A model generated the notes under the pieces. That model did no database searches. It had not been told where the DNA came from and was given only the letters and a program-made list of their open reading frames with translations. The position numbers and the translations under genes are program-made. From Mesoflavibacter sp. (GTDB lineage Bacteria > Pseudomonadota > Alphaproteobacteria > UBA8366 > Aestuariispiraceae), in contig CP051228.1 in assembly GCA_017792345.1 (NCBI GenBank), positions 558,001-622,000 on the forward strand: DNA of 64,000 nt, read 5' to 3'. Shown here piece after piece: positions 1-64,000 of this stretch (the stretch's first letter is position 1; each line of letters opens with the position of its first letter).

Positions 1-119
1 CGGATCGCCGTCTCCCCGCCCATGGAGGCGGCGTTGTCGCGCAGGATCTGTGGCAGGGTCCGGCCCTGCGAGCCGCGCGACAGGGCCACTGCCTGCGCCT
101 GAAGACGGGTTGCGCTCAT
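1..119 (-). CDS. AMP-dependent acyl-CoA synthetase, N-terminal fragment
   Basis: Only the first 39 codons are inside the window; the gene continues past base 1. The fragment starts with Met-Ser-Ala-Thr and contains a Leu-Pro-Gln-Ile-Leu-Arg-Asp-Asn stretch, which resembles the N-terminus of long-chain acyl-CoA synthetases found next to LivG-type ATPases. Its ATG overlaps the stop codon of the ABC ATPase gene in an ATGA arrangement, so the two are probably translationally coupled. If right, it would activate an imported carboxylic acid to its CoA thioester for the acyl-CoA dehydrogenase upstream. The family call rests on context and a short stretch, so it is tentative. Confidence 0.5.
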   Translation of the reverse strand, partial: MSATRLQAQAVALSRGSQGRTLPQILRDNAASMGGETAI

Positions 120-919
120 GCCGCGCCCTCCGCCAGGGTCTCTGCGTCGCCCCCCAGATAGGCGGCGATCACACGGGGGTCGGCCGCGACCTCCGCCGGC
201 GTGCCGTCGGCGATGACGGCGCCGAACTCCAACACCGTCACCCGGTCGGAAATGTCCATCACGACATCCATGTCATGCTCGACCAGCACGACGGGGATGC
301 CGAAACGGTCGCGGATATCCAGTACGTATCGGGCCAGGTCGCCCTTCTCCTCCGGACTCATCCCGGCCATGGGTTCGTCCATGATCAGGATCGACGGCGA
401 CAGGGCGAGGGCGCGGCCGAGATCGACCTGTTTGCGCAAACCGTAGGACAGGCCCCCGACCGGGCTGTGCCGAACCTCCTCCAGTTCCAGGAAATCGATG
501 ATCTCCTCCGCCTTCGTCGCGAATTCCTCTTCCTGCCGGATCGAGGCCGGGGTCCGGAACAGGGCATGGAAGACCCCGCCCTTCATGCGCGGGTGAAAGC
601 CGGTCAGGATGTTTTCGCGCACCGTCATCGACGGATAGGTCTGGATGCCCTGGAAGGTGCGGCCGATCCCGCCCCGTGCCCGCTCAGGCGGGGAGAGACC
701 GGAAATGTCCGCGCCCTTGAACAGGACCGATCCGGAATACGGGCGATAGAAGCCGGACAGGCAATTCAGCAAGCTCGACTTGCCGGCCCCGTTCGGGCCG
801 ATCAGGGCATGCACCGAACCGGCCTCGACCGTCAGCGAAACGCTGCGCAGTGCCTCCACCGCGGCGAACCGCAGGCACAAGTCGCGTGCTTCCAGTATGG
901 CACCGGACTCCCGGACCAT
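116..919 (-). CDS. LivG-type ABC transporter ATP-binding protein
   Basis: A 267-residue ATPase of the branched-chain amino-acid/aromatic-acid (LivG) class. Visible motifs are the Walker A GPNGAGKSS at residues 41-49, a signature loop around LSYGLRKQ, Walker B ILIMDEP, and a late switch His in VEHDMDVV. The open frame extends to 994, but ATG 919 has a strong GGAGGAAG ribosome site and avoids overlap with the upstream stop at 978. The neighbours (acyl-CoA dehydrogenase, acyl-CoA synthetase) suggest uptake of a branched or aromatic carboxylate rather than an amino acid. Permeases and LivF would lie beyond base 1. Confidence 0.9.
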   Translation of the reverse strand: MVRESGAILEARDLCLRFAAVEALRSVSLTVEAGSVHALIGPNGAGKSSLLNCLSGFYRPYSGSVLFKGADISGLSPPERARGGIGRTFQGIQTYPSMTVRENILTGFHPRMKGGVFHALFRTPASIRQEEEFATKAEEIIDFLELEEVRHSPVGGLSYGLRKQVDLGRALALSPSILIMDEPMAGMSPEEKGDLARYVLDIRDRFGIPVVLVEHDMDVVMDISDRVTVLEFGAVIADGTPAEVAADPRVIAAYLGGDAETLAEGAA

Positions 920-977
920 CGTCTTCCTCCCTGCCTGTCGCGCGGGGTGCTCTTCCGGCACCCTTTCGGCGCGGAAA

Positions 978-2138
978 TCAGAACTGAACGTCAAGCCCGC
1001 AGGCGCGGGCGATCAGCAATGTCTGGATCTGGCTCGACCCGTCCCCGATGGTGCAGATCCGGTTGTCGCGCAGATAGCGCGACGGCGGGCAGTCATCCAT
1101 GAAGCCCCAGCCACCGGAGACCTGGATCGCCAGATTGGCAACCTCCGACCCGACTTCGGTCGCATGCAGTTTCGCCATGGACAGCGCCCCCAGATCCTCG
1201 ATGCCCTCATCCACCTGCCAGGCGGCGCGATAGGTCACCAGCCGCGCGCTGTCCGTCTTCAGCGCCATCTTCGCGACCATTTCCTGAATCAGTTGCAGCC
1301 GCCCGATCGGTCCGCCGAAGGCCTGGCGCTCCTTCGCATAGGAAATCGCATGATCCAGGCTGGCCTGGGCGAGGCCCAGCGAACTGGCCGCCAGGAACAG
1401 GCGCGCCGCCTGATACCCTTTGTGCAGCAGATAACGTCCCGAATGGGGCGCCCCCACCACGGCGTCCGGACCCAGCACGCAATCGTCAAGATAGAGCGGC
1501 CGCGTGTCGGAGCTTTTCCAGCCCATCTTGTTGTAGAGCTTGCCCCGGCTGTACCCGTCGGCATCGTTGGGCGTCAGGAACAGCGTGAATTTCTTCTTTT
1601 CCTCTTCCTTCGGCGAGCTGACCGCCAGGATCAGGGTGAAGGACGAGATCGGGGTGCCGGCATTGGTGATGAAGGCCTTCTCACCGGTCAGAGACCAACT
1701 GCCGTTGCCCATTTCGGTGGCGCGGGTCTTGAACCCGCCGGTATCCGATCCGGCATCGGGCTCCGTCCCGGCGATGGAACAGATCTTCTGGCCGGACACG
1801 ATGTCCGGCAGCCACTTGGCCTTCTGTTCATCGGTACCGTAGCGCGCAACCGTCAGGCCCGTGGCCATCGACACCATGGCCGAAACGGCGAGCGACTGGT
1901 CGGCGCGGGCGATTTCTTCAAGGGCCAGGACGGCTTCGAAGACACCGAGACCCAGACCGCCGAGTTCCTTCGGGAAGGGGATCGCCTGCACGCCCATTTC
2001 ACCCAGCCGCTGGAACAGATCGACGGGGAATTCCCCGTCGCGGTCCAGTGCCTCGGCACGCGGCGCGATCTCGGCCTGGGCGAAATCGTGGATCGCCTGC
2101 TTCAGTTCCTTCTGTTCGGGCGTCAGGTCGAAATTCAT
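978..2138 (-). CDS. Acyl-CoA dehydrogenase
   Basis: A 386-residue FAD-dependent acyl-CoA dehydrogenase of normal length. It shows the N-terminal helical segment (LTPEQKELKQAIHDFAQ), the flavin/substrate motif CSIAGTEPDAGSD, the trans-membered KMGWKSSDTRPL segment and the C-terminal DGSSQIQ region. The start Met overlaps the stop of the TetR gene (ATGA at 2135-2138), supporting one operon. It would introduce the alpha-beta double bond into an acyl-CoA made by the downstream synthetase. The substrate cannot be told from the sequence; short- or branched-chain acyl-CoA is likely. Confidence 0.92.
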   Translation of the reverse strand: MNFDLTPEQKELKQAIHDFAQAEIAPRAEALDRDGEFPVDLFQRLGEMGVQAIPFPKELGGLGLGVFEAVLALEEIARADQSLAVSAMVSMATGLTVARYGTDEQKAKWLPDIVSGQKICSIAGTEPDAGSDTGGFKTRATEMGNGSWSLTGEKAFITNAGTPISSFTLILAVSSPKEEEKKKFTLFLTPNDADGYSRGKLYNKMGWKSSDTRPLYLDDCVLGPDAVVGAPHSGRYLLHKGYQAARLFLAASSLGLAQASLDHAISYAKERQAFGGPIGRLQLIQEMVAKMALKTDSARLVTYRAAWQVDEGIEDLGALSMAKLHATEVGSEVANLAIQVSGGWGFMDDCPPSRYLRDNRICTIGDGSSQIQTLLIARACGLDVQF

Positions 2139-2821
2139 GCGGAATGCTCCTTCGGATGGGTCGTCGGGCGGGCATCCTTCCGCCGCGCCGCATTCAGGGT
2201 CGCGGAAAGGTGCCTTTCGGGTTCGGCAGCAAGGCCGCGCGTGGCAATTTCGATGATGGCGTCGGACACGTCCCAGGCATTCCAGACGCCGGTTTCGCGA
2301 TACCATTTGGCGGTCCAATGGACGGCACCCAGCAGGGTGAAGACCGCGACCTTCGGCTCCAGATCCAGGATCGACCCGTCGCGGCGCCCCTCTTCGATCA
2401 GACCGCGCAGACGACGTTCGTAATCGTCGCGCAGGGCATAGATGCGCTCCGCTTCCGGGCCCTCCAGCACGTTTTCTTCGAGGATCAGCGCGGGCACACC
2501 CAGCTCCGCCATCATCACGATCAGATAGTTGCGCAGGCTGAGCTGCACCTTCTCCAGCCCGTTCCGCCCGGACGCCGTGCCTTCGGTCAGCGCACGGTCG
2601 GCGATTTCCATCGCCTCCTCATGGCAGGCCAGGATCAGATCGTTCTTGTTGGAGACGTAGCGGTAGAGTGCCGCCGCCGACACGCCCAGCTGACGCGCCA
2701 CATCATCCAGCTTCGCCCCCTGGCTTCCCCCCCTGGAGAAGACCTTGGCCGCGGCGCGGATGATGGCCTTGCGTTTGAGTTCCTGCTGCTCTGCGCGGTC
2801 AGGAACGGCGTTTCCCCACAT
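2135..2821 (-). CDS. TetR family transcriptional regulator
   Basis: A 228-residue TetR/AcrR-type repressor. The N-terminal helix-turn-helix (residues about 15-60, with LDDVARQLGVSAAALYRYVSNKNDLI) is clear; the C-terminal half is the variable ligand domain. It is the first gene of the operon with acyl-CoA dehydrogenase, ABC ATPase and acyl-CoA synthetase, and probably represses its own operon in response to an acyl-CoA or the imported acid. This arrangement is typical of fatty-acid or branched-chain catabolic regulators, but the ligand is an inference. Confidence 0.9.
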   Translation of the reverse strand: MWGNAVPDRAEQQELKRKAIIRAAAKVFSRGGSQGAKLDDVARQLGVSAAALYRYVSNKNDLILACHEEAMEIADRALTEGTASGRNGLEKVQLSLRNYLIVMMAELGVPALILEENVLEGPEAERIYALRDDYERRLRGLIEEGRRDGSILDLEPKVAVFTLLGAVHWTAKWYRETGVWNAWDVSDAIIEIATRGLAAEPERHLSATLNAARRKDARPTTHPKEHSA

Positions 2822-2875
2822 AACGAACTCTTAAAATGTTTTATCTAACGTTTGTTATAATTTCGGAGTTGTTTG
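2822..2875 (-). promoter_or_regulatory. AT-rich promoter region of the TetR-led operon
   Basis: The 50 or so bases upstream of the TetR start are markedly AT-rich compared with their surroundings and contain an AACGTT palindromic core flanked by TTATC and TTTGTTATAA. This is where a promoter and an autoregulatory TetR operator would be expected. No perfect long dyad is seen, so the operator is a guess. Confidence 0.35.
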
Positions 2876-3192
2876 CCGTCAATCAGTTTCGTGAATCGGG
2901 ATTCACGGGCGCGAGAGACGGTTGACTTTGGTGAGCGTCGGCCAGCCGGTCATGAAAGGGGCTTCACAATCCGGCGGCGGCCGGGAGGCGCGCGAAGACG
3001 CGCTGGACGGCCCCCCTACTCGAGGGGGCTACCGTCCGGCACATGGCAGGGATGGGGCGATCGAACACACCGGCAAGGCTCGGCTGCGCCGCCGAAACCT
3101 ATCCGGCGACGACGGATGCAAGGCCGGGCCATTGCGTCGGTTGGGACCGCGCTCTGTCTTAGCAAGTCAAGGCGTGAACGGGCGTGCCGTCC
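2876..3192. other. Intergenic region without a convincing gene
   Basis: About 320 bases between the TetR promoter and the small basic gene. Open frames on the plus strand exist, but their translations are low-complexity Gly/Arg-rich strings with no recognisable family, and none has a good ribosome site. I see no tRNA and no clear terminator. Confidence 0.5.
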
Positions 3193-3399
3193 TCAGCGCG
3201 GCTGCGATGCCATCGCCGCGACGATTTCCTGCCGGTGCTGCCGGCGCGCGCGGCGCAGCTGGTCGCGGTGCAGATCCCGGTTCAGCTCCGCCGTCTTCGG
3301 GGCCGCGCTTTTCGGCTGGGCCGCGATGGCGGATTCGAGGGTGCGGCGGTGGTGGCGCCGGGCGCGGTCGATCTGGTCTCGTTTGAGGTCCTGGTTCAT
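3193..3399 (-). CDS. Small basic protein with an internal duplication (unknown function)
   Basis: A 68-residue, highly basic protein preceded by a GGAAGGAG ribosome site 6-7 bases before ATG 3399. A longer upstream frame exists but reads as non-coding. It consists almost entirely of two related segments of about 29 residues: residues 2-30 (NQDLKRDQIDRARRHHRR...) and 39-67 (NRDLHRDQLRRARRQHRQ...), each ending in Gln-Pro followed by Lys or Arg, joined by a short linker. Each copy is likely one amphipathic helix rich in Arg and His. No family is recognised; nucleic-acid or membrane-surface binding is only a guess. It stands alone on the minus strand. Confidence 0.6.
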   Translation of the reverse strand: MNQDLKRDQIDRARRHHRRTLESAIAAQPKSAAPKTAELNRDLHRDQLRRARRQHRQEIVAAMASQPR

Positions 3400-3578
3400 C
3401 TCGGTCTCCTTCCGGTTCGCGTAGATTTCAATCTTCGACTGACGGAATACCGGTGTCGGGCCCGGAGTCCTGTGCGTGTCGCACGGATTGCCTGCAGGGC
3501 GAACCGACTGATGCCGAAGTCTCTCATATCTGGAATTTTCATGCAAATCGGGGCGACCATCCGCCGCCGCGCGACGCG

Positions 3579-4034
3579 TCAACGGAACTTCTGTTCCACC
3601 GTGTCGCAATGGTCCAGATAGGCCTGGACCTCGGCCTTGGAGTAGCCGAGCAATCGGCCGATTTCATGCGTGTCGGCATCGGTCCGCCCTTTACCCTTGG
3701 TGCGGGCGTAAAGGGTCCGCATGGCGAAGACGCGCCATTCCTCGCCGGGCAGCGCATAGTAGAGTTCGCGCATCGGACGGGTCGCGCCGCGGATGACGAG
3801 CGGGTAGCGGTATTCCCGCTGGACGATCCGGCCCGACCGGACATGGGGCCCGAACTGGGCGTCGGGGAATTCGTACTCCGTGTCCGCCGCCCCGGAAAAC
3901 ATGGCGAGCGGCTTCTCACCGCCCAGCATGAGGTCGAGCTCGCATCCTTCATGCGGACCGACGCCCGGCGGGTAGTCCCAGTCGTCGTCCGGGTTTGCCA
4001 TGCCCGTCAAATCCCCCGTCAACTCCCCCGTCAT
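3579..4034 (-). CDS. Unknown protein, single copy of the PHEGxELDLML domain
   Basis: A 151-residue protein of a family I do not recognise. One domain (about residues 25-150) matches both halves of the neighbouring 319-residue protein. Shared blocks are PHEG-x-ELDLML, KPLA-x-FS, a PD-x-x-F segment followed by GR-x-V, YALP-x-E and GRLLGYS near the C-terminus. The start overlaps the upstream stop (ATGA at 4031-4034), giving translational coupling; an internal Met at residue 12 also has a G-rich site upstream. No signal peptide or membrane segment is seen, so it is probably cytosolic. It is the last gene of a GST-led operon. Confidence 0.75.
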   Translation of the reverse strand: MTGELTGDLTGMANPDDDWDYPPGVGPHEGCELDLMLGGEKPLAMFSGAADTEYEFPDAQFGPHVRSGRIVQREYRYPLVIRGATRPMRELYYALPGEEWRVFAMRTLYARTKGKGRTDADTHEIGRLLGYSKAEVQAYLDHCDTVEQKFR

Positions 4035-4990
4035 GGTGTGCGGACCACATAGCCGGCCTGTTCGACATAGCGTGCGATGCTCTTATCCGAATAGCCGAGG
4101 AGGCGGCCTAAGGTATAAGCGTCCTCCTCGGTCTCGGTACGGCGCCCGGCCTGGGCGACGCAGAAGGCATGCGCCTTTTCGATGCGCCATTTTTCTTCCG
4201 GCAAGGCATACCAGAGAAACCGGATATCTTCGCCGCGGATTGTCTCCACAAAGTCGCCCTTCACCAGCCGTCCGACGGCGACAAAAGGGTCGAAGACCGC
4301 ATCCGGCAATTCGAATTCCGTGCGGACAGGCTCCGAAAAATAGGCCAGCGGTTTGATGCCGCGCAGCATCAGATCAAGCTCCCGACCCTCATGGGGTGCC
4401 GCCCCGTCCAGGCCGGGGATATCGGCATTCGCGGTCCTTATATCGGCTGGCGGCCAGCGCGACCAATGTCCGGCCCGAAAAGCCGCTTCCACCCGCGCCT
4501 CATGATCGATGAAGTCTTCGATGTCGGCTTCCGAATAGCCCAGCAGACGTCCGATCTCCCGGTCGCATTCCACGGTCCAGGCCGTATCGGAACGCGACAA
4601 GATCGTTCGCAGGGCGTCGATACGCCCCGACTCACAGGGAAGCGCGTAGAAAAGGTCCCGGTACGCCCGCGCCTTTCCGTGGAGCATTCTGGTCTTGGCA
4701 TACTCCTGCATCACGATCCGGCCGGACTGAACGTGTGGCGCAAATTCGGTATCGGGGAACAGACCGGCTCTATCTGCCGGTCCCGAGAAATAGGCCAGCG
4801 GCTTGATACCGCGCAACATCAGGTCAAGTTCCCGCCCCTCATGCGGGTCGACGCCGGGCGGCGGCGCCATGTAATCCTCGTCCGGATCCTGATCCATCGT
4901 CATGAAGGGCAGTGTCCGGGCATCGGGCGGCCCTGGCAACCGGGGATTGAGGTCCGGCCTGCCGCCTTCCGGCGGCCTTAGGGCGGACAT
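4031..4990 (-). CDS. Unknown protein with two tandem PHEGxELDLML domains
   Basis: A 319-residue protein made of two copies of the same domain, separated by about 25 residues, after a Pro-rich N-terminal stretch of about 30. Each copy carries PHEGRELDLMLRGIKPLAYF, a PD-x-x-F block, a YALP or FYALP block and a C-terminal GRLLGYS helix. ATG 4990 was chosen because AGGAGG lies about 9 bases upstream and it clears the GST stop by 17 bases; ATG 4903 is the alternative. The GRLLGYS motif followed by an acidic or polar helix could be a small helical module, but no function can be assigned. Confidence 0.75.
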   Translation of the reverse strand: MSALRPPEGGRPDLNPRLPGPPDARTLPFMTMDQDPDEDYMAPPPGVDPHEGRELDLMLRGIKPLAYFSGPADRAGLFPDTEFAPHVQSGRIVMQEYAKTRMLHGKARAYRDLFYALPCESGRIDALRTILSRSDTAWTVECDREIGRLLGYSEADIEDFIDHEARVEAAFRAGHWSRWPPADIRTANADIPGLDGAAPHEGRELDLMLRGIKPLAYFSEPVRTEFELPDAVFDPFVAVGRLVKGDFVETIRGEDIRFLWYALPEEKWRIEKAHAFCVAQAGRRTETEEDAYTLGRLLGYSDKSIARYVEQAGYVVRTP

Positions 4991-5007
4991 CCGCCACCCC
5001 CTCCTGC

Positions 5008-5697
5008 TCACCCGCGCTTTGACGCCTCGAATACGGCGCGTTGGGCGGCCAAGGCGCGGCGGTAGGCGGAGCGGGCATGGGCGCGGGCGATATAGGTTTT
5101 GAGCGCCGGATAGGTATCCAGCAACGGGGCGCCGTCGAGGCGGTAAAGGGTTTCGACCATCATCAGGTCGCCGGCGCTGAAACCGCCGTCGAGCCAGTCG
5201 GCCTCGTCCAGCCGCGCGGCCAGCACGCGCAACCGGGCATGGATGCGGTCCTCCAGGATCGGCAGGCGGTCGGCAAACCAGGGCCGGTCGCGTTCCACCA
5301 GATGGGCGGCCTCCCATTCAACGATGGGCGGTTCGACGGTGTTCAGCGCGGCGAAGATCCAGGCGACCGCGCGGGCGCGGGCATCGGGATCTTCCGGCAG
5401 CAGCCCGGCATGGCGCTGCGCCAGATGCAGGACGATGGCGCCGGATTCGAACAGGACCGGGCCGCCCGGCTCCTCATAGGTCGGAATCTGGCCGAAAGGC
5501 TGCAGCGCCAGATGCGCCGGCTGTTTCATCGCCGCGAAGGAGACCAGGCGCACGTCATAGGCCTGGTCCACCTCCTCCAGCGCCCAACGGACCTTGGTGT
5601 CCCGCGCCATGCCCCGGCCCTCGTCCGGCGAGGCCTCGAAAGCGGTGATGACGGGAACGGCATCGGCAGGGTGCGTTTTGGGTGACTCCGGGGTCAT
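5008..5697 (-). CDS. Glutathione S-transferase family protein
   Basis: A 229-residue two-domain GST. The thioredoxin-fold half contains the cis-Pro context GQIPTYEEPGGPVLFESGAI (Ile-Pro then Glu-Ser for glutathione binding); the helical C-terminal half ends near SAYRRALAAQ. It is of normal length. It heads a minus-strand operon with the two PHEGxELDLML proteins. A perfect 20-base dyad lies just upstream of its start and is shared with the divergent gene at 5854. The role could be detoxification or a glutathione-dependent isomerisation; the substrate is unknown. Confidence 0.88.
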   Translation of the reverse strand: MTPESPKTHPADAVPVITAFEASPDEGRGMARDTKVRWALEEVDQAYDVRLVSFAAMKQPAHLALQPFGQIPTYEEPGGPVLFESGAIVLHLAQRHAGLLPEDPDARARAVAWIFAALNTVEPPIVEWEAAHLVERDRPWFADRLPILEDRIHARLRVLAARLDEADWLDGGFSAGDLMMVETLYRLDGAPLLDTYPALKTYIARAHARSAYRRALAAQRAVFEASKRG

Positions 5698-5739
5698 GGG
5701 GCAATCCGTTCTGTTCGGGAAAATACCTTCCGTTCAAAA

Positions 5740-5759
5740 CATACCAACTGGTTGGTATG
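5740..5759. promoter_or_regulatory. Perfect dyad, likely TetR-type operator
   Basis: CATACCAACTGGTTGGTATG is made of 8-base arms CATACCAA/TTGGTATG around CTGG. It lies between the divergent GST gene and the glycine-zipper gene, 43 bases before the GST start. The size and symmetry are those of TetR/AcrR operators. No TetR gene is adjacent; the nearest one is at 2135-2821. Confidence 0.6.
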
Positions 5760-5853
5760 GCTCAAGTGGGAATTTTTTTGCGGCACTGATGGAACCGCAC
5801 CCCCGCGCCGGGCGTCTCTTGGCTGGAGGTGCAAAACCGGAGGAGCTGTCACC

Positions 5854-6639
5854 ATGCGTGGATTATGGACCATCCTGCCCGTCCTCGGCGCGCTGGCGGT
5901 CGGCGCGGGATCCGCGTGGGCCGCAGAGACGCCGCAGGCCGCCCCGACCTATCAGGCCCAGGCCTATCAATCGCCCGAAGATCAGCCGTTCTGGACGCGG
6001 TCCCCGTCGACCCCGACGGGAGTCGTGCTGCCGCTGGTCGCGGGCACTGCGCCGTTGGCCTGGTCGAACGAGTATTTCGAACAAAGCACCGCCGAGGACG
6101 CGCCGGACTTCGTCCAGGTCGCGGGCGGTCCGCCGCCCTGGGCCCCGGCCCACGGCTATCGCCGCAAACACAAGGGCAAGCACAAGGGCGGTCACGATCA
6201 CGACCGGTATGACGATTACGACCGCTATCCGCTGAACTTCGATCTCGGCCGCTGCAACCGTGATGTGATCGGCAGTATTCTGGGCGGCGCGGCCGGCGCG
6301 GCGGTCGGGTCGGAAATCGGCGACGGCAAGGGCCGGATCGCGGCGATCATCGGCGGCTCCATCGTCGGCATCCTGATCGGCGGTGAGATCGGCCGCACCA
6401 TGGACCGGGCCGACGCGCTGTGCGTCGATCAGGTGATGGAATTCGCGCCGGACGGCCGCACCGTCACCTGGGACAACGGCGACCGCCAATACGCCATGAC
6501 CCCGGCGGAGACCTACCAGACCAAGGACGGCGCCTATTGCCGGGAATATCAGGCGACCTCGACGGTCGGCCGCGAGGTGGTCGACACCTACGGCACCGCC
6601 TGCCGTCAGGCCGACGGGTCCTGGCGCATCGTCAACTGA
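5854..6639 (+). CDS. Glycine-zipper outer-envelope protein
   Basis: A 261-residue exported protein. Residues 1-23 are a signal peptide ending in Ala-Trp-Ala. A His/Lys-rich segment (about residues 100-125) precedes a glycine-zipper hairpin (GGAAGAAVGSEIG ... GGSIVGILIGGEIGRTMD), followed by a C-terminal domain with WDNGDRQYAMTP and two Cys, typical of the 17-kDa surface-antigen family. ATG 5854 is preceded by CCGGAGGAG, so the longer upstream frame is not used. It is divergent from the GST gene across the 20-base dyad. It is probably an envelope-stabilising protein; its specific role is unknown. Confidence 0.82.
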   Translation: MRGLWTILPVLGALAVGAGSAWAAETPQAAPTYQAQAYQSPEDQPFWTRSPSTPTGVVLPLVAGTAPLAWSNEYFEQSTAEDAPDFVQVAGGPPPWAPAHGYRRKHKGKHKGGHDHDRYDDYDRYPLNFDLGRCNRDVIGSILGGAAGAAVGSEIGDGKGRIAAIIGGSIVGILIGGEIGRTMDRADALCVDQVMEFAPDGRTVTWDNGDRQYAMTPAETYQTKDGAYCREYQATSTVGREVVDTYGTACRQADGSWRIVN

Positions 6640-6655
6640 TTCCCCAAAACGCCCT

Positions 6656-7420
6656 CTAGCGCCCCATCTTCTTCGCCAGGTCGTCGAGACCGGCGGAGAG
6701 GATGCGGGTGTCGATGCCGCAGGCGACGAAGAGGTAGCCCCAGTCGAGATAGCGCTGCGCATCGTCGGCGCTGACGGCCAGGATGCCGGGCGCCTTGCCC
6801 GCCGCGCGGATCGTCTGAGCCGCCTGTTTGATGGCGTCCTGCACGTCCGGATGGCCGGGATTGCCCAGATGGCCCATGGAGGCGGACAGGTCGGACGGGC
6901 CGATGAAGACGCCGTCCACGCCGTCCGTCGACGCGATCTCGGAGAGCTGCGCCAGGGCCGCGCCGGTTTCCACCTGGACCAGGATGCAGATTTCGTCCTG
7001 GGCACGGTGCAGGTAATCCTTGATCTTGCCATAGCCGCTGGCCCGGGTCGCGCCCGCAACGCCGCGGATACCGTCCGGCGGATAGCGACAGGCGCGGACG
7101 GCGGCGGCGGCCTCGTCCGGGTTTTCCACGAAGGGCAGCAGGATCGTCTGGGCGCCGATATCCAGGACGCGCTTGATCAGCACCTTGTCGTTCCAGGGCG
7201 GACGCACGGCGGGCATGGCCGGACCGGCGGCCGACGCCTGCAACAGCGGCAGCAGATCGGCGATCTCCAGCGGCGAATGTTCGGCGTCGATCAGGGTCCA
7301 GTCGAAACCGGCATTGGCCAGCATCTCCGACACGACGGGGCTGCAGAAGCTGCTCCAGATGCCGAGTTGCGGCCGGCCTTCCTTGAGCGCCGCCTTGAAC
7401 GTGTTTTTCTTCAATTCCAT
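6656..7420 (-). CDS. HpcH/HpaI family 2-oxo acid aldolase
   Basis: A 254-residue class II (metal-dependent) aldolase of the HpaI type, which cleaves 4-hydroxy-2-oxo acids to pyruvate and an aldehyde. Residues expected for catalysis and metal binding are present: His48 in DAEH, Arg73, Glu151 in QVETGAA and Asp177 in IGPSDLSAS. It is the last gene of the minus-strand meta-cleavage cluster and directly follows the hydratase, as in homoprotocatechuate and catechol meta pathways. The exact chain length of its substrate is not determined by sequence. Confidence 0.9.
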   Translation of the reverse strand: MELKKNTFKAALKEGRPQLGIWSSFCSPVVSEMLANAGFDWTLIDAEHSPLEIADLLPLLQASAAGPAMPAVRPPWNDKVLIKRVLDIGAQTILLPFVENPDEAAAAVRACRYPPDGIRGVAGATRASGYGKIKDYLHRAQDEICILVQVETGAALAQLSEIASTDGVDGVFIGPSDLSASMGHLGNPGHPDVQDAIKQAAQTIRAAGKAPGILAVSADDAQRYLDWGYLFVACGIDTRILSAGLDDLAKKMGR

Positions 7421-7435
7421 GGAGGCATCTTCCCC

Positions 7436-8218
7436 TTAGACGAATTGCACCGCGACGCCACCCAGCGGGCCGAAATCGGCATGCAGCGTGTCGCCCTTAT
7501 CGGCCCAGACCGGGCGCGTGAAGGACCCGGACAGCATCATATGTCCCGGCTCAAGTGTCACGTCGAAGGGGGCCAGCTTGTTCGCCAGCCAGGCAATGGC
7601 CATGGCCGGATGGCCCAGTACGCCGGCGGCCAGCCCGGTCTCCTCGATCTCCGAATTGCGATAGAAGACGGCACCGACCCAGCGCAGGTCGACATCGTCC
7701 GGGCGCACCGGGCGGCCGCCCAGGACCAGCCCCGCCGCCGCCGCATTGTCGGCCACCGTGTCGGTGATCTTGCGCGGGTTCTGGACGCGGGCATCGATGA
7801 TCTCGATGGACGGCACGACATATTCCGTCGCGCGCATCACGTCGACCAGCCCGACATTCGGGCCCTTCAGCGGCTCCTTCAGGATGAAGGTCAGTTCCGG
7901 CTCCACGCGCGGGACGCAGAAATCGGCATGGTTCACCTTCACGCCATCATTCAACAGCATGTCGTCGAAGATATAGCCGTAATCCGGCTCGTCGATCTGG
8001 GACGAGGCCTGCATCGCCTTCGACGTCAGGCCGATCTTGTGCCCGATGATGCGGCGGCCTTCGGCAATGCGCTCATTGGCGATGGCGGAGGAGATGGCAT
8101 AGGAATCCGCGATCTCGATCTGCGGGAAGGTGGTCGAGAGCTGGGTGCAGGGCTTTTTCGTGCGGTGCGCCTGACGCAGGTTTTCGATGGCCTGTTGGCG
8201 CTGTTCTTCGCTGAGCAT
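7436..8218 (-). CDS. 2-oxo-hepta-3-ene-1,7-dioate hydratase-like (FAH superfamily)
   Basis: A 260-residue FAH-fold hydratase that closely follows HpaH in motif order: [29 protein letters not shown] and LGGRPV. The three acidic metal ligands expected for HpaH are at Glu106, Glu108 and Glu139. It would hydrate a 2-oxoalkenoate to the 4-hydroxy-2-oxo acid used by the adjacent aldolase. Related family members are 4-oxalocrotonate decarboxylases, so a decarboxylase role is possible. CAGGAAA precedes the ATG. Confidence 0.85.
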
Positions 8219-8293
8219 GGTTTATTTCCTGTTTTAGAGCAAATCCCGAGCAAACGACCCGTTTGCGACGACGCATTTGCTAATTAAACAACT

Positions 8294-8331
8294 CTCTAGA
8301 GCTTCATGTGTAAGCGCATGATGCTCTAGAG
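8294..8331 (-). terminator. Long hairpin after the semialdehyde dehydrogenase gene
   Basis: A 15-base stem with one mismatch: CTCTAGAGCTTCATG at 8294-8308 pairs with CATGATGCTCTAGAG at 8317-8331, around an 8-base loop. It overlaps the stop codon of the dehydrogenase and is followed by AT-rich DNA. It may be a terminator or processing site splitting the cluster before the hydratase. Confidence 0.6.
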
Positions 8332-9780
8332 CTTGATGCAGACGTTGCGCAGTTCTGTGTAGAATTCGAGCGAATGGACCCCGCCTTCGCGCCCGATGCC
8401 GGAGCGTTTGGACCCGCCGAAGGGCGTGCGCAGATCGCGCAGGAACCAGCAATTCACCCAGGTGATCCCGGCATCCACTTTCGCCGCCACCCGGTGCGCG
8501 CGGCCCAGATTGGTGGTCCAGATCGTCGCCGCCAGACCATAGGGGCTGGCATTGGCGAGTGCGATGGCCTCCTCTTCGTCGTCGAAGGGCGTCAGATGGG
8601 TGCAGGGACCGAAGATCTCGTCGGTCACGACCGGATGATCCTGCGCCAGACCGGTCCAGACCGTCGGCTGAACCCAGTACCCGCCCGGATAGCCGTCGAC
8701 ATCCGGCACGCCGCCACCGGCCAGGATCTCGGCCCCGCCCTCGCGCGCCTTGTCGTAATAGGACAGGACTTTGCGGCGGTGTTCGGCGCTGATAAGCGGG
8801 CCCATGGTCGTCGCCTTGTCGAAAGGATCGCCGAAACGGTAGGCCCGCGCCTTCTCCGCCAGTTTCGCGGCAAGCTCGTCGAAAATGCCGCGCTGAACAT
8901 AGACCCGCTCGGTGCCCAGGCAGACCTGGCCGGTATTGGCGAAACAGGCGCGGCCCAGGCCTTCCAGGGTCGCCGCCATATCGGCGTCGTCGAAGACGAT
9001 GCCCGGATTCTTGCCGCCCAGTTCCAGCGAGACCGGACGCACGCCCTTCGACACGGCGGCCATGATCGCCTCCCCCGTCGCGGTCTCGCCGGTGAAGGTG
9101 ACGGCATCGATATCGGGATGGCCGGTCAGGAATTCGCCGGTATCGCCGCCGCCGAAACCATGCACGACATTGTAGACTCCCTTCGGAATACCGACGGCGT
9201 TCATCACCTCGCCCAGCAGGGTCGCGGTGGCGGGCGTTTCCTCCGACGGTTTGACCACGACGGTGTTGCCGCAGGCCAGCGCCGGGGCGACCTTCCAGGT
9301 CATCAGCAGCAGCGGCAGGTTCCACGGGCAGACCACGCCGATCACGCCGCGCGGCATGCGCAGGGCATAATTCAGCGCCCCCGCCCCGTCCGGCGTCGCC
9401 ATCTCGAATGTCTCGGTCGGGATGGTCGCGATCTGGTCGGCGAAGACGTTGAAATTCGCCGCGCCGCGCGGAATGTCGATATGGCTGGCGATGCCGGTCG
9501 GCTTGCCCGTGTCCTTGATCTCGGCCGCCAGAAATTCGTCGAAGCGGGCGTTGATCCCGTCCGCCAGTTTGCGCAGCAGGCCGATGCGTTCCGCCAGAGA
9601 CAGCTTGCCCCAGGGGCCGTTCAGGGCGCGTTTGGCGGCGGTCACGGCGCGGTCGACATCGTCCTGGCTGGCATGGCCGACCTTGGCGATCACCTCACCC
9701 GTCGTGGGGAAGCGGTCTTCGAAAGCCTCGCCGGAGCCGTCGACGAAGTTGCCATCGATGAAATTGCGGAACGTGTTCAC
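8326..9780 (-). CDS. 2-hydroxymuconate-semialdehyde dehydrogenase-type aldehyde dehydrogenase
   Basis: A 484-residue NAD-dependent aldehyde dehydrogenase. The general base Glu253 (SLELGGKNPG) and catalytic Cys287 (NTGQVCLGT) are present. The C-terminus (SLEFYTELRNVCIKL) and the overall pattern resemble 2-hydroxymuconic-semialdehyde dehydrogenases of the XylG/DmpC/AmnC group. It would oxidise the ring-cleavage aldehyde to a dicarboxylate. The start is GTG 9780 with a GAGAGGAC site upstream. In HpaE-type pathways the same place is taken by a 5-carboxymethyl variant, so the substrate is only narrowed to a muconate semialdehyde. Confidence 0.88.
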   Translation of the reverse strand: MNTFRNFIDGNFVDGSGEAFEDRFPTTGEVIAKVGHASQDDVDRAVTAAKRALNGPWGKLSLAERIGLLRKLADGINARFDEFLAAEIKDTGKPTGIASHIDIPRGAANFNVFADQIATIPTETFEMATPDGAGALNYALRMPRGVIGVVCPWNLPLLLMTWKVAPALACGNTVVVKPSEETPATATLLGEVMNAVGIPKGVYNVVHGFGGGDTGEFLTGHPDIDAVTFTGETATGEAIMAAVSKGVRPVSLELGGKNPGIVFDDADMAATLEGLGRACFANTGQVCLGTERVYVQRGIFDELAAKLAEKARAYRFGDPFDKATTMGPLISAEHRRKVLSYYDKAREGGAEILAGGGVPDVDGYPGGYWVQPTVWTGLAQDHPVVTDEIFGPCTHLTPFDDEEEAIALANASPYGLAATIWTTNLGRAHRVAAKVDAGITWVNCWFLRDLRTPFGGSKRSGIGREGGVHSLEFYTELRNVCIKL

Positions 9781-9817
9781 GTTTGCTGTCCTCTCGTAAC
9801 AAAAACTTTGGGGGGCG

Positions 9818-10507
9818 TCAGGCCAGTTCGGGATCGCCGGCGGTCAGATGGGCCCACATGCGTTCGAAGATCTGACCGGCCTTTGTGGCGCGCGCCTTTG
9901 CGGCTTCCGGCCCGATGGTCGGCGCGGTTTCGGCCAGGCCGGTGCGCAGGGCGTCCAGTTCGATGCGGCAGGCGTCTTCCAGATACCAGGCCAGAACCAC
10001 CGCCTCGATCAGGCTGTCGCCCGCCGTGACCGCGCCATTGCCGCGCATCAGAACGGCGGCGGAGTCGCCCATCGCATCGATGGCGCCGACGGCCTTTTCG
10101 TCATCGCGGATCAGCTGCGGGTCGTCCCACAATCCAGCGCCGGGGCTGAAATAGCAGCCGAAGCCGTTGCGCGCGGCGGGCACCCGGCCCAGGGCGGCCA
10201 GGGTCATCATGTTCGGCGACATGAAGCGCACCACCCCGCCCGCTTCCGGACGGCGGCGATAGATATGCTGGTGCAGGCGCACCTCACCCAGCACACCGTC
10301 GGGCAGCGGCCCGTTGACCGGCACACGGGTACAGGCCTCGCCCGGTTCGGTCAGGCCCATCGGCTTGGGCGGACAGACCAGGAAGGTCTCCGCATCCAGC
10401 CGGGCCGAGCAATGGCCATAGGCATGAACCAGCCCGTGGCGGCCCAGTGCCCGCGCGGCGATGCGCACCTGCCGCGCCAGGGCGGCCTCGTCTTGTCTGT
10501 CCGTCAT
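9818..10507 (-). CDS. Class II aldolase/adducin family protein, putative ring-cleavage-product decarboxylase
   Basis: A 229-residue class II aldolase/adducin-fold protein. The metal-binding pair is visible in LHQHIYRR (His-x-His), after the glycine-rich HGLVHAYGHCSAR start. ATG 10507 follows AAGGAT, six bases after the stop of the dioxygenase gene; a TTG at 10516 is in frame. In p-cumate-type meta pathways a protein of this family (CmtD) decarboxylates the carboxylated ring-cleavage product. Lying between the extradiol dioxygenase and the semialdehyde dehydrogenase, it probably does the same here. True aldolase activity cannot be excluded. Confidence 0.75.
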   Translation of the reverse strand: MTDRQDEAALARQVRIAARALGRHGLVHAYGHCSARLDAETFLVCPPKPMGLTEPGEACTRVPVNGPLPDGVLGEVRLHQHIYRRRPEAGGVVRFMSPNMMTLAALGRVPAARNGFGCYFSPGAGLWDDPQLIRDDEKAVGAIDAMGDSAAVLMRGNGAVTAGDSLIEAVVLAWYLEDACRIELDALRTGLAETAPTIGPEAAKARATKAGQIFERMWAHLTAGDPELA

Positions 10508-10512
10508 CTCTC

Positions 10513-11370
10513 TCAATCCTTGAATGCGGCGATGTTGGGTTTGGCGCCCCAGTGGCAGAAGCCGACGGGCTCGAACGGGAACTGGCGGTCGCGCCAGCCC
10601 GGCTCGTCATGGATTTCCCGCACGCCGGTGGAATATTCGAAGGTTAGGCCGTTCGGACCGCTGAAATACAGGAACTGCGCCGACGAGGTCGGATGCCGCC
10701 CCGGCCCGAAGGTGATCGTCACCCCGCGCTCCCGCAGCATGTTCCAGGAGCGTTGGATATCGTCGGTCGACGCGACCTGATGGTTGATGTGCTGAATGCC
10801 CGCCTGGTGGAAGGGGAACAGCGCGATCGTGTGGTGAATCGTGTTCAGGCGCATCAGCGGCGCATCGCCGATCCGGTCCGAAACCCGGGCGTTGCAGACC
10901 GTGGTCCAGAAGATTTCGTCCCGCGCCGGGTCGGTGCTGCACAGGCCGACATGGCTGAACCCGGTGATCCCGGCATCGCGCGATCCGTGATAGCGGCGGC
11001 CGGAATGGGCCGGACGGACGACCAATTCGATGCGGTTGCCGGTCGGGTCGTTGAAGGCGATGAAGGCCCGCACCTTGCGGATGGCGCAGGCGTCGGCACT
11101 GCCGTGATCGACCGTGTGTCCCAATTTCTCCAGGGTCGCGGCGGCGGCCTCCAACTCGGCGGCGCTTGCCAGATGGAACGCCGTCGCCTGATCCGCCGGG
11201 TCGCCCTCGAAATAGGACAGGGTGTAGTCCCGGTCGTCGGATTTGAACTGGATCTCACCCTTGAACCGGTCGGCGACTTCCAGGCCCAGGATATCGACCG
11301 CGAAGCGTTCAGCCTCTTCCAGATCGGCGGTGCCCAGGCGGCAATAGACGACGTCCTTCAGGTCGATCAT
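10513..11370 (-). CDS. Type I extradiol dioxygenase (VOC fold)
   Basis: A 285-residue two-module vicinal-oxygen-chelate protein. The second module carries the complete iron triad: His140 (GFSHVGL), His197 (INHQVAS) and Glu245 (LTFEYS), with a Tyr immediately after the Glu and GPGRHPTS before it. This is the pattern of BphC/CmtC-like enzymes that open catechols next to the hydroxyls. Its ATG overlaps the stop of the upstream paralogue (ATGA at 11367-11370), so the pair is co-translated. The neighbouring decarboxylase suggests a carboxylated catechol as substrate. Confidence 0.88.
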   Translation of the reverse strand: MIDLKDVVYCRLGTADLEEAERFAVDILGLEVADRFKGEIQFKSDDRDYTLSYFEGDPADQATAFHLASAAELEAAAATLEKLGHTVDHGSADACAIRKVRAFIAFNDPTGNRIELVVRPAHSGRRYHGSRDAGITGFSHVGLCSTDPARDEIFWTTVCNARVSDRIGDAPLMRLNTIHHTIALFPFHQAGIQHINHQVASTDDIQRSWNMLRERGVTITFGPGRHPTSSAQFLYFSGPNGLTFEYSTGVREIHDEPGWRDRQFPFEPVGFCHWGAKPNIAAFKD

Positions 11371-12221
11371 CCCAGAAATTCCTTCTGTTCGGTCGGCGAT
11401 CCCCAGGCGCAGAAACTGCCCGGCGCGGCCGGGAACTGGCGCGACGCGCGGCCGGTCACCGCATCGCCTTCCGCCATCTCCGCACCATAGCCGAACAGCA
11501 CGCCGCCCGGCCCGCGCGTCACGACGAAGACCGCATTGGAGGCCGGACGCCGCCCCGGTCCCTGGACGATGGGATATTGCCGCGCCTGCAGGTGATAGAA
11601 GTTCTGCATCACGTTATTGATGCCCTCGACCGCGAAATCGACGGCGAAGATGCCGTCCCGGTCGGACGGGTAGAGCACGATATCATGGTGTCGGTCGCCG
11701 AGCCGCAGATAGCAGGCGTCGCCGGCCCAATCGGACACGGTCAGGCCGACGGCCCCGGTCCAGAAATCTTCATTCGCAGCGATATCGGTGCAGGCCAGCG
11801 AGACCGCCTGCAGACCGGTGATCCCGGCATCGCGCGGCCCGTGATAACGCCAGCCGGATTCCAGCGGCCGCATCACGATCTCGACGGGAACACCGTTCGG
11901 CGCGGTGCAGGTCAGCCCGGCCTTGATCCAGCGCGCGGCGCAATCGTCGTCCGACAGTTCCGTCACCGCGACACCCCCCGCCTGCAACCGCGCGCCGACC
12001 GCATCCAGCATGGTCCGGTCCGCGACGCTCAACGCGACCGCGCTGTCCGCCCTATCGGATAGGCACAGAGAATAGGCACGGGAATCCGACCGGAACCAGG
12101 CCATGCCGTCCTGACGTCCCGAGGCCTGCAGGCCCAGGACATCCCCGGCGAAGCCTTCCGCCCCGGCCAGATCGTCCACCGCCAGGCGGATATAACGAAG
12201 ATCGCGATAATGTACCGTCAC
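11367..12221 (-). CDS. VOC extradiol-dioxygenase paralogue lacking the metal ligands
   Basis: A 284-residue paralogue that aligns end to end with the adjacent active dioxygenase (shared WRYHGPRDAGITG, GPGRRP and C-terminal FCAWG blocks). At the three metal positions it has Ala139, Phe196 and Gly244 instead of His, His and Glu, so it should not bind iron there. It is translated just ahead of the active enzyme with a stop/start overlap. The start is GTG 12221 with AAGGA about 9 bases upstream. It is likely a structural or regulatory partner subunit; this is inferred from coupling and conservation of the fold. Confidence 0.85.
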   Translation of the reverse strand: MTVHYRDLRYIRLAVDDLAGAEGFAGDVLGLQASGRQDGMAWFRSDSRAYSLCLSDRADSAVALSVADRTMLDAVGARLQAGGVAVTELSDDDCAARWIKAGLTCTAPNGVPVEIVMRPLESGWRYHGPRDAGITGLQAVSLACTDIAANEDFWTGAVGLTVSDWAGDACYLRLGDRHHDIVLYPSDRDGIFAVDFAVEGINNVMQNFYHLQARQYPIVQGPGRRPASNAVFVVTRGPGGVLFGYGAEMAEGDAVTGRASRQFPAAPGSFCAWGSPTEQKEFLG

Positions 12222-12245
12222 TCTCTCATCCTTTCCGTCGGCGGC

Positions 12246-12269
12246 GGCGGCCCGATCCGTCGGGCCGCC
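12246..12269 (-). terminator. Perfect hairpin after the TRAP binding-protein gene
   Basis: A 10-base perfect G/C stem (GGCGGCCCGA with TCGGGCCGCC) around a TCCG loop, 12 bases past the DctP stop and just upstream of the next cistron. There is no U-run, so it more likely protects the binding-protein mRNA 3' end or attenuates expression than terminates fully. Confidence 0.6.
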
Positions 12270-12281
12270 GCGCCCGTCGGA

Positions 12282-13259
12282 TTACAGGCCCGCCGCTTCC
12301 GCTTCGAGCTGCTTCAACATCGGCGCCTTTTCGCGCCAATCCGCATACCAATCGTCGACCGCATCGCCGAAGAAGGCACGGTCGATCTTAACGACCGGGA
12401 CATCGGTCGTCTTGAGCTTGTCCAGATAATCGGCGTCGATCTGGGCATAGGAATGCACCAGCTCGTCCAGATGCGCCTTCACCACGCTGTCGAGGGTCTG
12501 GCGATCCTCTTCCGACAGGCTGGCCCAGCGGCGGGCGGAGGCGACGGCGATCATCGGGAACATCATGTGGTTGGATTCCACAATGGCGCCCGCATGCTCG
12601 TAATACTTGGTGTTCCAGGTGCCTTCGAAATCGATCTGCATGCCGTCGACCTGACCGTTGGCGAAGGCGTCATACAGGGCCGGCAACGGCATCGGCGTCG
12701 GGGTCGCGCCGACCGTGGTCCAGAAGTCGAGTTCCGGCTTGAACGGGATGGTGCGGACCTTCTTGCCCGCCAGATCGGCGACGCTGTCGACCGCGCCGCG
12801 CATCACGATCTGACGCATGCCCGCCATGCCGTAGCCCAGGCCGACCACGCCGAACTTGGACACGCCGTCCAACAGTTCCGTCGCCGTCTTGCCCTTCAGC
12901 AGCGCCCGCGCGCCCGCCACGTCCTGGACGATATAGGGGGCCAGGAAGATGCCGTAATTCGGATCGCGGTTGGCGAATTCGCCCAAGGTCAGGAAGGCGA
13001 CGTCCAGCGCCCCGGTCTGAAGCTGTTGCAGCATCAGCGCCTCATTGCCCAGCTGACCGCTGGGGAAGATCAACATGTCGATCCGCCCGTCGGTCTTTTC
13101 CTTCACTTCGGCCGCGACTTCATTGGCCGTGATCGTCCATTTATGCGACGGCGGGGTGATCATGCCGACGCGCAGTTCCTCGGCCGCCGCGGTCTGGACG
13201 CCCGCGAAAGCGATGGTGGAAAGCAGGGCGCCGCGCGCCCAGGACTTCAATATGGACAT
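12282..13259 (-). CDS. TRAP transporter substrate-binding protein (DctP family)
   Basis: A 325-residue periplasmic protein with a Sec signal peptide ending in TAAA-E at about residue 26. The body shows the DctP pattern: an early PPSHKWT segment, GGM-like DGMQIDFEGTW, and the ligand-binding Arg region in KVRTIPF. GGGAGGAAA lies upstream of ATG 13259. It pairs with the permease genes at 14213 and 15487, with a dehydrogenase gene lodged between. It probably captures the aromatic or hydroxy acid metabolised by the cluster. Confidence 0.92.
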   Translation of the reverse strand: MSILKSWARGALLSTIAFAGVQTAAAEELRVGMITPPSHKWTITANEVAAEVKEKTDGRIDMLIFPSGQLGNEALMLQQLQTGALDVAFLTLGEFANRDPNYGIFLAPYIVQDVAGARALLKGKTATELLDGVSKFGVVGLGYGMAGMRQIVMRGAVDSVADLAGKKVRTIPFKPELDFWTTVGATPTPMPLPALYDAFANGQVDGMQIDFEGTWNTKYYEHAGAIVESNHMMFPMIAVASARRWASLSEEDRQTLDSVVKAHLDELVHSYAQIDADYLDKLKTTDVPVVKIDRAFFGDAVDDWYADWREKAPMLKQLEAEAAGL

Positions 13260-13271
13260 AACATTTCCTCC

Positions 13272-14216
13272 CTATTGTGGTTTTGACTTCAACGAATACG
13301 CATCGGGGTCGGCCGCCGCGATGACGCGCGGGACCATCGCGTCGCGATGGGCGGCCAGATCTTCCGGCGGCTTCGATGCCGCCATGCCTTCGGTCAGGAT
13401 CGCGCGGGTCGCGGAATCCAGGCGAGGATCGCCCAGCGACTCCCACCAGCGCTCCACCTCGTCCCCCAGATCGTCGAAAAATTTGGCGATCCCGCCCGGC
13501 CCGCCGGCCAGGTGAAAGATCTCCGTCGGGCCGACGACGGCCCAGCGCGGCCCCAACCCCTTGGTGATCGCGGCCTCGATGTCGCCGACCGACGCCACGC
13601 CTTCCGCCGCCAGATGCACCGCCTCGCGCCACAGCGCCGCCTGCAGCCGGTTGACCAGATGGCCGGGCAATTCCCGGCTCAGCCGCAGCACCCGCTTGCC
13701 CAGCGCCTGAAAAATCGCGGCGGCGCGGTCCAGCGCCCAGGGCGCCGTCGCCGCGCCGCCGACAAGTTCGACCACCGGCATGAGGTAGGGGGGATTGCAG
13801 GGGTGGCCGATAACCAGACGGTCGGGATGGCGCATGCCGGTCTGCATGGCGCTGACCGACAGGCCGGAGGAACTGGAGGCGATGACCGTATCCGCCGGAA
13901 TGACGTCTTCCAGTGCGGCCAAGGCGGCGGTCTTCAAGGCCATGCGTTCCGGCAGCGCCTCGACCACGAAATCGACAGGCGCGTTCAGGTCGGCGAGACC
14001 GGGGATGATTTCAGGCGCGGTGTTCTGCGCAGACGGCAGGCCCAGCGCTTGCAGGACCGGGTGCGCCTTGTCCCGGATCGCGGTCAGCCGGCCGGCCGCC
14101 GCCGGGTCGGGATCGCAGACCAGGGTCCGGGCGCCCGCCGCCGCGAAGCACGCCGCCCAGCCGGCACCGATCGTGCCGCCGCCCAGGATCAGGATGGTCT
14201 TTCCGGACAGGGTCAC
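13272..14216 (-). CDS. 3-hydroxyacyl-CoA dehydrogenase family (carnitine/L-gulonate dehydrogenase-like)
   Basis: A 314-residue NAD-dependent dehydrogenase. It has the N-terminal Rossmann loop GGGTIGAGWA, an acidic residue ending strand 2, the catalytic-region motif GHPCNPPYLMPVVELV and a C-terminal helical domain. The GHP-x-NPP form is that of lambda-crystallin, L-gulonate and carnitine 3-dehydrogenases rather than FadB. GTG 14216 overlaps the DctM stop. It probably oxidises a 3-hydroxy acid taken up by the TRAP system; its link to the meta pathway is unclear. Confidence 0.82.
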   Translation of the reverse strand: MTLSGKTILILGGGTIGAGWAACFAAAGARTLVCDPDPAAAGRLTAIRDKAHPVLQALGLPSAQNTAPEIIPGLADLNAPVDFVVEALPERMALKTAALAALEDVIPADTVIASSSSGLSVSAMQTGMRHPDRLVIGHPCNPPYLMPVVELVGGAATAPWALDRAAAIFQALGKRVLRLSRELPGHLVNRLQAALWREAVHLAAEGVASVGDIEAAITKGLGPRWAVVGPTEIFHLAGGPGGIAKFFDDLGDEVERWWESLGDPRLDSATRAILTEGMAASKPPEDLAAHRDAMVPRVIAAADPDAYSLKSKPQ

Positions 14217-15487
14217 GACAGCGCCTCCTTCAGGCCGGTAGTCAGCGACGGGAACAGGGCCAGCAGGACCAGCACCCCGGCCGACGCGAAGAAGAAGGGC
14301 AGCAACAGCCGGGCGATCCGCTCCGCCCGCACCCGCCCCATCAGGGCGGCGGTGAACAGCCCTGTCCCGACAGGCGGGGTCAGCAGGCCCAGGGTCAGGT
14401 TCAGGCAGACGATGACGCCGAACTGGAACGGATCGATGCCGTAGACCCCGGTCGCGACCGGTAGCAGCACCGGCACGGTCAGGATGATCGCCGGAATCGG
14501 ATCGGTCACCGTCCCCAGCAGCAACAGGATCACGTTCAGCATCAGCAGGAACAGGATCGGCGAGGTCGTGACCTGTTGCAGCCAGGCGGCGACCAGGGCC
14601 GGGAGATTCTCGAAGGTGATGACCCAGCTGAAGACCTGCGCCGCGGCGATCAGGAACAGGACGACGGCGGAACTGCGCGCGGCGTTGACGCAGGCCGGAA
14701 AGATGTCGCGCCAGGTCATTTCCCTATAGACGAACAGGCCGATCAGGGTCGCCGCCAGCGCCGCGATGGCCGCCGCCTCGGTCGGGGTGGCGATGCCGCC
14801 CAGGATGGTGCCGATGATTGTCGCCGGGATGGCCAAGGCGGGCAGCGCATCCAGGAAGGCGCGGGCCCGCTGCGCCACCGTCACCTTGCCGGTCGCCGGG
14901 AAGCCGTGGATGCGGCCCAGCAGCGCGATGGCGGCCAGGAAACTGGCGAACAGGATCGCGCCGGGCACGATGCCGGAAATGAACAGATCGCCGATCGGCA
15001 TCTGGGCGATGACGCCGAAGATGATGAACAGCATGGACGGCGGCACGATGGGCGCCAGCAGCCCGCCCGCCGCCGTGATCGCCACGGAAAGGTCGCGCGG
15101 ATAGCCCGCCTTCTCCATCTCCGGCACCGCGATCTTCGACATGATGGTGATCTGCGCGACGGCGGAGCCCAGGATCGACGCCATCATCATGTTGGCGACG
15201 AGGTTCACATAGGCCAGCCCGCCCTTGACCGACCCCAGCAGCGCCAGCGACAGCGCCATCAGGCGGCGGCCGATCCCGCCGGAATTCATGAACTCGCCCA
15301 GCAGGATGAACAGCGGCAGGGCCAGCAGGCCGTAATTCTCCAGCCCGCCGTAGAGCTGCTGGGCATAGGATTGCAGCAGGACCGTATTGCCGCTGACCAC
15401 GATGAAGACCAGGGCCGTCGCCGCCAGGACCAGGGCGATGGGCAGACCTGCGGCCAGGAAGGCCAGGAACCATCCCGCGACCGCCAT
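14213..15487 (-). CDS. TRAP transporter large permease (DctM)
   Basis: A 424-residue, strongly hydrophobic protein with about a dozen predicted membrane segments and the DctM signatures FILLGEFMNSGGIGRR, GGLLAPIVPPSMLFII and a C-terminal LTPPVGTGLF. It is the cation-coupled channel subunit. Start and stop overlap the neighbouring dctQ-like and dehydrogenase genes, so one polycistronic message is expected. Confidence 0.94.
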   Translation of the reverse strand: MAVAGWFLAFLAAGLPIALVLAATALVFIVVSGNTVLLQSYAQQLYGGLENYGLLALPLFILLGEFMNSGGIGRRLMALSLALLGSVKGGLAYVNLVANMMMASILGSAVAQITIMSKIAVPEMEKAGYPRDLSVAITAAGGLLAPIVPPSMLFIIFGVIAQMPIGDLFISGIVPGAILFASFLAAIALLGRIHGFPATGKVTVAQRARAFLDALPALAIPATIIGTILGGIATPTEAAAIAALAATLIGLFVYREMTWRDIFPACVNAARSSAVVLFLIAAAQVFSWVITFENLPALVAAWLQQVTTSPILFLLMLNVILLLLGTVTDPIPAIILTVPVLLPVATGVYGIDPFQFGVIVCLNLTLGLLTPPVGTGLFTAALMGRVRAERIARLLLPFFFASAGVLVLLALFPSLTTGLKEALS

Positions 15488-16119
15488 CAGGCTGCCCCCC
15501 GCAAGGTCGGGGCCCGCAGGCGCGCGACCCCGGCGGTCATATTCGCCAGCGCATGGATCAGCGCGGTCAGGCAGAAAACCGGAAGCACCGACCAGAACCA
15601 GGCCTTGCGAATGCCGATGGTGGTGGTCGGCTCGTCATACAGGAAGTTGAAGGTCGCCGCGCTATAGGCCGTCAGGCTCTCGGCGCGCAACACGCCCGCC
15701 GGGTCCCACCAATGCCATTGCAGCACTGCCAGGATGGCGAAAAACAGGATCACCGCCAGATCGACAGCGACGCCCAGCAGCGCCCGCGGCCGCTCGCCCA
15801 GCACGTCGCCCAACAGTGTCACTGCGATATGCTCGCGCGCCCGGATGGCGATGGACGCGCCGATAAAGGCCCCGGCGATCATCACATAGACGGCCAGTTC
15901 GTCGATCCAGATGAAGGGTGCGCCCAGCGCGCGGGTCACGACATTGGTGATCAGCAGCGCGAAGACCGCCGCGACCGCCGTCCCGGCCAGCGCCTTTTCC
16001 ACGACCACGATCCGGTCGCTGAGATTCTGCAACGGCCCTGTCGCCGCGACGGGCTCCCGCGCCATCGCCACGGCCGGGGCCCCCGCCGGAAAGTCCGGTC
16101 CGGATTGCCCGTTCGACAC
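15487..16119 (-). CDS. TRAP transporter small permease (DctQ)
   Basis: A 210-residue membrane protein with four hydrophobic segments and the DctQ hallmark WIDELAVYVMIAGAFIGASIA. GTG 16119 is preferred because AGGAGGG lies 5-6 bases upstream; the longer frame to 16155 lacks a site. It is the first gene of the minus-strand catabolic/TRAP operon, divergent from the GntR regulator. Confidence 0.88.
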   Translation of the reverse strand: MSNGQSGPDFPAGAPAVAMAREPVAATGPLQNLSDRIVVVEKALAGTAVAAVFALLITNVVTRALGAPFIWIDELAVYVMIAGAFIGASIAIRAREHIAVTLLGDVLGERPRALLGVAVDLAVILFFAILAVLQWHWWDPAGVLRAESLTAYSAATFNFLYDEPTTTIGIRKAWFWSVLPVFCLTALIHALANMTAGVARLRAPTLRGAA

Positions 16120-16206
16120 GCATTCCCTCCTGATCCGGGGCGGTGGATATCCCATCCGCCCTCTTTCGTTGGCGGCATGAAAAATCGAAATTAAAGCACC
16201 GTCAAT

Positions 16207-16224
16207 AAAAATATCGATATTTTT
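16207..16224. promoter_or_regulatory. Perfect AT-rich palindrome, likely GntR operator
   Basis: AAAAATATCGATATTTTT is a perfect 18-base palindrome in the divergent promoter region between the TRAP operon and the GntR gene. A second related half, CTCGATATC, follows at 16232-16240. The location and symmetry fit the binding site of the adjacent FCD-type GntR regulator. Confidence 0.65.
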
Positions 16225-16256
16225 GGAAAATCTCGATATCCTGCCGCCATGCTGCT

Positions 16257-17012
16257 ATGAAAGGTGGCAAAAGGCCTCTGGGGGACGCGGAGCATCAAGG
16301 TCTGATGGCAAGCAATGTGGTTGAAATCGGCGCCGAGTCGCCGGAGCGGACGAATTCCGAACGCGCCTATCGGCTGTTGCGGAACGACATCATTTCCGGC
16401 GATCTGGCGCCGGGCCTGAAGCTGAAGATCGAGATGCTGCGCCAGCGCTATGGCCTGGGCGCCGCACCGATCCGCGAGGCCCTGGCGCGCCTGTCCAGCG
16501 ACCATCTGGTGCGCCTGGAAGGGCAGCGCGGCTGCGAGGTCGTGGCCATGTCGGCCGCCGATGCCCGCGATGTCGGCCATGTCCGCAAGATGCTGGAAAT
16601 CGAGGCGCTACGCGATTCGATCACGCGCGGCGACGAGATGTGGGAGACCAATGTCATCACCGCCTTCCACCGGCTGGAAAGCATCGAACGCCAGATCAAT
16701 CAAGGCATCGACGACCTGTCGGAATGGGAGCGCCGGAACAAGGCGTTCCATGTCGCCCTGGTCGCCGCCTGCAACTCCCCCTGGCTCTTCCGCCTGCGCC
16801 GCCAAGTCTTCGACCAGCACGAACGCTACCGCCGCCTGTCACGGGTCAAGACCGTGCGCACCCGCGATATCAGCCAGGAGCACCGGGACCTGTTCCAGGC
16901 CGCCATCGACCGCGACGTCGACCGGGCGACGGCCGTGATGGAAACCCATATCCAGGGCACCACCGACGCCGTCACCGCCGCCCTCGCCGCCCGCGAAAAG
17001 ACGGGCGAGTAG
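16257..17012 (+). CDS. GntR family regulator, FCD/FadR type
   Basis: A 251-residue regulator with an N-terminal winged helix (about residues 30-95, including LKIEMLRQRYGLGAAPIREALARL) and an all-helical FCD ligand domain with the expected metal-site pattern (a distal His in MEHIQ-like METHIQGT). The start is uncertain: ATG 16257 is the first in frame, while ATG 16305 also has AAGG just upstream. It is divergently placed from the TRAP/meta-cleavage operon and probably represses it until the substrate or an intermediate binds. Confidence 0.9.
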   Translation: MKGGKRPLGDAEHQGLMASNVVEIGAESPERTNSERAYRLLRNDIISGDLAPGLKLKIEMLRQRYGLGAAPIREALARLSSDHLVRLEGQRGCEVVAMSAADARDVGHVRKMLEIEALRDSITRGDEMWETNVITAFHRLESIERQINQGIDDLSEWERRNKAFHVALVAACNSPWLFRLRRQVFDQHERYRRLSRVKTVRTRDISQEHRDLFQAAIDRDVDRATAVMETHIQGTTDAVTAALAAREKTGE

Positions 17013-17059
17013 CGATTTCACCCTTCTGAGGGAAAGGGTTGGGGCAAGCGCCCATTTCC

Positions 17060-17833
17060 GTCATTCCCGCACAGTCGGGGATCCGGAGCCATGTGGCACG
17101 ACCGTGCCTGCCCCCCTGGATCCCCGCCTTCGCGGGGATGACGAGGGTGAAGACTGATCCCTCAGAAAACCTCATCCGTGCTCCTGCGGAAGCAGGAGCC
17201 TCGTCAAACATCGCTCGGTGCCGGGACTTGGAAGGTTCCTGCTTTCGCAGGAACACGGTGGTTATGCGCCGTTCCCGCGCGAACGTGGGCATTCGACATG
17301 AGAGGGAGCGGAAACCGCAAATCCGCGCATTAATCCGTCATTCCCGCGAAGGCGGGAATCCAGAGCCATGTGGCATGACCGTGCCGATTCCCCTGGATCC
17401 CCGCCTGCGCGGGGATGACGAGGGTGAGGACTGATTCCCACAGATGGCCCCATCCGCGCTCCTGCGGAAGCAGGAGCCTCGTCAAACATCGCCCGGTGCC
17501 GGGACTTGGAAGGTTCCTGCTTTCGCAGGAACACGGCGGTTATGCGCCGTTGCCGCGCGAACGTGGGCATTCGACATGGCGGGAGCCCACTCTCTCCCGA
17601 GCAAACGCGGAAACCGCAAGAACACGCATTAATCCGTCATTCCCGCGAAGGCGGGAATCCAGAGCCATGTGGCACGGCCATGCCTGCCCCCCTGGATCCC
17701 CGCCTTCGCGGGGATGACGAGGGTAAGGGGTGATCACTCAGAAAACCTCATCGGTGCTCCTGCGGAAGCAGGAGCCTCGTCAAACATCGCTCGGTGCCAG
17801 GACTTGGAAGGTTCCTGCTTTCGCAGGAACACG
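17060..17833 (+). repeat. Left composite palindromic repeat array (three A+B units)
   Basis: Three direct copies of a unit of about 276-300 bases. Element A (17060-17143, 17337-17420, 17636-17719) starts GTCATTCCCGC and ends GCGGGGATGACG, with hairpins at both ends. Element B (17179-17258, 17457-17536, 17754-17833) starts with the hairpin CTCCTGCGGAAGCAGGAG and ends with TTCCTGCTTTCGCAGGAA. Copies are nearly identical in the stems and differ in the linkers. Open frames across the array are by-products of the repeats. The span 17013-18020 holds no other gene. Confidence 0.85.
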
Positions 17834-18020
17834 GCGGTTAACCGTAGTTCTCGCCTGCGCGGGGATGACGGAAGTGCAAGGTCCGTTTGCCCCCCACCAG
17901 CGCCTCTGCATTCGCAACAACATGCCACCCCCGCCCGGTCCGCACCGCCGCCGGGGTTGCTGAGGACGGTAGAGGCGGGCACAAATTTCCGCGCCCAGAA
18001 AACCCGGAGACCTGAGCCCA

Positions 18021-19211
18021 ATGTTGACCCGTCTGTTCCGGTCCCGGACCGAAGGCACGGCCATGCCGGCGACCGTGTGGATGCTGGGGATCGTCAGTCT
18101 TCTGATGGATGTCTCGTCGGAGATGGTCCAGAGCCTGCTGCCGATCTATCTGGCGGGCGGGCTGGGTGCCTCGGCCTTGGCGATCGGGTTCATCGAAGGC
18201 CTGTCGGTCGCCGTCGCCACCGCGACCAAGTTCCTGTCCGGGCTGTTCACGGATTGGAGCCGCCGGGCAAAGCCGCTGGCCATTCTGGGCTACGGGTTGG
18301 CGGCGCTGTCGCGGCTGATCTTCCCCCTGGCGATATCGATTGACCAGATCGCCATGGCCAAGGCGATGGATCGGGTCGGCAAGGGCATTCGCGGCGCCCC
18401 GCGCGACGCGCTGATCGCGGCGGTGACCCCGCCGGAAATCCGAGGCGCCGGCTTTGGATTGCGAAAATCCCTGGATACGGTCGGCGGTTTCGCCGGTCCG
18501 ATTGCGGCGGTCGGCGCCATGATCCTGCTGGCGGGCGACATTGCCGCCGTCTACTGGTTGGCCGTCATCCCGGCCGTGCTGGCGGTGATCGTGCTGATCT
18601 TCGGCGTGCGCGAGCCGGCGGGACAGCGCACGGCGGCAAAGCCGGACTTTCGTCTCAAGGACGCACTGCGTTTGAACCGGGCAGTCGCAGGGGTGATCGC
18701 CTTCGCCGCCGTGATCACACTGGCACGGTTCAGCGAGGCCTTCATCCTGCTGAAGGCTTTGGACACGGGCTTCGCGGCGACTTGGGTCCCGCTCGCGCTC
18801 GTTCTCATGCATGCGGTCTATGGCCTGGCCGCCTATCCGGTCGGCATGCTGTCGGACCGGATCGGGACAAGGGGCCTGCTGGCTTGGAGCCTCGTTTTCC
18901 TGGTCATTGCCCATTTGGTTCTGGGCCTCTCCGATACGGTCGGCGCCTTCCTGATCGGGACCGTCTTCTGGGGCTTGCATATGGGATTCTCGCAGGGATT
19001 GCTGGGCGCGATGATCGCCGCGGCGGCGCCGGACACACTCAAGGGCAGCGCCTTCGGCGCCTTCAACCTGGTCACGGGCGCGGTCGTCCTGTTCGGCAAC
19101 ACCGCAGCCGGCTGGCTCTGGGTCAGCGCCGGCTCCCCGGCCCCATTCCTGGCCGGCGCAGCGATCTCCCTGATCGCGCTGGGGGTCCTATTGATCGCCA
19201 AGAGAAAATGA
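18021..19211 (+). CDS. MFS transporter
   Basis: A 396-residue major facilitator protein with about 11-12 hydrophobic segments. The loop 2-3 motif appears as GLFTDWSRRAKPLAILGY, and AKAMDRVGKGIRGAPRDALIA follows, a pattern typical of a large uncharacterised bacterial MFS group with the conserved DRxGKGxRxxPRDAL segment. The substrate is unknown. It stands alone, framed on both sides by the same composite repeats. The first ATG (18021) is used; ATG 18063 is a shorter alternative. Confidence 0.88.
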   Translation: MLTRLFRSRTEGTAMPATVWMLGIVSLLMDVSSEMVQSLLPIYLAGGLGASALAIGFIEGLSVAVATATKFLSGLFTDWSRRAKPLAILGYGLAALSRLIFPLAISIDQIAMAKAMDRVGKGIRGAPRDALIAAVTPPEIRGAGFGLRKSLDTVGGFAGPIAAVGAMILLAGDIAAVYWLAVIPAVLAVIVLIFGVREPAGQRTAAKPDFRLKDALRLNRAVAGVIAFAAVITLARFSEAFILLKALDTGFAATWVPLALVLMHAVYGLAAYPVGMLSDRIGTRGLLAWSLVFLVIAHLVLGLSDTVGAFLIGTVFWGLHMGFSQGLLGAMIAAAAPDTLKGSAFGAFNLVTGAVVLFGNTAAGWLWVSAGSPAPFLAGAAISLIALGVLLIAKRK

Positions 19212-19278
19212 GGCGCGACCGCGGGCCCTTCGTGATTACCGCGCGGGCGGGGATGACGATAAGGGGCACTCAGAGGGC

Positions 19279-20208
19279 CTCCTCGGACGTCGCGCAGTGC
19301 CGGGACTTGGCAGGTTCCTGCTTTCGCAGGAACACGGCGGTTATGCGCTGTTCCCGAGCGGGCGGGGCATCCGACATGGCGGGCGCCAGCTCTCTGGAGC
19401 AGGAGCGGAAACGTAAAAGCGCCCATTAATCCGTCATTCCCGCGCAGGCGGGAATCCAGGGCCATGTGGCATGGCCATGCCTGTCCCCCTGGATCCCCGC
19501 CTGCGCGAGGATGACGGTGAGGGGAGATCCCTCAGAAAACAACGTCCGTGCTCCTGCGGAAGCAGGAGCCTCCCCCGACATCGCGCAGTGCCGGGACGCG
19601 GAAGGTTCCTGCTTTCGCAGGAACAAGGCGGTGATGCGTCGTTCCCGCGCGGGCGGGGCATCCGACATGGCGGGAGTCAGCTCTCTCGAGCCGGAACGGA
19701 AACTGCAAAATCGTGCATTAATCCGTCATTCCCGCGAAGGCGGGAATCCAGGGCCATGTGGCACGGCCATGCCTGTCCCCCTGGATCCCCGCCTGCGCGA
19801 GGATGACGGTTAGGGGTGAAACACCCAGAAAACCACATCCGTGCTCCTGCGGAAGCAGGAGCCTCCTCGGACATCGCTCGGTGCCGGGACTTGGAAGGTT
19901 CCTGCTTTCGCAGGAACACGGCGGTGAGGCGGCCCCGCGTCGGCGGGGCATCCGACATGGCGGGAGCCCCCTCACGAGCCGGTACGGAAAACGTAAAAAC
20001 GCGCATCATACCGTCATTCCCGCGCAGGCGGGAATCCAGAGCCATGTGGCACGGCCGTGCCTGTGCCCCTGGATTCCCGCCTGCGCGGGGATGACGATCA
20101 GGGGTGAAACACCCAGAAAACCACATCCGTGCTCCTGCGGAAGCAGGAGCCTCCTCGAACATCGCTCGGTGCCGGGACTTGGAAGGTTCCTGCTTTCGCA
20201 GGAGCACG
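19279..20208 (+). repeat. Right composite palindromic repeat array (half unit plus three A+B units)
   Basis: The same two elements as in the left array, in the same orientation. A truncated B (19279-19337) lacks its first hairpin; it is followed by A at 19433-19516, 19725-19807 and 20013-20096 and B at 19548-19628, 19841-19921 and 20129-20208. Period is about 286-292 bases. The last B stops 12 bases before the stop codon of the PPOX gene. No other gene is present between 19212 and 20219. Confidence 0.85.
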
Positions 20209-20219
20209 GCGGTGACCCC

Positions 20220-20894
20220 TCAATAGAGATGTTTGCGGTAGCTTTCTTCCAGGCGTTCGTCGGCGGTTTTCACGGTGGCCTCGTCGATTGCCTCGCCCTC
20301 GCTGGTCTGGTTCAGGATGATCCGGGCGAGGCTGGGCATGACGGAGCGGTCGACCTGAGCGTCGGCCTCCCATAGGCGGGAGCGTTTCAGGGCCTTGGCG
20401 CAGTGCAGGAAGGCTTCCTCGACCTGGATGCGGATGGCGATTTCCGGGCGTTTGTTCTTGATCACCGCCCGGTCCAGAATCGCCGGGTCGCGGGTCAGGG
20501 TCGCGCGGCCGTTGATGCGCAGCGTGTCCTCAAAACCGGGGATCATGAAGATCAGGCCGACCGACGGGTTGGCCAGGATGTTCGACATCGTATCCAGCCG
20601 GTGATTCCCCGGCCGGTCGGGAATGGCGATGGTGTTGTCGTCCAGCACCTGCACGAAACCGGCGGGGTCGCCGCGCGGCGAGACGTCGGCGCGGCCGTCG
20701 CCGCTCATCGTCCCGATGCACAGGAACGGCGACAGGGCGATGAAGTCGCGGCAATACTTGTCCAGTTTCGGCAGCGATTTCTTCGCGGCGAGGCCGGACG
20801 GATGGCCGATCAGGTCGCGCAGGGCCTCCTCGGTCCGGATGTCGTAATCGGTTCCGGTGTCGGTTTCCGAAGCTGGGGCGATGTCGTTCGGCAT
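20220..20894 (-). CDS. Pyridoxamine 5'-phosphate oxidase family flavoprotein
   Basis: A 224-residue split-barrel FMN-binding protein. Visible are FLCIGTMSGDGRADVSPRG, the IPDRPGNHRLDTMSNIL segment and VGLIFMIPG, characteristic of the MSMEG_1061-like subgroup of the PPOX superfamily. True pyridoxamine oxidases are different in their C-terminus. It probably uses FMN or F420-like cofactor for an unknown reduction or oxidation. It is a single gene whose 3' end abuts the repeat array. Confidence 0.85.
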   Translation of the reverse strand: MPNDIAPASETDTGTDYDIRTEEALRDLIGHPSGLAAKKSLPKLDKYCRDFIALSPFLCIGTMSGDGRADVSPRGDPAGFVQVLDDNTIAIPDRPGNHRLDTMSNILANPSVGLIFMIPGFEDTLRINGRATLTRDPAILDRAVIKNKRPEIAIRIQVEEAFLHCAKALKRSRLWEADAQVDRSVMPSLARIILNQTSEGEAIDEATVKTADERLEESYRKHLY

Positions 20895-21070
20895 GGTTTA
20901 AAATCCTCAATTGCTGCGCGGAGGGCGCCTGCATAGCACAGCCGACAATGCTTCGCATTCTCGACTTTGCCATTCGCTATCGGAATCCGGCCAGGCGGAT
21001 CGGTCCTTTACAACCCGGCGCCCCGCCCCCTATCTCGGCGACAGGACACAAGGGATCGGGACGAGGCAGG

Positions 21071-21562
21071 ATGACCGACCGCAAGACGACATTGCATCTG
21101 CTCTGCGGCAAGATCGCGGCGGGGAAATCCACCCTGGCGGCGCAATTGGGGGCGGCACCGGACACCGTGATCGTGGCGGAGGATTCCTGGCTGTCCCTCC
21201 TCTACCCCGACGAATTAGAGGGGCTGGAGGATTACGTCCGGGCGTCCTGGCGGCTGCGCGCGGCCATGGCGCCGCATCTGCGCAGCCTTCTGGGTGCCGG
21301 GCTTTCCGTCGTGCTGGATTTTCCGGCCAACACGCCGAAACAACGGGCATGGATGCGCGATCTGATCCGGGATACCGGGGTCGCGCATCGCCTGCACTAT
21401 CTGGACGTCCCTGACGATATCTGCCGCAACCGCCTGCGCCGACGCAATGCCGAGGGCGGGCATGAATTTCAGGTGTCGGACGCGATCTTCGACGAGATTA
21501 CCCGCCACTTTACCCCGCCCGCGCCGGCGGAAGGCTTCGACGTCACGGTCTACCAGGACTAG
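21071..21562 (+). CDS. P-loop kinase-like ATPase
   Basis: A 163-residue single-domain protein with Walker A GKIAAGKST at residues 13-21, an Asp in VVLDFPANT, and an Arg-rich lid (CRNRLRRRNAEG). This is the layout of small-molecule kinases such as the chloramphenicol phosphotransferase-like group. ATG 21071 follows GAGGCAGG; the upstream in-frame extension is not coding-like. Its stop lies within the end of the LysR gene on the other strand. The substrate is unknown. Confidence 0.75.
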   Translation: MTDRKTTLHLLCGKIAAGKSTLAAQLGAAPDTVIVAEDSWLSLLYPDELEGLEDYVRASWRLRAAMAPHLRSLLGAGLSVVLDFPANTPKQRAWMRDLIRDTGVAHRLHYLDVPDDICRNRLRRRNAEGGHEFQVSDAIFDEITRHFTPPAPAEGFDVTVYQD

Positions 21563-22455
21563 GCGGCGAACCAGTCGCCCAGCGCGGCGACGGTCAGGCG
21601 GGCGGGCGATCCGGCGGGGGATTTGCGCGATACCAGCGCCCGCCAGGGCACCGCGATCCCACCCTGCGTCGCGGGCAGCGCGATCAGGCTGCCGGCGGCG
21701 ATTTCCCGCGAGATGCCCCAGCGGCTGAGGACCGAAATCCCGGCCTGGGCCTTGATCAATTCGCAGATCGCGTCGACCGAACCCAGATTGCGCTTGCGCA
21801 GCGGCGATGCCCCTTCCGCGGCCCACAGACGGTCGGCCTCGAAGCCCGGTTCGCTGGACAGGGAATAGGTCAGATAGACCTGATCGCGGAAATCCCGCGC
21901 ACCGATATGGGCGCGCCCCTCGAAAGGATGGCCCGGCCAGACGGCGACCACCAATTGATCGTCGAACAGATCGACCGCGTCGGCCAGCCCGACCGGCCGC
22001 GCGCCGGGCAGGATGACGATGTCCAGCGCCCCTTCGGACAGCCGGTCCAGGGCGGCGTCGGCGGCGTTGGGTTCGATTTCGATCGCGATGCCCGGCTGGC
22101 GGTCGCGGAACCAGGCCAGGAAATCCGGCAGCCAGTGATAGGCGTTATAGTTCCCGACGGTCAGCCGCACGACATGGCGGATGCCCTCGGACGACGCGGC
22201 GGCGATCCGTTCCGCCTCGTCCAGATCGGCCAGGACGCGCCGCGCCGTGTCGGTCAGGATCTGCGCCGCCGCCGTCGGGCGCAGGCGGCGGCCCGATTTC
22301 TCGAACAGGCTGACGCCCAGCCGCCGTTCCGCCTCGCGGATGCGATGAGTCAGCGCCGATTGTGTGATGCGCAGCCGCTCCGCCGCCAGCGCCAGGGTGG
22401 TCTGATCGGCCAGGACCACAAACATCTGCAGATGCTGAAGCGACAAGGCGGGCAT
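21559..22455 (-). CDS. LysR family transcriptional regulator
   Basis: A 298-residue LysR protein: winged helix at residues 1-60 (LQHLQMFVVLADQTTLALAAERLRITQSALTHRIREAERRLG) and a periplasmic-binding-protein-like effector domain. The N-terminus recalls MetR-type members. The ATG at 22455 was chosen since the family starts only a few residues before the HTH; the frame upstream to 22518 seems untranslated. It is divergent from the TauD-led operon 107 bases away and probably activates it. Confidence 0.9.
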   Translation of the reverse strand: MPALSLQHLQMFVVLADQTTLALAAERLRITQSALTHRIREAERRLGVSLFEKSGRRLRPTAAAQILTDTARRVLADLDEAERIAAASSEGIRHVVRLTVGNYNAYHWLPDFLAWFRDRQPGIAIEIEPNAADAALDRLSEGALDIVILPGARPVGLADAVDLFDDQLVVAVWPGHPFEGRAHIGARDFRDQVYLTYSLSSEPGFEADRLWAAEGASPLRKRNLGSVDAICELIKAQAGISVLSRWGISREIAAGSLIALPATQGGIAVPWRALVSRKSPAGSPARLTVAALGDWFAA

Positions 22456-22562
22456 GAATATATGAATCCGTTTCGCAGTTTCGCCGCATTTTCTGAATTT
22501 GTTTTGCGAACGGGTCAATGCCTATCCTGCCTTCCGGGGTTTCCGGGCGATGGAGGCGCGGG

Positions 22563-23459
22563 ATGCTGGATACGGTCAAACTGCATGACGATTTCGGGGT
22601 TGAGATACGCGGCGTCGACCTGCGCGCCGTGACGCGGGATCATCTGTTTCCGGAAATCCGGGCGCTGTTCGAGGCGCACTCGCTGCTGCTGTTCCGGGGT
22701 CAGGACTTCGACGAAGACACGCACCGGGCCCTCGCCACCCTGTTCGGCCCGATCGAGGATTTGCGCGACGCAGCGGAAGGCGCGCCGATCGAGCGCGCCA
22801 TGGTGTCCAACGCCATGACGGCGGGCGCCCTGGTCGCCGACAAGCGGCTGCGGCTTCTGGACCTGAAGGCGAATTTCTATTGGCACACGGACAGCACCTT
22901 TCTGCCGGTCCCGGCGATTTCCAACGTGCTGGCGGGCTATGTCATCCCGTCCGGCGGCGGCGCGACGGAGATCGTGTCGACCCGTATCGGCTGGGACCGC
23001 CTGTCCCCTGCCCTGAAGGAACAGGCGCGCGGCGCGGTCGCGCGGCACCGCTTCACCCATTCCCGGCGGCTGGTGGATGAGGAGCTGGCGCAATTGCCGA
23101 TCTATACGCGCTATCCGGAGGTCCTGTGGCGGGCCGTCTGGCGCAATCCGGTCAACGGGCGCGACGCCCTGTTTCTCGGCGCCCATGCCGGCGGTATCGT
23201 GGGCCGGGAGGACGCGGACGGCATGGCGCTGATATCGGCACTGATGGCGGCCGTGACGGGACCCGAAGCGATCTATGCCCATGCCTGGCGGCCGGGCGAC
23301 GTGCTGATCTGGGACCAGCGGGCGACGATGCATCGCGGCACGCCCTGGAATTACGAGGAGGAGCGGACCCTGGCGAGTTTCGTGTCCAGCGCCGTCGAGG
23401 CGGACGGCATCGCCAGCGTCCGCCCAAGACAGACCGAACCCGAATTGGAACTTCAGTAG
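22563..23459 (+). CDS. TauD/TfdA family 2-oxoglutarate-dependent dioxygenase
   Basis: A 298-residue non-haem iron oxygenase. The facial triad is His108 and Asp110 (FYWHTDSTF) and His257 (ATMHRGTPW); Arg268 would bind 2-oxoglutarate. GGAGG precedes ATG 22563. As first gene of the operon with a YciI-like protein, PuuE-like amidohydrolase, carbamoylase and D-aminotransferase, it probably hydroxylates or cleaves a side chain to start the pathway. Neighbouring genes do not suggest taurine or sulfonate use. Confidence 0.88.
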   Translation: MLDTVKLHDDFGVEIRGVDLRAVTRDHLFPEIRALFEAHSLLLFRGQDFDEDTHRALATLFGPIEDLRDAAEGAPIERAMVSNAMTAGALVADKRLRLLDLKANFYWHTDSTFLPVPAISNVLAGYVIPSGGGATEIVSTRIGWDRLSPALKEQARGAVARHRFTHSRRLVDEELAQLPIYTRYPEVLWRAVWRNPVNGRDALFLGAHAGGIVGREDADGMALISALMAAVTGPEAIYAHAWRPGDVLIWDQRATMHRGTPWNYEEERTLASFVSSAVEADGIASVRPRQTEPELELQ

Positions 23460-23474
23460 AGAGAAGGAAGAAAC

Positions 23475-23777
23475 ATGCCCTGGCTGATCGTCAGCAACGA
23501 CAACGAGAACGGCCCGAAAATCCGCGCGGACCAGGCGGTGATGGATGCCCATTGGCAATACGAACTGGCCAATCGCGACAAGATCCTGGTCGCCGGCAGC
23601 CTGCGCGAGGATGACGGCGTGACCAAGAACGGCAGCGTCCTGCTGCTTAACGTCGCGACCCGGACAGACGCGGAAACCTTCTTCGCCAACGATCCGGCAA
23701 CAAAGGCGGGCATGCGCGGCGAGACCGAGATCCGCTGGCTGAATGTCGCCATCCTGGATACAGAGGAGCAGCCGTAA
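23475..23777 (+). CDS. YciI-like small protein
   Basis: A 100-residue protein with an alpha/beta ferredoxin-like barrel pattern: MPWLIVSNDNENG start, RADQAVMDAHWQYELANRDKI helix, GSVLLLNVATRTDAETFFANDP and a late RWLNVAIL strand. This fits the YCII-related family. Such proteins often act as small enzymes or partners in catabolic operons. AGAAGGAAG precedes the ATG, 15 bases after the TauD stop. Confidence 0.75.
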   Translation: MPWLIVSNDNENGPKIRADQAVMDAHWQYELANRDKILVAGSLREDDGVTKNGSVLLLNVATRTDAETFFANDPATKAGMRGETEIRWLNVAILDTEEQP

Positions 23778-23781
23778 CGCC

Positions 23782-24711
23782 ATGACCACGAAATCCTTCG
23801 GGCAGAGCCGCGACTTCATCGGTTATGCCGACGACCCGCCCTTCGCCGACTGGCCCGGCGGCGCGCGCATCGCCGTCAATTTCTGCCTGAATTACGAGGA
23901 AGGCGGCGAGCGGTCGATCCTGGAGGGCGACGGCCAGTCCGAAACCCGGATTTCCGACGTCACCGTCGATGCCAAGATCGACGGGCGCGAGCTGAATATC
24001 GAGCATTCCTATGAATATGGCGCGCGGGTCGGCTATTGGCGCATCCTGCGCGCCTTCACCGACCGGGGCATGAAGGGCACGGTCAATCTGGTCGGCCGCG
24101 CGGGGGAGCACAACCCGCTGGCGCTGAAGGCGCTGATCGAGGCCGGGTTCGACCTGCATCCCCATGGCTGGCGCTGGATCGATTATTCGACGCTGACGAT
24201 CGAGGAGGAGCGCGCCTATATCGCCAAATCCATCGCCCAGATCGAAGAACTGACAGGCGAAAAGCCGCTGGGCTATTACGCCGGGCTGCCGTCGGTGAAC
24301 ACGATCCCGCTGGTGCTGGAATGCGAGAATTTTCTCTACACGTCCGACGTCTACAATGACGACCTGCCCTATTGGTCGCCGGATCAACCGGGGCTGCTGA
24401 TGGTGCCCTATTCGCTGGACACCAACGATTCCCGCTTCGCCCGCGACGGCGGCGGCTATGTCCTGGGCGAGGAGTTCTTCACCTATTTCAAGGACAGTTT
24501 CGACATCCTGTACCGCGAGGGTGCGGAACGGCCGAAGATGCTGACCGTCGGCCTGCATGCCCGCCTGCTGGGGCGGCCGGGGCGGATCGGGGCGCTGCAC
24601 CGGATCTTCGACTATGTCCTGTCGCATGAGCATGTCTGGATCACCCGGCGAGACGACATCGCCCGGCATTGGGCCGCGCGCCATCCCGACCCGCGCGTCC
24701 AGGGGGCCTGA
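23782..24711 (+). CDS. PuuE-like polysaccharide-deacetylase-fold amidohydrolase
   Basis: A 309-residue protein that follows the PuuE allantoinase pattern along its length: DFIGYADDPP, FCLNYEEGGERSILEGD, HGWRWIDY, YNDDLPYW, LDTNDSRFA and VGLHARLLGRPGR. It differs from PuuE around the active site: His126 and His128 in DLHPHGWRW, and AGLPSVNT where PuuE has a Cys-Ser-Pro-Asn stretch. PuuE opens the hydantoin ring of allantoin. Here the downstream N-carbamoyl-D-amino-acid hydrolase suggests it opens another 5-substituted hydantoin. The start is ATG 23782. Confidence 0.85.
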   Translation: MTTKSFGQSRDFIGYADDPPFADWPGGARIAVNFCLNYEEGGERSILEGDGQSETRISDVTVDAKIDGRELNIEHSYEYGARVGYWRILRAFTDRGMKGTVNLVGRAGEHNPLALKALIEAGFDLHPHGWRWIDYSTLTIEEERAYIAKSIAQIEELTGEKPLGYYAGLPSVNTIPLVLECENFLYTSDVYNDDLPYWSPDQPGLLMVPYSLDTNDSRFARDGGGYVLGEEFFTYFKDSFDILYREGAERPKMLTVGLHARLLGRPGRIGALHRIFDYVLSHEHVWITRRDDIARHWAARHPDPRVQGA

Positions 24712-24714
24712 GCC

Positions 24715-25674
24715 ATGGACGGCATCGTCACCGGCGTCGCCCAGATGGGCGCGATCCAGAAAGCCGACACCCGCGAGACCGTCGTCGCCCGCATGACCGA
24801 ATTGCTGCGCGAAGCCAAGGCGCGGGGCTGCGGCTTCGTCGTCTTCCCGGAACTGGCGCTGACCACCTTCTTCCCGCGCTGGGTCTATGACCGGGGGGAT
24901 GCGGAACTGGAGGCCTTTTACGAGGACACGATGCCCGGCCCGGCGACCCGGCCCCTGTTCGACATGGCGCGGGATCTGGGGATCGGCTTCTATCTGGGCT
25001 ATGCCGAGAAGGCCGGGGACAAACGCTTCAACACCGCGATCCTGGTCGAACCGTCGGGGCGCATCGCGGGCAAGTACCGCAAGGTCCACCTGCCCGGCCA
25101 TGCCGAACCGGACCCTAGCCGATTGGGCGAGCATCTGGAGAAACGCTATTTCGACGTCGGCGATCTGGGCTTCCCGGTCTATGAGACGATGGGCGTCAAG
25201 ATGGGCATGTGCATCTGCAACGACCGCCGCTGGCCGGAGACCTATCGCGTCATGGGCCTGCAGGGGGTGGAACTGATCGCGCTGGGCTATAACACGCCGA
25301 CCGGGCTGGGCGAGCCCTATCAGGCGGCGGCCCAGGCCAATTTCCACAATTCCCTGACCATGCAGGCGGGCGCCTATCACAATGCCTGCTGGGTCGCTGC
25401 GGCGGCGAAATGCGGGGTCGAGGAAGGCTTCCCCATGATCGGCCAGAGCATGATCATCTCCCCCCTCGGCGAGGTCGTGGCCCAGGCCGCGACCCTGGAG
25501 GACGAGCTGATCGCCGCGCGCTGCGACATGAAGATGGCGCGCTATGCCAAGACCGAGATTTTCAACCTGGCCCGGCACCGCCGCCCCGATGCCTACCGTC
25601 CCATCGTGGAGCGGGTCGGCGCGGGCGGCCTGATCCAGCCGGACCGCAAGGCGATGGGGCTGGACGATGCCTGA
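24715..25674 (+). CDS. N-carbamoyl-D-amino-acid hydrolase
   Basis: A 319-residue nitrilase-superfamily enzyme. The catalytic triad is Glu46 (FPELALTTFFPRW), Lys123 (KYRKVHLPGH) and Cys168 (CICNDRRWPE). These blocks match D-carbamoylases closely, including LEKRYFDVGDLGFPV. It hydrolyses N-carbamoyl-D-amino acids to D-amino acid, CO2 and ammonia. It starts 3 bases after the PuuE-like stop and overlaps the aminotransferase gene by 8 bases, so the three are coupled. Confidence 0.92.
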   Translation: MDGIVTGVAQMGAIQKADTRETVVARMTELLREAKARGCGFVVFPELALTTFFPRWVYDRGDAELEAFYEDTMPGPATRPLFDMARDLGIGFYLGYAEKAGDKRFNTAILVEPSGRIAGKYRKVHLPGHAEPDPSRLGEHLEKRYFDVGDLGFPVYETMGVKMGMCICNDRRWPETYRVMGLQGVELIALGYNTPTGLGEPYQAAAQANFHNSLTMQAGAYHNACWVAAAAKCGVEEGFPMIGQSMIISPLGEVVAQAATLEDELIAARCDMKMARYAKTEIFNLARHRRPDAYRPIVERVGAGGLIQPDRKAMGLDDA

Positions 25675-26521
25675 TGTGGTCTATCTGAACGGGCGCTATT
25701 GCCGGCCGGAGGAGGCGACCGTCTCCGTCTTCGACCGGGGCCTGCTCTTCGCCGACGCGATCTATGAGGTCGCCGGCGTGATCGACGGCAAGCTGTTGGA
25801 TTTCGCCTCCCACATGCAGCGGCTGGACCGGTCGATGGCGGAGATGCGGATGCCCTGCCCGCTGAGCCATGCCGAGATATTGGAGGTCATGCGCGAACTG
25901 GTCCGGCGCGAAGGCGTCGACGAGGGCCTGGTCTATATGCAGTTCACGCGCGGCAGCACCGGCGACCGCGATTTCCTGCCGCCCGACGATCCCAAGCCGA
26001 CGGTTTTCGGCTTCGCCCAGCACAAGTCGGAAGCCACGAAGGCGGAAATCAAGAACGGTATCGCCATGGTCTCCCAGCCCGATATCCGCTGGGGCCGCCG
26101 CGACATCAAGACGGTCGGCCTGATGGGCAGCGTCTTCGCCAAGATGGCCGTCAAACCGACCGGCGCAGGCGAGGCCCTGCTGCACCAGGACGGCTTTGTC
26201 ACCGAAGGCGCCGCCACCAGCTTCTTCGCGGTCAAGGACGGCGCGATCCTGACCCGGCCTCTGTCAAACGACATCCTACACGGCTGCACCCGCAAGGCGC
26301 TTCTGGGCCTGTTGGCCGAAGGCGACATCCGCCTCGAAGAACGCCTCTTCACCCTCGACGAGGCCCGCCATGCCGACGAGGCCTTCATCACCGGCGCGTC
26401 GACCTATGTCACCCCGGTCGTGAAGATCGATGGCCGCCCACTGGGGGACGGGACGCCGGGTCCGGTGACGCGGCGGCTGCAGTCAATCTATGTGGATTTC
26501 GCGCGGCGGGACGCGGTCTGA
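25667..26521 (+). CDS. D-amino-acid aminotransferase (class IV, PLP)
   Basis: A 284-residue fold-type IV aminotransferase. The PLP lysine is Lys148 (RRDIKTVGLMGS), with the upstream FDRGLLFADAIYEV and downstream TEGAATSFF and ITGAS blocks of D-alanine aminotransferase relatives. It would convert the D-amino acid released by the preceding carbamoylase to a 2-oxo acid. ATG overlaps the end of the carbamoylase gene. Branched-chain aminotransferases are less likely because of length and context. Confidence 0.9.
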   Translation: MPDVVYLNGRYCRPEEATVSVFDRGLLFADAIYEVAGVIDGKLLDFASHMQRLDRSMAEMRMPCPLSHAEILEVMRELVRREGVDEGLVYMQFTRGSTGDRDFLPPDDPKPTVFGFAQHKSEATKAEIKNGIAMVSQPDIRWGRRDIKTVGLMGSVFAKMAVKPTGAGEALLHQDGFVTEGAATSFFAVKDGAILTRPLSNDILHGCTRKALLGLLAEGDIRLEERLFTLDEARHADEAFITGASTYVTPVVKIDGRPLGDGTPGPVTRRLQSIYVDFARRDAV

Positions 26522-26535
26522 GAGCGGGGCGGCGC

Positions 26536-27246
26536 TTAATCTTGCTGTGATGATGACATGCCGAGCCGATATCCGACGCCGCGGACGGTCAGGATCACCG
26601 ATGGATCCCCCATCTTCCGCCTGATGCGGCTGATATAGGCATCGATCATGCGGTCTGTCGGCGGATCGGCGGTGTCGGAGACAGCGTCGAGCAGTTGATC
26701 CCGGTTCAGAACGCGCCGGTTGGCCCGCACCAGGGCGCCGAGTATTCGAAGCTCCATCGGGGTGAGGTCCACCGCTTGGCCGCTTTCGTCCAGAAGCGTG
26801 TAAGCGTCCAAATCCAAGGTCCAGGTGCCGAACCGTAGGAGGGTCGTCGCTTCCGCCTGGGCGGGTCGGCCCTTGCCGCGGTTCAGCACGTTCCGGATCC
26901 TCGCCAGGAGTTCCCGCGCGTTCACCTGTTTGTCGATATAGTCGTCGATACCGGCTTCGAAGGCCGCCAGCCTGGCGTCATCTTCCTCACGCGCGGTCAG
27001 GACCACGATCGGCGTGTCGCGCAAGGCCCGGATACGACGGATCAAGACCAGCCCGTCTTCGTCCGGGAGGCCGAGATCCATCAGGATCATGTCGAATGCC
27101 GAGTTCTTGATCGCTGCAAGCGCTTGTTCCGCTTCGCCCACCGCAGTCACTTCGTGTCCCCCGGCTTCCATCTGAAGCCGTAGGAACTCCTGCATGATCA
27201 TAACATCCTCAATGATCAGGATGCGCGCCGACGTCGATCCGGTCAT
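26536..27246 (-). CDS. OmpR family response regulator
   Basis: A 236-residue protein with an N-terminal receiver (phosphoacceptor Asp57 in LMDLGLP, Thr84, Lys106) and a C-terminal winged-helix domain ending in TVRGVGYRLG. Lys106 is followed by Gln rather than the usual Pro. It is divergent from the ethylene-receptor-like kinase and has no kinase of its own on the minus strand, so it is the probable DNA-binding output of the neighbouring kinases. It converges on the aminotransferase gene with only 14 bases between. Confidence 0.92.
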   Translation of the reverse strand: MTGSTSARILIIEDVMIMQEFLRLQMEAGGHEVTAVGEAEQALAAIKNSAFDMILMDLGLPDEDGLVLIRRIRALRDTPIVVLTAREEDDARLAAFEAGIDDYIDKQVNARELLARIRNVLNRGKGRPAQAEATTLLRFGTWTLDLDAYTLLDESGQAVDLTPMELRILGALVRANRRVLNRDQLLDAVSDTADPPTDRMIDAYISRIRRKMGDPSVILTVRGVGYRLGMSSSQQD

Positions 27247-27389
27247 GAGTCACAATCTCGTCCTCAGTCAAACTGCAGTCACATTACACCAAAAACAGGA
27301 TCAAGAGGCAAACGTATACCCTTATGCGTGAAACTGATTATTCGCAGGCAATCCGAGTGCCGCGAACAAACAACCGGTGATTTTTCGAT

Positions 27390-28658
27390 ATGATCGATAC
27401 GCTGACCACCATCTTCGACCGCGCGGGCCTGATGCCCCATGGCGTCTGCTTCGCCTGGCGCCCGGATCTGGTCTTCGCACATGCCGGCGCCGACCTCATG
27501 ATCACGGTCGCCTATCTGGTGATCCCGATTGCCCTGTACAAGCTTGTCAGGGCCCGGGCCGACATCCAGTTCGGGTGGGTTCTCTATACCTTTGCCGCCT
27601 TCATCCTGCTTTGCGGGCTTACCCATGCCGTGAACATGTATGTGCTCTGGGAGCCGAATTATGCGTTCCAGGCCCTTGTGAAACTCGCAACCGCCATCGT
27701 TTCGATCGCGACGGCCGTCTTGGTCTGGCGCATCTTGCCGACTCTTTACGGCCTGCCCAGCTTGACGGATGCCCTTAATTCAAATGATCGGCTGGCCTCG
27801 GAGATTGAAGAGAGAAAAATCGCCGAGAACCAACTGGCGGACCGAACGAATCAACTGCAGGCATCGAACGAAGACCTGACCGAGTCCAATCATCGCCTGG
27901 CGTTGGAAATCGATGAACGGAAAGCCGTACAGCTCCGTTTGGCGGCGATGACGCAGGAGTTGCAGCGCTCCAACGAGGATCTGGAAAGTTTCGCCTATAC
28001 CGCGTCGCACGACCTTCGGGCGCCGCTGCGGGGGATCGGCAATCTGATCGGCTGGATCCGGGAAGATCTCGGCGACAAGGTCGACGAGGATGCCGAATCC
28101 AAGTTTTCGCTGATGACGGATCGCGTTCAACGCATGGAGCGGATGCTGGAAGATCTCTTACAGTATTCGCGCATCGGCCGGACCGACCTGCAGGAAGCCG
28201 AATTTCAGCCGGAGCAGAAGATCCGGGAGGCTTTCGATCTGCTGAACGCGGAACAACGCTTCGAATTGGAGATTCCGGGTCCGCTGCCGACACTGAGCGG
28301 CACGCCGATCGCATTCCAGCAAGTCGTGGCGAATGTCATCGGCAACGCGATCAAGCACCATGATGGCGAGACCGGACGGATCCGCGTTTACAGCACCCGC
28401 CAGGATGCCTTCGTGCGCATCACCATCGCCGATGACGGGCCCGGCATTCCGGAACAGTACCGCGAGCGCGTTTTCGCCCTGTTCCAGACCTTGAAATCCC
28501 GCGATTCCGTCGAGGGCAGCGGTATGGGACTGGCCATCGTCCGCCGGGTCCTGGATGTCGCGGGCGGCAAGGTGTCGATCACCGGAAACGACCATGGCCG
28601 GGGTGCCTCGGTTCACATTGATTGGCCGGCCCCCGAAACGCAGGCCAGCGCAGCGTAA
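27390..28658 (+). CDS. Histidine kinase with ethylene-receptor-like copper-binding membrane domain
   Basis: A 422-residue membrane kinase. Residues 30-125 form three membrane helices matching the ethylene-binding domain of ETR1: Asp35, Tyr42, Ile45-Pro46, Ile72, Cys75 and His79 correspond to ETR1 Asp25, Tyr32, Ile35-Pro36, Ile62, Cys65 and His69 with a constant offset of 10. A coiled coil (about 128-200) leads to HisKA (His207 in ASHDLRAPL) and HATPase (NVIGNAIKHH, DDGPGIPEQ, GSGMGLAIV). Next come a receiver and further kinases. It may sense ethylene or another small copper-coordinating ligand. Confidence 0.9.
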   Translation: MIDTLTTIFDRAGLMPHGVCFAWRPDLVFAHAGADLMITVAYLVIPIALYKLVRARADIQFGWVLYTFAAFILLCGLTHAVNMYVLWEPNYAFQALVKLATAIVSIATAVLVWRILPTLYGLPSLTDALNSNDRLASEIEERKIAENQLADRTNQLQASNEDLTESNHRLALEIDERKAVQLRLAAMTQELQRSNEDLESFAYTASHDLRAPLRGIGNLIGWIREDLGDKVDEDAESKFSLMTDRVQRMERMLEDLLQYSRIGRTDLQEAEFQPEQKIREAFDLLNAEQRFELEIPGPLPTLSGTPIAFQQVVANVIGNAIKHHDGETGRIRVYSTRQDAFVRITIADDGPGIPEQYRERVFALFQTLKSRDSVEGSGMGLAIVRRVLDVAGGKVSITGNDHGRGASVHIDWPAPETQASAA

Positions 28659-28676
28659 TCGGAAAGGAACAGAAAG

Positions 28677-29108
28677 ATGACGATGAACATACTTCTCGTT
28701 GAAGATGACGAAGTCGATCGGATGCTGTTTCACCGCGCCCTGAAAAAGGCCGGCGCGAAGTGCACGGTCGTCGATGCGACCGACGGCGCCGAGGCCCTGG
28801 AACTGTTGCAGTCCCTTACCGGGTCTGGGGAACGGTCCGGGCAGGCGCGGAACACCGTCATCGTGACCGATATCAACATGCCCCGCATGAACGGTCACGA
28901 ATTCGTGGCGGCGGTACGGGAAAACCCCGATCTCGCGAATGCGGTGGTGTTCGTCTATTCCACCTCCGCCACCGACGAGGACCGTCAGTTGGCCTATAGC
29001 CAACATGTCGCCGGTTACCTGCTGAAGCGCGGGGACGACGATGCGCTGAAGGATATCGGTTCGCTGTTCGATGTTTACAGCCGCACCGTGGAACTGCCCG
29101 ATGCCTGA
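28677..29108 (+). CDS. Single-domain response regulator (Rcp1-like)
   Basis: A 143-residue stand-alone receiver. Acidic pair Glu-Asp-Asp near residue 10, phosphoacceptor Asp65 (VTDINMPRMNG), Ser/Thr near YSTSATD and Lys in YLLKRGDD are present. Receivers of this type follow phytochrome-like kinases (Rcp1) and usually take phosphate from the preceding kinase. GGAAAGG lies upstream, and its end overlaps the next gene by 8 bases. Confidence 0.9.
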   Translation: MTMNILLVEDDEVDRMLFHRALKKAGAKCTVVDATDGAEALELLQSLTGSGERSGQARNTVIVTDINMPRMNGHEFVAAVRENPDLANAVVFVYSTSATDEDRQLAYSQHVAGYLLKRGDDDALKDIGSLFDVYSRTVELPDA

Positions 29109-31173
29109 GACGCTCCACTTTCTGGTCGTCGATGACGAGACCCTGGACCGGATGCAGGTGCGTCGCTGTCTCGATCGATCCGACCTCACATTCGCGCTGT
29201 ACGAGGCCGCCGACGCGGACGAGGCGCGGTCGATCTATGCAACGCGAAGCTTCGACTGCGTCCTGATCGATAACGGTCTGCCCGGCGTAACGGGACTCGA
29301 ATTCTTGGCGGAACTTGTCGACATGTCCGACCGCGTTCCCGCCATCATCATGCTGTCGGGCGCGGGCAGCGACATGCTGGCCGCAAACGCGATGAAAAGC
29401 GGTGCGGACGATTACCTGGCCAAGGCAGCCCTGTCCCCCGAAAGCCTGGAACGCGCCGTTCGGTCGGCGGTGAAAATTGCCGCGCTTCGCAACAATGTGG
29501 AACGTTCCGAAACCCGCAGAGCCGCGGACCGCGATGTTCTGGAGAAAGCCGAAGAAATTGCCGGTATGGGAAGCTGGCGGATCGATCGGGCCAGTGGGGA
29601 AGTCAAATGGTCGGCAGGCATGTATGCGGTGCTGGGCCTGGTGCCGGGGGATTCGGCTCCCAGCGTGGATATGCTCACCGACCTGATGGACAGCGACACC
29701 CGGGAAGCGTTTCTGGCGCGTCGGTCCCACATGCTGGAGAGCGGCGAGTCCTTCGAAACGGAGTTTCAGGTCCTCGGAAAGGACAACCGCAAGCGCTTCC
29801 TCTACTATGTCGGCCGCCCCGTCCGCGATTCCCGCAACCGATTGGTCGGCGCCAACGGGATCGTTCAGGACATTACGGCCAGACGTCTCTCCGAGAGCGC
29901 GCTGGAACGTACGAATAGGGTCGAAGCAATCGGCGCGCTTTCCGGCGGCATCGCCCATGACTTCAACAATCTTCTGGGCATCATCCAGGGAAATCTGGAT
30001 CTCATCCGCCGCAAGGCCGGGGACGACGCGACGCTGATCCGGCGTTTGGATGCCGCAGAGAAGGCGACGCGGCGCGGCAGCGACCTGACCCGCAAACTGT
30101 TGAGTGTTTCCCGTCACGAGGAAGGGGAAGGCGAACCGACGGACATTGCGAAGCTGGTCGACGGGCTCGAAGACATTCTGTCGCGTTCGGTGACCAATCG
30201 CGTTCGGCTTCAGATCTATGCCCAAACCGATCTTTGGGTCGCCGATGTCGTCCAGGGCGACCTGGAGGACGCCATCATCAACCTGGTGATCAACGGCCGG
30301 GATGCCATGCCGGATGGCGGCGAAATCTATATTGAGATGGCAAACAAGACCACGGACCGGTTTCCCAGCGTGGGCCGCCGTCCCGGCCAGTCACAAGATT
30401 TCGTCGTGCTTTCGGTCAGCGATACGGGCACGGGCATCCCCAATCACATTCGCGACCGAGTCCTGGAACCCTTCTTCTCCACCAAGGAGAAATCCAAGGG
30501 TACCGGCCTGGGGCTGAGCATGGTCTACGCCTTCGCCAAGCGATCGGGCGGCGACGTCAACATTTACTCGGAACCCGGTGTCGGGACGACGGTTCAGGTA
30601 TATCTGCCCCGCAGCAAGTCCGATGCCGCCGGCGCATACGAAACCGCCGGACCGGCCCAATCATGCGAGAGCCTGTGCGGAAGCGAGGTCGTGCTGTTCG
30701 TCGATGACGAAGCCGAACTGCGCGATATCGGATGCGCGATTCTGGAAGATCATGGCTATCGCGTGGTGACGGCGGTCGATGTCGAAAGCGCCCGCGCTGC
30801 GCTGAAAGTCCATGAGATCGACCTTCTGGTGACGGATGTCATCATGCCCGGAAAGCACAATGGGGCCGATCTCGCTCGAGAGATGTGCAGCCGCGAGCCG
30901 CGGATCCCTGTTGTCCTGTCATCGGGGTTCAGCGGCAATCTTACAAACAAGATCTGCGGCGAAGCCAATGTCGACTTTATCGACAAGCCTTACACCGCGG
31001 TCGATCTGCTCTCTGCGGTGCGGCAGGCATTGGACATCGCCGGAACAGTTGCGAACGAAGACGATGCGGCGGTTCGGAACCTGCCCGCAGGTCGATGCGG
31101 GGCACGCGTATCCGACACGGCAGTGGAGCCGACGGGTCGGAACCGTTTGATCGTCAATGGAGACCATCCATGA
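29101..31173 (+). CDS. Hybrid histidine kinase REC-PAS-HisKA-HATPase-REC
   Basis: A 690-residue soluble protein. An N-terminal receiver (Asp57 in LIDNGLPG) is followed by a PAS/PAC region (about 150-265, GMGSWRIDRASGEVKWS to DITARR), HisKA (His286 in GGIAHDFNNLL), HATPase (NLVINGRDAM, SDTGTGIP, GTGLGLSMV) and a C-terminal receiver (Asp579 in VTDVIMPG). The kinase core resembles the HWE-distinct, PAS-hybrid class without membrane segments, so input probably comes through phosphorylation of the first receiver. Start ATG 29101; its end forms an ATGA overlap with the next gene. Confidence 0.92.
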   Translation: MPETLHFLVVDDETLDRMQVRRCLDRSDLTFALYEAADADEARSIYATRSFDCVLIDNGLPGVTGLEFLAELVDMSDRVPAIIMLSGAGSDMLAANAMKSGADDYLAKAALSPESLERAVRSAVKIAALRNNVERSETRRAADRDVLEKAEEIAGMGSWRIDRASGEVKWSAGMYAVLGLVPGDSAPSVDMLTDLMDSDTREAFLARRSHMLESGESFETEFQVLGKDNRKRFLYYVGRPVRDSRNRLVGANGIVQDITARRLSESALERTNRVEAIGALSGGIAHDFNNLLGIIQGNLDLIRRKAGDDATLIRRLDAAEKATRRGSDLTRKLLSVSRHEEGEGEPTDIAKLVDGLEDILSRSVTNRVRLQIYAQTDLWVADVVQGDLEDAIINLVINGRDAMPDGGEIYIEMANKTTDRFPSVGRRPGQSQDFVVLSVSDTGTGIPNHIRDRVLEPFFSTKEKSKGTGLGLSMVYAFAKRSGGDVNIYSEPGVGTTVQVYLPRSKSDAAGAYETAGPAQSCESLCGSEVVLFVDDEAELRDIGCAILEDHGYRVVTAVDVESARAALKVHEIDLLVTDVIMPGKHNGADLAREMCSREPRIPVVLSSGFSGNLTNKICGEANVDFIDKPYTAVDLLSAVRQALDIAGTVANEDDAAVRNLPAGRCGARVSDTAVEPTGRNRLIVNGDHP

Positions 31174-32402
31174 ACGCCGTTCACACTATCCGGAAATTGC
31201 TGGTTCTGGACGACGAGGCCGATTTCGCCGACCTGGTTTGCGATGTCGGCAGCGAGGCCGGACTGAGTGTCGCGGCGGCGAGTGATTTTGCGCAGTTCAA
31301 GGATCAGTACGCGGACGACCTGGACGTCATCGTGTTGGATCTGTCGATGCCGGATTCCGACGGGATAGAGCTTACGCGTTGGCTGTCGGAACAGGGTTAT
31401 GCCGCGCATCTCATTCTGATGAGCGGTGTGGACAAACAGATCCTGGAGACGACGAGGGAGATCGCCGCCAAGCGGGGCCTGAACGTGATCGGGGCGCTGC
31501 AGAAGCCGGTTTCAATCGATGAACTCGACGCATTGCTGCGCATGCCGTCGGAGGGCTTGGACCAAGGATTCATTCCAGCCAAATCGCAAACCTTTGCCGA
31601 TGAGGAGATCGTCGCCGCATTGAGGAGCGGCGAGATACATCCGCACTATCAGCCGAAGATCTCACTGTCTCAACTGGTGTGCAATGGGGTGGAAGCCCTG
31701 GCGCGTTGGAGCCATCCCGTACACGGTATAATCGGGGCGGAGACATTCCTGCCGCGTCTTCTCGCCCTGGGGCATTCGGACGAGCTGGCTTCGCGCATGT
31801 TCAGCGCGGCTGCCGACGACCTGGCCGATCTGCGGCGCGATGGATTTGACGTCAAGGTCGCGCTGAACGTCGAGGGCGAGCAACTTGCGGATTCCGGATT
31901 CCCGGACCGCATGAGCGATATCGCGACGGAACGCGGGTTGAAGCCGTCCGACTTCGTGCTGGAGGTTACGGAACACGGGGTCGTTGCGCGCTTGTTCAAC
32001 ACGATCGAGAACGTGCTTCGTCTTCGACTGCGCGGGTTCAGTGTATCGATCGACGATTACGGGACAGGCCATTCCACCATGTCCCAACTTCAGCGCCTTC
32101 CCTTCTCGGAACTGAAGATCGACAAGTCGTTTATCGACCGTTTACCGAATTGCGCCAAATCGCGTTCGATCGTCGCCTCGACGATCGAATTGGCGCACCG
32201 CCTCGGCCTGAATGCCGTCGCGGAAGGCGTGGAGACCCCGGACCAATCCAGAACGCTGGCCGAAATGGGATGCGGTTCCGTTCAGGGCTTTCTGTTGGCA
32301 AGGCCCATGAATATTGGGGCCTTGCGTGACTTTCTGACGGATGGCGTGTCCAGCCTTAGCGCCGAGCGTCTGGCTCTGCCGGCGGAAAGCCGGTTCTTCT
32401 AG
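31170..32402 (+). CDS. Response regulator with EAL c-di-GMP phosphodiesterase domain
   Basis: A 410-residue REC-EAL protein similar in layout to VieA without its HTH. Receiver Asp57 is in VLDLSMPDSDG. The EAL domain has Glu175 in VEALARW, NVE, EVTEH, IDDYGTGHS, KIDKSFI, AEGVET and a final QGFLLARP, so the catalytic set looks complete and c-di-GMP hydrolysis is expected. It is the output that would turn phosphorelay input into c-di-GMP changes. Translation is coupled to the hybrid kinase. Confidence 0.92.
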   Translation: MNAVHTIRKLLVLDDEADFADLVCDVGSEAGLSVAAASDFAQFKDQYADDLDVIVLDLSMPDSDGIELTRWLSEQGYAAHLILMSGVDKQILETTREIAAKRGLNVIGALQKPVSIDELDALLRMPSEGLDQGFIPAKSQTFADEEIVAALRSGEIHPHYQPKISLSQLVCNGVEALARWSHPVHGIIGAETFLPRLLALGHSDELASRMFSAAADDLADLRRDGFDVKVALNVEGEQLADSGFPDRMSDIATERGLKPSDFVLEVTEHGVVARLFNTIENVLRLRLRGFSVSIDDYGTGHSTMSQLQRLPFSELKIDKSFIDRLPNCAKSRSIVASTIELAHRLGLNAVAEGVETPDQSRTLAEMGCGSVQGFLLARPMNIGALRDFLTDGVSSLSAERLALPAESRFF

Positions 32403-32456
32403 ATCTCCGCCGGAACGCGATAACCGACCTCAACCACACAACGACAGGGCGAAACG

Positions 32457-34625
32457 ATGTTTGACTTCACCTCGCATATGATACCGCTCGTAGCGAATGT
32501 CGGCATGCTGGCACTGCTGGCATGGGGGGTCTCCCTGTCCGGGGCCATGCGAATACCGACGGGCGGTCGGATCAATGGCCGAACGTCCGTGGTTCTGGGG
32601 CTCACCTTCGGGATCGGCGCCGCCGTGCTCATGAACATTCCGGTCGAAATTCAACCCGGTATTCTGGGGGACGGCCGGGGTGCGCCCCTTCTGATGGCCG
32701 GTATTGTGGGCGGTCCCGTCGCCGCGTTGATCGCGATGCTGATCGGGGCCGCCATGCGGCTCTACCTCGCCGGCGCCGGTGCGATCCCCGGCGCGCTCTA
32801 TATCGTGATGATCTGTCTGATCGGCGCCGCCTGGGGGGAATTTCATCGGCATACCGGCCGCCCGGGGAAAGCAAGCCTTGGCCGGCTGACGCTTCTGGCG
32901 GCCGTCGCAACCGCCGTGACAATGCCCCTCGTCCTACTTCTGCCCGAGTCGCAGCAGTTCGCCGTCTTGGTAAGCCTGTGGCCCATAAACTGTATCGCAA
33001 ACACCGTTGGCATGGTGGTCCTGGCCACCTTGATCGGTCATGAAACAAACCGTCGGCAACACGAGATAGACCTTGAAGAGCAGAAGGAGGCCGCGCGAAA
33101 CGCGACGATCGCCAAGTCCCGCTTTGTCGCGGCCATCTCTCACGATATTCGCACGCCGATGAACGGTATCCTCGGTGTTCTGCAGATGGCGGACCGGTAT
33201 CAGGTCGACGACGAGTTCCGGACCCGTTTGGAGGTCGCCAAGAATTCAGGTTTTTATCTTCTGACCCTGATCAATCAGGTCCTGGATTTCTCGCGGATTG
33301 AATCCGACAAGCTTCAATACGCCGAAGAAGAGTTCACGCTGGATGGCCTCGCGTCGGACATCGAAACGATTTTCGGGTTCCAGTTCGAAGAAAAACGCGT
33401 AGCGCTTTCAGCCGCCGGCCCCAAGGAGGACACCGGGACCTATCTCGGCGACGTGACCCATATCCGGCAGATCCTGTTCAATCTGGTCGGGAATGCCCTC
33501 AAGTACACGGATCGTGGTGAGGTGAGCGTGCGTTTCGACATTGTCGACGCGCCCGGGGATCAGGCGCGGCTGAAAATTCTTGTTCAGGATGACGGGATCG
33601 GGATTCCGAAAGCGGATCTGAACCGGATCTTTGACGAATTCGCCAAGGCCACCAACGCCCGCGGTGCCGGGACCGGGCTGGGGCTCAGTATCGTCAACAA
33701 GATCCTACAGGCCCTCGGCGGCACGATCGACATCGAAAGTGTGGTCGGTCTTGGAACGAAGGTCACCTGCTGTGTGCCGATACTGGTGGTGGAACCGACG
33801 GTCAATGTCGCGGAAGAGGACGACACGATCCCGCAGGACCGGTGCGCGCATGTGTTGATCGCCGAGGACAATCCGATCAATCAGATGATCGCCGAGACCT
33901 TCTTGCAGCATGCCGGTCACCGCTCAACGATCGTGGATAACGGAAAGCGCGCGGTCGACGAGATCCGGGCGCGGCCTGACGCATACGATCTGATCCTGAT
34001 GGACATTCAGATGCCGGAAATGGACGGTATTCAAGCGTCGATAGAGATCCGGAAGTTGGGCGGCCGGGCGGCGGACCTGCCCATCCTGGCCCTGACGGCA
34101 AATGCCTTCGAGGATCAGAAACAGGAATATCTGACCGCCGGCATGCAGGATGTGCTGACCAAGCCGATCAAGCAGGAAATTCTGCTGGAGGCCATCCAGA
34201 ACCACCTTTCGACAGACGCCCGGAACATGGCGGAACATCAAGACGAAGTGGACCCTTCCATGGAAAGCACGAACCAGAAAATCGAATATGACCAGATCAC
34301 GAACCTGATCGATGTCGCCTCGGCCAGCAGCGTTTCGACTCTGGTGATGAAACTGGAGGGAGAGTGCGATCGGATCCTTGGACGGATCGACGACGCGTTC
34401 GACGCCGGTCAGCCCGCCACCAAACCGGCCCATGAGCTGAAAGGGATGGCGATGGGGTTTGGCATGGCGAGCGTCGCCGAACTGGCAAAGCGCATGGAAA
34501 ACGCGAATGTCAGCCTGTTGGAAAGCTGCCAGCTCAAGGATGCCCTTCGCCGGGAACTGGGCGAAAGCTTGCGCCTGGTGCGGTCCTATGTCGAAGAGCG
34601 CCATCGCGCTGAGTTGAATGGATAG
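32457..34625 (+). CDS. Membrane hybrid kinase: 5TM(LYT)-HisKA-HATPase-REC-Hpt (copy 1)
   Basis: A 722-residue protein. Residues 10-195 form five or six membrane helices with NIPVEIQPGILGDGRGAPLL and GGPVAALIAMLIGAAMR, matching the 5TMR-LYT sensor module. HisKA His229 (AAISHDIRTPMNG), an HATPase (NLVGNALKYTD, GAGTGLGLS), a receiver with Asp516 (LMDIQMPEMDG) and an Hpt domain with His659 (KPAHELKG) follow. This is a complete internal phosphorelay. It has a paralogue of the same architecture at 35479-37710, convergently oriented. The ligand of this membrane module is not known here. Confidence 0.9.
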   Translation: MFDFTSHMIPLVANVGMLALLAWGVSLSGAMRIPTGGRINGRTSVVLGLTFGIGAAVLMNIPVEIQPGILGDGRGAPLLMAGIVGGPVAALIAMLIGAAMRLYLAGAGAIPGALYIVMICLIGAAWGEFHRHTGRPGKASLGRLTLLAAVATAVTMPLVLLLPESQQFAVLVSLWPINCIANTVGMVVLATLIGHETNRRQHEIDLEEQKEAARNATIAKSRFVAAISHDIRTPMNGILGVLQMADRYQVDDEFRTRLEVAKNSGFYLLTLINQVLDFSRIESDKLQYAEEEFTLDGLASDIETIFGFQFEEKRVALSAAGPKEDTGTYLGDVTHIRQILFNLVGNALKYTDRGEVSVRFDIVDAPGDQARLKILVQDDGIGIPKADLNRIFDEFAKATNARGAGTGLGLSIVNKILQALGGTIDIESVVGLGTKVTCCVPILVVEPTVNVAEEDDTIPQDRCAHVLIAEDNPINQMIAETFLQHAGHRSTIVDNGKRAVDEIRARPDAYDLILMDIQMPEMDGIQASIEIRKLGGRAADLPILALTANAFEDQKQEYLTAGMQDVLTKPIKQEILLEAIQNHLSTDARNMAEHQDEVDPSMESTNQKIEYDQITNLIDVASASSVSTLVMKLEGECDRILGRIDDAFDAGQPATKPAHELKGMAMGFGMASVAELAKRMENANVSLLESCQLKDALRRELGESLRLVRSYVEERHRAELNG

Positions 34626-34662
34626 GCGACCGACGGTCGCTGGGAGTTACGAACGGCATACG

Positions 34663-34690
34663 ACGCCGCCACCGACATGGGTGGCGGCGT
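34663..34690. terminator. Bidirectional hairpin between convergent kinase operons
   Basis: An 11-base perfect stem, ACGCCGCCACC with GGTGGCGGCGT, around a 6-base loop. It lies between the two convergent operons, 37 bases past the copy-1 stop. The plus-strand tail is only mildly T-rich. Confidence 0.7.
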
Positions 34691-34763
34691 TGCTGATTCA
34701 GTCGCGCGTGGTGCGAAGAACAGGCTTCGGTTCAGCGGCGGGCCTGCGCCCGGCGCATGCGTC

Positions 34764-35477
34764 TCAAAGCTGCTCCAGAATGACCACCTGGACATCGGTC
34801 TGATCGGGCAGGATCGGCAGCCGGATCAACTCCGCCCTGGAGGACTGACCGAAGGTGCGTTTGGCACTGCTGTCCTCGAAATAGGACAATGGCACGCCGG
34901 CGGCGTCATGCAATTCGACCACAAGACCGTGATCGCGGGATGCCATTTCAATCACTGACTTCAACCAGGTCAATTTGAGCCCGGTCACGAAGACATATCG
35001 GACAGAACCGTCCTCATTCTTGGCGACATTGCTGACGGCCAGAACGGGTTCGTTGGAGACCTTGCCAACCAGAAATTCGCCGATGACCGGGCCACCGGTT
35101 TCGATCGCCTTCTTGAAATACAGCCGCTCGGACAGATCGACATTCTTGTCGACCGGGCCGGCCGGGGTGCAGTCGAGCATTCCATCCGGCTTGATCCTCA
35201 GGAATACGTCGTGATGGTCCTTGTTCTTCGCCAGTTCTTCCGACAGCGGCAGATGGCAGTTCTCGCCGGACAGCGCCCGCGGATCATCGATGACGGAACG
35301 AAGCCTGTCCTGACCGGCCGTGACGGTCTGCCCAAGACTGTTCTGCATGCCTTCATAAATCAAAAGCGCCGCTTCCCGGCTGTCATTCGTCAATCGATCC
35401 AGGACGAGGACAAACAGGGCGACTCCAACCCCCACTGCGACCGTGGCACCCAGCAAAATTTTCGTGGATTTTTGCAT
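34764..35477 (-). CDS. Orphan membrane-anchored Cache-type sensor protein
   Basis: A 237-residue protein with one N-terminal membrane helix (residues 7-26) and an extracytoplasmic Cache-like domain: the LSERLYFKKAIETGGPVIGEFLVGK and VRYVFVTGLKLTWL blocks recall the PDC fold of methyl-accepting and kinase sensors. It has no HAMP, kinase or other output domain. ATG 35477 sits one base after the stop of the upstream hybrid kinase, with GGAGA before it, so the two are co-translated. It probably passes ligand binding to that kinase in trans. Confidence 0.78.
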   Translation of the reverse strand: MQKSTKILLGATVAVGVGVALFVLVLDRLTNDSREAALLIYEGMQNSLGQTVTAGQDRLRSVIDDPRALSGENCHLPLSEELAKNKDHHDVFLRIKPDGMLDCTPAGPVDKNVDLSERLYFKKAIETGGPVIGEFLVGKVSNEPVLAVSNVAKNEDGSVRYVFVTGLKLTWLKSVIEMASRDHGLVVELHDAAGVPLSYFEDSSAKRTFGQSSRAELIRLPILPDQTDVQVVILEQL

Positions 35478-35478
35478 G

Positions 35479-37710
35479 TCATCTGTCTCCGTCGGCGGCA
35501 TAGGATTTGGCGGGCGGCTCGATATCGGCAACGGCCTGTGCGATGCCGAATGATCGGCCTGTTCTGGCCTTCAACTGTCTCTCCAATTCCAGGAACGAGA
35601 GTTCGACCTCGCGAAACAGTTCGTCCGTCGCCGGAGGAACCGGCTCGTCGCCGTCCCGAACGTCGGTCAGCTTCTCCGCCGCCTTCGCCGCGCGGGCCAG
35701 CCCGAAATTGCCTAACATGCCCTTCAACTCATGGCTTATGGCCCCGACCAGGGCCGGGTCGCTCCCGACTTCCTGCAGTCGCGTCAATTGTTCCGACGAA
35801 CTTGTCCCTAGCTTACGGACCAGGTCCTCCAGCTTTTCGGCGCTCACAACGGACACCAGGGGATCGAGAACGGCATGGTCGACCCGCGGGACCGCGGTGG
35901 TGCTGTCGTCCCCCGCATCCATCGGCAGGGTGTCCCCGTTGTAACGCTTTCCGGCAAATCGTTTGATGCAGTTGCGCAATTCCGCGATTTGAACCGGCTT
36001 GGAGATCGCGCCATTCATGCCGGCGCCGATATACTCTGCTTGCTGATCGGAAAACGCATTCGCGGACAGCGCGATGATGGGCAGTGTTTCGGCATCATGG
36101 ATACGTCGAATGGCCTTCGTCGCTTCCACCCCATCCATCTCGGGCATCTGAATATCCATGAAGACAATGTCCGGAAGATCACCTTCTTCGGACAGGAGAT
36201 CCACCGCCTCGCGCCCGTTCGAGGCGATTTCCACGACATGCCCGTCCTGCTCCAGCATGGTGCGGGCGATCTCTTGGTTGATCATGTTGTCTTCAACGAC
36301 CAGAACCGCGACGGGCATCATCGGTGCGGTTACGGGGATAGGCGGAGCATCGGTCAGTTCACCTTGCGGTGCGTCCAGTGCAAGGCTGAAGGTCGCGCCC
36401 TTGCCCGGCTGACTTTTGACCGACAAGGACGCGCCGATCGTATCGGCAATTCGTTTGCAGATGGCGAGCCCCAGCCCGGTGCCTCCGCTCATTATACCGG
36501 TCTCGGTTTGCTCGAACTCTTCAAAGATCCTGGATTGATCCGCCTCCGAGATACCCGGTCCGGTATCGGTCACTTCGAGCTCCAGCCTACCGGTTCCGGC
36601 AGCATCTTCCCGAAGCGAGGCGCGGACCGACACGGAGCCATGTCGGGTAAACTTGATGGCGTTGCCGATCAGATTGAACAGAATCTGTTGCACCAGATTG
36701 CGATCTGCGACGATCATGTCGTTCCCGGTACCGTCATAGCTGACCTCAAGTTCGATGCCCTTTGCCCCCGCCTGATAGAAAAAGATCGACTGCAAGGCAT
36801 TCAACATCGCCTGAACGGAAAACGGGGCCGGTTTCACGGGCAGCGAGCCCGCGTCGATTTTCGCGAAATCGAGAATCTGATTGATGAGTGCCAGCAGAAA
36901 CTGGCCCGAATCCTGGGCCGTCTTGATCTTCTCCTTAACGTCCCGGGACAAATCTGCACGATCCAGGATCTGGTGAATTCCAAGGATTGCGTTCAAGGGC
37001 GTCCGTATGTCGTGACTCATCGCGGCGAGAAACTTGGACTTTGCTTCCGCTGCGCTGTCCGCCCGTCGCCGTTCGCGCTCCGTTTCCAGTTCGGCCAGGC
37101 GTCGCGCATATTCCCGGCCCAGCATCCCGCCCAGCAACGCGATACCGAAAATGTTTGCCGCAAGCAGCAGCGGCCAGAGCTGCAGGAGAATGGGCAGACG
37201 CGACGCGGGATTGAACGTCAGGATGCCGATGCTTGATACGCCGGTCGCCACGGTTGCAATCAGCAGCATGTCGACGACGCCCGGCAGTTTGCCGGCTCTG
37301 CGATTGAACGCCCAGAATGTCATAATGCTGAACGCGACGAAGGTCGCGACATAGATCAGCCCGGATAGCATTCCGCCGCCGCCGAGCAGGATGCGCATCC
37401 CGCCCGCGATCGCGCCGGCAACCAACGCCGCGACGGGTCCCCCGAAAATGCCGGACAACAGCACCGGCACGGCCCTGGCATCGCCAAAAATGCCTGGCTC
37501 AAACTCGATCGGGATATTCATCAAGAGCGCGGCCGTGGCACCGAAGCTGACGCCGATCACAAGGCTGAACCAGATATGCTGGGTCCGAACGCTTCGCGAA
37601 AGCTCGCGCCCATAGATCGATACGACCCAGGCCAGCAGCGCCAGAACCCCGATATTTGCGAGGAACGGTATATAGCTTCGAACTAGAATGTCAGATAACC
37701 CGCTCGACAT
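35479..37710 (-). CDS. Membrane hybrid kinase: 5TM(LYT)-HisKA-HATPase-REC-Hpt (copy 2)
   Basis: A 743-residue paralogue of the copy-1 kinase. The N-terminal membrane module has the same landmarks (NIPIEFEPGIFGDARAVPVL, GGPVAALVAGAIAGGMR). HisKA His233 (AAMSHDIRTPLNA), HATPase (NLIGNAIKFT, GGTGLGLAI), receiver Asp519 (FMDIQMPEMDG) and Hpt His660 (AISHELKG) are all intact. It is oriented towards copy 1 and is followed by a Cache-only protein, which copy 1 lacks. Duplication followed by sensor divergence is likely. Confidence 0.9.
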   Translation of the reverse strand: MSSGLSDILVRSYIPFLANIGVLALLAWVVSIYGRELSRSVRTQHIWFSLVIGVSFGATAALLMNIPIEFEPGIFGDARAVPVLLSGIFGGPVAALVAGAIAGGMRILLGGGGMLSGLIYVATFVAFSIMTFWAFNRRAGKLPGVVDMLLIATVATGVSSIGILTFNPASRLPILLQLWPLLLAANIFGIALLGGMLGREYARRLAELETERERRRADSAAEAKSKFLAAMSHDIRTPLNAILGIHQILDRADLSRDVKEKIKTAQDSGQFLLALINQILDFAKIDAGSLPVKPAPFSVQAMLNALQSIFFYQAGAKGIELEVSYDGTGNDMIVADRNLVQQILFNLIGNAIKFTRHGSVSVRASLREDAAGTGRLELEVTDTGPGISEADQSRIFEEFEQTETGIMSGGTGLGLAICKRIADTIGASLSVKSQPGKGATFSLALDAPQGELTDAPPIPVTAPMMPVAVLVVEDNMINQEIARTMLEQDGHVVEIASNGREAVDLLSEEGDLPDIVFMDIQMPEMDGVEATKAIRRIHDAETLPIIALSANAFSDQQAEYIGAGMNGAISKPVQIAELRNCIKRFAGKRYNGDTLPMDAGDDSTTAVPRVDHAVLDPLVSVVSAEKLEDLVRKLGTSSSEQLTRLQEVGSDPALVGAISHELKGMLGNFGLARAAKAAEKLTDVRDGDEPVPPATDELFREVELSFLELERQLKARTGRSFGIAQAVADIEPPAKSYAADGDR

Positions 37711-37951
37711 TCTGAATCCCGCCTTTCGCGAATCTCACTATCCAAAACAAGGGAAGTATCAGGAAATACCTTATTTTGTGTTAATGTGACCGATAAATAC
37801 ACCTAGTGAGAATAAGGGATTCCCTTTCGCCTGGTAAGGTCTGGGTGACGTCTCGGCACGTCCCTGCCTGAACAGTTTAGCGCGGAAGAAACCCGAAGCC
37901 TTCCGCTTTAGTCCGCCGGATCGTGCGGCAAGGCCGCTGAAGCGGGCGGCA

Positions 37952-38950
37952 TCACGCCACCCCTTCATCACTTTGAATCACCCGCCCGCGGAACAGCGTA
38001 CACCCGTTGGGAAGCTGGCTTCGTATGATGCCCTGGAACCCGGCCTCCGTCATCCATTCCCGGTACTGCGCTTCGGTGTAGGATTCGCCGGCGCGGTAGA
38101 GGTTGAGGAAGGTCAGGTTCAGGAAGACGCCCTCGGGCGGGCCGAGGCGGTCGTCGTTCACGACGCCCCAGCCGGCGACCAGGATTTCCCCGCCGGGGTT
38201 CAGACTGCGGGCGGCATTGTGCAGGGCGCGGCGGGCCTGGTCCGGGGGCAGAACCTGGATCACCGCTTTCAGGATCGCGACATCGTGGCGACCGCGCGCG
38301 GGCGCCTGCAGGATGTCGCCCTCCTCTACAATCACCTCGGGCGCGCCGTACTCCGCCAGGATGGCCGGTGCGGCCCGGGCCACGGAGGGCAGTTCCATCA
38401 AGGTTGTGGCGAGATGCGGCCAGCGCTCGCGCAGACCGACCAGGATCGTCCCCGCGCCGCCGCCGATATCGATCACCGACCGGATGCCGGACAGGTCCAG
38501 CGCCTGGGCCAGAACGCGGCCGAAGGCGATTCCGCCCGGCGCCAGTCTGCGGCTGAAATCCTCCGCCGTTTCCGTGTCGGCGAAATCATGTAGCGCCGCC
38601 GGCCGGTTCTGGCGCAGCGAGTCGGCGGTCAAAAGGTCGGCCCCCCACAATTCCCGCAACAGCGCGTGATCCCCGCCGCGAAATTCCGGCTTGGTCGCGT
38701 CGAGATAGGCCGCCGCCTCCGCCCCGTTGCGGAATTCCCCCGCCGTGACTTCCAACAAGCCGATACTGGCCAGGGCGTAGAGCAGCCGCGACAGGCGCGC
38801 CGGGTCGACTTCCAGCGCCCGGCCCAGATCCTCCGCCCGTGCCGGGCCGCGGCCCAGCAGCGTGAACAGGTCAAGCTCCAGCCCCGCCCGCAGCGCCATG
38901 GCCGGGGCGACGCCCTCCAGCAACCTGTCAATCCGCTCGGACGTCACCAT
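37952..38950 (-). CDS. SAM-dependent O-methyltransferase-like protein
   Basis: A 332-residue protein with an N-terminal winged-helix dimerisation region (ALRAGLELDLFTLLGRGPARAEDLGRALEVD) and a class I methyltransferase core with SAM loop DIGGGAGT. This is the layout of plant COMT-like and bacterial polyketide O-methyltransferases. ATG 38950 has AGGGGG upstream; an in-frame ATG at 38992 is possible. It is divergent from a DUF4286-like gene. The substrate is unknown. Confidence 0.82.
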   Translation of the reverse strand: MVTSERIDRLLEGVAPAMALRAGLELDLFTLLGRGPARAEDLGRALEVDPARLSRLLYALASIGLLEVTAGEFRNGAEAAAYLDATKPEFRGGDHALLRELWGADLLTADSLRQNRPAALHDFADTETAEDFSRRLAPGGIAFGRVLAQALDLSGIRSVIDIGGGAGTILVGLRERWPHLATTLMELPSVARAAPAILAEYGAPEVIVEEGDILQAPARGRHDVAILKAVIQVLPPDQARRALHNAARSLNPGGEILVAGWGVVNDDRLGPPEGVFLNLTFLNLYRAGESYTEAQYREWMTEAGFQGIIRSQLPNGCTLFRGRVIQSDEGVA

Positions 38951-39071
38951 GGGCCCCCTGAAGAGTGTTTTCACCGCGCCCTCGATGGCCATAGATCCGC
39001 GCGACACGGCCACCGGGATTGGGATACGCTGGCGCGGCGACACGATAGGCACGATCCGGCGGGAGGACAAT

Positions 39072-39788
39072 TTGGCACTTTGCACCGATGCGGCGATGGT
39101 TCTGTTTTACGACATCGCCGGGGACACGGCGGACCATGACGACTGGCACAGCTATGAACATCTGCACGAAAGGCTGTCGATCCCCGGTTTCGTGCGGGCC
39201 AGCCGATGGGTCTCGCGCGGGGAAGCCCCGCGCTACATGGCGATCTATGAAGTGACGGGGATCGACGTCGGGACCTCGCCGGACTATCTGGCGCGCCTGA
39301 ACGCGCCGACGCCTTGGACATCGGCCATGATGCCCCGGTTCCGGGGGATGGTGCGGGGCTTCTGTTCCACGGTCGCGTCCTCGGGCTATGGGTTGGGCAA
39401 CGCCGCCGTGGTGCTGCGCTTCACACCGCCGGAGGGCGGGGAGGCGCGGCTGACGGAAGGCCTTGCCGCCGTCCTGCCCGGTCTGACGGCACGCAAGGGC
39501 ATGGCCGGCGCACAGGTGATGCGGCCCGCGCCGCCCCCGCCCATGACCCGCGAACAGGCGATCCGGGGCGCGGATGCGCCGCAAAGCTGGCTTCTGATCG
39601 CCACCGCCTATGACCGGGCCGCGCTGACGGCGGCCATGGCGGCGGAGTTCGGCGGGGCTGCCGCCCGTTGGGAGGGCTTGGCGGAGCCGCCGGTCGCGGC
39701 GCCGTACGATTTGCACTATGTCGCCAGCGCGGAAGAGGTCGCCCGCAGCCCGGCCCATCCGCCCATTGTCGACCCTGCGGGCCGGTAG
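39072..39788 (+). CDS. DUF4286-like two-lobed alpha/beta barrel protein
   Basis: A protein of about 238 residues with two similar halves. The first has HDDWHSYEHLHERLSIPGFVRASRW followed by PRYMAIYEV and DYLARLNAPTPW, a pattern I associate with DUF4286/EthD-like dimeric barrels. TTG 39072 has GGAGG five bases upstream; ATG 39096 is the other candidate. The frame continues upstream but overlaps the divergent methyltransferase. Such barrels often bind small aromatic or polyketide compounds, which would fit the adjacent methyltransferase; this is inference. Confidence 0.6.
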   Translation: MALCTDAAMVLFYDIAGDTADHDDWHSYEHLHERLSIPGFVRASRWVSRGEAPRYMAIYEVTGIDVGTSPDYLARLNAPTPWTSAMMPRFRGMVRGFCSTVASSGYGLGNAAVVLRFTPPEGGEARLTEGLAAVLPGLTARKGMAGAQVMRPAPPPPMTREQAIRGADAPQSWLLIATAYDRAALTAAMAAEFGGAAARWEGLAEPPVAAPYDLHYVASAEEVARSPAHPPIVDPAGR

Positions 39789-39794
39789 CCACCC

Positions 39795-40247
39795 CTACCC
39801 CGCCATGGCCGCGCGGGGCCGGACGGGGAACAGGCGGTCATAGGCCAAGGTGAAGACATAGGTATAGGCGACGACGAAACCGGTCACGACGATATCCATG
39901 GTCAAGGCCTGCAGGATCGTCAGGTCCAGCCACCAGCAATAGAGCGGCAGCGAGGTGACGACGAGGAAGAATTCGAACCCGACCGCGTGCAGAATCCGCC
40001 CGATGGCGGAACGGTCGGAGGCGATGCGGCCGCGCCGCGCGTCGATCCGGTCGAAGGCCCAGTTATAGACCACGCTGACGGCCAGCGCCTTCAGCGACAG
40101 CAGCACGCCCAGCAGGCCGATACTGGCCAGCCCCTTGTCGAAGAAAACCGCGCCGACCGGTACCAGGACCATCAGCAGCGTGCCTTCGAAGGCGATGGAA
40201 TAACGCAGGCGGTCTTTGCCCGACCGCAGGGCGACTTTGTTCGACAT
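39795..40247 (-). CDS. PACE family efflux transporter
   Basis: A 150-residue membrane protein with four hydrophobic helices arranged as two bacterial-transmembrane-pair repeats. Landmarks are the early Glu in SIAFEG (equivalent to the functional Glu of AceI), VVYNWAFDRIDARRG, and RILHAVGFEFFLV. PACE proteins export biocides such as chlorhexidine and natural polyamines in proton exchange. The LysR gene diverges from it, the usual arrangement. ATG 40247 is used; the longer frame to 40289 runs into the promoter. Confidence 0.88.
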   Translation of the reverse strand: MSNKVALRSGKDRLRYSIAFEGTLLMVLVPVGAVFFDKGLASIGLLGVLLSLKALAVSVVYNWAFDRIDARRGRIASDRSAIGRILHAVGFEFFLVVTSLPLYCWWLDLTILQALTMDIVVTGFVVAYTYVFTLAYDRLFPVRPRAAMAG

Positions 40248-40317
40248 GACCGTATCCAACCCGATTGTCCCCTCTCCGGGGGTGCTCACCGAAAAACTGA
40301 GGCCCTTTTAACGGAAT

Positions 40318-40352
40318 TCACGGAAGTTTATAGTTAGTACCTATCTAGTTTT
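40318..40352. promoter_or_regulatory. Divergent LysR/PACE promoter region
   Basis: An AT-rich stretch between the divergent PACE and LysR genes. TAGTTAGTACCTATCTAG (around 40331-40348) has imperfect dyad symmetry and lies where a LysR activator site is expected. Suggestive only. Confidence 0.35.
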
Positions 40353-40366
40353 CAGATGGATTGCCA

Positions 40367-41266
40367 ATGCCCAATCTGACCAGCCTGGAGGCCTTCGTCC
40401 TGGCCGCCGAAACCGGGTCTTTCTCCGCCGCCGCGCGCCGGATGCGCAAGGCGCAGTCGGCCGTGTCGACCGCCATCGCCAATCTGGAAATCGACAGCGG
40501 GGTCGACTTGTTCGACCGCGCCGGGCGCAATCCGGTCCTGACCGCGCATGGCCGGGCGCTGCTGCCCTATGCCCGCAACGTGCTGTATGGCAGCCAGGAA
40601 TTCATCGCCAAGGCCAACACGTTGAGCGAGGGGGTCGAGGCAGAATTGTGCCTGGCGGTGGAGCAGAGCATCGGCATGGCGCCGCTGCTGCCGCTGCTGG
40701 GGGAGTTCGCAGAGCGCTTCCCCCATGTCGCGCTGGACCTGCTGCGCCCCGGGCCGAACGACACGGCGGCGCTGCTGTCCGGCGGCCGGGCGGATATCGG
40801 GCTGATGATCGAACAGGAAGTCTATCCGATCGGGTTCCAGTTCCGGGGCGTCGGGCATTCGAAACTGGTCCCGGTCTGCGCGCCGGGCCATCCGCTGGCT
40901 GCGCTGGATACGGTCGGCCATGGCGACCTGCGCCGGCATCGACAGTTGATCACCCACAGCCGGTCGCGCACCCGCCCGGCGCAGATCGGCGACCGCAAGA
41001 GCGCCGCGATCTGGCAGGCGGAAAGCCCGGCCCTGATCGCCGATCTGGTGATCGCGGGTTTCGGCTGGGCGGAACTACCAAATTCCCTGGTCGCGGCGCA
41101 TCTCGAAAACGGGGCGCTGGTCGTCATGTCCTATCTGTTTCAGCAAAGCGATCTGCTGGAAGGCATCGACGTGGTCTGGACCGAACGCCACGCCCTGGGG
41201 CCCGCCGGTCAATGGCTGCGCGACAGCCTGCTGGCCATGCCGCAAACCGCGTGGCGCGACGGGTAA
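40367..41266 (+). CDS. LysR family transcriptional regulator (PACE-linked)
   Basis: A 299-residue LysR regulator: winged helix at the N-terminus (LEAFVLAAETGSFSAAARRMRKAQSAVSTAIANLE) and a full effector domain. The ATG at 40367 is two codons inside an in-frame TTG. It is divergent from the PACE pump with a 119-base shared promoter and should activate it on exposure to a substrate. Confidence 0.9.
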   Translation: MPNLTSLEAFVLAAETGSFSAAARRMRKAQSAVSTAIANLEIDSGVDLFDRAGRNPVLTAHGRALLPYARNVLYGSQEFIAKANTLSEGVEAELCLAVEQSIGMAPLLPLLGEFAERFPHVALDLLRPGPNDTAALLSGGRADIGLMIEQEVYPIGFQFRGVGHSKLVPVCAPGHPLAALDTVGHGDLRRHRQLITHSRSRTRPAQIGDRKSAAIWQAESPALIADLVIAGFGWAELPNSLVAAHLENGALVVMSYLFQQSDLLEGIDVVWTERHALGPAGQWLRDSLLAMPQTAWRDG

Positions 41267-41338
41267 GCAAGTATCGGGTGGGCGGGGGCGCGGCGGAACG
41301 CTACCTGACCGGGGACACAGCGCACAGGGAGACCGGCC

Positions 41339-42082
41339 TTGCCTCGAACCGATACCGCAATCCGCACGGAGAGCGATCCCCACGACGATCCAATCGCATC
41401 ATATGATTGGACCCTGATCCTGGCCGAAATGAACCGGACCGGCCATGCGGTCCTGCCCGGATTGCTGTCGCCCCAGGCATGCGGCGCGCTTGCCGGGCTA
41501 TACGATAGTGACACGCTGTTCCGCAGCCATATCCGCATGGCGCGGCACGGCTTCGGCAGCGGCGAGTACAAGTACTTCGCCTATCCCCTGCCCGAGCCGG
41601 TCGCAGTGTTGCGCCGCGCGCTGTATCCGCGCCTGGCGCCTTTGGCGAATGACTGGACGGAACGTCTGCGCGGAGACCGGCGGTATCCGGCGGACCATGC
41701 CGAATTCCTGGCACAATGCCGCGCGGCGGGCCAGGCGCGGCCGACGCCGTTGCTGCTGCAATACCAGGCGGGCGACTATAACTGCCTGCATCAGGATCTC
41801 TATGGCGATCTGTACTTCCCGATCCAGGTCGCCATCCTGCTGTCCGAACCGGGACGGGATTTCACCGGCGGCGAATTCGTCCTGACCGAACAGCGCCCGC
41901 GCATGCAAAGCCGACCGCATGTCGCGACCCTGCGCCAGGGCGACGCGATCCTGTTCGCCGTCAACAAGCGCCCGGTCCGGGGCACGCGCGGCGACTATGC
42001 CGTCACCCTGCGCCACGGTGTTTCGCAGGTGACCTCCGGACACCGCCACACGCTGGGCATCATCTTCCACGACGCGCGTTAG
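41339..42082 (+). CDS. 2-oxoglutarate/Fe(II)-dependent oxygenase, uncharacterised prolyl-hydroxylase-like type
   Basis: A 247-residue protein with a jelly-roll iron site: His151 and Asp153 in CLHQDLYGD, His226 in LRHGVSQ, and Arg236 in GHRHTLG for 2-oxoglutarate. The start is TTG 41339 with AGGGAG about 7 bases upstream; ATG 41429 is an alternative. The family is known mainly as uncharacterised bacterial proteins. It directly precedes the ECF sigma/FecR/TonB-receptor locus, so iron-responsive expression is plausible but not shown. Confidence 0.8.
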   Translation: MPRTDTAIRTESDPHDDPIASYDWTLILAEMNRTGHAVLPGLLSPQACGALAGLYDSDTLFRSHIRMARHGFGSGEYKYFAYPLPEPVAVLRRALYPRLAPLANDWTERLRGDRRYPADHAEFLAQCRAAGQARPTPLLLQYQAGDYNCLHQDLYGDLYFPIQVAILLSEPGRDFTGGEFVLTEQRPRMQSRPHVATLRQGDAILFAVNKRPVRGTRGDYAVTLRHGVSQVTSGHRHTLGIIFHDAR

Positions 42083-42101
42083 GTTGGGATCGCTTCCCTT
42101 T

Positions 42102-42128
42102 ATTGCAATTAAGAACGATTCGCGATAC
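42102..42128. promoter_or_regulatory. Possible Fur-type site before the ECF sigma gene
   Basis: An AT-rich stretch starting TTGCAATTAAGAACGATTC lies 35-60 bases before the sigma factor start. It resembles degenerate Fur boxes, and the locus is an iron-uptake one. The match is weak. Confidence 0.35.
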
Positions 42129-42161
42129 AAACATCGGGTCGATCACCGGACCCTGGCCCCG

Positions 42162-42683
42162 ATGCATACCCAAAGTGAACTGTTGTCGATCTACGACCGG
42201 AACCGGGAGGAGCTTGTCCGCTTCTCCCTGTCCATCGTCGGCGACATGGCGGCCGCGGAAGATGTGCTGCAGGAGGCCTGGATGAAATTCGTCCGGGTGG
42301 CGCTCAGTCAAAAGATCGACGAGCCGCTGGCCTATCTGCGGACGATCGTGCGGACCTTGTCGATCGATGCGCGGCGGCGGACACAGCGGGAAAGCGCGCG
42401 TGTCGTCGCCGACCCGGCGGCACTGATGACGGTTCCGGACCGCGACAATCCGGGGCCGGAGCGGGCCGCCATCGCCCGCGACGAGCTGACCCTGCTGCGC
42501 GCGGCCGTGGCGGAACTGCCGGAACGCACGAAACGGGCGCTGACGCTCTATTGGCAGGAGGGGAAGACCCTGCGGGAGGTCGCGGCGGCGCTGGACGTAT
42601 CCCTGGGTCAGGCCCATGCCCTGGTCAAGGACGGGCTGGAACATTGCCGCCAACGGCTGAATCGGCCGACACATATCCACTGA
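42162..42683 (+). CDS. ECF sigma factor (FecI-like)
   Basis: A 173-residue sigma-70 family ECF factor. Region 2 (residues 10-75, EDVLQEAWMKFVR) and region 4 (about 115-165, LPERTKRALTLYWQEGKTLREVAAALDVSLGQAHALVKDGLEHCR) are both present. ATG 42162 is chosen because the family begins a few residues before region 2; the frame reaches back to 42084. Followed by FecR and a TonB receptor with signalling domain, it should drive their transcription when the receptor is loaded. Confidence 0.9.
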   Translation: MHTQSELLSIYDRNREELVRFSLSIVGDMAAAEDVLQEAWMKFVRVALSQKIDEPLAYLRTIVRTLSIDARRRTQRESARVVADPAALMTVPDRDNPGPERAAIARDELTLLRAAVAELPERTKRALTLYWQEGKTLREVAAALDVSLGQAHALVKDGLEHCRQRLNRPTHIH

Positions 42684-42785
42684 TGGGATTTCTTTCACTG
42701 AACATCCAGGCGGGGTCCAGCGTCTAGACTATACCGGGCGATTTCCGTCCCGGGGTATCGCCGCGCAGAGCAGTTTCCAGGAACA

Positions 42786-43757
42786 ATGAACGATACCGTG
42801 AAAGACATCGAAGAGCCGAACACGGCGACGGACTGGCTGATCGCACTGCGCGAACGGCCGGACGATCCCGCGCTGCACCGCGCCTTCGACGCCTGGCGCG
42901 CCGCGTCTCCGGAAAACGAGATCGCCTGGCAGGAAGCGGAACATACCGCATCGCTGCTGGCCGCGCTTTCACCGGCGCAGACGGGTCCGGCCGCCCCCCT
43001 TCCCGAACCGGATTTCTCGCTGCCGCCCGTGAAACCCCGCAGAACCGGCCTCCGACTGCTGGCCGGTGCGGGACTGGCCCTCGCGGCGCTGCTGACCTGG
43101 GCTGCGGCGGACCGGTTCATGCCAATGGGCACGCATCAAACCCGCACGGCGGCGACCCAAGAGATCACTCTGGACGACCAATCCGTGATCACGCTGGCCC
43201 CGGATACCGCCATTACCGTCGAGTATTCCGAGACCCGGCGCCAGGTCATCCTGCATGCCGGGCAGGCCTATTTCGACGTCGCGTCCAACCCGTCCCGCCC
43301 CTTCGTCGTCCAGGCGCAGGATTTGACCGTCACCGTCCTGGGCACGGAGTTCGAGGTCGAGGCGCGCGACGGACAGCGCGCCGTGACCGTGTCCGAAGGC
43401 ATCGTGTCCGTTCTGGCGGATGGGATCGACAGTACCGAAACCCTGCGCGCCGGGGACCGCCTTGCCAGCATGGACACCGGCGGCTGGGCCCGCAGCGGCC
43501 AGCGCCCGGACACGGTTGCCGCCTGGCGCGACAATCTTCTGGTCGCGAACGGCGCCCGGCTGGACCAGGTCGTCGCCGACCTGTCACCCTATTTCGGCGG
43601 CTATATCGTGATCGCCGAAGGGGATCTGTCGGGCGAAAAGGTGACCGGCGTTTTCGACCTGCGCCATCCCGACAAGGCATTGGCCGTCATGGCGCGGTCG
43701 CACGGCTTCCAGGTCCGTGCCCTCTCCCCCTGGCTTCTGGTCGTCAGCCGGATTTAA
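42786..43757 (+). CDS. FecR-type anti-sigma regulator
   Basis: A 323-residue inner-membrane protein. The cytosolic N-terminus (about 15-60) has the DUF4880-like WLIALRERPDDPALHRAFDAWRAASPEN segment, one membrane helix lies at about 88-107, the FecR domain follows (TQEITLDDQSVITLAPDTAI), and the C-terminus ends in an STN-like DUF4974 module. It transmits the receptor signal to the ECF sigma factor. CAGGAAC precedes the ATG. Confidence 0.92.
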   Translation: MNDTVKDIEEPNTATDWLIALRERPDDPALHRAFDAWRAASPENEIAWQEAEHTASLLAALSPAQTGPAAPLPEPDFSLPPVKPRRTGLRLLAGAGLALAALLTWAAADRFMPMGTHQTRTAATQEITLDDQSVITLAPDTAITVEYSETRRQVILHAGQAYFDVASNPSRPFVVQAQDLTVTVLGTEFEVEARDGQRAVTVSEGIVSVLADGIDSTETLRAGDRLASMDTGGWARSGQRPDTVAAWRDNLLVANGARLDQVVADLSPYFGGYIVIAEGDLSGEKVTGVFDLRHPDKALAVMARSHGFQVRALSPWLLVVSRI

Positions 43758-43803
43758 CGGCCGTCATTTCGCCAGTTCCCGCATTACCGTGCCGGCGAGC
43801 GTG

Positions 43804-43835
43804 ACGGGGCGAGACTCATACGGGGCGAGACTCAT
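43804..43835 (+). repeat. Perfect 16-base tandem direct repeat
   Basis: ACGGGGCGAGACTCAT occurs twice head to tail in the 260-base gap between the FecR and TonB-receptor genes. The gap otherwise holds the candidate promoter/operator and no gene. Confidence 0.8.
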
Positions 43836-43900
43836 CGCAAAGACGCCCGTCGTCATGCCCGACCTCTGATCCCACCGGCGACCCCTTCAGTGCGATAGCG

Positions 43901-43913
43901 TGAGAAATTCTCA
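43901..43913. promoter_or_regulatory. Short dyad before the TonB receptor gene
   Basis: TGAGAAATTCTCA is a near-perfect inverted repeat followed by a T-run, 105 bases before the receptor start. It could be part of a Fur-like or other iron-responsive operator. Confidence 0.4.
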
Positions 43914-44017
43914 ATTTTTTCTGAACATCCCCAAACGACCCAGCGTCAACGAAACAGTGATCATTGCGACTGATTGTCAAATGCAGTTGGTCGCCTGTTT
44001 CGAGGAGGGGAGTTCAG

Positions 44018-46432
44018 ATGTTCAGGTTCACCGCCGGTTTCCGGGGGGCGCACCGGCTTGGTGCCGCCCCGTTCAAGGCGTCCATTCTGGCGACGATGCT
44101 GGTTTGGTCCACCGGGTATGCCGCGCCGCAAGCCGCGCTGGCCCAAAGCGTGTCGCAGGAACAGAAGACCTTCGACATCGCGGCCCAGCCGCTGGCGGAA
44201 GCGATCACCGCCTTCGGCCTGCAGGCGGGAGTCCAGATTTCGGTCAATCCGGCCCTGGTCGCCGACGCGCGGACGGATGGCGTCAGCGGCACCATGACGG
44301 TGGAAGTCGGCCTTGCGGCCCTGCTGGCCGGGACGGATCTGGTCTGGCGCCAGGATGACAGCGGGATCGCCATCGTCCAGGGCGTGAGCGGCGGACCGAT
44401 CGTCCTGCCGACCCTGACCATCGTCGGGGAAAAGATCGAGCGTTCCTATCTGGACACCCAGACCAGCGTCGGGGTCGCCACCGCCGACGATATCGACCGT
44501 TACAAGCTGGACGAGCTGTCGGACACGTTCAACACCATGGCCAATGTCCGCCTTTACCCCAGCAGCCAGGCGAACAAGGGCATGCAGATCCGCGGCGTCA
44601 GCGCCGACGGTGTCTCGGAGCCGGAAAACTCCGCGCCCACCATCTCGGTCATCATCGACGGCGTCGCCCAATCGTCGGAGGCGCTGCGCCGGGGTTCCCG
44701 CGGGACCTGGGACATGGAACAGGTCGAGGTGTTGCGCGGTCCGCAATCCACCCTCTATGGCCCGAACGCCATGGCCGGCGCCATCGTCATGGAAAGCCAG
44801 GACCCGACCTATGATTGGGAAGCGGCGACCAAGGGCGTCTATGGCAATGACGAACGCCATGACGGCGCGATCATGGTCAACGGCCCGCTGATGGAAGACC
44901 AGGTCGCGATCCGCATCGCCGCCGAGAGCCGCAATCACTACAAGGACATCGACCAGGCCACCGAGGCGGATAGCGCCTTGAACGAGGACCAGTACCGGTC
45001 CATTCGCGGAAAGCTGCTGATCGAGCCGCGCCGGATCGAAGGGTTGAGCGTCACGCTGATGGCGAACGACATCTTCGACAAGCCGTCGACGTCAACCGTC
45101 AACGGCGACGACCATTTCGCGCGGCAGTACAATTCCCTGTCGTCCGGCTTCTCGACCGAGGAGCTGCGTAAGATGAACGCCAACAACTACAGTGCCGAAG
45201 TCGTCTATGACATCGATGACAGCCTGTCGCTGACCTCCGTCACGACGTTCCATGATGCCTCGCTGACCATCGAAACGGCGCCGGGCAACACCGCCTTCAT
45301 CCGCGACGACAAACGCCGGGACGAGAACTTCTCGCAGGATCTGCGCCTGAACCTGGAAGGGGACAGCGCCTTGACCGGGACGATCGGCCTCTATGCCGCG
45401 CGTCAGGACAAGGCATCCTATGGCACGATCTTCATCGGCCTGGGGGCCGGTCTGGGGGTCACGGTCGATGTGCATTCCGACGCCCGGAACACGATCGACA
45501 CGACCGCGATCTACAGCGACCTGCGCTATGACCTGGGCGGCGGTTTCTCCCTGATCGGCGGCGGGCGCATCCAGCGCGACACCGTCTCCAACTTCATCGA
45601 CCGGGACGTGACATCGCTGGCCGCCAACACGGCAGGTTTCGACATCACCTTCGCCAAGGACATGGACGAGAAACGCACCGATGTCGCGCTGCTGCCCAAA
45701 CTGGGTCTGGCCTATGACGTCACGGACAGGCAGGTCGTGGGCCTGACCGTCACCCGCGGCTACCGCCAGGGCTTCAGCCAGGTGGTCGAGGAGACCGTCA
45801 ACGATATCCGCGAAGTCGCCCCGGAATATGTCTGGACGACCGAGCTGTCCTGGCGCGACGAAAGCGTCCAGAACCTGACCTGGGGCGCGAACGTGTTCTA
45901 CAATTCCTATCAGGATCAGCAGGTCACGATCTCCAACAACAACGTCCTGTCCTCGTTCAATGCCGAGGGATCCTATTCCTACGGCGCGGAACTGGAAGGC
46001 CGCGCGACCGTGATGGAGGAATTCAGCACCTTCGGCGCGCTGGGCCTGTTGAAAACCCGGCTGGGCGAAGTCAACGCCTCGACCTGCGCCAGCGCCAGTT
46101 GCGAGGGCAACGACTTCCCCGAGGCACCGGCCATCACGGCTTCCCTGGGCGGGGCCTGGGACAGCGATACCGGCCTGTTCGCCGCCGCGGACATCAACTA
46201 TTCCAGCGAATTCTATTCGAATTCGGCCCTGACGAATGACGACACCCAGCGGCTGAACGACTTCTTCCTGACCAATGTCCGGGCGGGCTACCGCTATGGC
46301 AGCGTCCGGCTGATGGCCTATGTCGACAACCTTTTCGACAAGGAATACCAGACCAGCAGCGCCTTAAACCAGACGTCCGCCTCGATCGGCGACGGCCGGA
46401 CCTTCGGCCTGCAGTTGGACGCCAAGTTCTGA
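44018..46432 (+). CDS. TonB-dependent receptor with FecA-type signalling domain
   Basis: An 804-residue outer-membrane receptor. A long signal peptide ends near ALAQS at residue 43; the STN signalling domain (about 50-100, FDIAAQPLAEAITAFGLQAGVQISVNPALV) is followed by a TonB-box region (LTIVGEKIE), a plug with RGVS and VLRGPQSTLYGPNAMAG, and the barrel ending in the aromatic residue Phe. GAGGAGGGG precedes ATG 44018. Together with the upstream FecI/FecR pair it forms a ligand-controlled iron-siderophore uptake system. The ligand is unknown. Confidence 0.93.
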   Translation: MFRFTAGFRGAHRLGAAPFKASILATMLVWSTGYAAPQAALAQSVSQEQKTFDIAAQPLAEAITAFGLQAGVQISVNPALVADARTDGVSGTMTVEVGLAALLAGTDLVWRQDDSGIAIVQGVSGGPIVLPTLTIVGEKIERSYLDTQTSVGVATADDIDRYKLDELSDTFNTMANVRLYPSSQANKGMQIRGVSADGVSEPENSAPTISVIIDGVAQSSEALRRGSRGTWDMEQVEVLRGPQSTLYGPNAMAGAIVMESQDPTYDWEAATKGVYGNDERHDGAIMVNGPLMEDQVAIRIAAESRNHYKDIDQATEADSALNEDQYRSIRGKLLIEPRRIEGLSVTLMANDIFDKPSTSTVNGDDHFARQYNSLSSGFSTEELRKMNANNYSAEVVYDIDDSLSLTSVTTFHDASLTIETAPGNTAFIRDDKRRDENFSQDLRLNLEGDSALTGTIGLYAARQDKASYGTIFIGLGAGLGVTVDVHSDARNTIDTTAIYSDLRYDLGGGFSLIGGGRIQRDTVSNFIDRDVTSLAANTAGFDITFAKDMDEKRTDVALLPKLGLAYDVTDRQVVGLTVTRGYRQGFSQVVEETVNDIREVAPEYVWTTELSWRDESVQNLTWGANVFYNSYQDQQVTISNNNVLSSFNAEGSYSYGAELEGRATVMEEFSTFGALGLLKTRLGEVNASTCASASCEGNDFPEAPAITASLGGAWDSDTGLFAAADINYSSEFYSNSALTNDDTQRLNDFFLTNVRAGYRYGSVRLMAYVDNLFDKEYQTSSALNQTSASIGDGRTFGLQLDAKF

Positions 46433-46449
46433 CACCGGTTCATAGCGTT

Positions 46450-46482
46450 CCGAAAGGGCGGGCCCAGGGCTCGCCCTTTCGG
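46450..46482 (+). terminator. Hairpin after the TonB receptor gene
   Basis: An 11-base perfect stem, CCGAAAGGGCG with CGCCCTTTCGG, around an 11-base loop, 18 bases after the receptor stop and just before the reductase gene. There is only a short T-run, so partial termination or mRNA stabilisation is likely. Confidence 0.7.
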
Positions 46483-46500
46483 CTTTGAAGGGAACATTCG

Positions 46501-47223
46501 ATGCCGGAATGGCTGAAAACACTTCTGCGCCCGGTCTATTTCCGTGTCGATCATTGGCGCGGCAATCCGGGGTTCGAATTCCACCACCTGCCCATTGTGG
46601 ACATCGTTCACGAATATGACGCGGTCTATTCCTATATCCTGGACACAAGGGGCGCGCCGGATTTCACCGCCGGGCAATATGCCCATGTCATCGCGCCGGG
46701 CGCGATCCGGGACAATCACCATGTCCGGCACATGTCCTTCGCCAACGCGCCCCATGAAGCCGGGGTGCTGTTCAGCATGGACTGCGCCTCCGCCTCCCGC
46801 TTCAAGCGCCGGTTCCGCAAGGCCAAGCCGGGCGACATTGTGCGCCTGTTCAAGGTTCGTGGCGATTTCACCCTAAGGGACGAGGAGGCCGGCCGACCGG
46901 TCCTGTTCATCGCGGGCGGGATCGGCATCGCGCCGATCCGGTCGCTGATCGCCCAGATGGACGCCGACGGGCGACGGAACTGGGCGTTGGTCTATGCCGG
47001 ACGCGGGATTCTGTATCGGGACTTCTGGGCGCAATTCCCGGATCAGGTCGCCTTCGCCGACCGCCAGACCGTCTTTCCGAAGGTCGCAACCGCGCTGAAC
47101 GCCCTGGACAGGCCGCTGATCTATCTCTGCGGCCGGGACGCGTTCATTGCCGACACGACCGCCTTCCTGACCGGACAGGGCATCGCCCCCGCCGATATCC
47201 GCACCGAAAACTTCTCCCACTGA
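46501..47223 (+). CDS. FNR-like flavin/NAD(P)H oxidoreductase
   Basis: A 240-residue ferredoxin-reductase-fold protein. The FAD-binding RHMSFANAP (Arg-x-x-Ser) and the NAD(P)-binding GGIGIAPIRS motifs are present, with a late CGRDAF. No 2Fe-2S or flavodoxin domain is attached. Lying directly after the TonB receptor it is a good candidate for reductive release of iron from the imported siderophore; nitric-oxide or other electron-transfer roles are possible. Confidence 0.82.
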   Translation: MPEWLKTLLRPVYFRVDHWRGNPGFEFHHLPIVDIVHEYDAVYSYILDTRGAPDFTAGQYAHVIAPGAIRDNHHVRHMSFANAPHEAGVLFSMDCASASRFKRRFRKAKPGDIVRLFKVRGDFTLRDEEAGRPVLFIAGGIGIAPIRSLIAQMDADGRRNWALVYAGRGILYRDFWAQFPDQVAFADRQTVFPKVATALNALDRPLIYLCGRDAFIADTTAFLTGQGIAPADIRTENFSH

Positions 47224-47234
47224 GACCGATCCCC

Positions 47235-48596
47235 ATGGCCGAAAATTTCGAACGCAAAAATCTGTTCCAACTGACGCTGCCGCTGTTCCTGTTCGGGATC
47301 ATGACCATCGGCGTCACCTTCGCCGACACGATGATGCTGGCCAACTATTCGGACGATCTGGCGGCGTCGGTCAGCATGGCGAACCAGGTGTTGGGCCTGG
47401 GCTATGACCTGTCGGGCCTGATGTCCGTCGGCGCTTTGATCCTGATCGCCCAATTCCTGGGCCGGAATGAGGTCGACAACGCCAGGGACATCGCCCGCGT
47501 CGGCTTCTGCGCCAGTGTCGGTTTCGGGGTGATCATCGCCGTCGGTCTGGGCGGTGGCGCGACCTATTACACGGATTGGATCAACACGCCGGACGAGATC
47601 CGCGGCGATGTCCTGATCTATATCTACAGCATCTCGCTGACCATGGTGTATTACGGCTTCATCAACACCGCGATCGCCGCCTTGCGCGGTTTCGGCCGGA
47701 CGATGGAGATCCTGTGGCTGGGGATCATCGGCAATGTCGCCTATCTGGCGGCGGAATACGCCTTCGTCTACGGCTTCTGGATCATCCCGGAAATGGGCAT
47801 CTACGGCGCGGCCCTGTCGACCGTCCTGATCCGCAGCCTGAAACTGCTGCTGCTGATCTGGTTCCTGCAATACCGGATCGGGCTGACGATCTTTCCCCTG
47901 CCCCGGAATGTCTGGTCGAATTCGATCCGCATCCTGAAACTGTCCTATCCCAGCGTCGGCGAGGCCCTCGGCTATCAGCTCTACCAGCTTGTCATCGTCT
48001 CGCTGATCGCCGGACTGGGCGTAACGGCGATCCTGACCCGGTCCTATACGCTGACCATCACGCAGCTTCTGGCGATGATCGTCATCGTCATCTCCTACGG
48101 GAACGAGGTCCTGGTCGGCTATGACAAGGGTGCCGGCGACAACGAAACCGCCTTCCGCCGCGCCGTGAAGAACGCCGTGATGACCGGTATCGCCGTGACC
48201 GGCATCGCCGCCGGATTGTGGCTGGGCGGGGAATTCCTGATCGGCCTGTTCACCCAGGATGCGGCGGTCGTCGCGGCGGTGCAGACGATCCTGATGCTGC
48301 ATATCATCGTCACCCCGTTCCAGACCGTGAATCTGATCCTGTTCAATTCGTTGAAGGCGGCGGGCGACGTGAACCGGCCGGTGATCGTGAACCTATCGAT
48401 CACTTTCGCCCTGGCCCTGCCGCTGGTCTGGCTGTTCGCCGATTACCTGGGATACGGGGTCGAAGGCCTGTGGTACGCGTTGATCCTGGAGGAGATGGCA
48501 AAGGGGACGGCGATGTTCCTGCTGTGGCGCTACCGGTCCTGGCAGCGGCTGAAACTGGTGGAGGATACCGACGGCAAATCCTCCTACGCCGTTTGA
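47235..48596 (+). CDS. MATE family efflux transporter
   Basis: A 453-residue membrane protein with twelve hydrophobic segments in two MatE halves (first about 10-210, second about 240-430). Conserved small-residue helices such as SYGNEVLVGYDKGAG and NSLKAAGDVNRP are visible. It begins 11 bases after the reductase gene. In an iron-uptake operon it might export a siderophore or its iron-free breakdown product, but the usual drug or metabolite export is equally possible. Confidence 0.9.
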   Translation: MAENFERKNLFQLTLPLFLFGIMTIGVTFADTMMLANYSDDLAASVSMANQVLGLGYDLSGLMSVGALILIAQFLGRNEVDNARDIARVGFCASVGFGVIIAVGLGGGATYYTDWINTPDEIRGDVLIYIYSISLTMVYYGFINTAIAALRGFGRTMEILWLGIIGNVAYLAAEYAFVYGFWIIPEMGIYGAALSTVLIRSLKLLLLIWFLQYRIGLTIFPLPRNVWSNSIRILKLSYPSVGEALGYQLYQLVIVSLIAGLGVTAILTRSYTLTITQLLAMIVIVISYGNEVLVGYDKGAGDNETAFRRAVKNAVMTGIAVTGIAAGLWLGGEFLIGLFTQDAAVVAAVQTILMLHIIVTPFQTVNLILFNSLKAAGDVNRPVIVNLSITFALALPLVWLFADYLGYGVEGLWYALILEEMAKGTAMFLLWRYRSWQRLKLVEDTDGKSSYAV

Positions 48597-48605
48597 ACGG
48601 ACCGG

Positions 48606-48640
48606 GGGACGGCGCGCGGGACGGCGCGCGGGACGGCGCG
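48606..48640 (+). repeat. 12-base tandem repeat, nearly three copies
   Basis: GGGACGGCGCGC is repeated two full times plus 11 bases between the convergent MATE and proline-racemase-like genes. A slippage-prone spacer. Confidence 0.85.
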
Positions 48641-48641
48641 A

Positions 48642-49676
48642 TCAGATGCCGCGATCCGGCCAGGTGTCGTTGACGCGATAGCCCCCCGGCCAGGGATCGT
48701 CGGGATCCAGCATGTGCTGATGCGTGCCGGTGATCCAGGCGCGGCCGCTGATTTCCGGCAGGATGGCGGGACGCCCCCCGACCGTTGCATGCCCGACGAT
48801 CCGGCCGGTGAAACGCGAACCGATGATGGAGCGGGCGTGGAAACATTGGCCCTCCGACATCCGGCCGCGCGCCGCCAGAAGCGCCATGCGGGCGGAGACG
48901 GCCGTGCCGGTCGGCGACCGGTCGACCTTGCCGGGCTGGATCGCGACGGCGGAGGCCGCTTCGAACCCGTCCGGCGTTTCCTGCAACGGCCCGGCAAACA
49001 GGCAGAAGGAAATGTGCCGCCAATCCGGATTGTCCGGATGATCGAAGCCGAGCTGCGCATTCGCCGCCGCGATGATCCGCGATCCGGTCCGGGCGATATC
49101 GGTCGCCTCGTCCGCCGCGATGTCGAAGCCCAGCGCCGCGGCGTCCACCACGACGAAGCTGTCGCCGCCGAAAGCCGTGTCGACCCGGATCGTGCCCAGG
49201 CCTTCGACCTCCAGAGCCGCGTCCAGTGCGCAGGCGAAGGACGGCAGATTGCGGACATGGATGCGCTGCGCCTTGCCGTCGCGGCATTCGGCCCGGACCC
49301 GGATCAGCCCGCCCGGCGCTTCCAGCACCAGATGGGTCTCCGGCTCCGTCATCGGCAGGATGCCGCCATCCAGCAGCACGGTCGCGACGCAGATCGAATT
49401 CGACCCGGACATGGGCGGCGTATCTTCCGGCTCCATGATGATGAACCCCATCTGGGCGTCCGGATGTTTCGGCGGCACCAGCAGGTTCACATGGCGGAAC
49501 ACCCCGCCGCGCGGCTCGTTCAGGACGAAGTTGCGCAGCGCCCCGTCGCGGTCGATGAAACGGCTTTGTTCCCACAGGGTTTCGCCCGGCGGCGGCGCGA
49601 CGCCGCCGACAATGACATCCCCGACCTCGCCCTCGGCGTGGCAGGAAATGACATGGATCGTCTGGCTGCTGCGCAT
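48642..49676 (-). CDS. Proline racemase/hydroxyproline epimerase family protein with Ser/Thr active site
   Basis: A 344-residue proline-racemase-fold protein of normal length. The two positions that are Cys in racemases are Ser90 ([10 protein letters not shown]) and Thr256 ([11 protein letters not shown]). Cys-Thr members are 3-hydroxyproline dehydratases and Ser-Cys members include 4-hydroxyproline epimerases; a Ser-Thr pair has neither thiol. The ATG at 49676 begins at the family's usual [14 protein letters not shown] start. It faces the MATE gene and is preceded by zur. Its substrate is probably a cyclic imino acid, but the chemistry is open. Confidence 0.85.
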
Positions 49677-49698
49677 GGCGGTCCAGCCTTGTCGAAGA

Positions 49699-50112
49699 CT
49701 ATGCGTTTTCCTGACATTCAATGCAGACCCCGCGCAACTCTATCGTGGTCTTGCGCAGCAAAAACCTGGCGTCTTTCGAAAGACCGTCGAGCTGCCGGGT
49801 CAGCCTATCATCGCCGATCTCCGCCACCTGACCGCACCGTTCGCAAATCATGAAAGCGATGGTTTCAAGGCCGTCGCATCCGGGATGGCGACAGGCGACG
49901 AAGGCGTTGAGGCTTTCGAGGCGATGGACGAGGCCCAGCTCGACCAGCTTGTCCAGGGCGCGGTAGACCTGAAGCGGCGCGCGGAACCCTTGATCCCGCA
50001 ACCGGTCCAGAATCGTATAGGCGCTGAGCGGCCCATCCGACCGCGTCAGGGCACCCATGACCAGGGATTGGTTCTTCGTCAAATCGTCGAATGCCCTGTC
50101 GTGACCGTTCAT
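49699..50112 (-). CDS. zur: Fur family zinc regulator Zur
   Basis: A 137-residue Fur-family repressor. The winged helix includes [27 protein letters not shown]; the C-terminal zinc sites are two CxxC pairs, Cys90/Cys93 (ICERCGQ) and Cys130/Cys133 (CIECQ), plus Cys74/His76. The start overlaps the ZnuB stop (ATGA). Cotranscription with znuB and znuC points to zinc rather than iron sensing. The frame upstream of ATG 50112 overlaps znuB and is not used. Confidence 0.9.
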
Positions 50113-50921
50113 GAACCGTCCCCTTTGACCGGGCGGCGCGGCAAGGCGGGCAGGATCGACAGGACGAACAGGGCAAGCGCCGCCACGACGATGCTGGGCC
50201 CGGCCGGCGTATCCCAATTCAACGACCCGAACAGCCCGCCGACGACGGAGACCGCACCGATGCCCGCGGCCAGCAATGCCATCTGTTCCGGACCCGAGGC
50301 GAAGCGGCGCGCGGCCGCCGCCGGAATGATCAGCATCGCGGTGATCAGCAAGACCCCGACGATCTTCATGGAGATCGCGATGACGGCGGCCATCAGCAGC
50401 ATGAAGACCAGATTGGCCCGGTCGGGATTCATGCCTTCCGCCTCTGCGACCTCACGGTTGACGGTGGCGGCGAAGAGAGGCCGCCAGATTGCGGCCAGAA
50501 TGGCCAGCACCAGGGCGCCGCCCAACCAGATCACGGCAATATCCATCTTTGAGACGGCCAGGATATCCCCAAACAGAAGACCCATCAGATCCATTCGGAC
50601 CCACGTCATGAATCCCAGCACGACAAGGCCAAGGGCCAGGGCGGAATGGGCCAGAAGTCCCAATAGCGCGTCCGACGACAAGGTCGCCCGCCGCTGCATC
50701 AGGATCAGCGCGAGCGACACGCAGGCCGAGACGGCAAATACGGCGAGCGTCACATTGACTTCGAACAGAAACGCCAGCGCGACTCCCAGCAAGGCGGCGT
50801 GCGACAGGGTATCCCCGAAATAGGCGAGCCTGCGCCAGACGATGAAACAGCCCAGCGGCCCGGCGACCAGGGCAACCCCGGCCCCCGCCAGAACGGCGCG
50901 TGCGAAGAAATCGTCAAGCAT
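50109..50921 (-). CDS. znuB: Zinc ABC transporter permease ZnuB
   Basis: A 270-residue permease with eight hydrophobic segments. The conserved start (ARAVLAGAGVALVAGPLGCFIVWRR, then YFGDTLSHAALLG) and EAEGMNPDRANLVFMLLMA and LIIPAAAARR motifs identify the ZnuB/TroC family. The ATG at 50921 lies inside the 3' end of znuC by 8 bases. It imports Zn2+ across the inner membrane with ZnuA and ZnuC. Confidence 0.95.
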   Translation of the reverse strand: MLDDFFARAVLAGAGVALVAGPLGCFIVWRRLAYFGDTLSHAALLGVALAFLFEVNVTLAVFAVSACVSLALILMQRRATLSSDALLGLLAHSALALGLVVLGFMTWVRMDLMGLLFGDILAVSKMDIAVIWLGGALVLAILAAIWRPLFAATVNREVAEAEGMNPDRANLVFMLLMAAVIAISMKIVGVLLITAMLIIPAAAARRFASGPEQMALLAAGIGAVSVVGGLFGSLNWDTPAGPSIVVAALALFVLSILPALPRRPVKGDGS

Positions 50922-51780
50922 CGTGCAGTTCCTCGTCCCGGCGCGGCGCAGGCGCCTCCGCCCTGTTGGAATGATCGTGGCTGTGGCCGTGATCATGACC
51001 GTGGTCGCCGTGATCGTCCGTGATCGTGCCATCGGCATGCATGACGCGGCCGTCGGCCAGATGGGTATGGTCGTGATGGTGTTCGTAGACGGCCAGGGCC
51101 GATGCCGCGCGCGCCCCGAACAGCGCCTTGTATTCCGGACTGGACGCAACCGTCGTCGGCGTCCCGGAACAGCAGACATGGCCGTTGAGGCAGACCACCC
51201 GGTCGGTCGCGGCCATGACGACATGCAGATCGTGCGAGATCAGCAGCACGCCGCAGTTCAGCTCGTCCCGGATTTGCTTGATCAGATCGTAGATCGCGAT
51301 CTCGCCGGTGAAATCGACGCCCTGAACCGGTTCGTCCAACACCAGAAGATCGGGCCGGCGCGCCATAGCACGGGCCAGCATGACCCGCTGGAACTCCCCG
51401 CCGGACAGGGTGCGCACCTCAGCGTCGATCAGATGCGACATGCCGGTCGCGGCCAGTGCCTTGGCCGCACTATCCTTTGTCACCCCGCCGGTCAGGAACA
51501 TGAAGCGGCGGACCGTCAGCGGCAGCGTCCAATCGACCGCCAGTTTCTGCGGCACATAGGAAATGCGCAGACCGGCCCGTTGCGCGGCCCCGCCCTCGTC
51601 CGGCCGCAGCAGCCCCAGGGCCATCTTCGCCGTCGTCGATTTGCCGGATCCGTTCGGACCGATCAGCGTGACGATTTCACCGACATCGACCTTCATGGTA
51701 ACGCCGCGCACCAGCCAGCGGCCGGCCCGCAGAACACCTGCATTGTTCAGCGTAAGAAGCGTGCTTTCCGTGTTTGGCAT
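50914..51780 (-). CDS. znuC: Zinc ABC transporter ATPase ZnuC with His-rich tail
   Basis: A 288-residue ATPase: Walker A GPNGSGKST near residue 42, signature LSGGEFQRVMLARA, Walker B LLVLDEP. After the ATPase core a tail of about 55 residues is rich in His and Asp, with repeated HDHGHSHDH-like runs, likely a cytosolic zinc buffer. ATG 51780 follows from the family's usual length. It is the first gene of the znuC-znuB-zur operon, divergent from znuA. Confidence 0.94.
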   Translation of the reverse strand: MPNTESTLLTLNNAGVLRAGRWLVRGVTMKVDVGEIVTLIGPNGSGKSTTAKMALGLLRPDEGGAAQRAGLRISYVPQKLAVDWTLPLTVRRFMFLTGGVTKDSAAKALAATGMSHLIDAEVRTLSGGEFQRVMLARAMARRPDLLVLDEPVQGVDFTGEIAIYDLIKQIRDELNCGVLLISHDLHVVMAATDRVVCLNGHVCCSGTPTTVASSPEYKALFGARAASALAVYEHHHDHTHLADGRVMHADGTITDDHGDHGHDHGHSHDHSNRAEAPAPRRDEELHDA

Positions 51781-51840
51781 CAGCGTCCGGCAGGTCCCAA
51801 AAATTTCACCGTTCGGGGATTGCGCGCGCTTATCGCACAC

Positions 51841-51879
51841 GTTATACCGTTACGCAATCGTGTTACGAAATAACATTTC
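51841..51879. promoter_or_regulatory. Candidate Zur box between znuC and znuA
   Basis: TGTTACGAAATAACA (51861-51875) is an inverted repeat with TGTTA/TAACA arms and continues into ATTTC, resembling alphaproteobacterial Zur boxes. A related GTTATACCGTTAC stretch lies 20 bases before it. The position between divergent zinc-uptake genes supports shared Zur repression. Confidence 0.6.
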
Positions 51880-51906
51880 ATCCCTGCGACTCCCCCTGGA
51901 GGTCCC

Positions 51907-52953
51907 GTGCGACAGTTCCAATCCTTGCTTCTCGCGTCCACCCTGCTTGCCGTCCCTGCCGCCGCTCAGGCGGAAGTCGCCGTGGTCGCGTCGATCAAAC
52001 CGGTTCATTCGCTCGTCACGGCCGTCATGGACGGTGTCGGCGAACCGGGACTGATCATCGACGGGGCGGGATCGCCGCATACCTATGCGCTCAAGCCCTC
52101 GCAGGCGCAAATGCTGCAATCCGCCGATATCGTGTTCTGGGTCGGGCATGAATTGGAGGCATTTCTGGAGAAGCCGCTGGAAACCTTGGGCGCCAACGCC
52201 AGGTCGGTGGAACTGATCGACGCGCATGACCTCGCCAAGCTCGGCTTCCGTGAGGGCGGTGCCTTTGAGATGCATGATCATGATGACGCGCACGACCATA
52301 AGGACGAGCATGGGCATAAGGACGAACACGGGCATGATAGCCACGGCCATGACCACGATCATGAGAAACAGGCGGAACATGATCATGGGCACGATCACGG
52401 TGATGCCGGGCATGACGACCATGCAGATGGCGGGATCGATCCCCATATCTGGCTCGACCCGCTGAACGCCAAGGCCCTGGTTCACGAAATCGAAGAGGCC
52501 CTCGCCGCCGCGGATCCGGAAAATGCGGCACGTTACGAGGCCAATGCCCAAGCCCTGATGGCCCGCCTCGACAGCCTGGTCACTGAGATCGACGGCGAGT
52601 TGACGCCCGTCAAAGGCAAGGGGTTCATCGTCTTCCACGATGCCTATCGCTACTTCGAAAACCGGTTCGGCGTCGCGGCTGCCGGGTCCATTACCGTGTC
52701 GCCGGAGGTCATGCCGGGCGCAGAACGCGTGGCGGAAATTCAGGCGAAGGTGGCGGAACTCGGCGCGGCCTGCGTCTTCGCGGAGCCGCAATTCGAACCG
52801 AAGCTGGTCGCGACGGTCGTCGAAGGAACGCCCGCAAAGACCGGCGTTCTGGACCCGCTGGGCACCGAATTCGATAACGGGCCGGATCTTTACTTCGCGC
52901 TGATCCGCGGCATGGCGCAGTCGATCAAGACCTGCCTGGCCGAAGCGAGCTGA
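51907..52953 (+). CDS. znuA: Zinc-binding periplasmic protein ZnuA
   Basis: A 348-residue cluster-9 binding protein. Signal peptide residues 1-22 (ending AQA), zinc ligands His58 (SPHTYALKPS) and His180 (DPHIWLDP), a third His in FHDAYRYF and an Asp near DPLG. A His/Asp-rich loop of about 50 residues (123-172) sits between the first and second ligands, as in high-affinity ZnuA. GTG 51907 has GGAGG four bases upstream. Divergent from znuC. Confidence 0.95.
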   Translation: MRQFQSLLLASTLLAVPAAAQAEVAVVASIKPVHSLVTAVMDGVGEPGLIIDGAGSPHTYALKPSQAQMLQSADIVFWVGHELEAFLEKPLETLGANARSVELIDAHDLAKLGFREGGAFEMHDHDDAHDHKDEHGHKDEHGHDSHGHDHDHEKQAEHDHGHDHGDAGHDDHADGGIDPHIWLDPLNAKALVHEIEEALAAADPENAARYEANAQALMARLDSLVTEIDGELTPVKGKGFIVFHDAYRYFENRFGVAAAGSITVSPEVMPGAERVAEIQAKVAELGAACVFAEPQFEPKLVATVVEGTPAKTGVLDPLGTEFDNGPDLYFALIRGMAQSIKTCLAEAS

Positions 52954-53006
52954 CCGGTTTCGTATCGCACCACATCGTCAGGATAGCCGAAACGCGCGGA
53001 AGTCTG

Positions 53007-54167
53007 TCAGCGCCGGAACAGCCGGTCGCGCAGTACGCCCCACAGCAGCGCCAGGACGCTGAGTTGCCGCTGCTGAGCCTCGCCGATGTCCTCGCCGGCC
53101 AGAAGTCGGCCAAGATTTCCGGCGAAATCCGACGACAAGCGCGACGTGAAATCCCGTACCAGGCCGGATCGGCCGAACTGCGCCAATGGGCCGGTTAGCT
53201 TGAACCGCACCTCGATGTCGACGGCGGTCCGTTCCTCGGCCTCGGTGCGCAGCGCATAGGTCAGCTGCCCCTGAACATTGGTGCCGCTCTTGGCATCCGC
53301 CCCTTCGCCGGACAGGACGACGCGGCGGGCGTTGGCATCGACCTGCTGGTCGAGCGTCCCGTTGAACCCGGCCGAAATCGGACCGAAGCGGATGGTCAGA
53401 CGGCCCTGGATCCGGTCGCCCTCGACGGCCGTGACCTCCGCACCCGGCATGCAGCGGGCGACGGTCGGAATATCGGTCATGACCTCCCACAATTTGGTGC
53501 GCGGCTGCTCGGCCTTCATGACGAGGGTCAGGACGGTCCACCCGTCATCGTCCACCCGCATGACGGGCTTGCTGATCGTCGCGGACGCCGCACCCGAACC
53601 GGCGGATGCATCCTTCCGCTCCGCAACCTCAAAGCTCGGCGGCGGCACGTCCGGCGCGGCGCGGCCCAGCGGCGCGATGGGGGCCCCGCAAGGCGCCTTC
53701 TCCGCCGCCGTTTCCGCGACCACATCGGAAATCGCCTCGACAATCCCCTGATAGCCGGTGCAACGGCAAATATTCCCGCTCAACGCATGACGGATCCGGG
53801 CCTCGTCGGGCGTATCCAGCCGGTTCACGATGTCGCGCGCCGTGACCAGCATGCCCGGCGTGCAGAAGCCGCATTGCAGTCCGTGGCGTTCGGAAAATGC
53901 CTTGCGCAGCCGGGCCATGGTCGGGTCGTCGTCGAACCCTTCCACGGTGCGAATATCGGACCCGTCGCACGCGGCGGCCAGGGCGATGCAGGACCGGCCC
54001 GGCTGTCCGTCGATCAGGATCGTGCAGGCGCCACAGACCCCTTGCTCGCAGCCAAGATGCGTTCCGGTCAGCCCCATTTGGCCGCGCAGGAAATCGGCAA
54101 GATGGGTCCGGGCTTCGACGGAACCGCTGACCGGCTGCCCGTTCACGGTAAGGGTGATCGATTTCAT
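53007..54167 (-). CDS. Molybdenum hydroxylase 2Fe-2S subunit fused to a CoxG/SRPBCC domain
   Basis: A 386-residue protein. Residues 1-155 are a xanthine-dehydrogenase-type small subunit with both clusters: Cys40, Cys45, Cys48, Cys60 (plant-type) and Cys99, Cys102, Cys134, Cys136 (helical). After a Pro/Ala linker (about 160-200), residues 205-360 form a CoxG-like SRPBCC domain (PTVARCMPGAEVTAV, RFGPISAGFNGTL). CoxG normally is a separate membrane-recruiting protein in CO dehydrogenase. The fusion probably tethers the enzyme to a membrane or acceptor. Its start overlaps the FAD-subunit stop. Confidence 0.88.
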   Translation of the reverse strand: MKSITLTVNGQPVSGSVEARTHLADFLRGQMGLTGTHLGCEQGVCGACTILIDGQPGRSCIALAAACDGSDIRTVEGFDDDPTMARLRKAFSERHGLQCGFCTPGMLVTARDIVNRLDTPDEARIRHALSGNICRCTGYQGIVEAISDVVAETAAEKAPCGAPIAPLGRAAPDVPPPSFEVAERKDASAGSGAASATISKPVMRVDDDGWTVLTLVMKAEQPRTKLWEVMTDIPTVARCMPGAEVTAVEGDRIQGRLTIRFGPISAGFNGTLDQQVDANARRVVLSGEGADAKSGTNVQGQLTYALRTEAEERTAVDIEVRFKLTGPLAQFGRSGLVRDFTSRLSSDFAGNLGRLLAGEDIGEAQQRQLSVLALLWGVLRDRLFRR

Positions 54168-54982
54168 GACGGATAGACCTGTTGGATCGCACGCCGCAGC
54201 GCGACTTCATGTTGGCGGAGCGAGACCGGATTCGCATCGGGCAGGGTCGCGCGAACCGTATCGGCAAGACCGGACAGGGCCGCAGCCCCCTCGGCCGCGA
54301 GCCGCCGGGAGAAATCATCCAGGACGACCGGCGCGCCGTCCGTCGCCCCCATGACAACGCGGCAATAGCGCTGCCCCGGATCGACAACCAAGGCGCCGAT
54401 CGCCTCCGCGAATTCGCCGACCTTGCGGCAGATCTTGTAATAGCCCCAGCGAACCGATTCCGACCGCTTGGGGATCCGGATGGATTCGATGATCTCGCCA
54501 TCGCGCAAGGCGGTGGTGAACGCGCCCTGCATGAACCCCGTCATGGGCACGTCGCGGCTGCCAGCCGCCCCGCGCAGGGTCAGGACCGCATCGAGCGTCG
54601 TCAGCGTCGTCACCCAATCCGCCGCCGGATCGGCATGGGCCAGCGATCCGCCGATGGTGCCGCGCGTGCGGACGGCCCGGTGGGCAATCCCCCGCGCGAC
54701 ATACTGCATCATACCCCCGGCCGGATCCGGAACCTTGCCATCCTCGAATTCGGCATGGCGCACGGCCGCCCCGACGGTCACGGCACCGGACGCATCCTCT
54801 ATCCGACGCAAGGCCGCCGTTGCAGCCAACCCGACCAGGGCGGACGGGCGTACCAGGCGCAGGTTCAGCATCGGTCCCAGGGACTGGCCGCCGGACATCA
54901 CCTTGACGTCGGCGCCCGACAATTGGGTCAGCGCCTCGTCGACGGTCTCCGCGGCGGAATAATCGAAATCGACGGGCTTCAT
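54164..54982 (-). CDS. Molybdenum hydroxylase FAD-binding subunit
   Basis: A 272-residue CoxM/XdhB-like subunit. FAD-binding motifs include VMSGGQSLGPMLNLRL (residues 31-46), GTIGGSLAHADPAADW (about 113-128) and a C-terminal CO_deh_flav domain. It passes electrons from the 2Fe-2S subunit to the final acceptor. Its start and stop overlap the large- and small-subunit genes in ATGA fashion, so all three are co-translated in one order: large, medium, small. Confidence 0.93.
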   Translation of the reverse strand: MKPVDFDYSAAETVDEALTQLSGADVKVMSGGQSLGPMLNLRLVRPSALVGLAATAALRRIEDASGAVTVGAAVRHAEFEDGKVPDPAGGMMQYVARGIAHRAVRTRGTIGGSLAHADPAADWVTTLTTLDAVLTLRGAAGSRDVPMTGFMQGAFTTALRDGEIIESIRIPKRSESVRWGYYKICRKVGEFAEAIGALVVDPGQRYCRVVMGATDGAPVVLDDFSRRLAAEGAAALSGLADTVRATLPDANPVSLRQHEVALRRAIQQVYPS

Positions 54983-57333
54983 GCCACGGCCTCCGAAGCT
55001 GTCTTTTCCTCGGCCCGGATCAGGGCTTCCAGAATCCGTTCCGGGGTCGCCGGGATGCGGGTCAGTTCGACTCCGCGGTCCTTCAGCGCATCGTTGATCG
55101 CGTTGACGATGGCGCCCGGCGGCGCAATTGCCCCGCCTTCCCCGACCCCCTTCATGCCATGGGCGGAATAGGGCGAGGGACTTTCGATATGTCCCATCTT
55201 CATGCGGGGCACTTCGAAGGCGCCGGGCAGAGTATAATCCTGCAGCGTCGAGGCCAGCGGCTGTCCGTGAACGTCATAGGGCGATTCCTCGAACAGTGCG
55301 GTGCCGATGCCCTGGACCGCGCCGCCGATCAACTGGCCGTCGACGATCATCGGGTTCACCATGCGCCCGCAATCATCCACGACGGCATAATCCAGCAGTT
55401 CGACCTGGCCGGTGTCTTCATCGACGGCAACCACGGCGGCATGGGTCGAATAGGTGAAGACGCCGCTGTCGACCTTCGGCTTATACCCTTCGGTGACTTC
55501 CAGCCCCATCGTGTCGACATTGTCCGGAAGCTGTTCCGGGCGCAGATACCAGGCCTTGCCGACATCGGCGAAGCTGATGCTGGCCTTGCCGGAATAGATC
55601 GCGCCGTCCTTCAGTTCGACGCTGTCCTCCGAACATTGCATCAGATGCGCGGCGATGCGGCGGATGCGCCGGGCCAGCTCGATGCTGGCGCGCGATACCG
55701 CCCCGCCGGCCATGACCATGCCGCGCGACGCATAGGCGCCGGTCGAATAGGGGGTCGACGCGGTATCGCCCAGGGTCACGCGCACGGCATCGAAGGCAAT
55801 GCCCAGTTCCTCCACCGCGACCTGGGACAAGGTCGTTTCCAACCCCTGCCCGATCGTGTGGATGCCTGCCCGGATTTCCAGACTGCCATCCGGCGTCAGG
55901 CGCACGGTCGCCTGTTCATAGCCGGGCACCAGCGGGATGCCCCAGCTTGCGAACACCTTTGTGCCGTGGGCCGATTGTTCGGTGAAGGTCGAGAAACCGA
56001 CGCCGATCCGCCGGCCGTCCGGTTCGCCCGAGGCCTGCCGTTTGCGCACGCCCGCCACGTCGATCAACCCGGCCGCCATGCGCAGCGATTCCGGATAATC
56101 GCCGCTGTCATAATGCTTCCCGGTCACATTCGTGTAGGGCATCTGCGCCGCCTGGACGAGGTTCTCGGCGCGCACATCCATCGGATCGCGGCCGACCTCG
56201 CGGGCGATGGCATCGATCATCAGTTCGATCGCGAAACACACGCCCGGCCGGGCGACGCCGCGATAGGGCGTGAAGGGCGGCTTGTTGGTCGCGACGGAGA
56301 AGGTCTTGCAGCGATAGACCCGGAAATCATAGGGGCCGGGCAGGTTGCCGCCGGCCTGGGCGGCTTCCAGACAGGCCGTGAAGGGCCAGACCGAATAGGC
56401 GCCGACGCTGACGGTCACTTCAGCGTCCAGGCCCAGCAAGCGGCCGCGCTCGTCGGCATAGGCGGTAAGTTTGTAATGATGTTCGCGCGAATTCGCCCCG
56501 GCGGTCAGATGCTCGCGCCGGTCTTCGATCCATCGGAACGGACGGCGCCGCGTCATCGCCAGCCAGGCGACGCAGATCTCTTCCGGTTGCAGCACGCATT
56601 TATAGCCAAAGCCGCCGCCGACATCCGGCGGAATGACCCGGATCTTCGCCTGGTCCAGACCCAGCGTTTCCGACAGGCCGGTCCGGATCATGTGCGGCAC
56701 CTGGGTCGAGGTATAGACGACCAACTGTCCCGCCTGGAAATCCCAATAGGCCAGAACGCCCTTGCCTTCCATCGGGTGCATACATTGCCGCCCGGTATTC
56801 AATTCGCGCGACACCTTGACCGGCGCCGTTTTCGCCAGATCGTCGATGTCGCCGTTTACGGCGGTCGTCAGGAACAGGTTGTCGCCCCATTCGTCATGGA
56901 CCAGGGGCGAGTCGGGGCGCCGCGCGTCGAGACTGTCGACGACCGCGGGCAGTTCCTCGATATCCAGACCGACCGCTTCGGCCACGTCCTCGGCTTCCGC
57001 ACGGGTCGGGGCGATGCACATGGCAATGCATTCCCCGACGAAACGGACCTTGTCCGTCGCCAGGGCGGGATAGTTCGACGTCTTGAAGCCGGGGATGCCG
57101 GAATTCGCCAGGATCGGATTGACCCCGGTCAGATCGGCGGCGGTGAAGACACGATCTTCCAGCCCGGCCGGTTTCGTGATCCCGCGGATTCTGCCATGGG
57201 CGACGGCACTGCGCCGGAACGCCACATCCGACAGGCCGGGCATCGCGATGTCGGAGACAAAACGGCCCCGCCCATGAAGATGCCGTTCGTCTTCCTTGCG
57301 GATAACCCGCGCGCCGATCCCGTCTTTTGCCAT
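54979..57333 (-). CDS. Molybdopterin-binding large subunit of a xanthine-dehydrogenase-family hydroxylase
   Basis: A 784-residue large subunit. MoCo-contact regions include GGGFGYKC, FTPYRGVARPGVCFA, the QGLETTLSQVAVEELG segment and the C-terminal base Glu in KGVGEGGAIAPPGAI. The active-site loop is PYRGVARP, not the AYRCSFR of true CO dehydrogenase, so a CO substrate is unlikely; hydroxylation of an aromatic, N-heterocyclic or aldehyde compound is expected. Preceded by a TRAP uptake system, which may supply it. Confidence 0.92.
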   Translation of the reverse strand: MAKDGIGARVIRKEDERHLHGRGRFVSDIAMPGLSDVAFRRSAVAHGRIRGITKPAGLEDRVFTAADLTGVNPILANSGIPGFKTSNYPALATDKVRFVGECIAMCIAPTRAEAEDVAEAVGLDIEELPAVVDSLDARRPDSPLVHDEWGDNLFLTTAVNGDIDDLAKTAPVKVSRELNTGRQCMHPMEGKGVLAYWDFQAGQLVVYTSTQVPHMIRTGLSETLGLDQAKIRVIPPDVGGGFGYKCVLQPEEICVAWLAMTRRRPFRWIEDRREHLTAGANSREHHYKLTAYADERGRLLGLDAEVTVSVGAYSVWPFTACLEAAQAGGNLPGPYDFRVYRCKTFSVATNKPPFTPYRGVARPGVCFAIELMIDAIAREVGRDPMDVRAENLVQAAQMPYTNVTGKHYDSGDYPESLRMAAGLIDVAGVRKRQASGEPDGRRIGVGFSTFTEQSAHGTKVFASWGIPLVPGYEQATVRLTPDGSLEIRAGIHTIGQGLETTLSQVAVEELGIAFDAVRVTLGDTASTPYSTGAYASRGMVMAGGAVSRASIELARRIRRIAAHLMQCSEDSVELKDGAIYSGKASISFADVGKAWYLRPEQLPDNVDTMGLEVTEGYKPKVDSGVFTYSTHAAVVAVDEDTGQVELLDYAVVDDCGRMVNPMIVDGQLIGGAVQGIGTALFEESPYDVHGQPLASTLQDYTLPGAFEVPRMKMGHIESPSPYSAHGMKGVGEGGAIAPPGAIVNAINDALKDRGVELTRIPATPERILEALIRAEEKTASEAVA

Positions 57334-57363
57334 CTTAAAACTCTCTTACATCCGAAGAAGGGA

Positions 57364-57397
57364 CGGCCGGCACCGCGCGTCCACGCGATGCCGGCCG
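57364..57397 (-). terminator. Strong hairpin after the second TRAP binding-protein gene
   Basis: A two-part stem (CGGCCGGCA with TGCCGGCCG, then CGCGT with ACGCG) 14 bases past the binding-protein stop and before the large-subunit gene. No U-run follows. It probably stabilises the binding-protein mRNA, as at 12246-12269. Confidence 0.65.
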
Positions 57398-57410
57398 CAC
57401 GAACACACGA

Positions 57411-58514
57411 TCAGAGCCCGTAGGGGAAGTCCAGACCGCGCGCCTTCATGAAGGCCAGTTCCGACGTGTTGGTATACGGCATCACCTGCTTCCGGAAGGT
57501 CATCTGGCTGGTATAAACTTCCTTGCTCAACTCGTCCGCTTCACCGGCTTCGGCAATGACCTTGCCGGCCACTTCGCCCAGCGTCTTCAGCGTCGCTTCG
57601 TCCAGGAACTTCATTTCGACGCCATGTTCGGTCTGCAGGGTCTGATAGGCCTGCGCGTTCTTGGCGACGAATTCGGACAGGACCACGCTGTTCGCGGTTT
57701 CGTTGGCCAACTGTACGATGGTCTTCAGGTCGTCCGGCAGATCGTCCCAGGCCTGCTTGTTGATGAAGCAGTCCAGAACGCCGCAGGGCTCCATCCAGCC
57801 CGGCCAGTAGCAGAACTTCGCGACCTTGTGCAGGCCGAACGCCATGTCGTTGAACGGACCGACGAAGTCGGCGCCGTCGATGGCATTGGTCTGCAGCCCC
57901 TGGGGCACTTCGCCCAGCGGCATCTGAACCGGTGTCGCGCCGATTTCGCGCAGCACCTTCGCGCCCAGCCCGCCGGAGCGGATCTTCATACCCTTATAGT
58001 CGTCGATGCTGTTGATTTCCTTGTTGAACCAACCGGCCGACTGCACCGAGGTATTGCCGCTAGGCAGAAATTTGACGCCCATTTCGCCATAGATCTTGTC
58101 GGCGATTTCCTGTCCGCCGCCGAAGCGGAACCAGGCGTTCTGCTCCTGGGTCGTCAGGCCGAAAGGCAGCGGGGTGAAGAACTGAACCGCCGGCAGCTTG
58201 CCCGCCCAGTAAGCCGGATAGCCGTGGCCCATTTCCAGACCGCCATCGGCGACCGCGTCCATCAGCTGCAGCGGCGGGGCGATTTCGCCGGCACCGTAAA
58301 GCTTGATCGACAGTTTCCCGCCCGAGGCCTTTTCGACCATTTCGGACACCATCTTTGCACCGGTCCACAGCAGCGGCGAGTTTTCGCGCCACGTGGCCTG
58401 CATGCGCCATTGGATCTTGCCCTGGGAAATGGCCGGGGCCGACAGGGCGGTTGCCGCCACACCACCGGCGCCCAGAGCACCGGCGGCCTTAAAGAATTGT
58501 CTGCGCTTCATCAT
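57411..58514 (-). CDS. TRAP transporter substrate-binding protein with Tat signal
   Basis: A 367-residue binding protein. The N-terminus MMKRRQFFKAAGALGAGG is a twin-arginine signal, cleaved near APAIS at residue 30. The body matches the mannitol/chloroaromatic-type DctP group (GDFVGPFN-like DGADFVGPFND, IRSGGLGAKVLREIGATP, PGWMEP). It is followed by the molybdenum hydroxylase genes and preceded by the permeases. The Tat signal suggests it is exported folded. Its ligand may be the hydroxylase substrate. Confidence 0.92.
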   Translation of the reverse strand: MMKRRQFFKAAGALGAGGVAATALSAPAISQGKIQWRMQATWRENSPLLWTGAKMVSEMVEKASGGKLSIKLYGAGEIAPPLQLMDAVADGGLEMGHGYPAYWAGKLPAVQFFTPLPFGLTTQEQNAWFRFGGGQEIADKIYGEMGVKFLPSGNTSVQSAGWFNKEINSIDDYKGMKIRSGGLGAKVLREIGATPVQMPLGEVPQGLQTNAIDGADFVGPFNDMAFGLHKVAKFCYWPGWMEPCGVLDCFINKQAWDDLPDDLKTIVQLANETANSVVLSEFVAKNAQAYQTLQTEHGVEMKFLDEATLKTLGEVAGKVIAEAGEADELSKEVYTSQMTFRKQVMPYTNTSELAFMKARGLDFPYGL

Positions 58515-58602
58515 TGTCTCCTCGTTCTCCTGTTCACACGGGGCGGATGCCCCTTACCTTCTCCTGACCCGTCTCCGCCCTGGAGGCATCACGCATGGAT
58601 AA

Positions 58603-59985
58603 TCAGAAGAGAAGTTTCGGCAGCCAGGTCGCGATCGACGGGAACATCCAGATCACGGCAATGGCCAAAAGCTGTATGGCGACAAAGGGGATGACGCCGC
58701 GGTAGATGGTCGGGCCGCTCAACCCCTGCGCCACGCCCTGCAGATAGAAGATCGCGAAGCCGAAGGGCGGCGTCAGATAGCTGGTCTGCAGCACGATCGC
58801 CATGGCGACGCCGAGCCAGATCGGATCGACCCCCATGATGATCAGGATCGGCGCGAAGATCGGCACGACGATGAAGATGATCTCGAACGTGTCGATCATG
58901 AAGCCCAGCAGGAACATCAGGAACAGCACGAAGACCGTCGCCCCCAGCGCGCCGCCCGGCAGATCGGCCACGAAGTCGCGGACGACGTCGTCGCCGCCCA
59001 GCCCGCGGAAGACCAGCGAGAAGATTGTCGCCCCCAGCAGGATCGCGAAGATCATGTTGCTGATCATCAGCGTCGACTTCGAAATATCGAACAGCAGGGC
59101 GCGGCTGAACCGGCCCTTGAGCGCGCCCAGAAGACAGGCCCCCATGGCGCCGACCGCAGCCGATTCCGTCGCGGTGGCGATCCCGGTAAGGATCGAACCG
59201 AGCACCAGGATGATCAGCACCAGCGGCGGAATGACCGCGCGCACCATCCGCCGGCCCAGGGAACGCCGTTCATCCTCGGTCATCAGCAGCGGCGGGCAGG
59301 CTTTCGGGTTCATCGCCGCGCGGATCAGCAGCCAGACGATATAGAAGCCGACCAGCAGCAGACCCGGCAGCAGCGCGGCCGAGAACAGATCCGTGATGGT
59401 GACCTGCGCGCCGTCGAACCGGCCCAGTTCCAGATTGGCCTGGGTGTTGGCGTTCTGCAGCATGATGCCCAGCAGGATCAGCACCGTCGACGGCGGGATA
59501 AGCTGCGCCATCGTGCCCGACGCGCAGATGATGCCGCCGGCAAGGCTGGGATCGTATTTCGCGCGCATCATCGCGGGCAGGCTGATCAAGCCCATTGTCA
59601 CGACCGTCGCGCCCACAATCCCGGTCGACGCCGCCAGCAACGCGCCGACGATGATCACCGATATGCCGAGTCCGCCGCGCATGCTGCCGAAAGCCTGGCC
59701 CATGGTCAGCAACAGGTCTTCGGCGATCCTGGACCGCTCCAGAACGACGCCCATAAAGACGAATAGCGGGACCGCGACCAGGGTCTCGTCGGTCATCAGG
59801 CTGACGAACCGGCCGAGGATGGAGGAGGTCATCCCCCAGACGAAAAGGTCGAACTGGGCGCCGATCAAGGCGAAGAGGATGGAGACGCCCGCCAGTCCGA
59901 AGGCGACCGGGAACCCCGTCAGCAGGACGGCGAAGGTCGTCACGAAGAACAGCAGGATGAATAGGGCGTGCATGTCTTCAGCCAT
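58603..59985 (-). CDS. TRAP transporter large permease (DctM)
   Basis: A 460-residue membrane protein with about 12-13 helices and the DctM blocks VPLFVFMGVVLERS, GGIICASGTMAQLIPPSTVL and a C-terminal SYLTPPFGFAIFYLQG. The longer form and sequence belong to the TRAP subgroup with larger permeases paired with Tat-exported binding proteins. It overlaps the small permease gene by 8 bases. Confidence 0.93.
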   Translation of the reverse strand: MAEDMHALFILLFFVTTFAVLLTGFPVAFGLAGVSILFALIGAQFDLFVWGMTSSILGRFVSLMTDETLVAVPLFVFMGVVLERSRIAEDLLLTMGQAFGSMRGGLGISVIIVGALLAASTGIVGATVVTMGLISLPAMMRAKYDPSLAGGIICASGTMAQLIPPSTVLILLGIMLQNANTQANLELGRFDGAQVTITDLFSAALLPGLLLVGFYIVWLLIRAAMNPKACPPLLMTEDERRSLGRRMVRAVIPPLVLIILVLGSILTGIATATESAAVGAMGACLLGALKGRFSRALLFDISKSTLMISNMIFAILLGATIFSLVFRGLGGDDVVRDFVADLPGGALGATVFVLFLMFLLGFMIDTFEIIFIVVPIFAPILIIMGVDPIWLGVAMAIVLQTSYLTPPFGFAIFYLQGVAQGLSGPTIYRGVIPFVAIQLLAIAVIWMFPSIATWLPKLLF

Positions 59986-60511
59986 GATCCCGCGCCCCTT
60001 CCCCGCCAGAATTGCCCAGCAGATGAACCGCGCGGATCAGGTCGGAAAGCCCTTGCAGAGACACCAGCACACAGAAGGCCGGCACCGCGGCCTTCATCAC
60101 ATACATGAACGGCAGCCCATCGATGGACGGCGACATTTCCAGGCTGAAGACCGACCGCAGCACCGCGTTCCACGACGCCGTGCCGATCACATACATGGCC
60201 GGCCACAGCAGGAACAGGACACCGAACACGGTGACCACCGCACGCCCCCGCTCCGACAGCCGGGTGTAGAGCACGTCGACACGGACATGCTTGTTTTCGA
60301 TCATCAGGTAGGACGCGCCCAGCGTGATCACGAGGCCGTTCAGCCAGACGAAGCTTTCGGAAAGCCACGGAAAGCCGAGCTGAAACCCGTATCGCAGGAT
60401 AACGACCGATCCGCCCAGCAGCACGATCACCGGCAGACACAGAATCGCCAGATAGCCGATCCCCCGGCCAAGTCCGTCGATTTTGTCGGCGAGCCACAAT
60501 GCCGCCGACAT
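59978..60511 (-). CDS. TRAP transporter small permease (DctQ)
   Basis: A 177-residue membrane protein with four helices (about 18-40, 50-70, 90-112, 135-157) and the FPWLSESFVWLNGLVITLGASYLMIENKHVRVDVLY pattern of DctQ, shown here only by its parts: a WLNG turn and an HVRVDVLY loop. ATG 60511 is used; the frame to 60556 lies in the promoter region. First gene of the second TRAP/hydroxylase operon. Confidence 0.88.
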   Translation of the reverse strand: MSAALWLADKIDGLGRGIGYLAILCLPVIVLLGGSVVILRYGFQLGFPWLSESFVWLNGLVITLGASYLMIENKHVRVDVLYTRLSERGRAVVTVFGVLFLLWPAMYVIGTASWNAVLRSVFSLEMSPSIDGLPFMYVMKAAVPAFCVLVSLQGLSDLIRAVHLLGNSGGEGARDHG

Positions 60512-60900
60512 CAGCGCACCCCGCCGGGAATGACGGCCGCGCCGGTGGGCGCGCATTCCTTAGGTGAGAACAATTTCATTCCCTTAGGCCCCCAAACTTC
60601 GATCCCTGATGCGACCGGCTTAGCCGAGTTCGCTGTTGTTAATAGGCAGTATACTGAGTTTTTTTTCACTGTCAATCAGACGAAAGAAAACTGCCAAACT
60701 TTGCCTTTTTCAACGCAAAATCAGGTGTTTATAGATTCTCTCAGAAAACAACATTACTTCTCACAGGTCTAAAATGTGTTGAATTATGGGTGACACCGCA
60801 CATATACCTGCGCCCAGCACAAGGCCAGGACCGGACAAACGCTTGCGGCATTCAGCGCCGTTTGCGAGTGTTTTTCTTATAAAGAACGCAAGGAATTGAT
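60512..60900. promoter_or_regulatory. AT-rich divergent intergenic region with a MarR-type dyad
   Basis: About 390 bases between the TRAP operon and the marR gene, unusually AT-rich for this window. It holds no gene I can support. TTCTTATAAAGAA (60874-60886), with perfect 5-base arms, is 14 bases before the MarR start and could be its operator. Promoters for both directions are expected here. Confidence 0.5.
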
Positions 60901-61410
60901 ATGGGAGCGAAAAAAGAAAATCTGGCGGAATCCGAGCAGCCGACGACATTGCTGGAGCGCATGCCGCTCTGGTCCCGACCGGGATTTCTCGTCCGGCGCC
61001 TGCATCAGATCCACTACGCCCTGTTTTTCGAAGAGTGTAAGGAATTCGACATCACGCCGGTCCAATACGGCCTGATGACGACCCTGAAGATGCGGCCCGA
61101 CCAGGATCAGAACTCTCTGGGTCAGGAGTTGGGGCTGGATCGCACCAATGTCGCGGACGTTCTGGTCCGGCTGACCAAGCGCGGCCTGGTGGAGCGCCGT
61201 CGCAGCGAAGAGGACAAGCGCATGGTCCTGGCCCGGCTGACCGAAGAGGGCGAGCGGGTGACCGAGACCATGTACACGTCGATGCAGCGGGCACAGGAAC
61301 GCTTGCTGGAGCCGTTGCTGCCGCAGGAGCGCAACGCCTTCATCACCACGCTCATCCGACTGATCGACGGCAACAACCAGCACGGCAGAACCGTGTTCAA
61401 GCCGAACTGA
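60901..61410 (+). CDS. MarR family transcriptional regulator
   Basis: A 169-residue MarR protein: helical N-terminus (PGFLVRRLHQIHYALFFEECKEFDITPVQYGLM), winged helix (SLGQELGLDRTNVADVLVRLTKRGLVERRRSEEDKRMVLARLT) and a C-terminal dimer helix. AAGGAA precedes the ATG. It is divergent from the TRAP/hydroxylase operon and convergent with the Rieske oxygenase genes, so it probably controls aromatic-compound degradation on one or both sides. Confidence 0.92.
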   Translation: MGAKKENLAESEQPTTLLERMPLWSRPGFLVRRLHQIHYALFFEECKEFDITPVQYGLMTTLKMRPDQDQNSLGQELGLDRTNVADVLVRLTKRGLVERRRSEEDKRMVLARLTEEGERVTETMYTSMQRAQERLLEPLLPQERNAFITTLIRLIDGNNQHGRTVFKPN

Positions 61411-61450
61411 TCGCCGCCGCGCTATTCCCCCGCCTTGCCGATGCCGGTCC

Positions 61451-62005
61451 CTAGACCGGGAAAACCAGGGCGGTGGGAATGATCAGGCTGTCATAGACAC
61501 AGATCCGGCGGCGCAGAAGCAGGGCCCCATCCGTCCCCCGCGCGAATATGTCGTGATACGATCCGGCCTGATGGATATGGGTGGTCGGATCGTCATGCAG
61601 GGTTTCCAGAACCATGTAGTTCGCCCGGGCGACAACGGCGCCGTCATCGGAAACGCCGATCGCCAGCGTGTTGGTGATGTAGTGGCGCAGGTAGCGCGGG
61701 GCAAACATCGCCGTATGCTGGATCGCGAAGGCGCGGTCCTTCAACATGCCCTTGCCCTCGCAATGCACCAGGCCGACCGGCATGTCATGGTCGAAGTTTT
61801 CCCGCGCCGTCACCGAGTAGAAGGCGTCTTCGGTGAAAAATTCCGGCCAGACCTGAAGATCGCCCTCGTCCAGGACCAGGCTGTACTGAGCGTTGAAATC
61901 CTCCAGCTCGGCACGCAGGCCCCTGCTTTCCTCACCGGTCGGCTTGCGAAAGCCGCCGGCGACGGCGGCCTCTCCGATAATCGGTTTCGACATGAACGAC
62001 ATCAC
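61451..62005 (-). CDS. Aromatic-ring-hydroxylating dioxygenase beta subunit
   Basis: A 184-residue SnoaL/NTF2-like beta subunit. Characteristic blocks are LDEGDLQVWPEFFTEDAFYSVTARENFD, an RYLRHYITNTLAIG segment and a C-terminal LLRRRICVYDSLIIPTALVFPV. It supports the alpha3beta3 oxygenase structure. Its start overlaps the alpha-subunit stop (ATGA at 62002-62005). The pattern is closest to anthranilate/salicylate/benzoate-type oxygenases. Confidence 0.9.
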   Translation of the reverse strand: MMSFMSKPIIGEAAVAGGFRKPTGEESRGLRAELEDFNAQYSLVLDEGDLQVWPEFFTEDAFYSVTARENFDHDMPVGLVHCEGKGMLKDRAFAIQHTAMFAPRYLRHYITNTLAIGVSDDGAVVARANYMVLETLHDDPTTHIHQAGSYHDIFARGTDGALLLRRRICVYDSLIIPTALVFPV

Positions 62006-64000
62006 AGCCCCATTTCCTTGCGCCAGTACGCGTACATTCCCCGAATGGCCGATTCCGAGATCAGCGTATCGGACGTACCGGTCGGTGTTTCCGGATCCAG
62101 CGCCACCAGATGTTCTCCGTCATTGCCGCGCAGCATCCCGTCCTGAACGAACTTCATCGCCTCGTTGTCCTCCAGTCCCAGGAACCCGGCCGGGCCCATC
62201 AGATTGCCCTGCCGCAGGCGATGACGGGTCATTTCCTCGTCGTCGCCTTCATAGCCGAACATGGTCCAGTTCATGACGAATTCGTTCGGCCCTTTCGGTA
62301 CGATCTGGCGAACGCCCAGCGTGTTCATCTCGCGCTGCACGATCAGGTTCGGCCAGATCGTCTGCATCGTCACGGACCAGGGCGAATCGAACTCCGGAAT
62401 GAAATCCATGAATTTCGGTTCGTTCAGCACCATCCCGTCGCGATAGGCCCGCATTTCGCTCTTGGCCGCGGAATCGACGGTCTTTCCGTCGCTCTTGGCC
62501 GACGCCATCGTGCCGTGCCGACCGGTGGCATCGGCGATCATGGCCGATTTGTTGCCCGCGACCAGCAGCCCGAAGGTGACCAGGAAGGTGTGCAGCAGGG
62601 TCGCGTGGTACGGGTCTTTCAGGTTCTCGTGGTACAGCTTCCAATTCCCCGGCACCGTATTGCGGTAGTAGCCCAGGATCGTCAGCTTCCGGCCGTCGAA
62701 GGTGGCGTCGAAATCCGTCAGGATCTCCGGCCCCATATACTCCTCGATCGATTCCATGTCGTCATGGAAGGACGCGAAGACGACGCCGCGCCGGGTCGTG
62801 ACATTGAGCTTCCGGATACCGTGCTGGGTCGGATCGAAATCCTTCGCCATGCCGCCCTTGCCCCCGACACCGCGCCGGAAGGGAACGCCGCTGAGATTGC
62901 CTTCCAGATCATAGGTCCACTGGTGATAGGGGCAGACGAATTCCGTCACCTTGCCTCGCTGTTCGCGGCAGAACTCCGCGGCCCGGTGCGCACAGCGGTT
63001 CTCGAACACGTTCACCGCGCCGTCTTCGCCGCGCACGACGACGACCGGGGTCGGTCCGACGAAGGAGCGCACGAACTGACCCGGCTCGGGAATCTCGGCT
63101 TCCAGCGCGACATAATTCCAGGACCGGCCATGGAAGATGCGCTCGACCTCACGCTGGTAGATTTCGTCGCTGGTATAGACCCAGTCCGGGATCCGATTCA
63201 TGCCGCCTTCGGGCCAAATATAGGGAACCGGCGTGGTGGCCGGGGTCACCGCCTTGCCGATGCAGCCCTCGGGCCGGGAGTCGGACTGGCGTGTTTCAAA
63301 CAAGTCTTCGGGCACGGTATTCCCCCTGCTCATCAAATTGCGGCCTTCCCGAATGGCCGCGGCATCCGAAAATGCGAAGACGGCGCGCAGCGTGTTGTCG
63401 GGATTGATCTGGAACCAGGCCGACGGACCTTCCTCCGCGCCGCCGCGCCGCCGAACCGCGCCGTGGGGATCGGGTATCCCCAGAATTTGGATATTCAGGC
63501 CGAACTGGTCGGACCAGAACCAGGGCACGCCTTCATACCGGGTCTCCGCCCCGACCAGGGAACGGCCCGCCGCCGCCGCCTGATCCTGAGCGTTCTGCCA
63601 AGATTCCAGGCGCATCGGCCCGCCGTTCGGCGCATGCGGATAATTGGCAACGTCGCCCGCCGCGAAGATCGCCGGATCGGAGGTGCGCCCCGTCGCGTCG
63701 ACGACGATCCCGCCATCGACGGAAAGCCCCGCTTCACGCGCCAGCTCGACATTGGGAATGGCACCGACCCCGACGATGACCAGATCCGACGGCACCGTCT
63801 CGCCGGAGGCCAGTCTCACCGCCGACACCGTGCCGTTCGATCCGTCAAAACCGGCGACATCGACGTCCGTGCGGATATCGACGCCCGCCGCGCGGGCCCT
63901 ATCGGCCAGATCTTCCGAGATCTCTGCCGGAAGGATGCGGGACACCAGACGCGCGTCACGTTCCAGTACCGTGACCCGCTTCCCGGTCGCGGCCGCCGTC
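62002..64000 (-). CDS. Ferredoxin-reductase-Rieske oxygenase alpha fusion, 5' end outside window
   Basis: An uninterrupted frame runs to base 64000, so the N-terminus is missing; GTG 63945 is only an internal codon. From the N-side, about 220 residues are the second half of a pyridine-nucleotide ferredoxin reductase: an NAD domain end (GKRVTVLERDARL), the FAD motif FAAGDVANYP and a reductase C-domain (RLESWQNAQDQ). A linker near 63330-63200 leads to a Rieske alpha subunit: Cys318/His320 and Cys338/His341 (numbered from 63945) for 2Fe-2S, and Asp444, His447, His452 around the iron. ATG 63333 could allow an extra internal start. Confidence 0.9.
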   Translation of the reverse strand, partial: TAAATGKRVTVLERDARLVSRILPAEISEDLADRARAAGVDIRTDVDVAGFDGSNGTVSAVRLASGETVPSDLVIVGVGAIPNVELAREAGLSVDGGIVVDATGRTSDPAIFAAGDVANYPHAPNGGPMRLESWQNAQDQAAAAGRSLVGAETRYEGVPWFWSDQFGLNIQILGIPDPHGAVRRRGGAEEGPSAWFQINPDNTLRAVFAFSDAAAIREGRNLMSRGNTVPEDLFETRQSDSRPEGCIGKAVTPATTPVPYIWPEGGMNRIPDWVYTSDEIYQREVERIFHGRSWNYVALEAEIPEPGQFVRSFVGPTPVVVVRGEDGAVNVFENRCAHRAAEFCREQRGKVTEFVCPYHQWTYDLEGNLSGVPFRRGVGGKGGMAKDFDPTQHGIRKLNVTTRRGVVFASFHDDMESIEEYMGPEILTDFDATFDGRKLTILGYYRNTVPGNWKLYHENLKDPYHATLLHTFLVTFGLLVAGNKSAMIADATGRHGTMASAKSDGKTVDSAAKSEMRAYRDGMVLNEPKFMDFIPEFDSPWSVTMQTIWPNLIVQREMNTLGVRQIVPKGPNEFVMNWTMFGYEGDDEEMTRHRLRQGNLMGPAGFLGLEDNEAMKFVQDGMLRGNDGEHLVALDPETPTGTSDTLISESAIRGMYAYWRKEMGL

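What the first reader, a model, noticed from the sequence alone, without database searches (positions are those of the whole stretch)
62002..64000. Ferredoxin reductase fused in frame to a Rieske dioxygenase alpha subunit
One frame without a stop joins a FAD/NAD ferredoxin reductase (FAAGDVANYP and reductase C-domain) to a complete Rieske oxygenase alpha subunit (CxH...CxxH and the DxxHxxxxH iron site). In known three-component systems such as anthranilate or benzoate dioxygenases, the reductase, ferredoxin and oxygenase are separate proteins. A natural fusion could feed electrons directly, perhaps without a ferredoxin, which is not seen in the visible region. The beta subunit is coupled right after it. 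An internal ATG at 63333 could also give a free alpha subunit.
Basis: partly seen in the sequence, partly recalled or inferred. Interest (0 to 1): 0.85.

Follow-up and report, generated by a model that had tools for sequence, protein, structure and literature searches.

The report
Three-in-one Rieske oxygenase fusion protein
One bacterial gene joins a ferredoxin, its reductase and an iron oxygenase into a single protein that probably hydroxylates a pyridine acid with no separate electron carriers, a one-piece layout that a 2025 perspective said had not been found for this enzyme class.

Summary
The fusion is real and larger than reported. The window ends inside the gene. In the complete genome the frame is 951 aa (window 62002-64857, minus strand): Rieske ferredoxin (1-103), FAD/NAD ferredoxin reductase (129-519), Rieske oxygenase alpha (548-951); an overlapping beta gene follows. 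The ferredoxin is not missing; it is the N-terminus. The same stop-free frame occurs in 23 genomes (Alpha- and Gammaproteobacteria), about 56-86% identical, with cofactor motifs intact in the 17 checked. Fused alphas form one clade (99/99), close to collinear operons with four separate genes; three rows inside it lack the reductase or both partner domains. Neighbours are a Mo hydroxylase, a decarboxylase-family protein, a MarR regulator and the four enzymes that degrade 2,5-dihydroxypyridine, so it is most likely PicB, 6-hydroxypicolinate monooxygenase. In 21 of 23 fused genes (not the window's) an in-frame ATG with a Shine-Dalgarno sits just before alpha, suggesting free alpha as a second product. 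A 2025 perspective says no self-sufficient Rieske oxygenase is known; my seven searches of open-licence papers on this turned up none. Self-sufficiency and substrate are inferred, not shown.

The parts
62002..64000 (-). In-window part of the fused gene (continues to window coordinate 64857 = genome C1:622857; 951 aa in all)
63301..64000 (-). FAD/NAD(H) ferredoxin reductase domain (residues 129-519; begins outside the window at 64473), with Reductase_C
   Evidence: fold of a relative
63217..63300 (-). Linker 2 (residues 520-547, my boundaries); the corresponding region of a relative has pLDDT below 50 over 17 residues
62005..63216 (-). Rieske oxygenase alpha domain (residues 548-951): CAH...CPYH Rieske site, DPYHATLLH iron site, GLEDNE acidic ligand stretch (ligand roles recalled)
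63313..63315 (-). In-frame GTG with AGGGGGA upstream (SD dG -9.4), inside Reductase_C: a possible but unproven internal start in this gene
61451..62005 (-). Oxygenase beta subunit; start overlaps the fusion's stop (TGATG)
60901..61410 (+). MarR-family regulator, convergent with the beta gene (PicR-like)
57411..60556 (-). TRAP-type transporter (solute-binding protein, large and small permease) next to the cluster; named by eye and by the Paracoccus cluster, no family scan was run on it
   Evidence: ORFs; annotated TRAP genes in the Paracoccus cluster, large permease 28% by blastp
53007..57333 (-). Three-subunit Mo hydroxylase (large 54979-57333, FAD 54164-54982, 2Fe-2S fused to CoxG 53007-54167): candidate picolinate dehydrogenase PicA
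   Evidence: the FAD subunit by its match to an annotated FAD-binding gene

Best explanation
The gene encodes a naturally one-chain ring-hydroxylating Rieske oxygenase with class IIB-type parts (FAD reductase plus Rieske ferredoxin). NADH reduces the FAD domain. The N-terminal Rieske ferredoxin, on its flexible tether, takes one electron at a time from the FAD and carries it to the Rieske cluster of an alpha domain. From there it passes to the mononuclear iron of the neighbouring alpha in an alpha3beta3 core built with the separately encoded beta subunit. The most likely reaction is C3 hydroxylation of 6-hydroxypicolinate (PicB step) in a picolinate pathway encoded around it. Shown: the fusion, its conservation, intact cofactor motifs, its gene neighbourhood, one clade of fused alphas. 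Inferred: electron transfer within the chain or hexamer, independence from free carriers, substrate, alpha3beta3 assembly.
For: Domain content of the 951-aa ORF. Same domain set by Pfam in 6 of 6 other fused proteins scanned, out of 22. Stop-free in 23 genomes, with an aligned Met start in 17 of 17. Rieske, FAD, NAD and iron-site motifs intact in 17 of 17 aligned. Fused alphas one clade; fused reductases one clade with the same end pairs. AF2 of a 65%-identical relative shows confident ferredoxin and reductase modules and an alpha Rieske part, with stretches under pLDDT 50 between them; Foldseek matches TodA/BphA4-type reductases and NagG. Neighbours match solved 2,5-dihydroxypyridine dioxygenase, deformylase, isochorismatase-fold hydrolase, maleate isomerase and a decarboxylase family, the steps described for pic (passages of PMC10142695). 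The nearest solved alpha is salicylate 5-hydroxylase.
Against: No biochemical data. pTM 0.49: domain arrangement not predicted, catalytic half of alpha partly poor. The NCBIfam cut-offs of all 25 families shown are missed. PicB of Alcaligenes could not be compared directly (papers not held). Three rows inside the clade do without the reductase domain or without both partner domains, so tethering is not indispensable for this kind of alpha. The genome encodes other reductases of this type that could also donate. G004 of the same genus has no such gene.
Confidence: 0.72

Rival explanations
1. One gene, two products: full-length ferredoxin-reductase-alpha, plus free alpha made from an internal start at the old alpha initiation site, so that hexamers mix tethered and plain alphas. 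(An extension of the best explanation rather than its opposite.)
For: In-frame ATG 6-24 codons before the alpha motif with SD dG <= -5.9 in 21 of 23 fused genes, against 14.9% of 376 other in-frame ATGs and 8.3% of 25-codon windows in the first 17 genes. It sits roughly where free alphas of split operons seem to begin (by eye). The Paracoccus record's alpha CDS begins at exactly that ATG. The linker is otherwise very variable in sequence and length.
Against: The window gene lacks such an ATG and its sister G003 has one only with a weak SD (-2.7); both have GTG options. Synonymous resampling makes the SD stronger than its mean in 21 of 21, but the fraction of resamples as strong is under 0.05 only in five near-identical Alloalcanivorax genes, and 0.10-0.53 in the other 16. 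Rows are related. It could be an inherited relic of fusion.
Confidence: 0.4
2. The fusion is only a translational convenience: the chain is cut after synthesis and works as a normal multi-component system.
For: Low-confidence stretches of 14 and 17 residues between the modules in the model are plausible protease targets. Split collinear operons probably do the same job with separate proteins.
Against: The fused state has persisted across 23 genomes while linkers diverged; no conserved cleavage motif is visible to the eye in linker 2 of the 17 aligned.
Confidence: 0.12
3. Sequencing or assembly error, or a pseudogene, joining two genes.
For: None found; such fusions often are errors.
Against: Same stop-free frame in 23 genomes, seven of them single-contig (G000, G003; G682, G1242, G1244, G1264, G1265); motifs conserved in 17 of 17.
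Confidence: 0.01
4. A self-contained oxygenase as described, but for another pyridine or aromatic acid (anthranilate, salicylate or a different hydroxypyridine carboxylate).
For: NCBIfam's best alpha, ferredoxin and beta models are those of anthranilate dioxygenase AndA, and for the reductase AndAa comes second to HcaD; nearest solved alpha is salicylate 5-hydroxylase.
Against: AndA scores fall far below cut-off (408.6 against 750 bits for alpha). The 2,5-dihydroxypyridine pathway, a decarboxylase-family gene and a Mo hydroxylase lie next to it.
Confidence: 0.2

Closest known systems
PicB (picB1B2B3B4), 6-hydroxypicolinate monooxygenase, Alcaligenes faecalis JQ135 / Bordetella pic clusters (PMC10142695, passages)
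   Same: Same pathway context: picolinate dehydrogenase, decarboxylase, four 2,5-dihydroxypyridine enzymes, MarR regulator; four parts
   Different: There four genes; here three of the four parts are one chain. No PicB sequence was available for direct comparison, and that PicB is a Rieske system is my inference.
Salicylate 5-hydroxylase NagGH (PDB 7c8z)
   Same: Nearest solved alpha and second-nearest solved beta; described as a Rieske monooxygenase
   Different: Its alpha chain (442 residues) has no ferredoxin or reductase domain
Anthranilate 1,2-dioxygenase AndAaAbAcAd
   Same: Same four component types; first or second NCBIfam model for each
   Different: Separate proteins; all four miss the family cut-offs
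Self-sufficient P450s (CYP116B, P450 BM3)
   Same: Works like: oxygenase plus complete NAD(P)H electron chain in one polypeptide
   Different: Unrelated folds; the Rieske enzyme presumably still needs a beta subunit (P450 details recalled)
NdmD and AIF-like Rieske-FAD proteins (recalled)
   Same: A Rieske domain joined to a reductase
   Different: No catalytic oxygenase alpha in the chain

Membership tests
Three-component Rieske oxygenase, class IIB type | FAD-containing GR-type NAD(P)H ferredoxin reductase | tested here: met
   Pyr_redox_2 and Reductase_C; Foldseek of a relative to TodA/BphA4; GxGxxG motifs in 17 of 17
Three-component Rieske oxygenase, class IIB type | Rieske-type [2Fe-2S] ferredoxin | tested here: met
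   Rieske domain at residues 3-88; CTH...CPLH in 17 of 17
Three-component Rieske oxygenase, class IIB type | alpha with Rieske and mononuclear iron sites, plus beta subunit | tested here: met
Three-component Rieske oxygenase, class IIB type | components on separate polypeptides | tested here: not met
   one frame in 23 genomes
PicB 6-hydroxypicolinate monooxygenase | encoded with PicA, PicC, PicD-G and a MarR regulator | tested here: met
   window genome, by family resemblance of each gene. Among 23 fused loci the Mo large subunit lies in the fetched stretch in 15, the PicC-like gene in 11, all four lower-pathway genes in 7
PicB 6-hydroxypicolinate monooxygenase | sequence orthology to a characterised PicB | not testable with these tools
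   original papers not held; no named PicB sequence fetched
PicB 6-hydroxypicolinate monooxygenase | converts 6-hydroxypicolinate to 3,6-dihydroxypicolinate | not testable with these tools
   needs an assay
Anthranilate 1,2-dioxygenase AndA | NCBIfam equivalog cut-offs | tested here: not met
   AndAc 408.6 of 750 bits, AndAa 331.6 of 650, AndAb 116 of 150, AndAd 122.4 of 230
Self-sufficient oxygenase | turnover with NAD(P)H and no added redox partner | not testable with these tools
   needs an assay; all required domains are present in the chain plus beta

The most novel reading that the evidence does not exclude
The first natural self-sufficient Rieske oxygenase family, with dual translation: one gene yields both the tethered ferredoxin-reductase-alpha chain and free alpha from a retained internal start, so alpha3beta3 hexamers carry a built-in, sub-stoichiometric electron-supply arm.
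Probability: 0.33. Interest if true: 0.9.

Novelty: new variant of a known kind. Interest (0 to 1): 0.8.

Why it matters
[quoted passage not shown] This clade offers candidate natural examples, with matching split operons as controls. It makes testable whether tethering improves coupling and lowers oxygen uncoupling, how a ferredoxin serves both FAD and oxygenase on one chain, and how long the natural linkers need to be.

Tried and rejected
Sequencing error or pseudogene: rejected (23 genomes, motifs intact in 17 of 17 checked). Electron feed without ferredoxin: rejected (N-terminal ferredoxin).

Loss of the ferredoxin-docking lysine (CumDO K117, PMC9361823) as a mark of tethering: first looked promising (K in 3 of 17 fused against 7 of 9 split), but with six more fused genes, five of which have K, it is 8 of 23. 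Dropped.

Fusion never lost: true of the rows (17 fused), then disproved by G1269 (ferredoxin-alpha, no reductase) and G1286, G1247 (alpha alone), which nest inside the clade. All three are draft MAGs of 540-830 contigs.

Caballeronia SBC2 looked fused by tblastn but has single stops between the genes, so it is counted as split. The Caballeronia SBC1 hit was not examined.

Prior description: seven paper searches on fusion or self-sufficiency and three on pic. I judged them from the listings and from passages of four papers (PMC12445004, PMC5209329, PMC9361823, PMC10142695; of PMC9361823 also section 7); the other listed papers were not opened, and one search listed 20 of 46. Subscription papers and preprints are not held.

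PHROGs scan: one match (phrog_6397, annotated ribonucleotide reductase large subunit, E 1.3e-21) over residues 221-405 of the reductase part; uninformative. Script one search failed part way; its repeat, did not find its motif and printed N-termini only.

Full report
OBSERVATION. The reported frame is present: no stop from 62002 to the window end on the minus strand, with reductase domains followed by a complete Rieske alpha subunit. The window is C1:558001-622000 of a single-contig 4.9 Mb genome. Reading on past the edge, the ORF is 951 aa and begins at window coordinate 64857. Pfam gives Rieske (3-88), Pyr_redox_2 (130-427), Reductase_C (446-519) and Ring_hydroxyl_A (733-948) on the full chain, with two Rieske stretches; the second is at 293-375 of the in-window fragment, i.e. 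about 579-661. The chain is therefore ferredoxin-reductase-alpha. The beta gene follows with a TGATG overlap.

CONSERVATION. These sets overlap. Identities to the window protein run from 55.7% to 86%. The fusion is thus rare but spread over two classes. Rieske, FAD, NAD and iron-site motifs are intact in 17 of 17 aligned; the six found later were not put in that table, though their alpha Rieske motif is intact.

ORIGIN. The alpha tree puts the 17 first-found fused genes in one clade (99/97) and nine collinear split genes in another (98/92); the two are neighbours with support 90/79. The reductase tree also groups the 17 fused rows (99/97), with the same end pairs and groups; its deeper joins differ or are unresolved. 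That fits reductase and alpha having travelled as one gene. The reductases of the split operons do not group with the fused ones in that tree, so the reductase partner may have another source. A second alpha tree, with 20 of 23 fused (three near-copies left out) and 7 of 9 split rows, keeps the clade at 99/99 but leaves its place beside the split clade unresolved, and sets inside it three rows without the full fusion: G1269 (ferredoxin joined directly to alpha, about 550 aa, no reductase) and G1286 and G1247 (alpha alone). One fusion followed by losses fits best; all three come from draft MAGs, and the G1247 alpha runs off its contig.

CONTEXT AND SUBSTRATE. Upstream of the fused gene in the window genome, beyond an AraC-type regulator, lie, by match to solved structures, an isochorismatase-fold hydrolase (3ot4, 6e-88), a 2,5-dihydroxypyridine 5,6-dioxygenase (7cn3, 7e-126), a deformylase (4l0c, 2e-85), a maleate isomerase (4fq7, 2e-108) and a gamma-resorcylate-decarboxylase-family protein (2dvt, 3e-83). 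On the other side are a MarR regulator, a TRAP transporter and a three-subunit Mo hydroxylase. PMC10142695 (passages seen) describes picolinate going to 6-hydroxypicolinate (PicA), 3,6-dihydroxypicolinate (PicB, genes picB1B2B3B4), 2,5-dihydroxypyridine (PicC) and on to fumarate (PicD-G); its reference list names PicR as a MarR repressor. That PicB is a Rieske system is my inference: the word Rieske does not occur in that paper. P. fluorescens (L039, L040) and Variovorax J22R187 (L041) carry the whole set with four separate genes in PicB's place (of the Mo hydroxylase of L041 only the large subunit lies in the stretch); two Variovorax plasmids carry all but the maleate isomerase in the stretch seen. 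Among the 23 fused loci the Mo large subunit is in the fetched stretch in 15, the decarboxylase-like gene in 11, all four lower-pathway genes in 7; flanks were short or contigs ended in several. Rhodovarius showed none of these within 6 kb, and G1288 only a weak TRAP match.

MECHANISM. The nearest solved alpha is salicylate 5-hydroxylase (2e-126). An AF2 model of the 65%-identical L029 protein from a 54-row alignment gives mean pLDDT 79.9 and pTM 0.49, with 107-120 and 518-534 under 50 and the catalytic half of alpha partly poor. This fits three modules on flexible tethers and says nothing about how they dock. PMC9361823 (passages and section 7 seen) places free Rieske ferredoxins at the alpha/beta stem; a tethered ferredoxin could reach the same site, but the lysine used there is kept in only 8 of 23 fused proteins against 7 of 9 split ones, so I draw nothing from it.

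INTERNAL START. In 21 of 23 fused genes an in-frame ATG lies 6-24 codons before the [YHF]xWPxx[GA] alpha motif with anti-SD energy of -5.9 or better. The control is 14.9% of 376 other in-frame ATGs and 8.3% of 25-codon windows (first 17 genes, related rows). Free alphas in split operons seem to begin at about the same place (read by eye from the printed translations). In Paracoccus the record's alpha CDS starts at this ATG, and the (incomplete) table holds no CDS for the upstream part, which may be one reason such fusions go unnoticed. Synonymous resampling leaves the observed SD stronger than its mean in 21 of 21, but with a fraction under 0.05 only in five near-copies. The window gene has no such ATG and G003 only one with a weak SD; the window gene has GTG codons starting at 63315 and 63249 as options, and 63333 lies in the reductase domain. 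Dual translation is therefore a good hypothesis for the family and open for this gene.

NOVELTY. The perspective PMC12445004 (passages seen) states that no self-sufficient Rieske oxygenase systems have been identified and speaks of engineered fusions. Seven paper searches on this showed no natural case in their listings or in the passages I opened; coverage is open-licence PMC only. I rate it a new variant of a known kind: every domain is familiar, the architecture is not.

Noticed in passing
L178:9284-11056 (G1269): Ferredoxin fused directly to alpha with no reductase domain, in a different neighbourhood: a two-domain architecture that nests inside the three-domain clade.
   Followed up: partly
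window 53007-54167 (-): The small (2Fe-2S) subunit of the neighbouring Mo hydroxylase is itself fused to a CoxG domain; annotated counterparts in Paracoccus and two Variovorax plasmids are similarly long.
   Followed up: partly
L007:7515-9387 (genome C1 about 2.76 Mb): A second, unfused alpha/beta pair (alpha 49% identical to the fused alpha) beside genes that look like an FAA hydrolase, a cyclodeaminase, a cupin and a TRAP transporter (named by eye); its electron donors were not searched for.
   Followed up: no
NZ_CP067132.1 398404-401214 (L109:12001-14811): The record lists only the alpha part of this open 937-aa frame as a CDS; the ferredoxin-reductase part has no listed gene in the (incomplete) PLSDB table.
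   Followed up: partly
window 49699-52953: What looks like a zinc uptake set: Fur-like regulator, ABC permease and ATPase, and a His-rich periplasmic binding protein (named by eye).
   Followed up: no
window 48642-49721 (-): Proline racemase family protein (Pfam PF05544, 4.7e-134).
   Followed up: no
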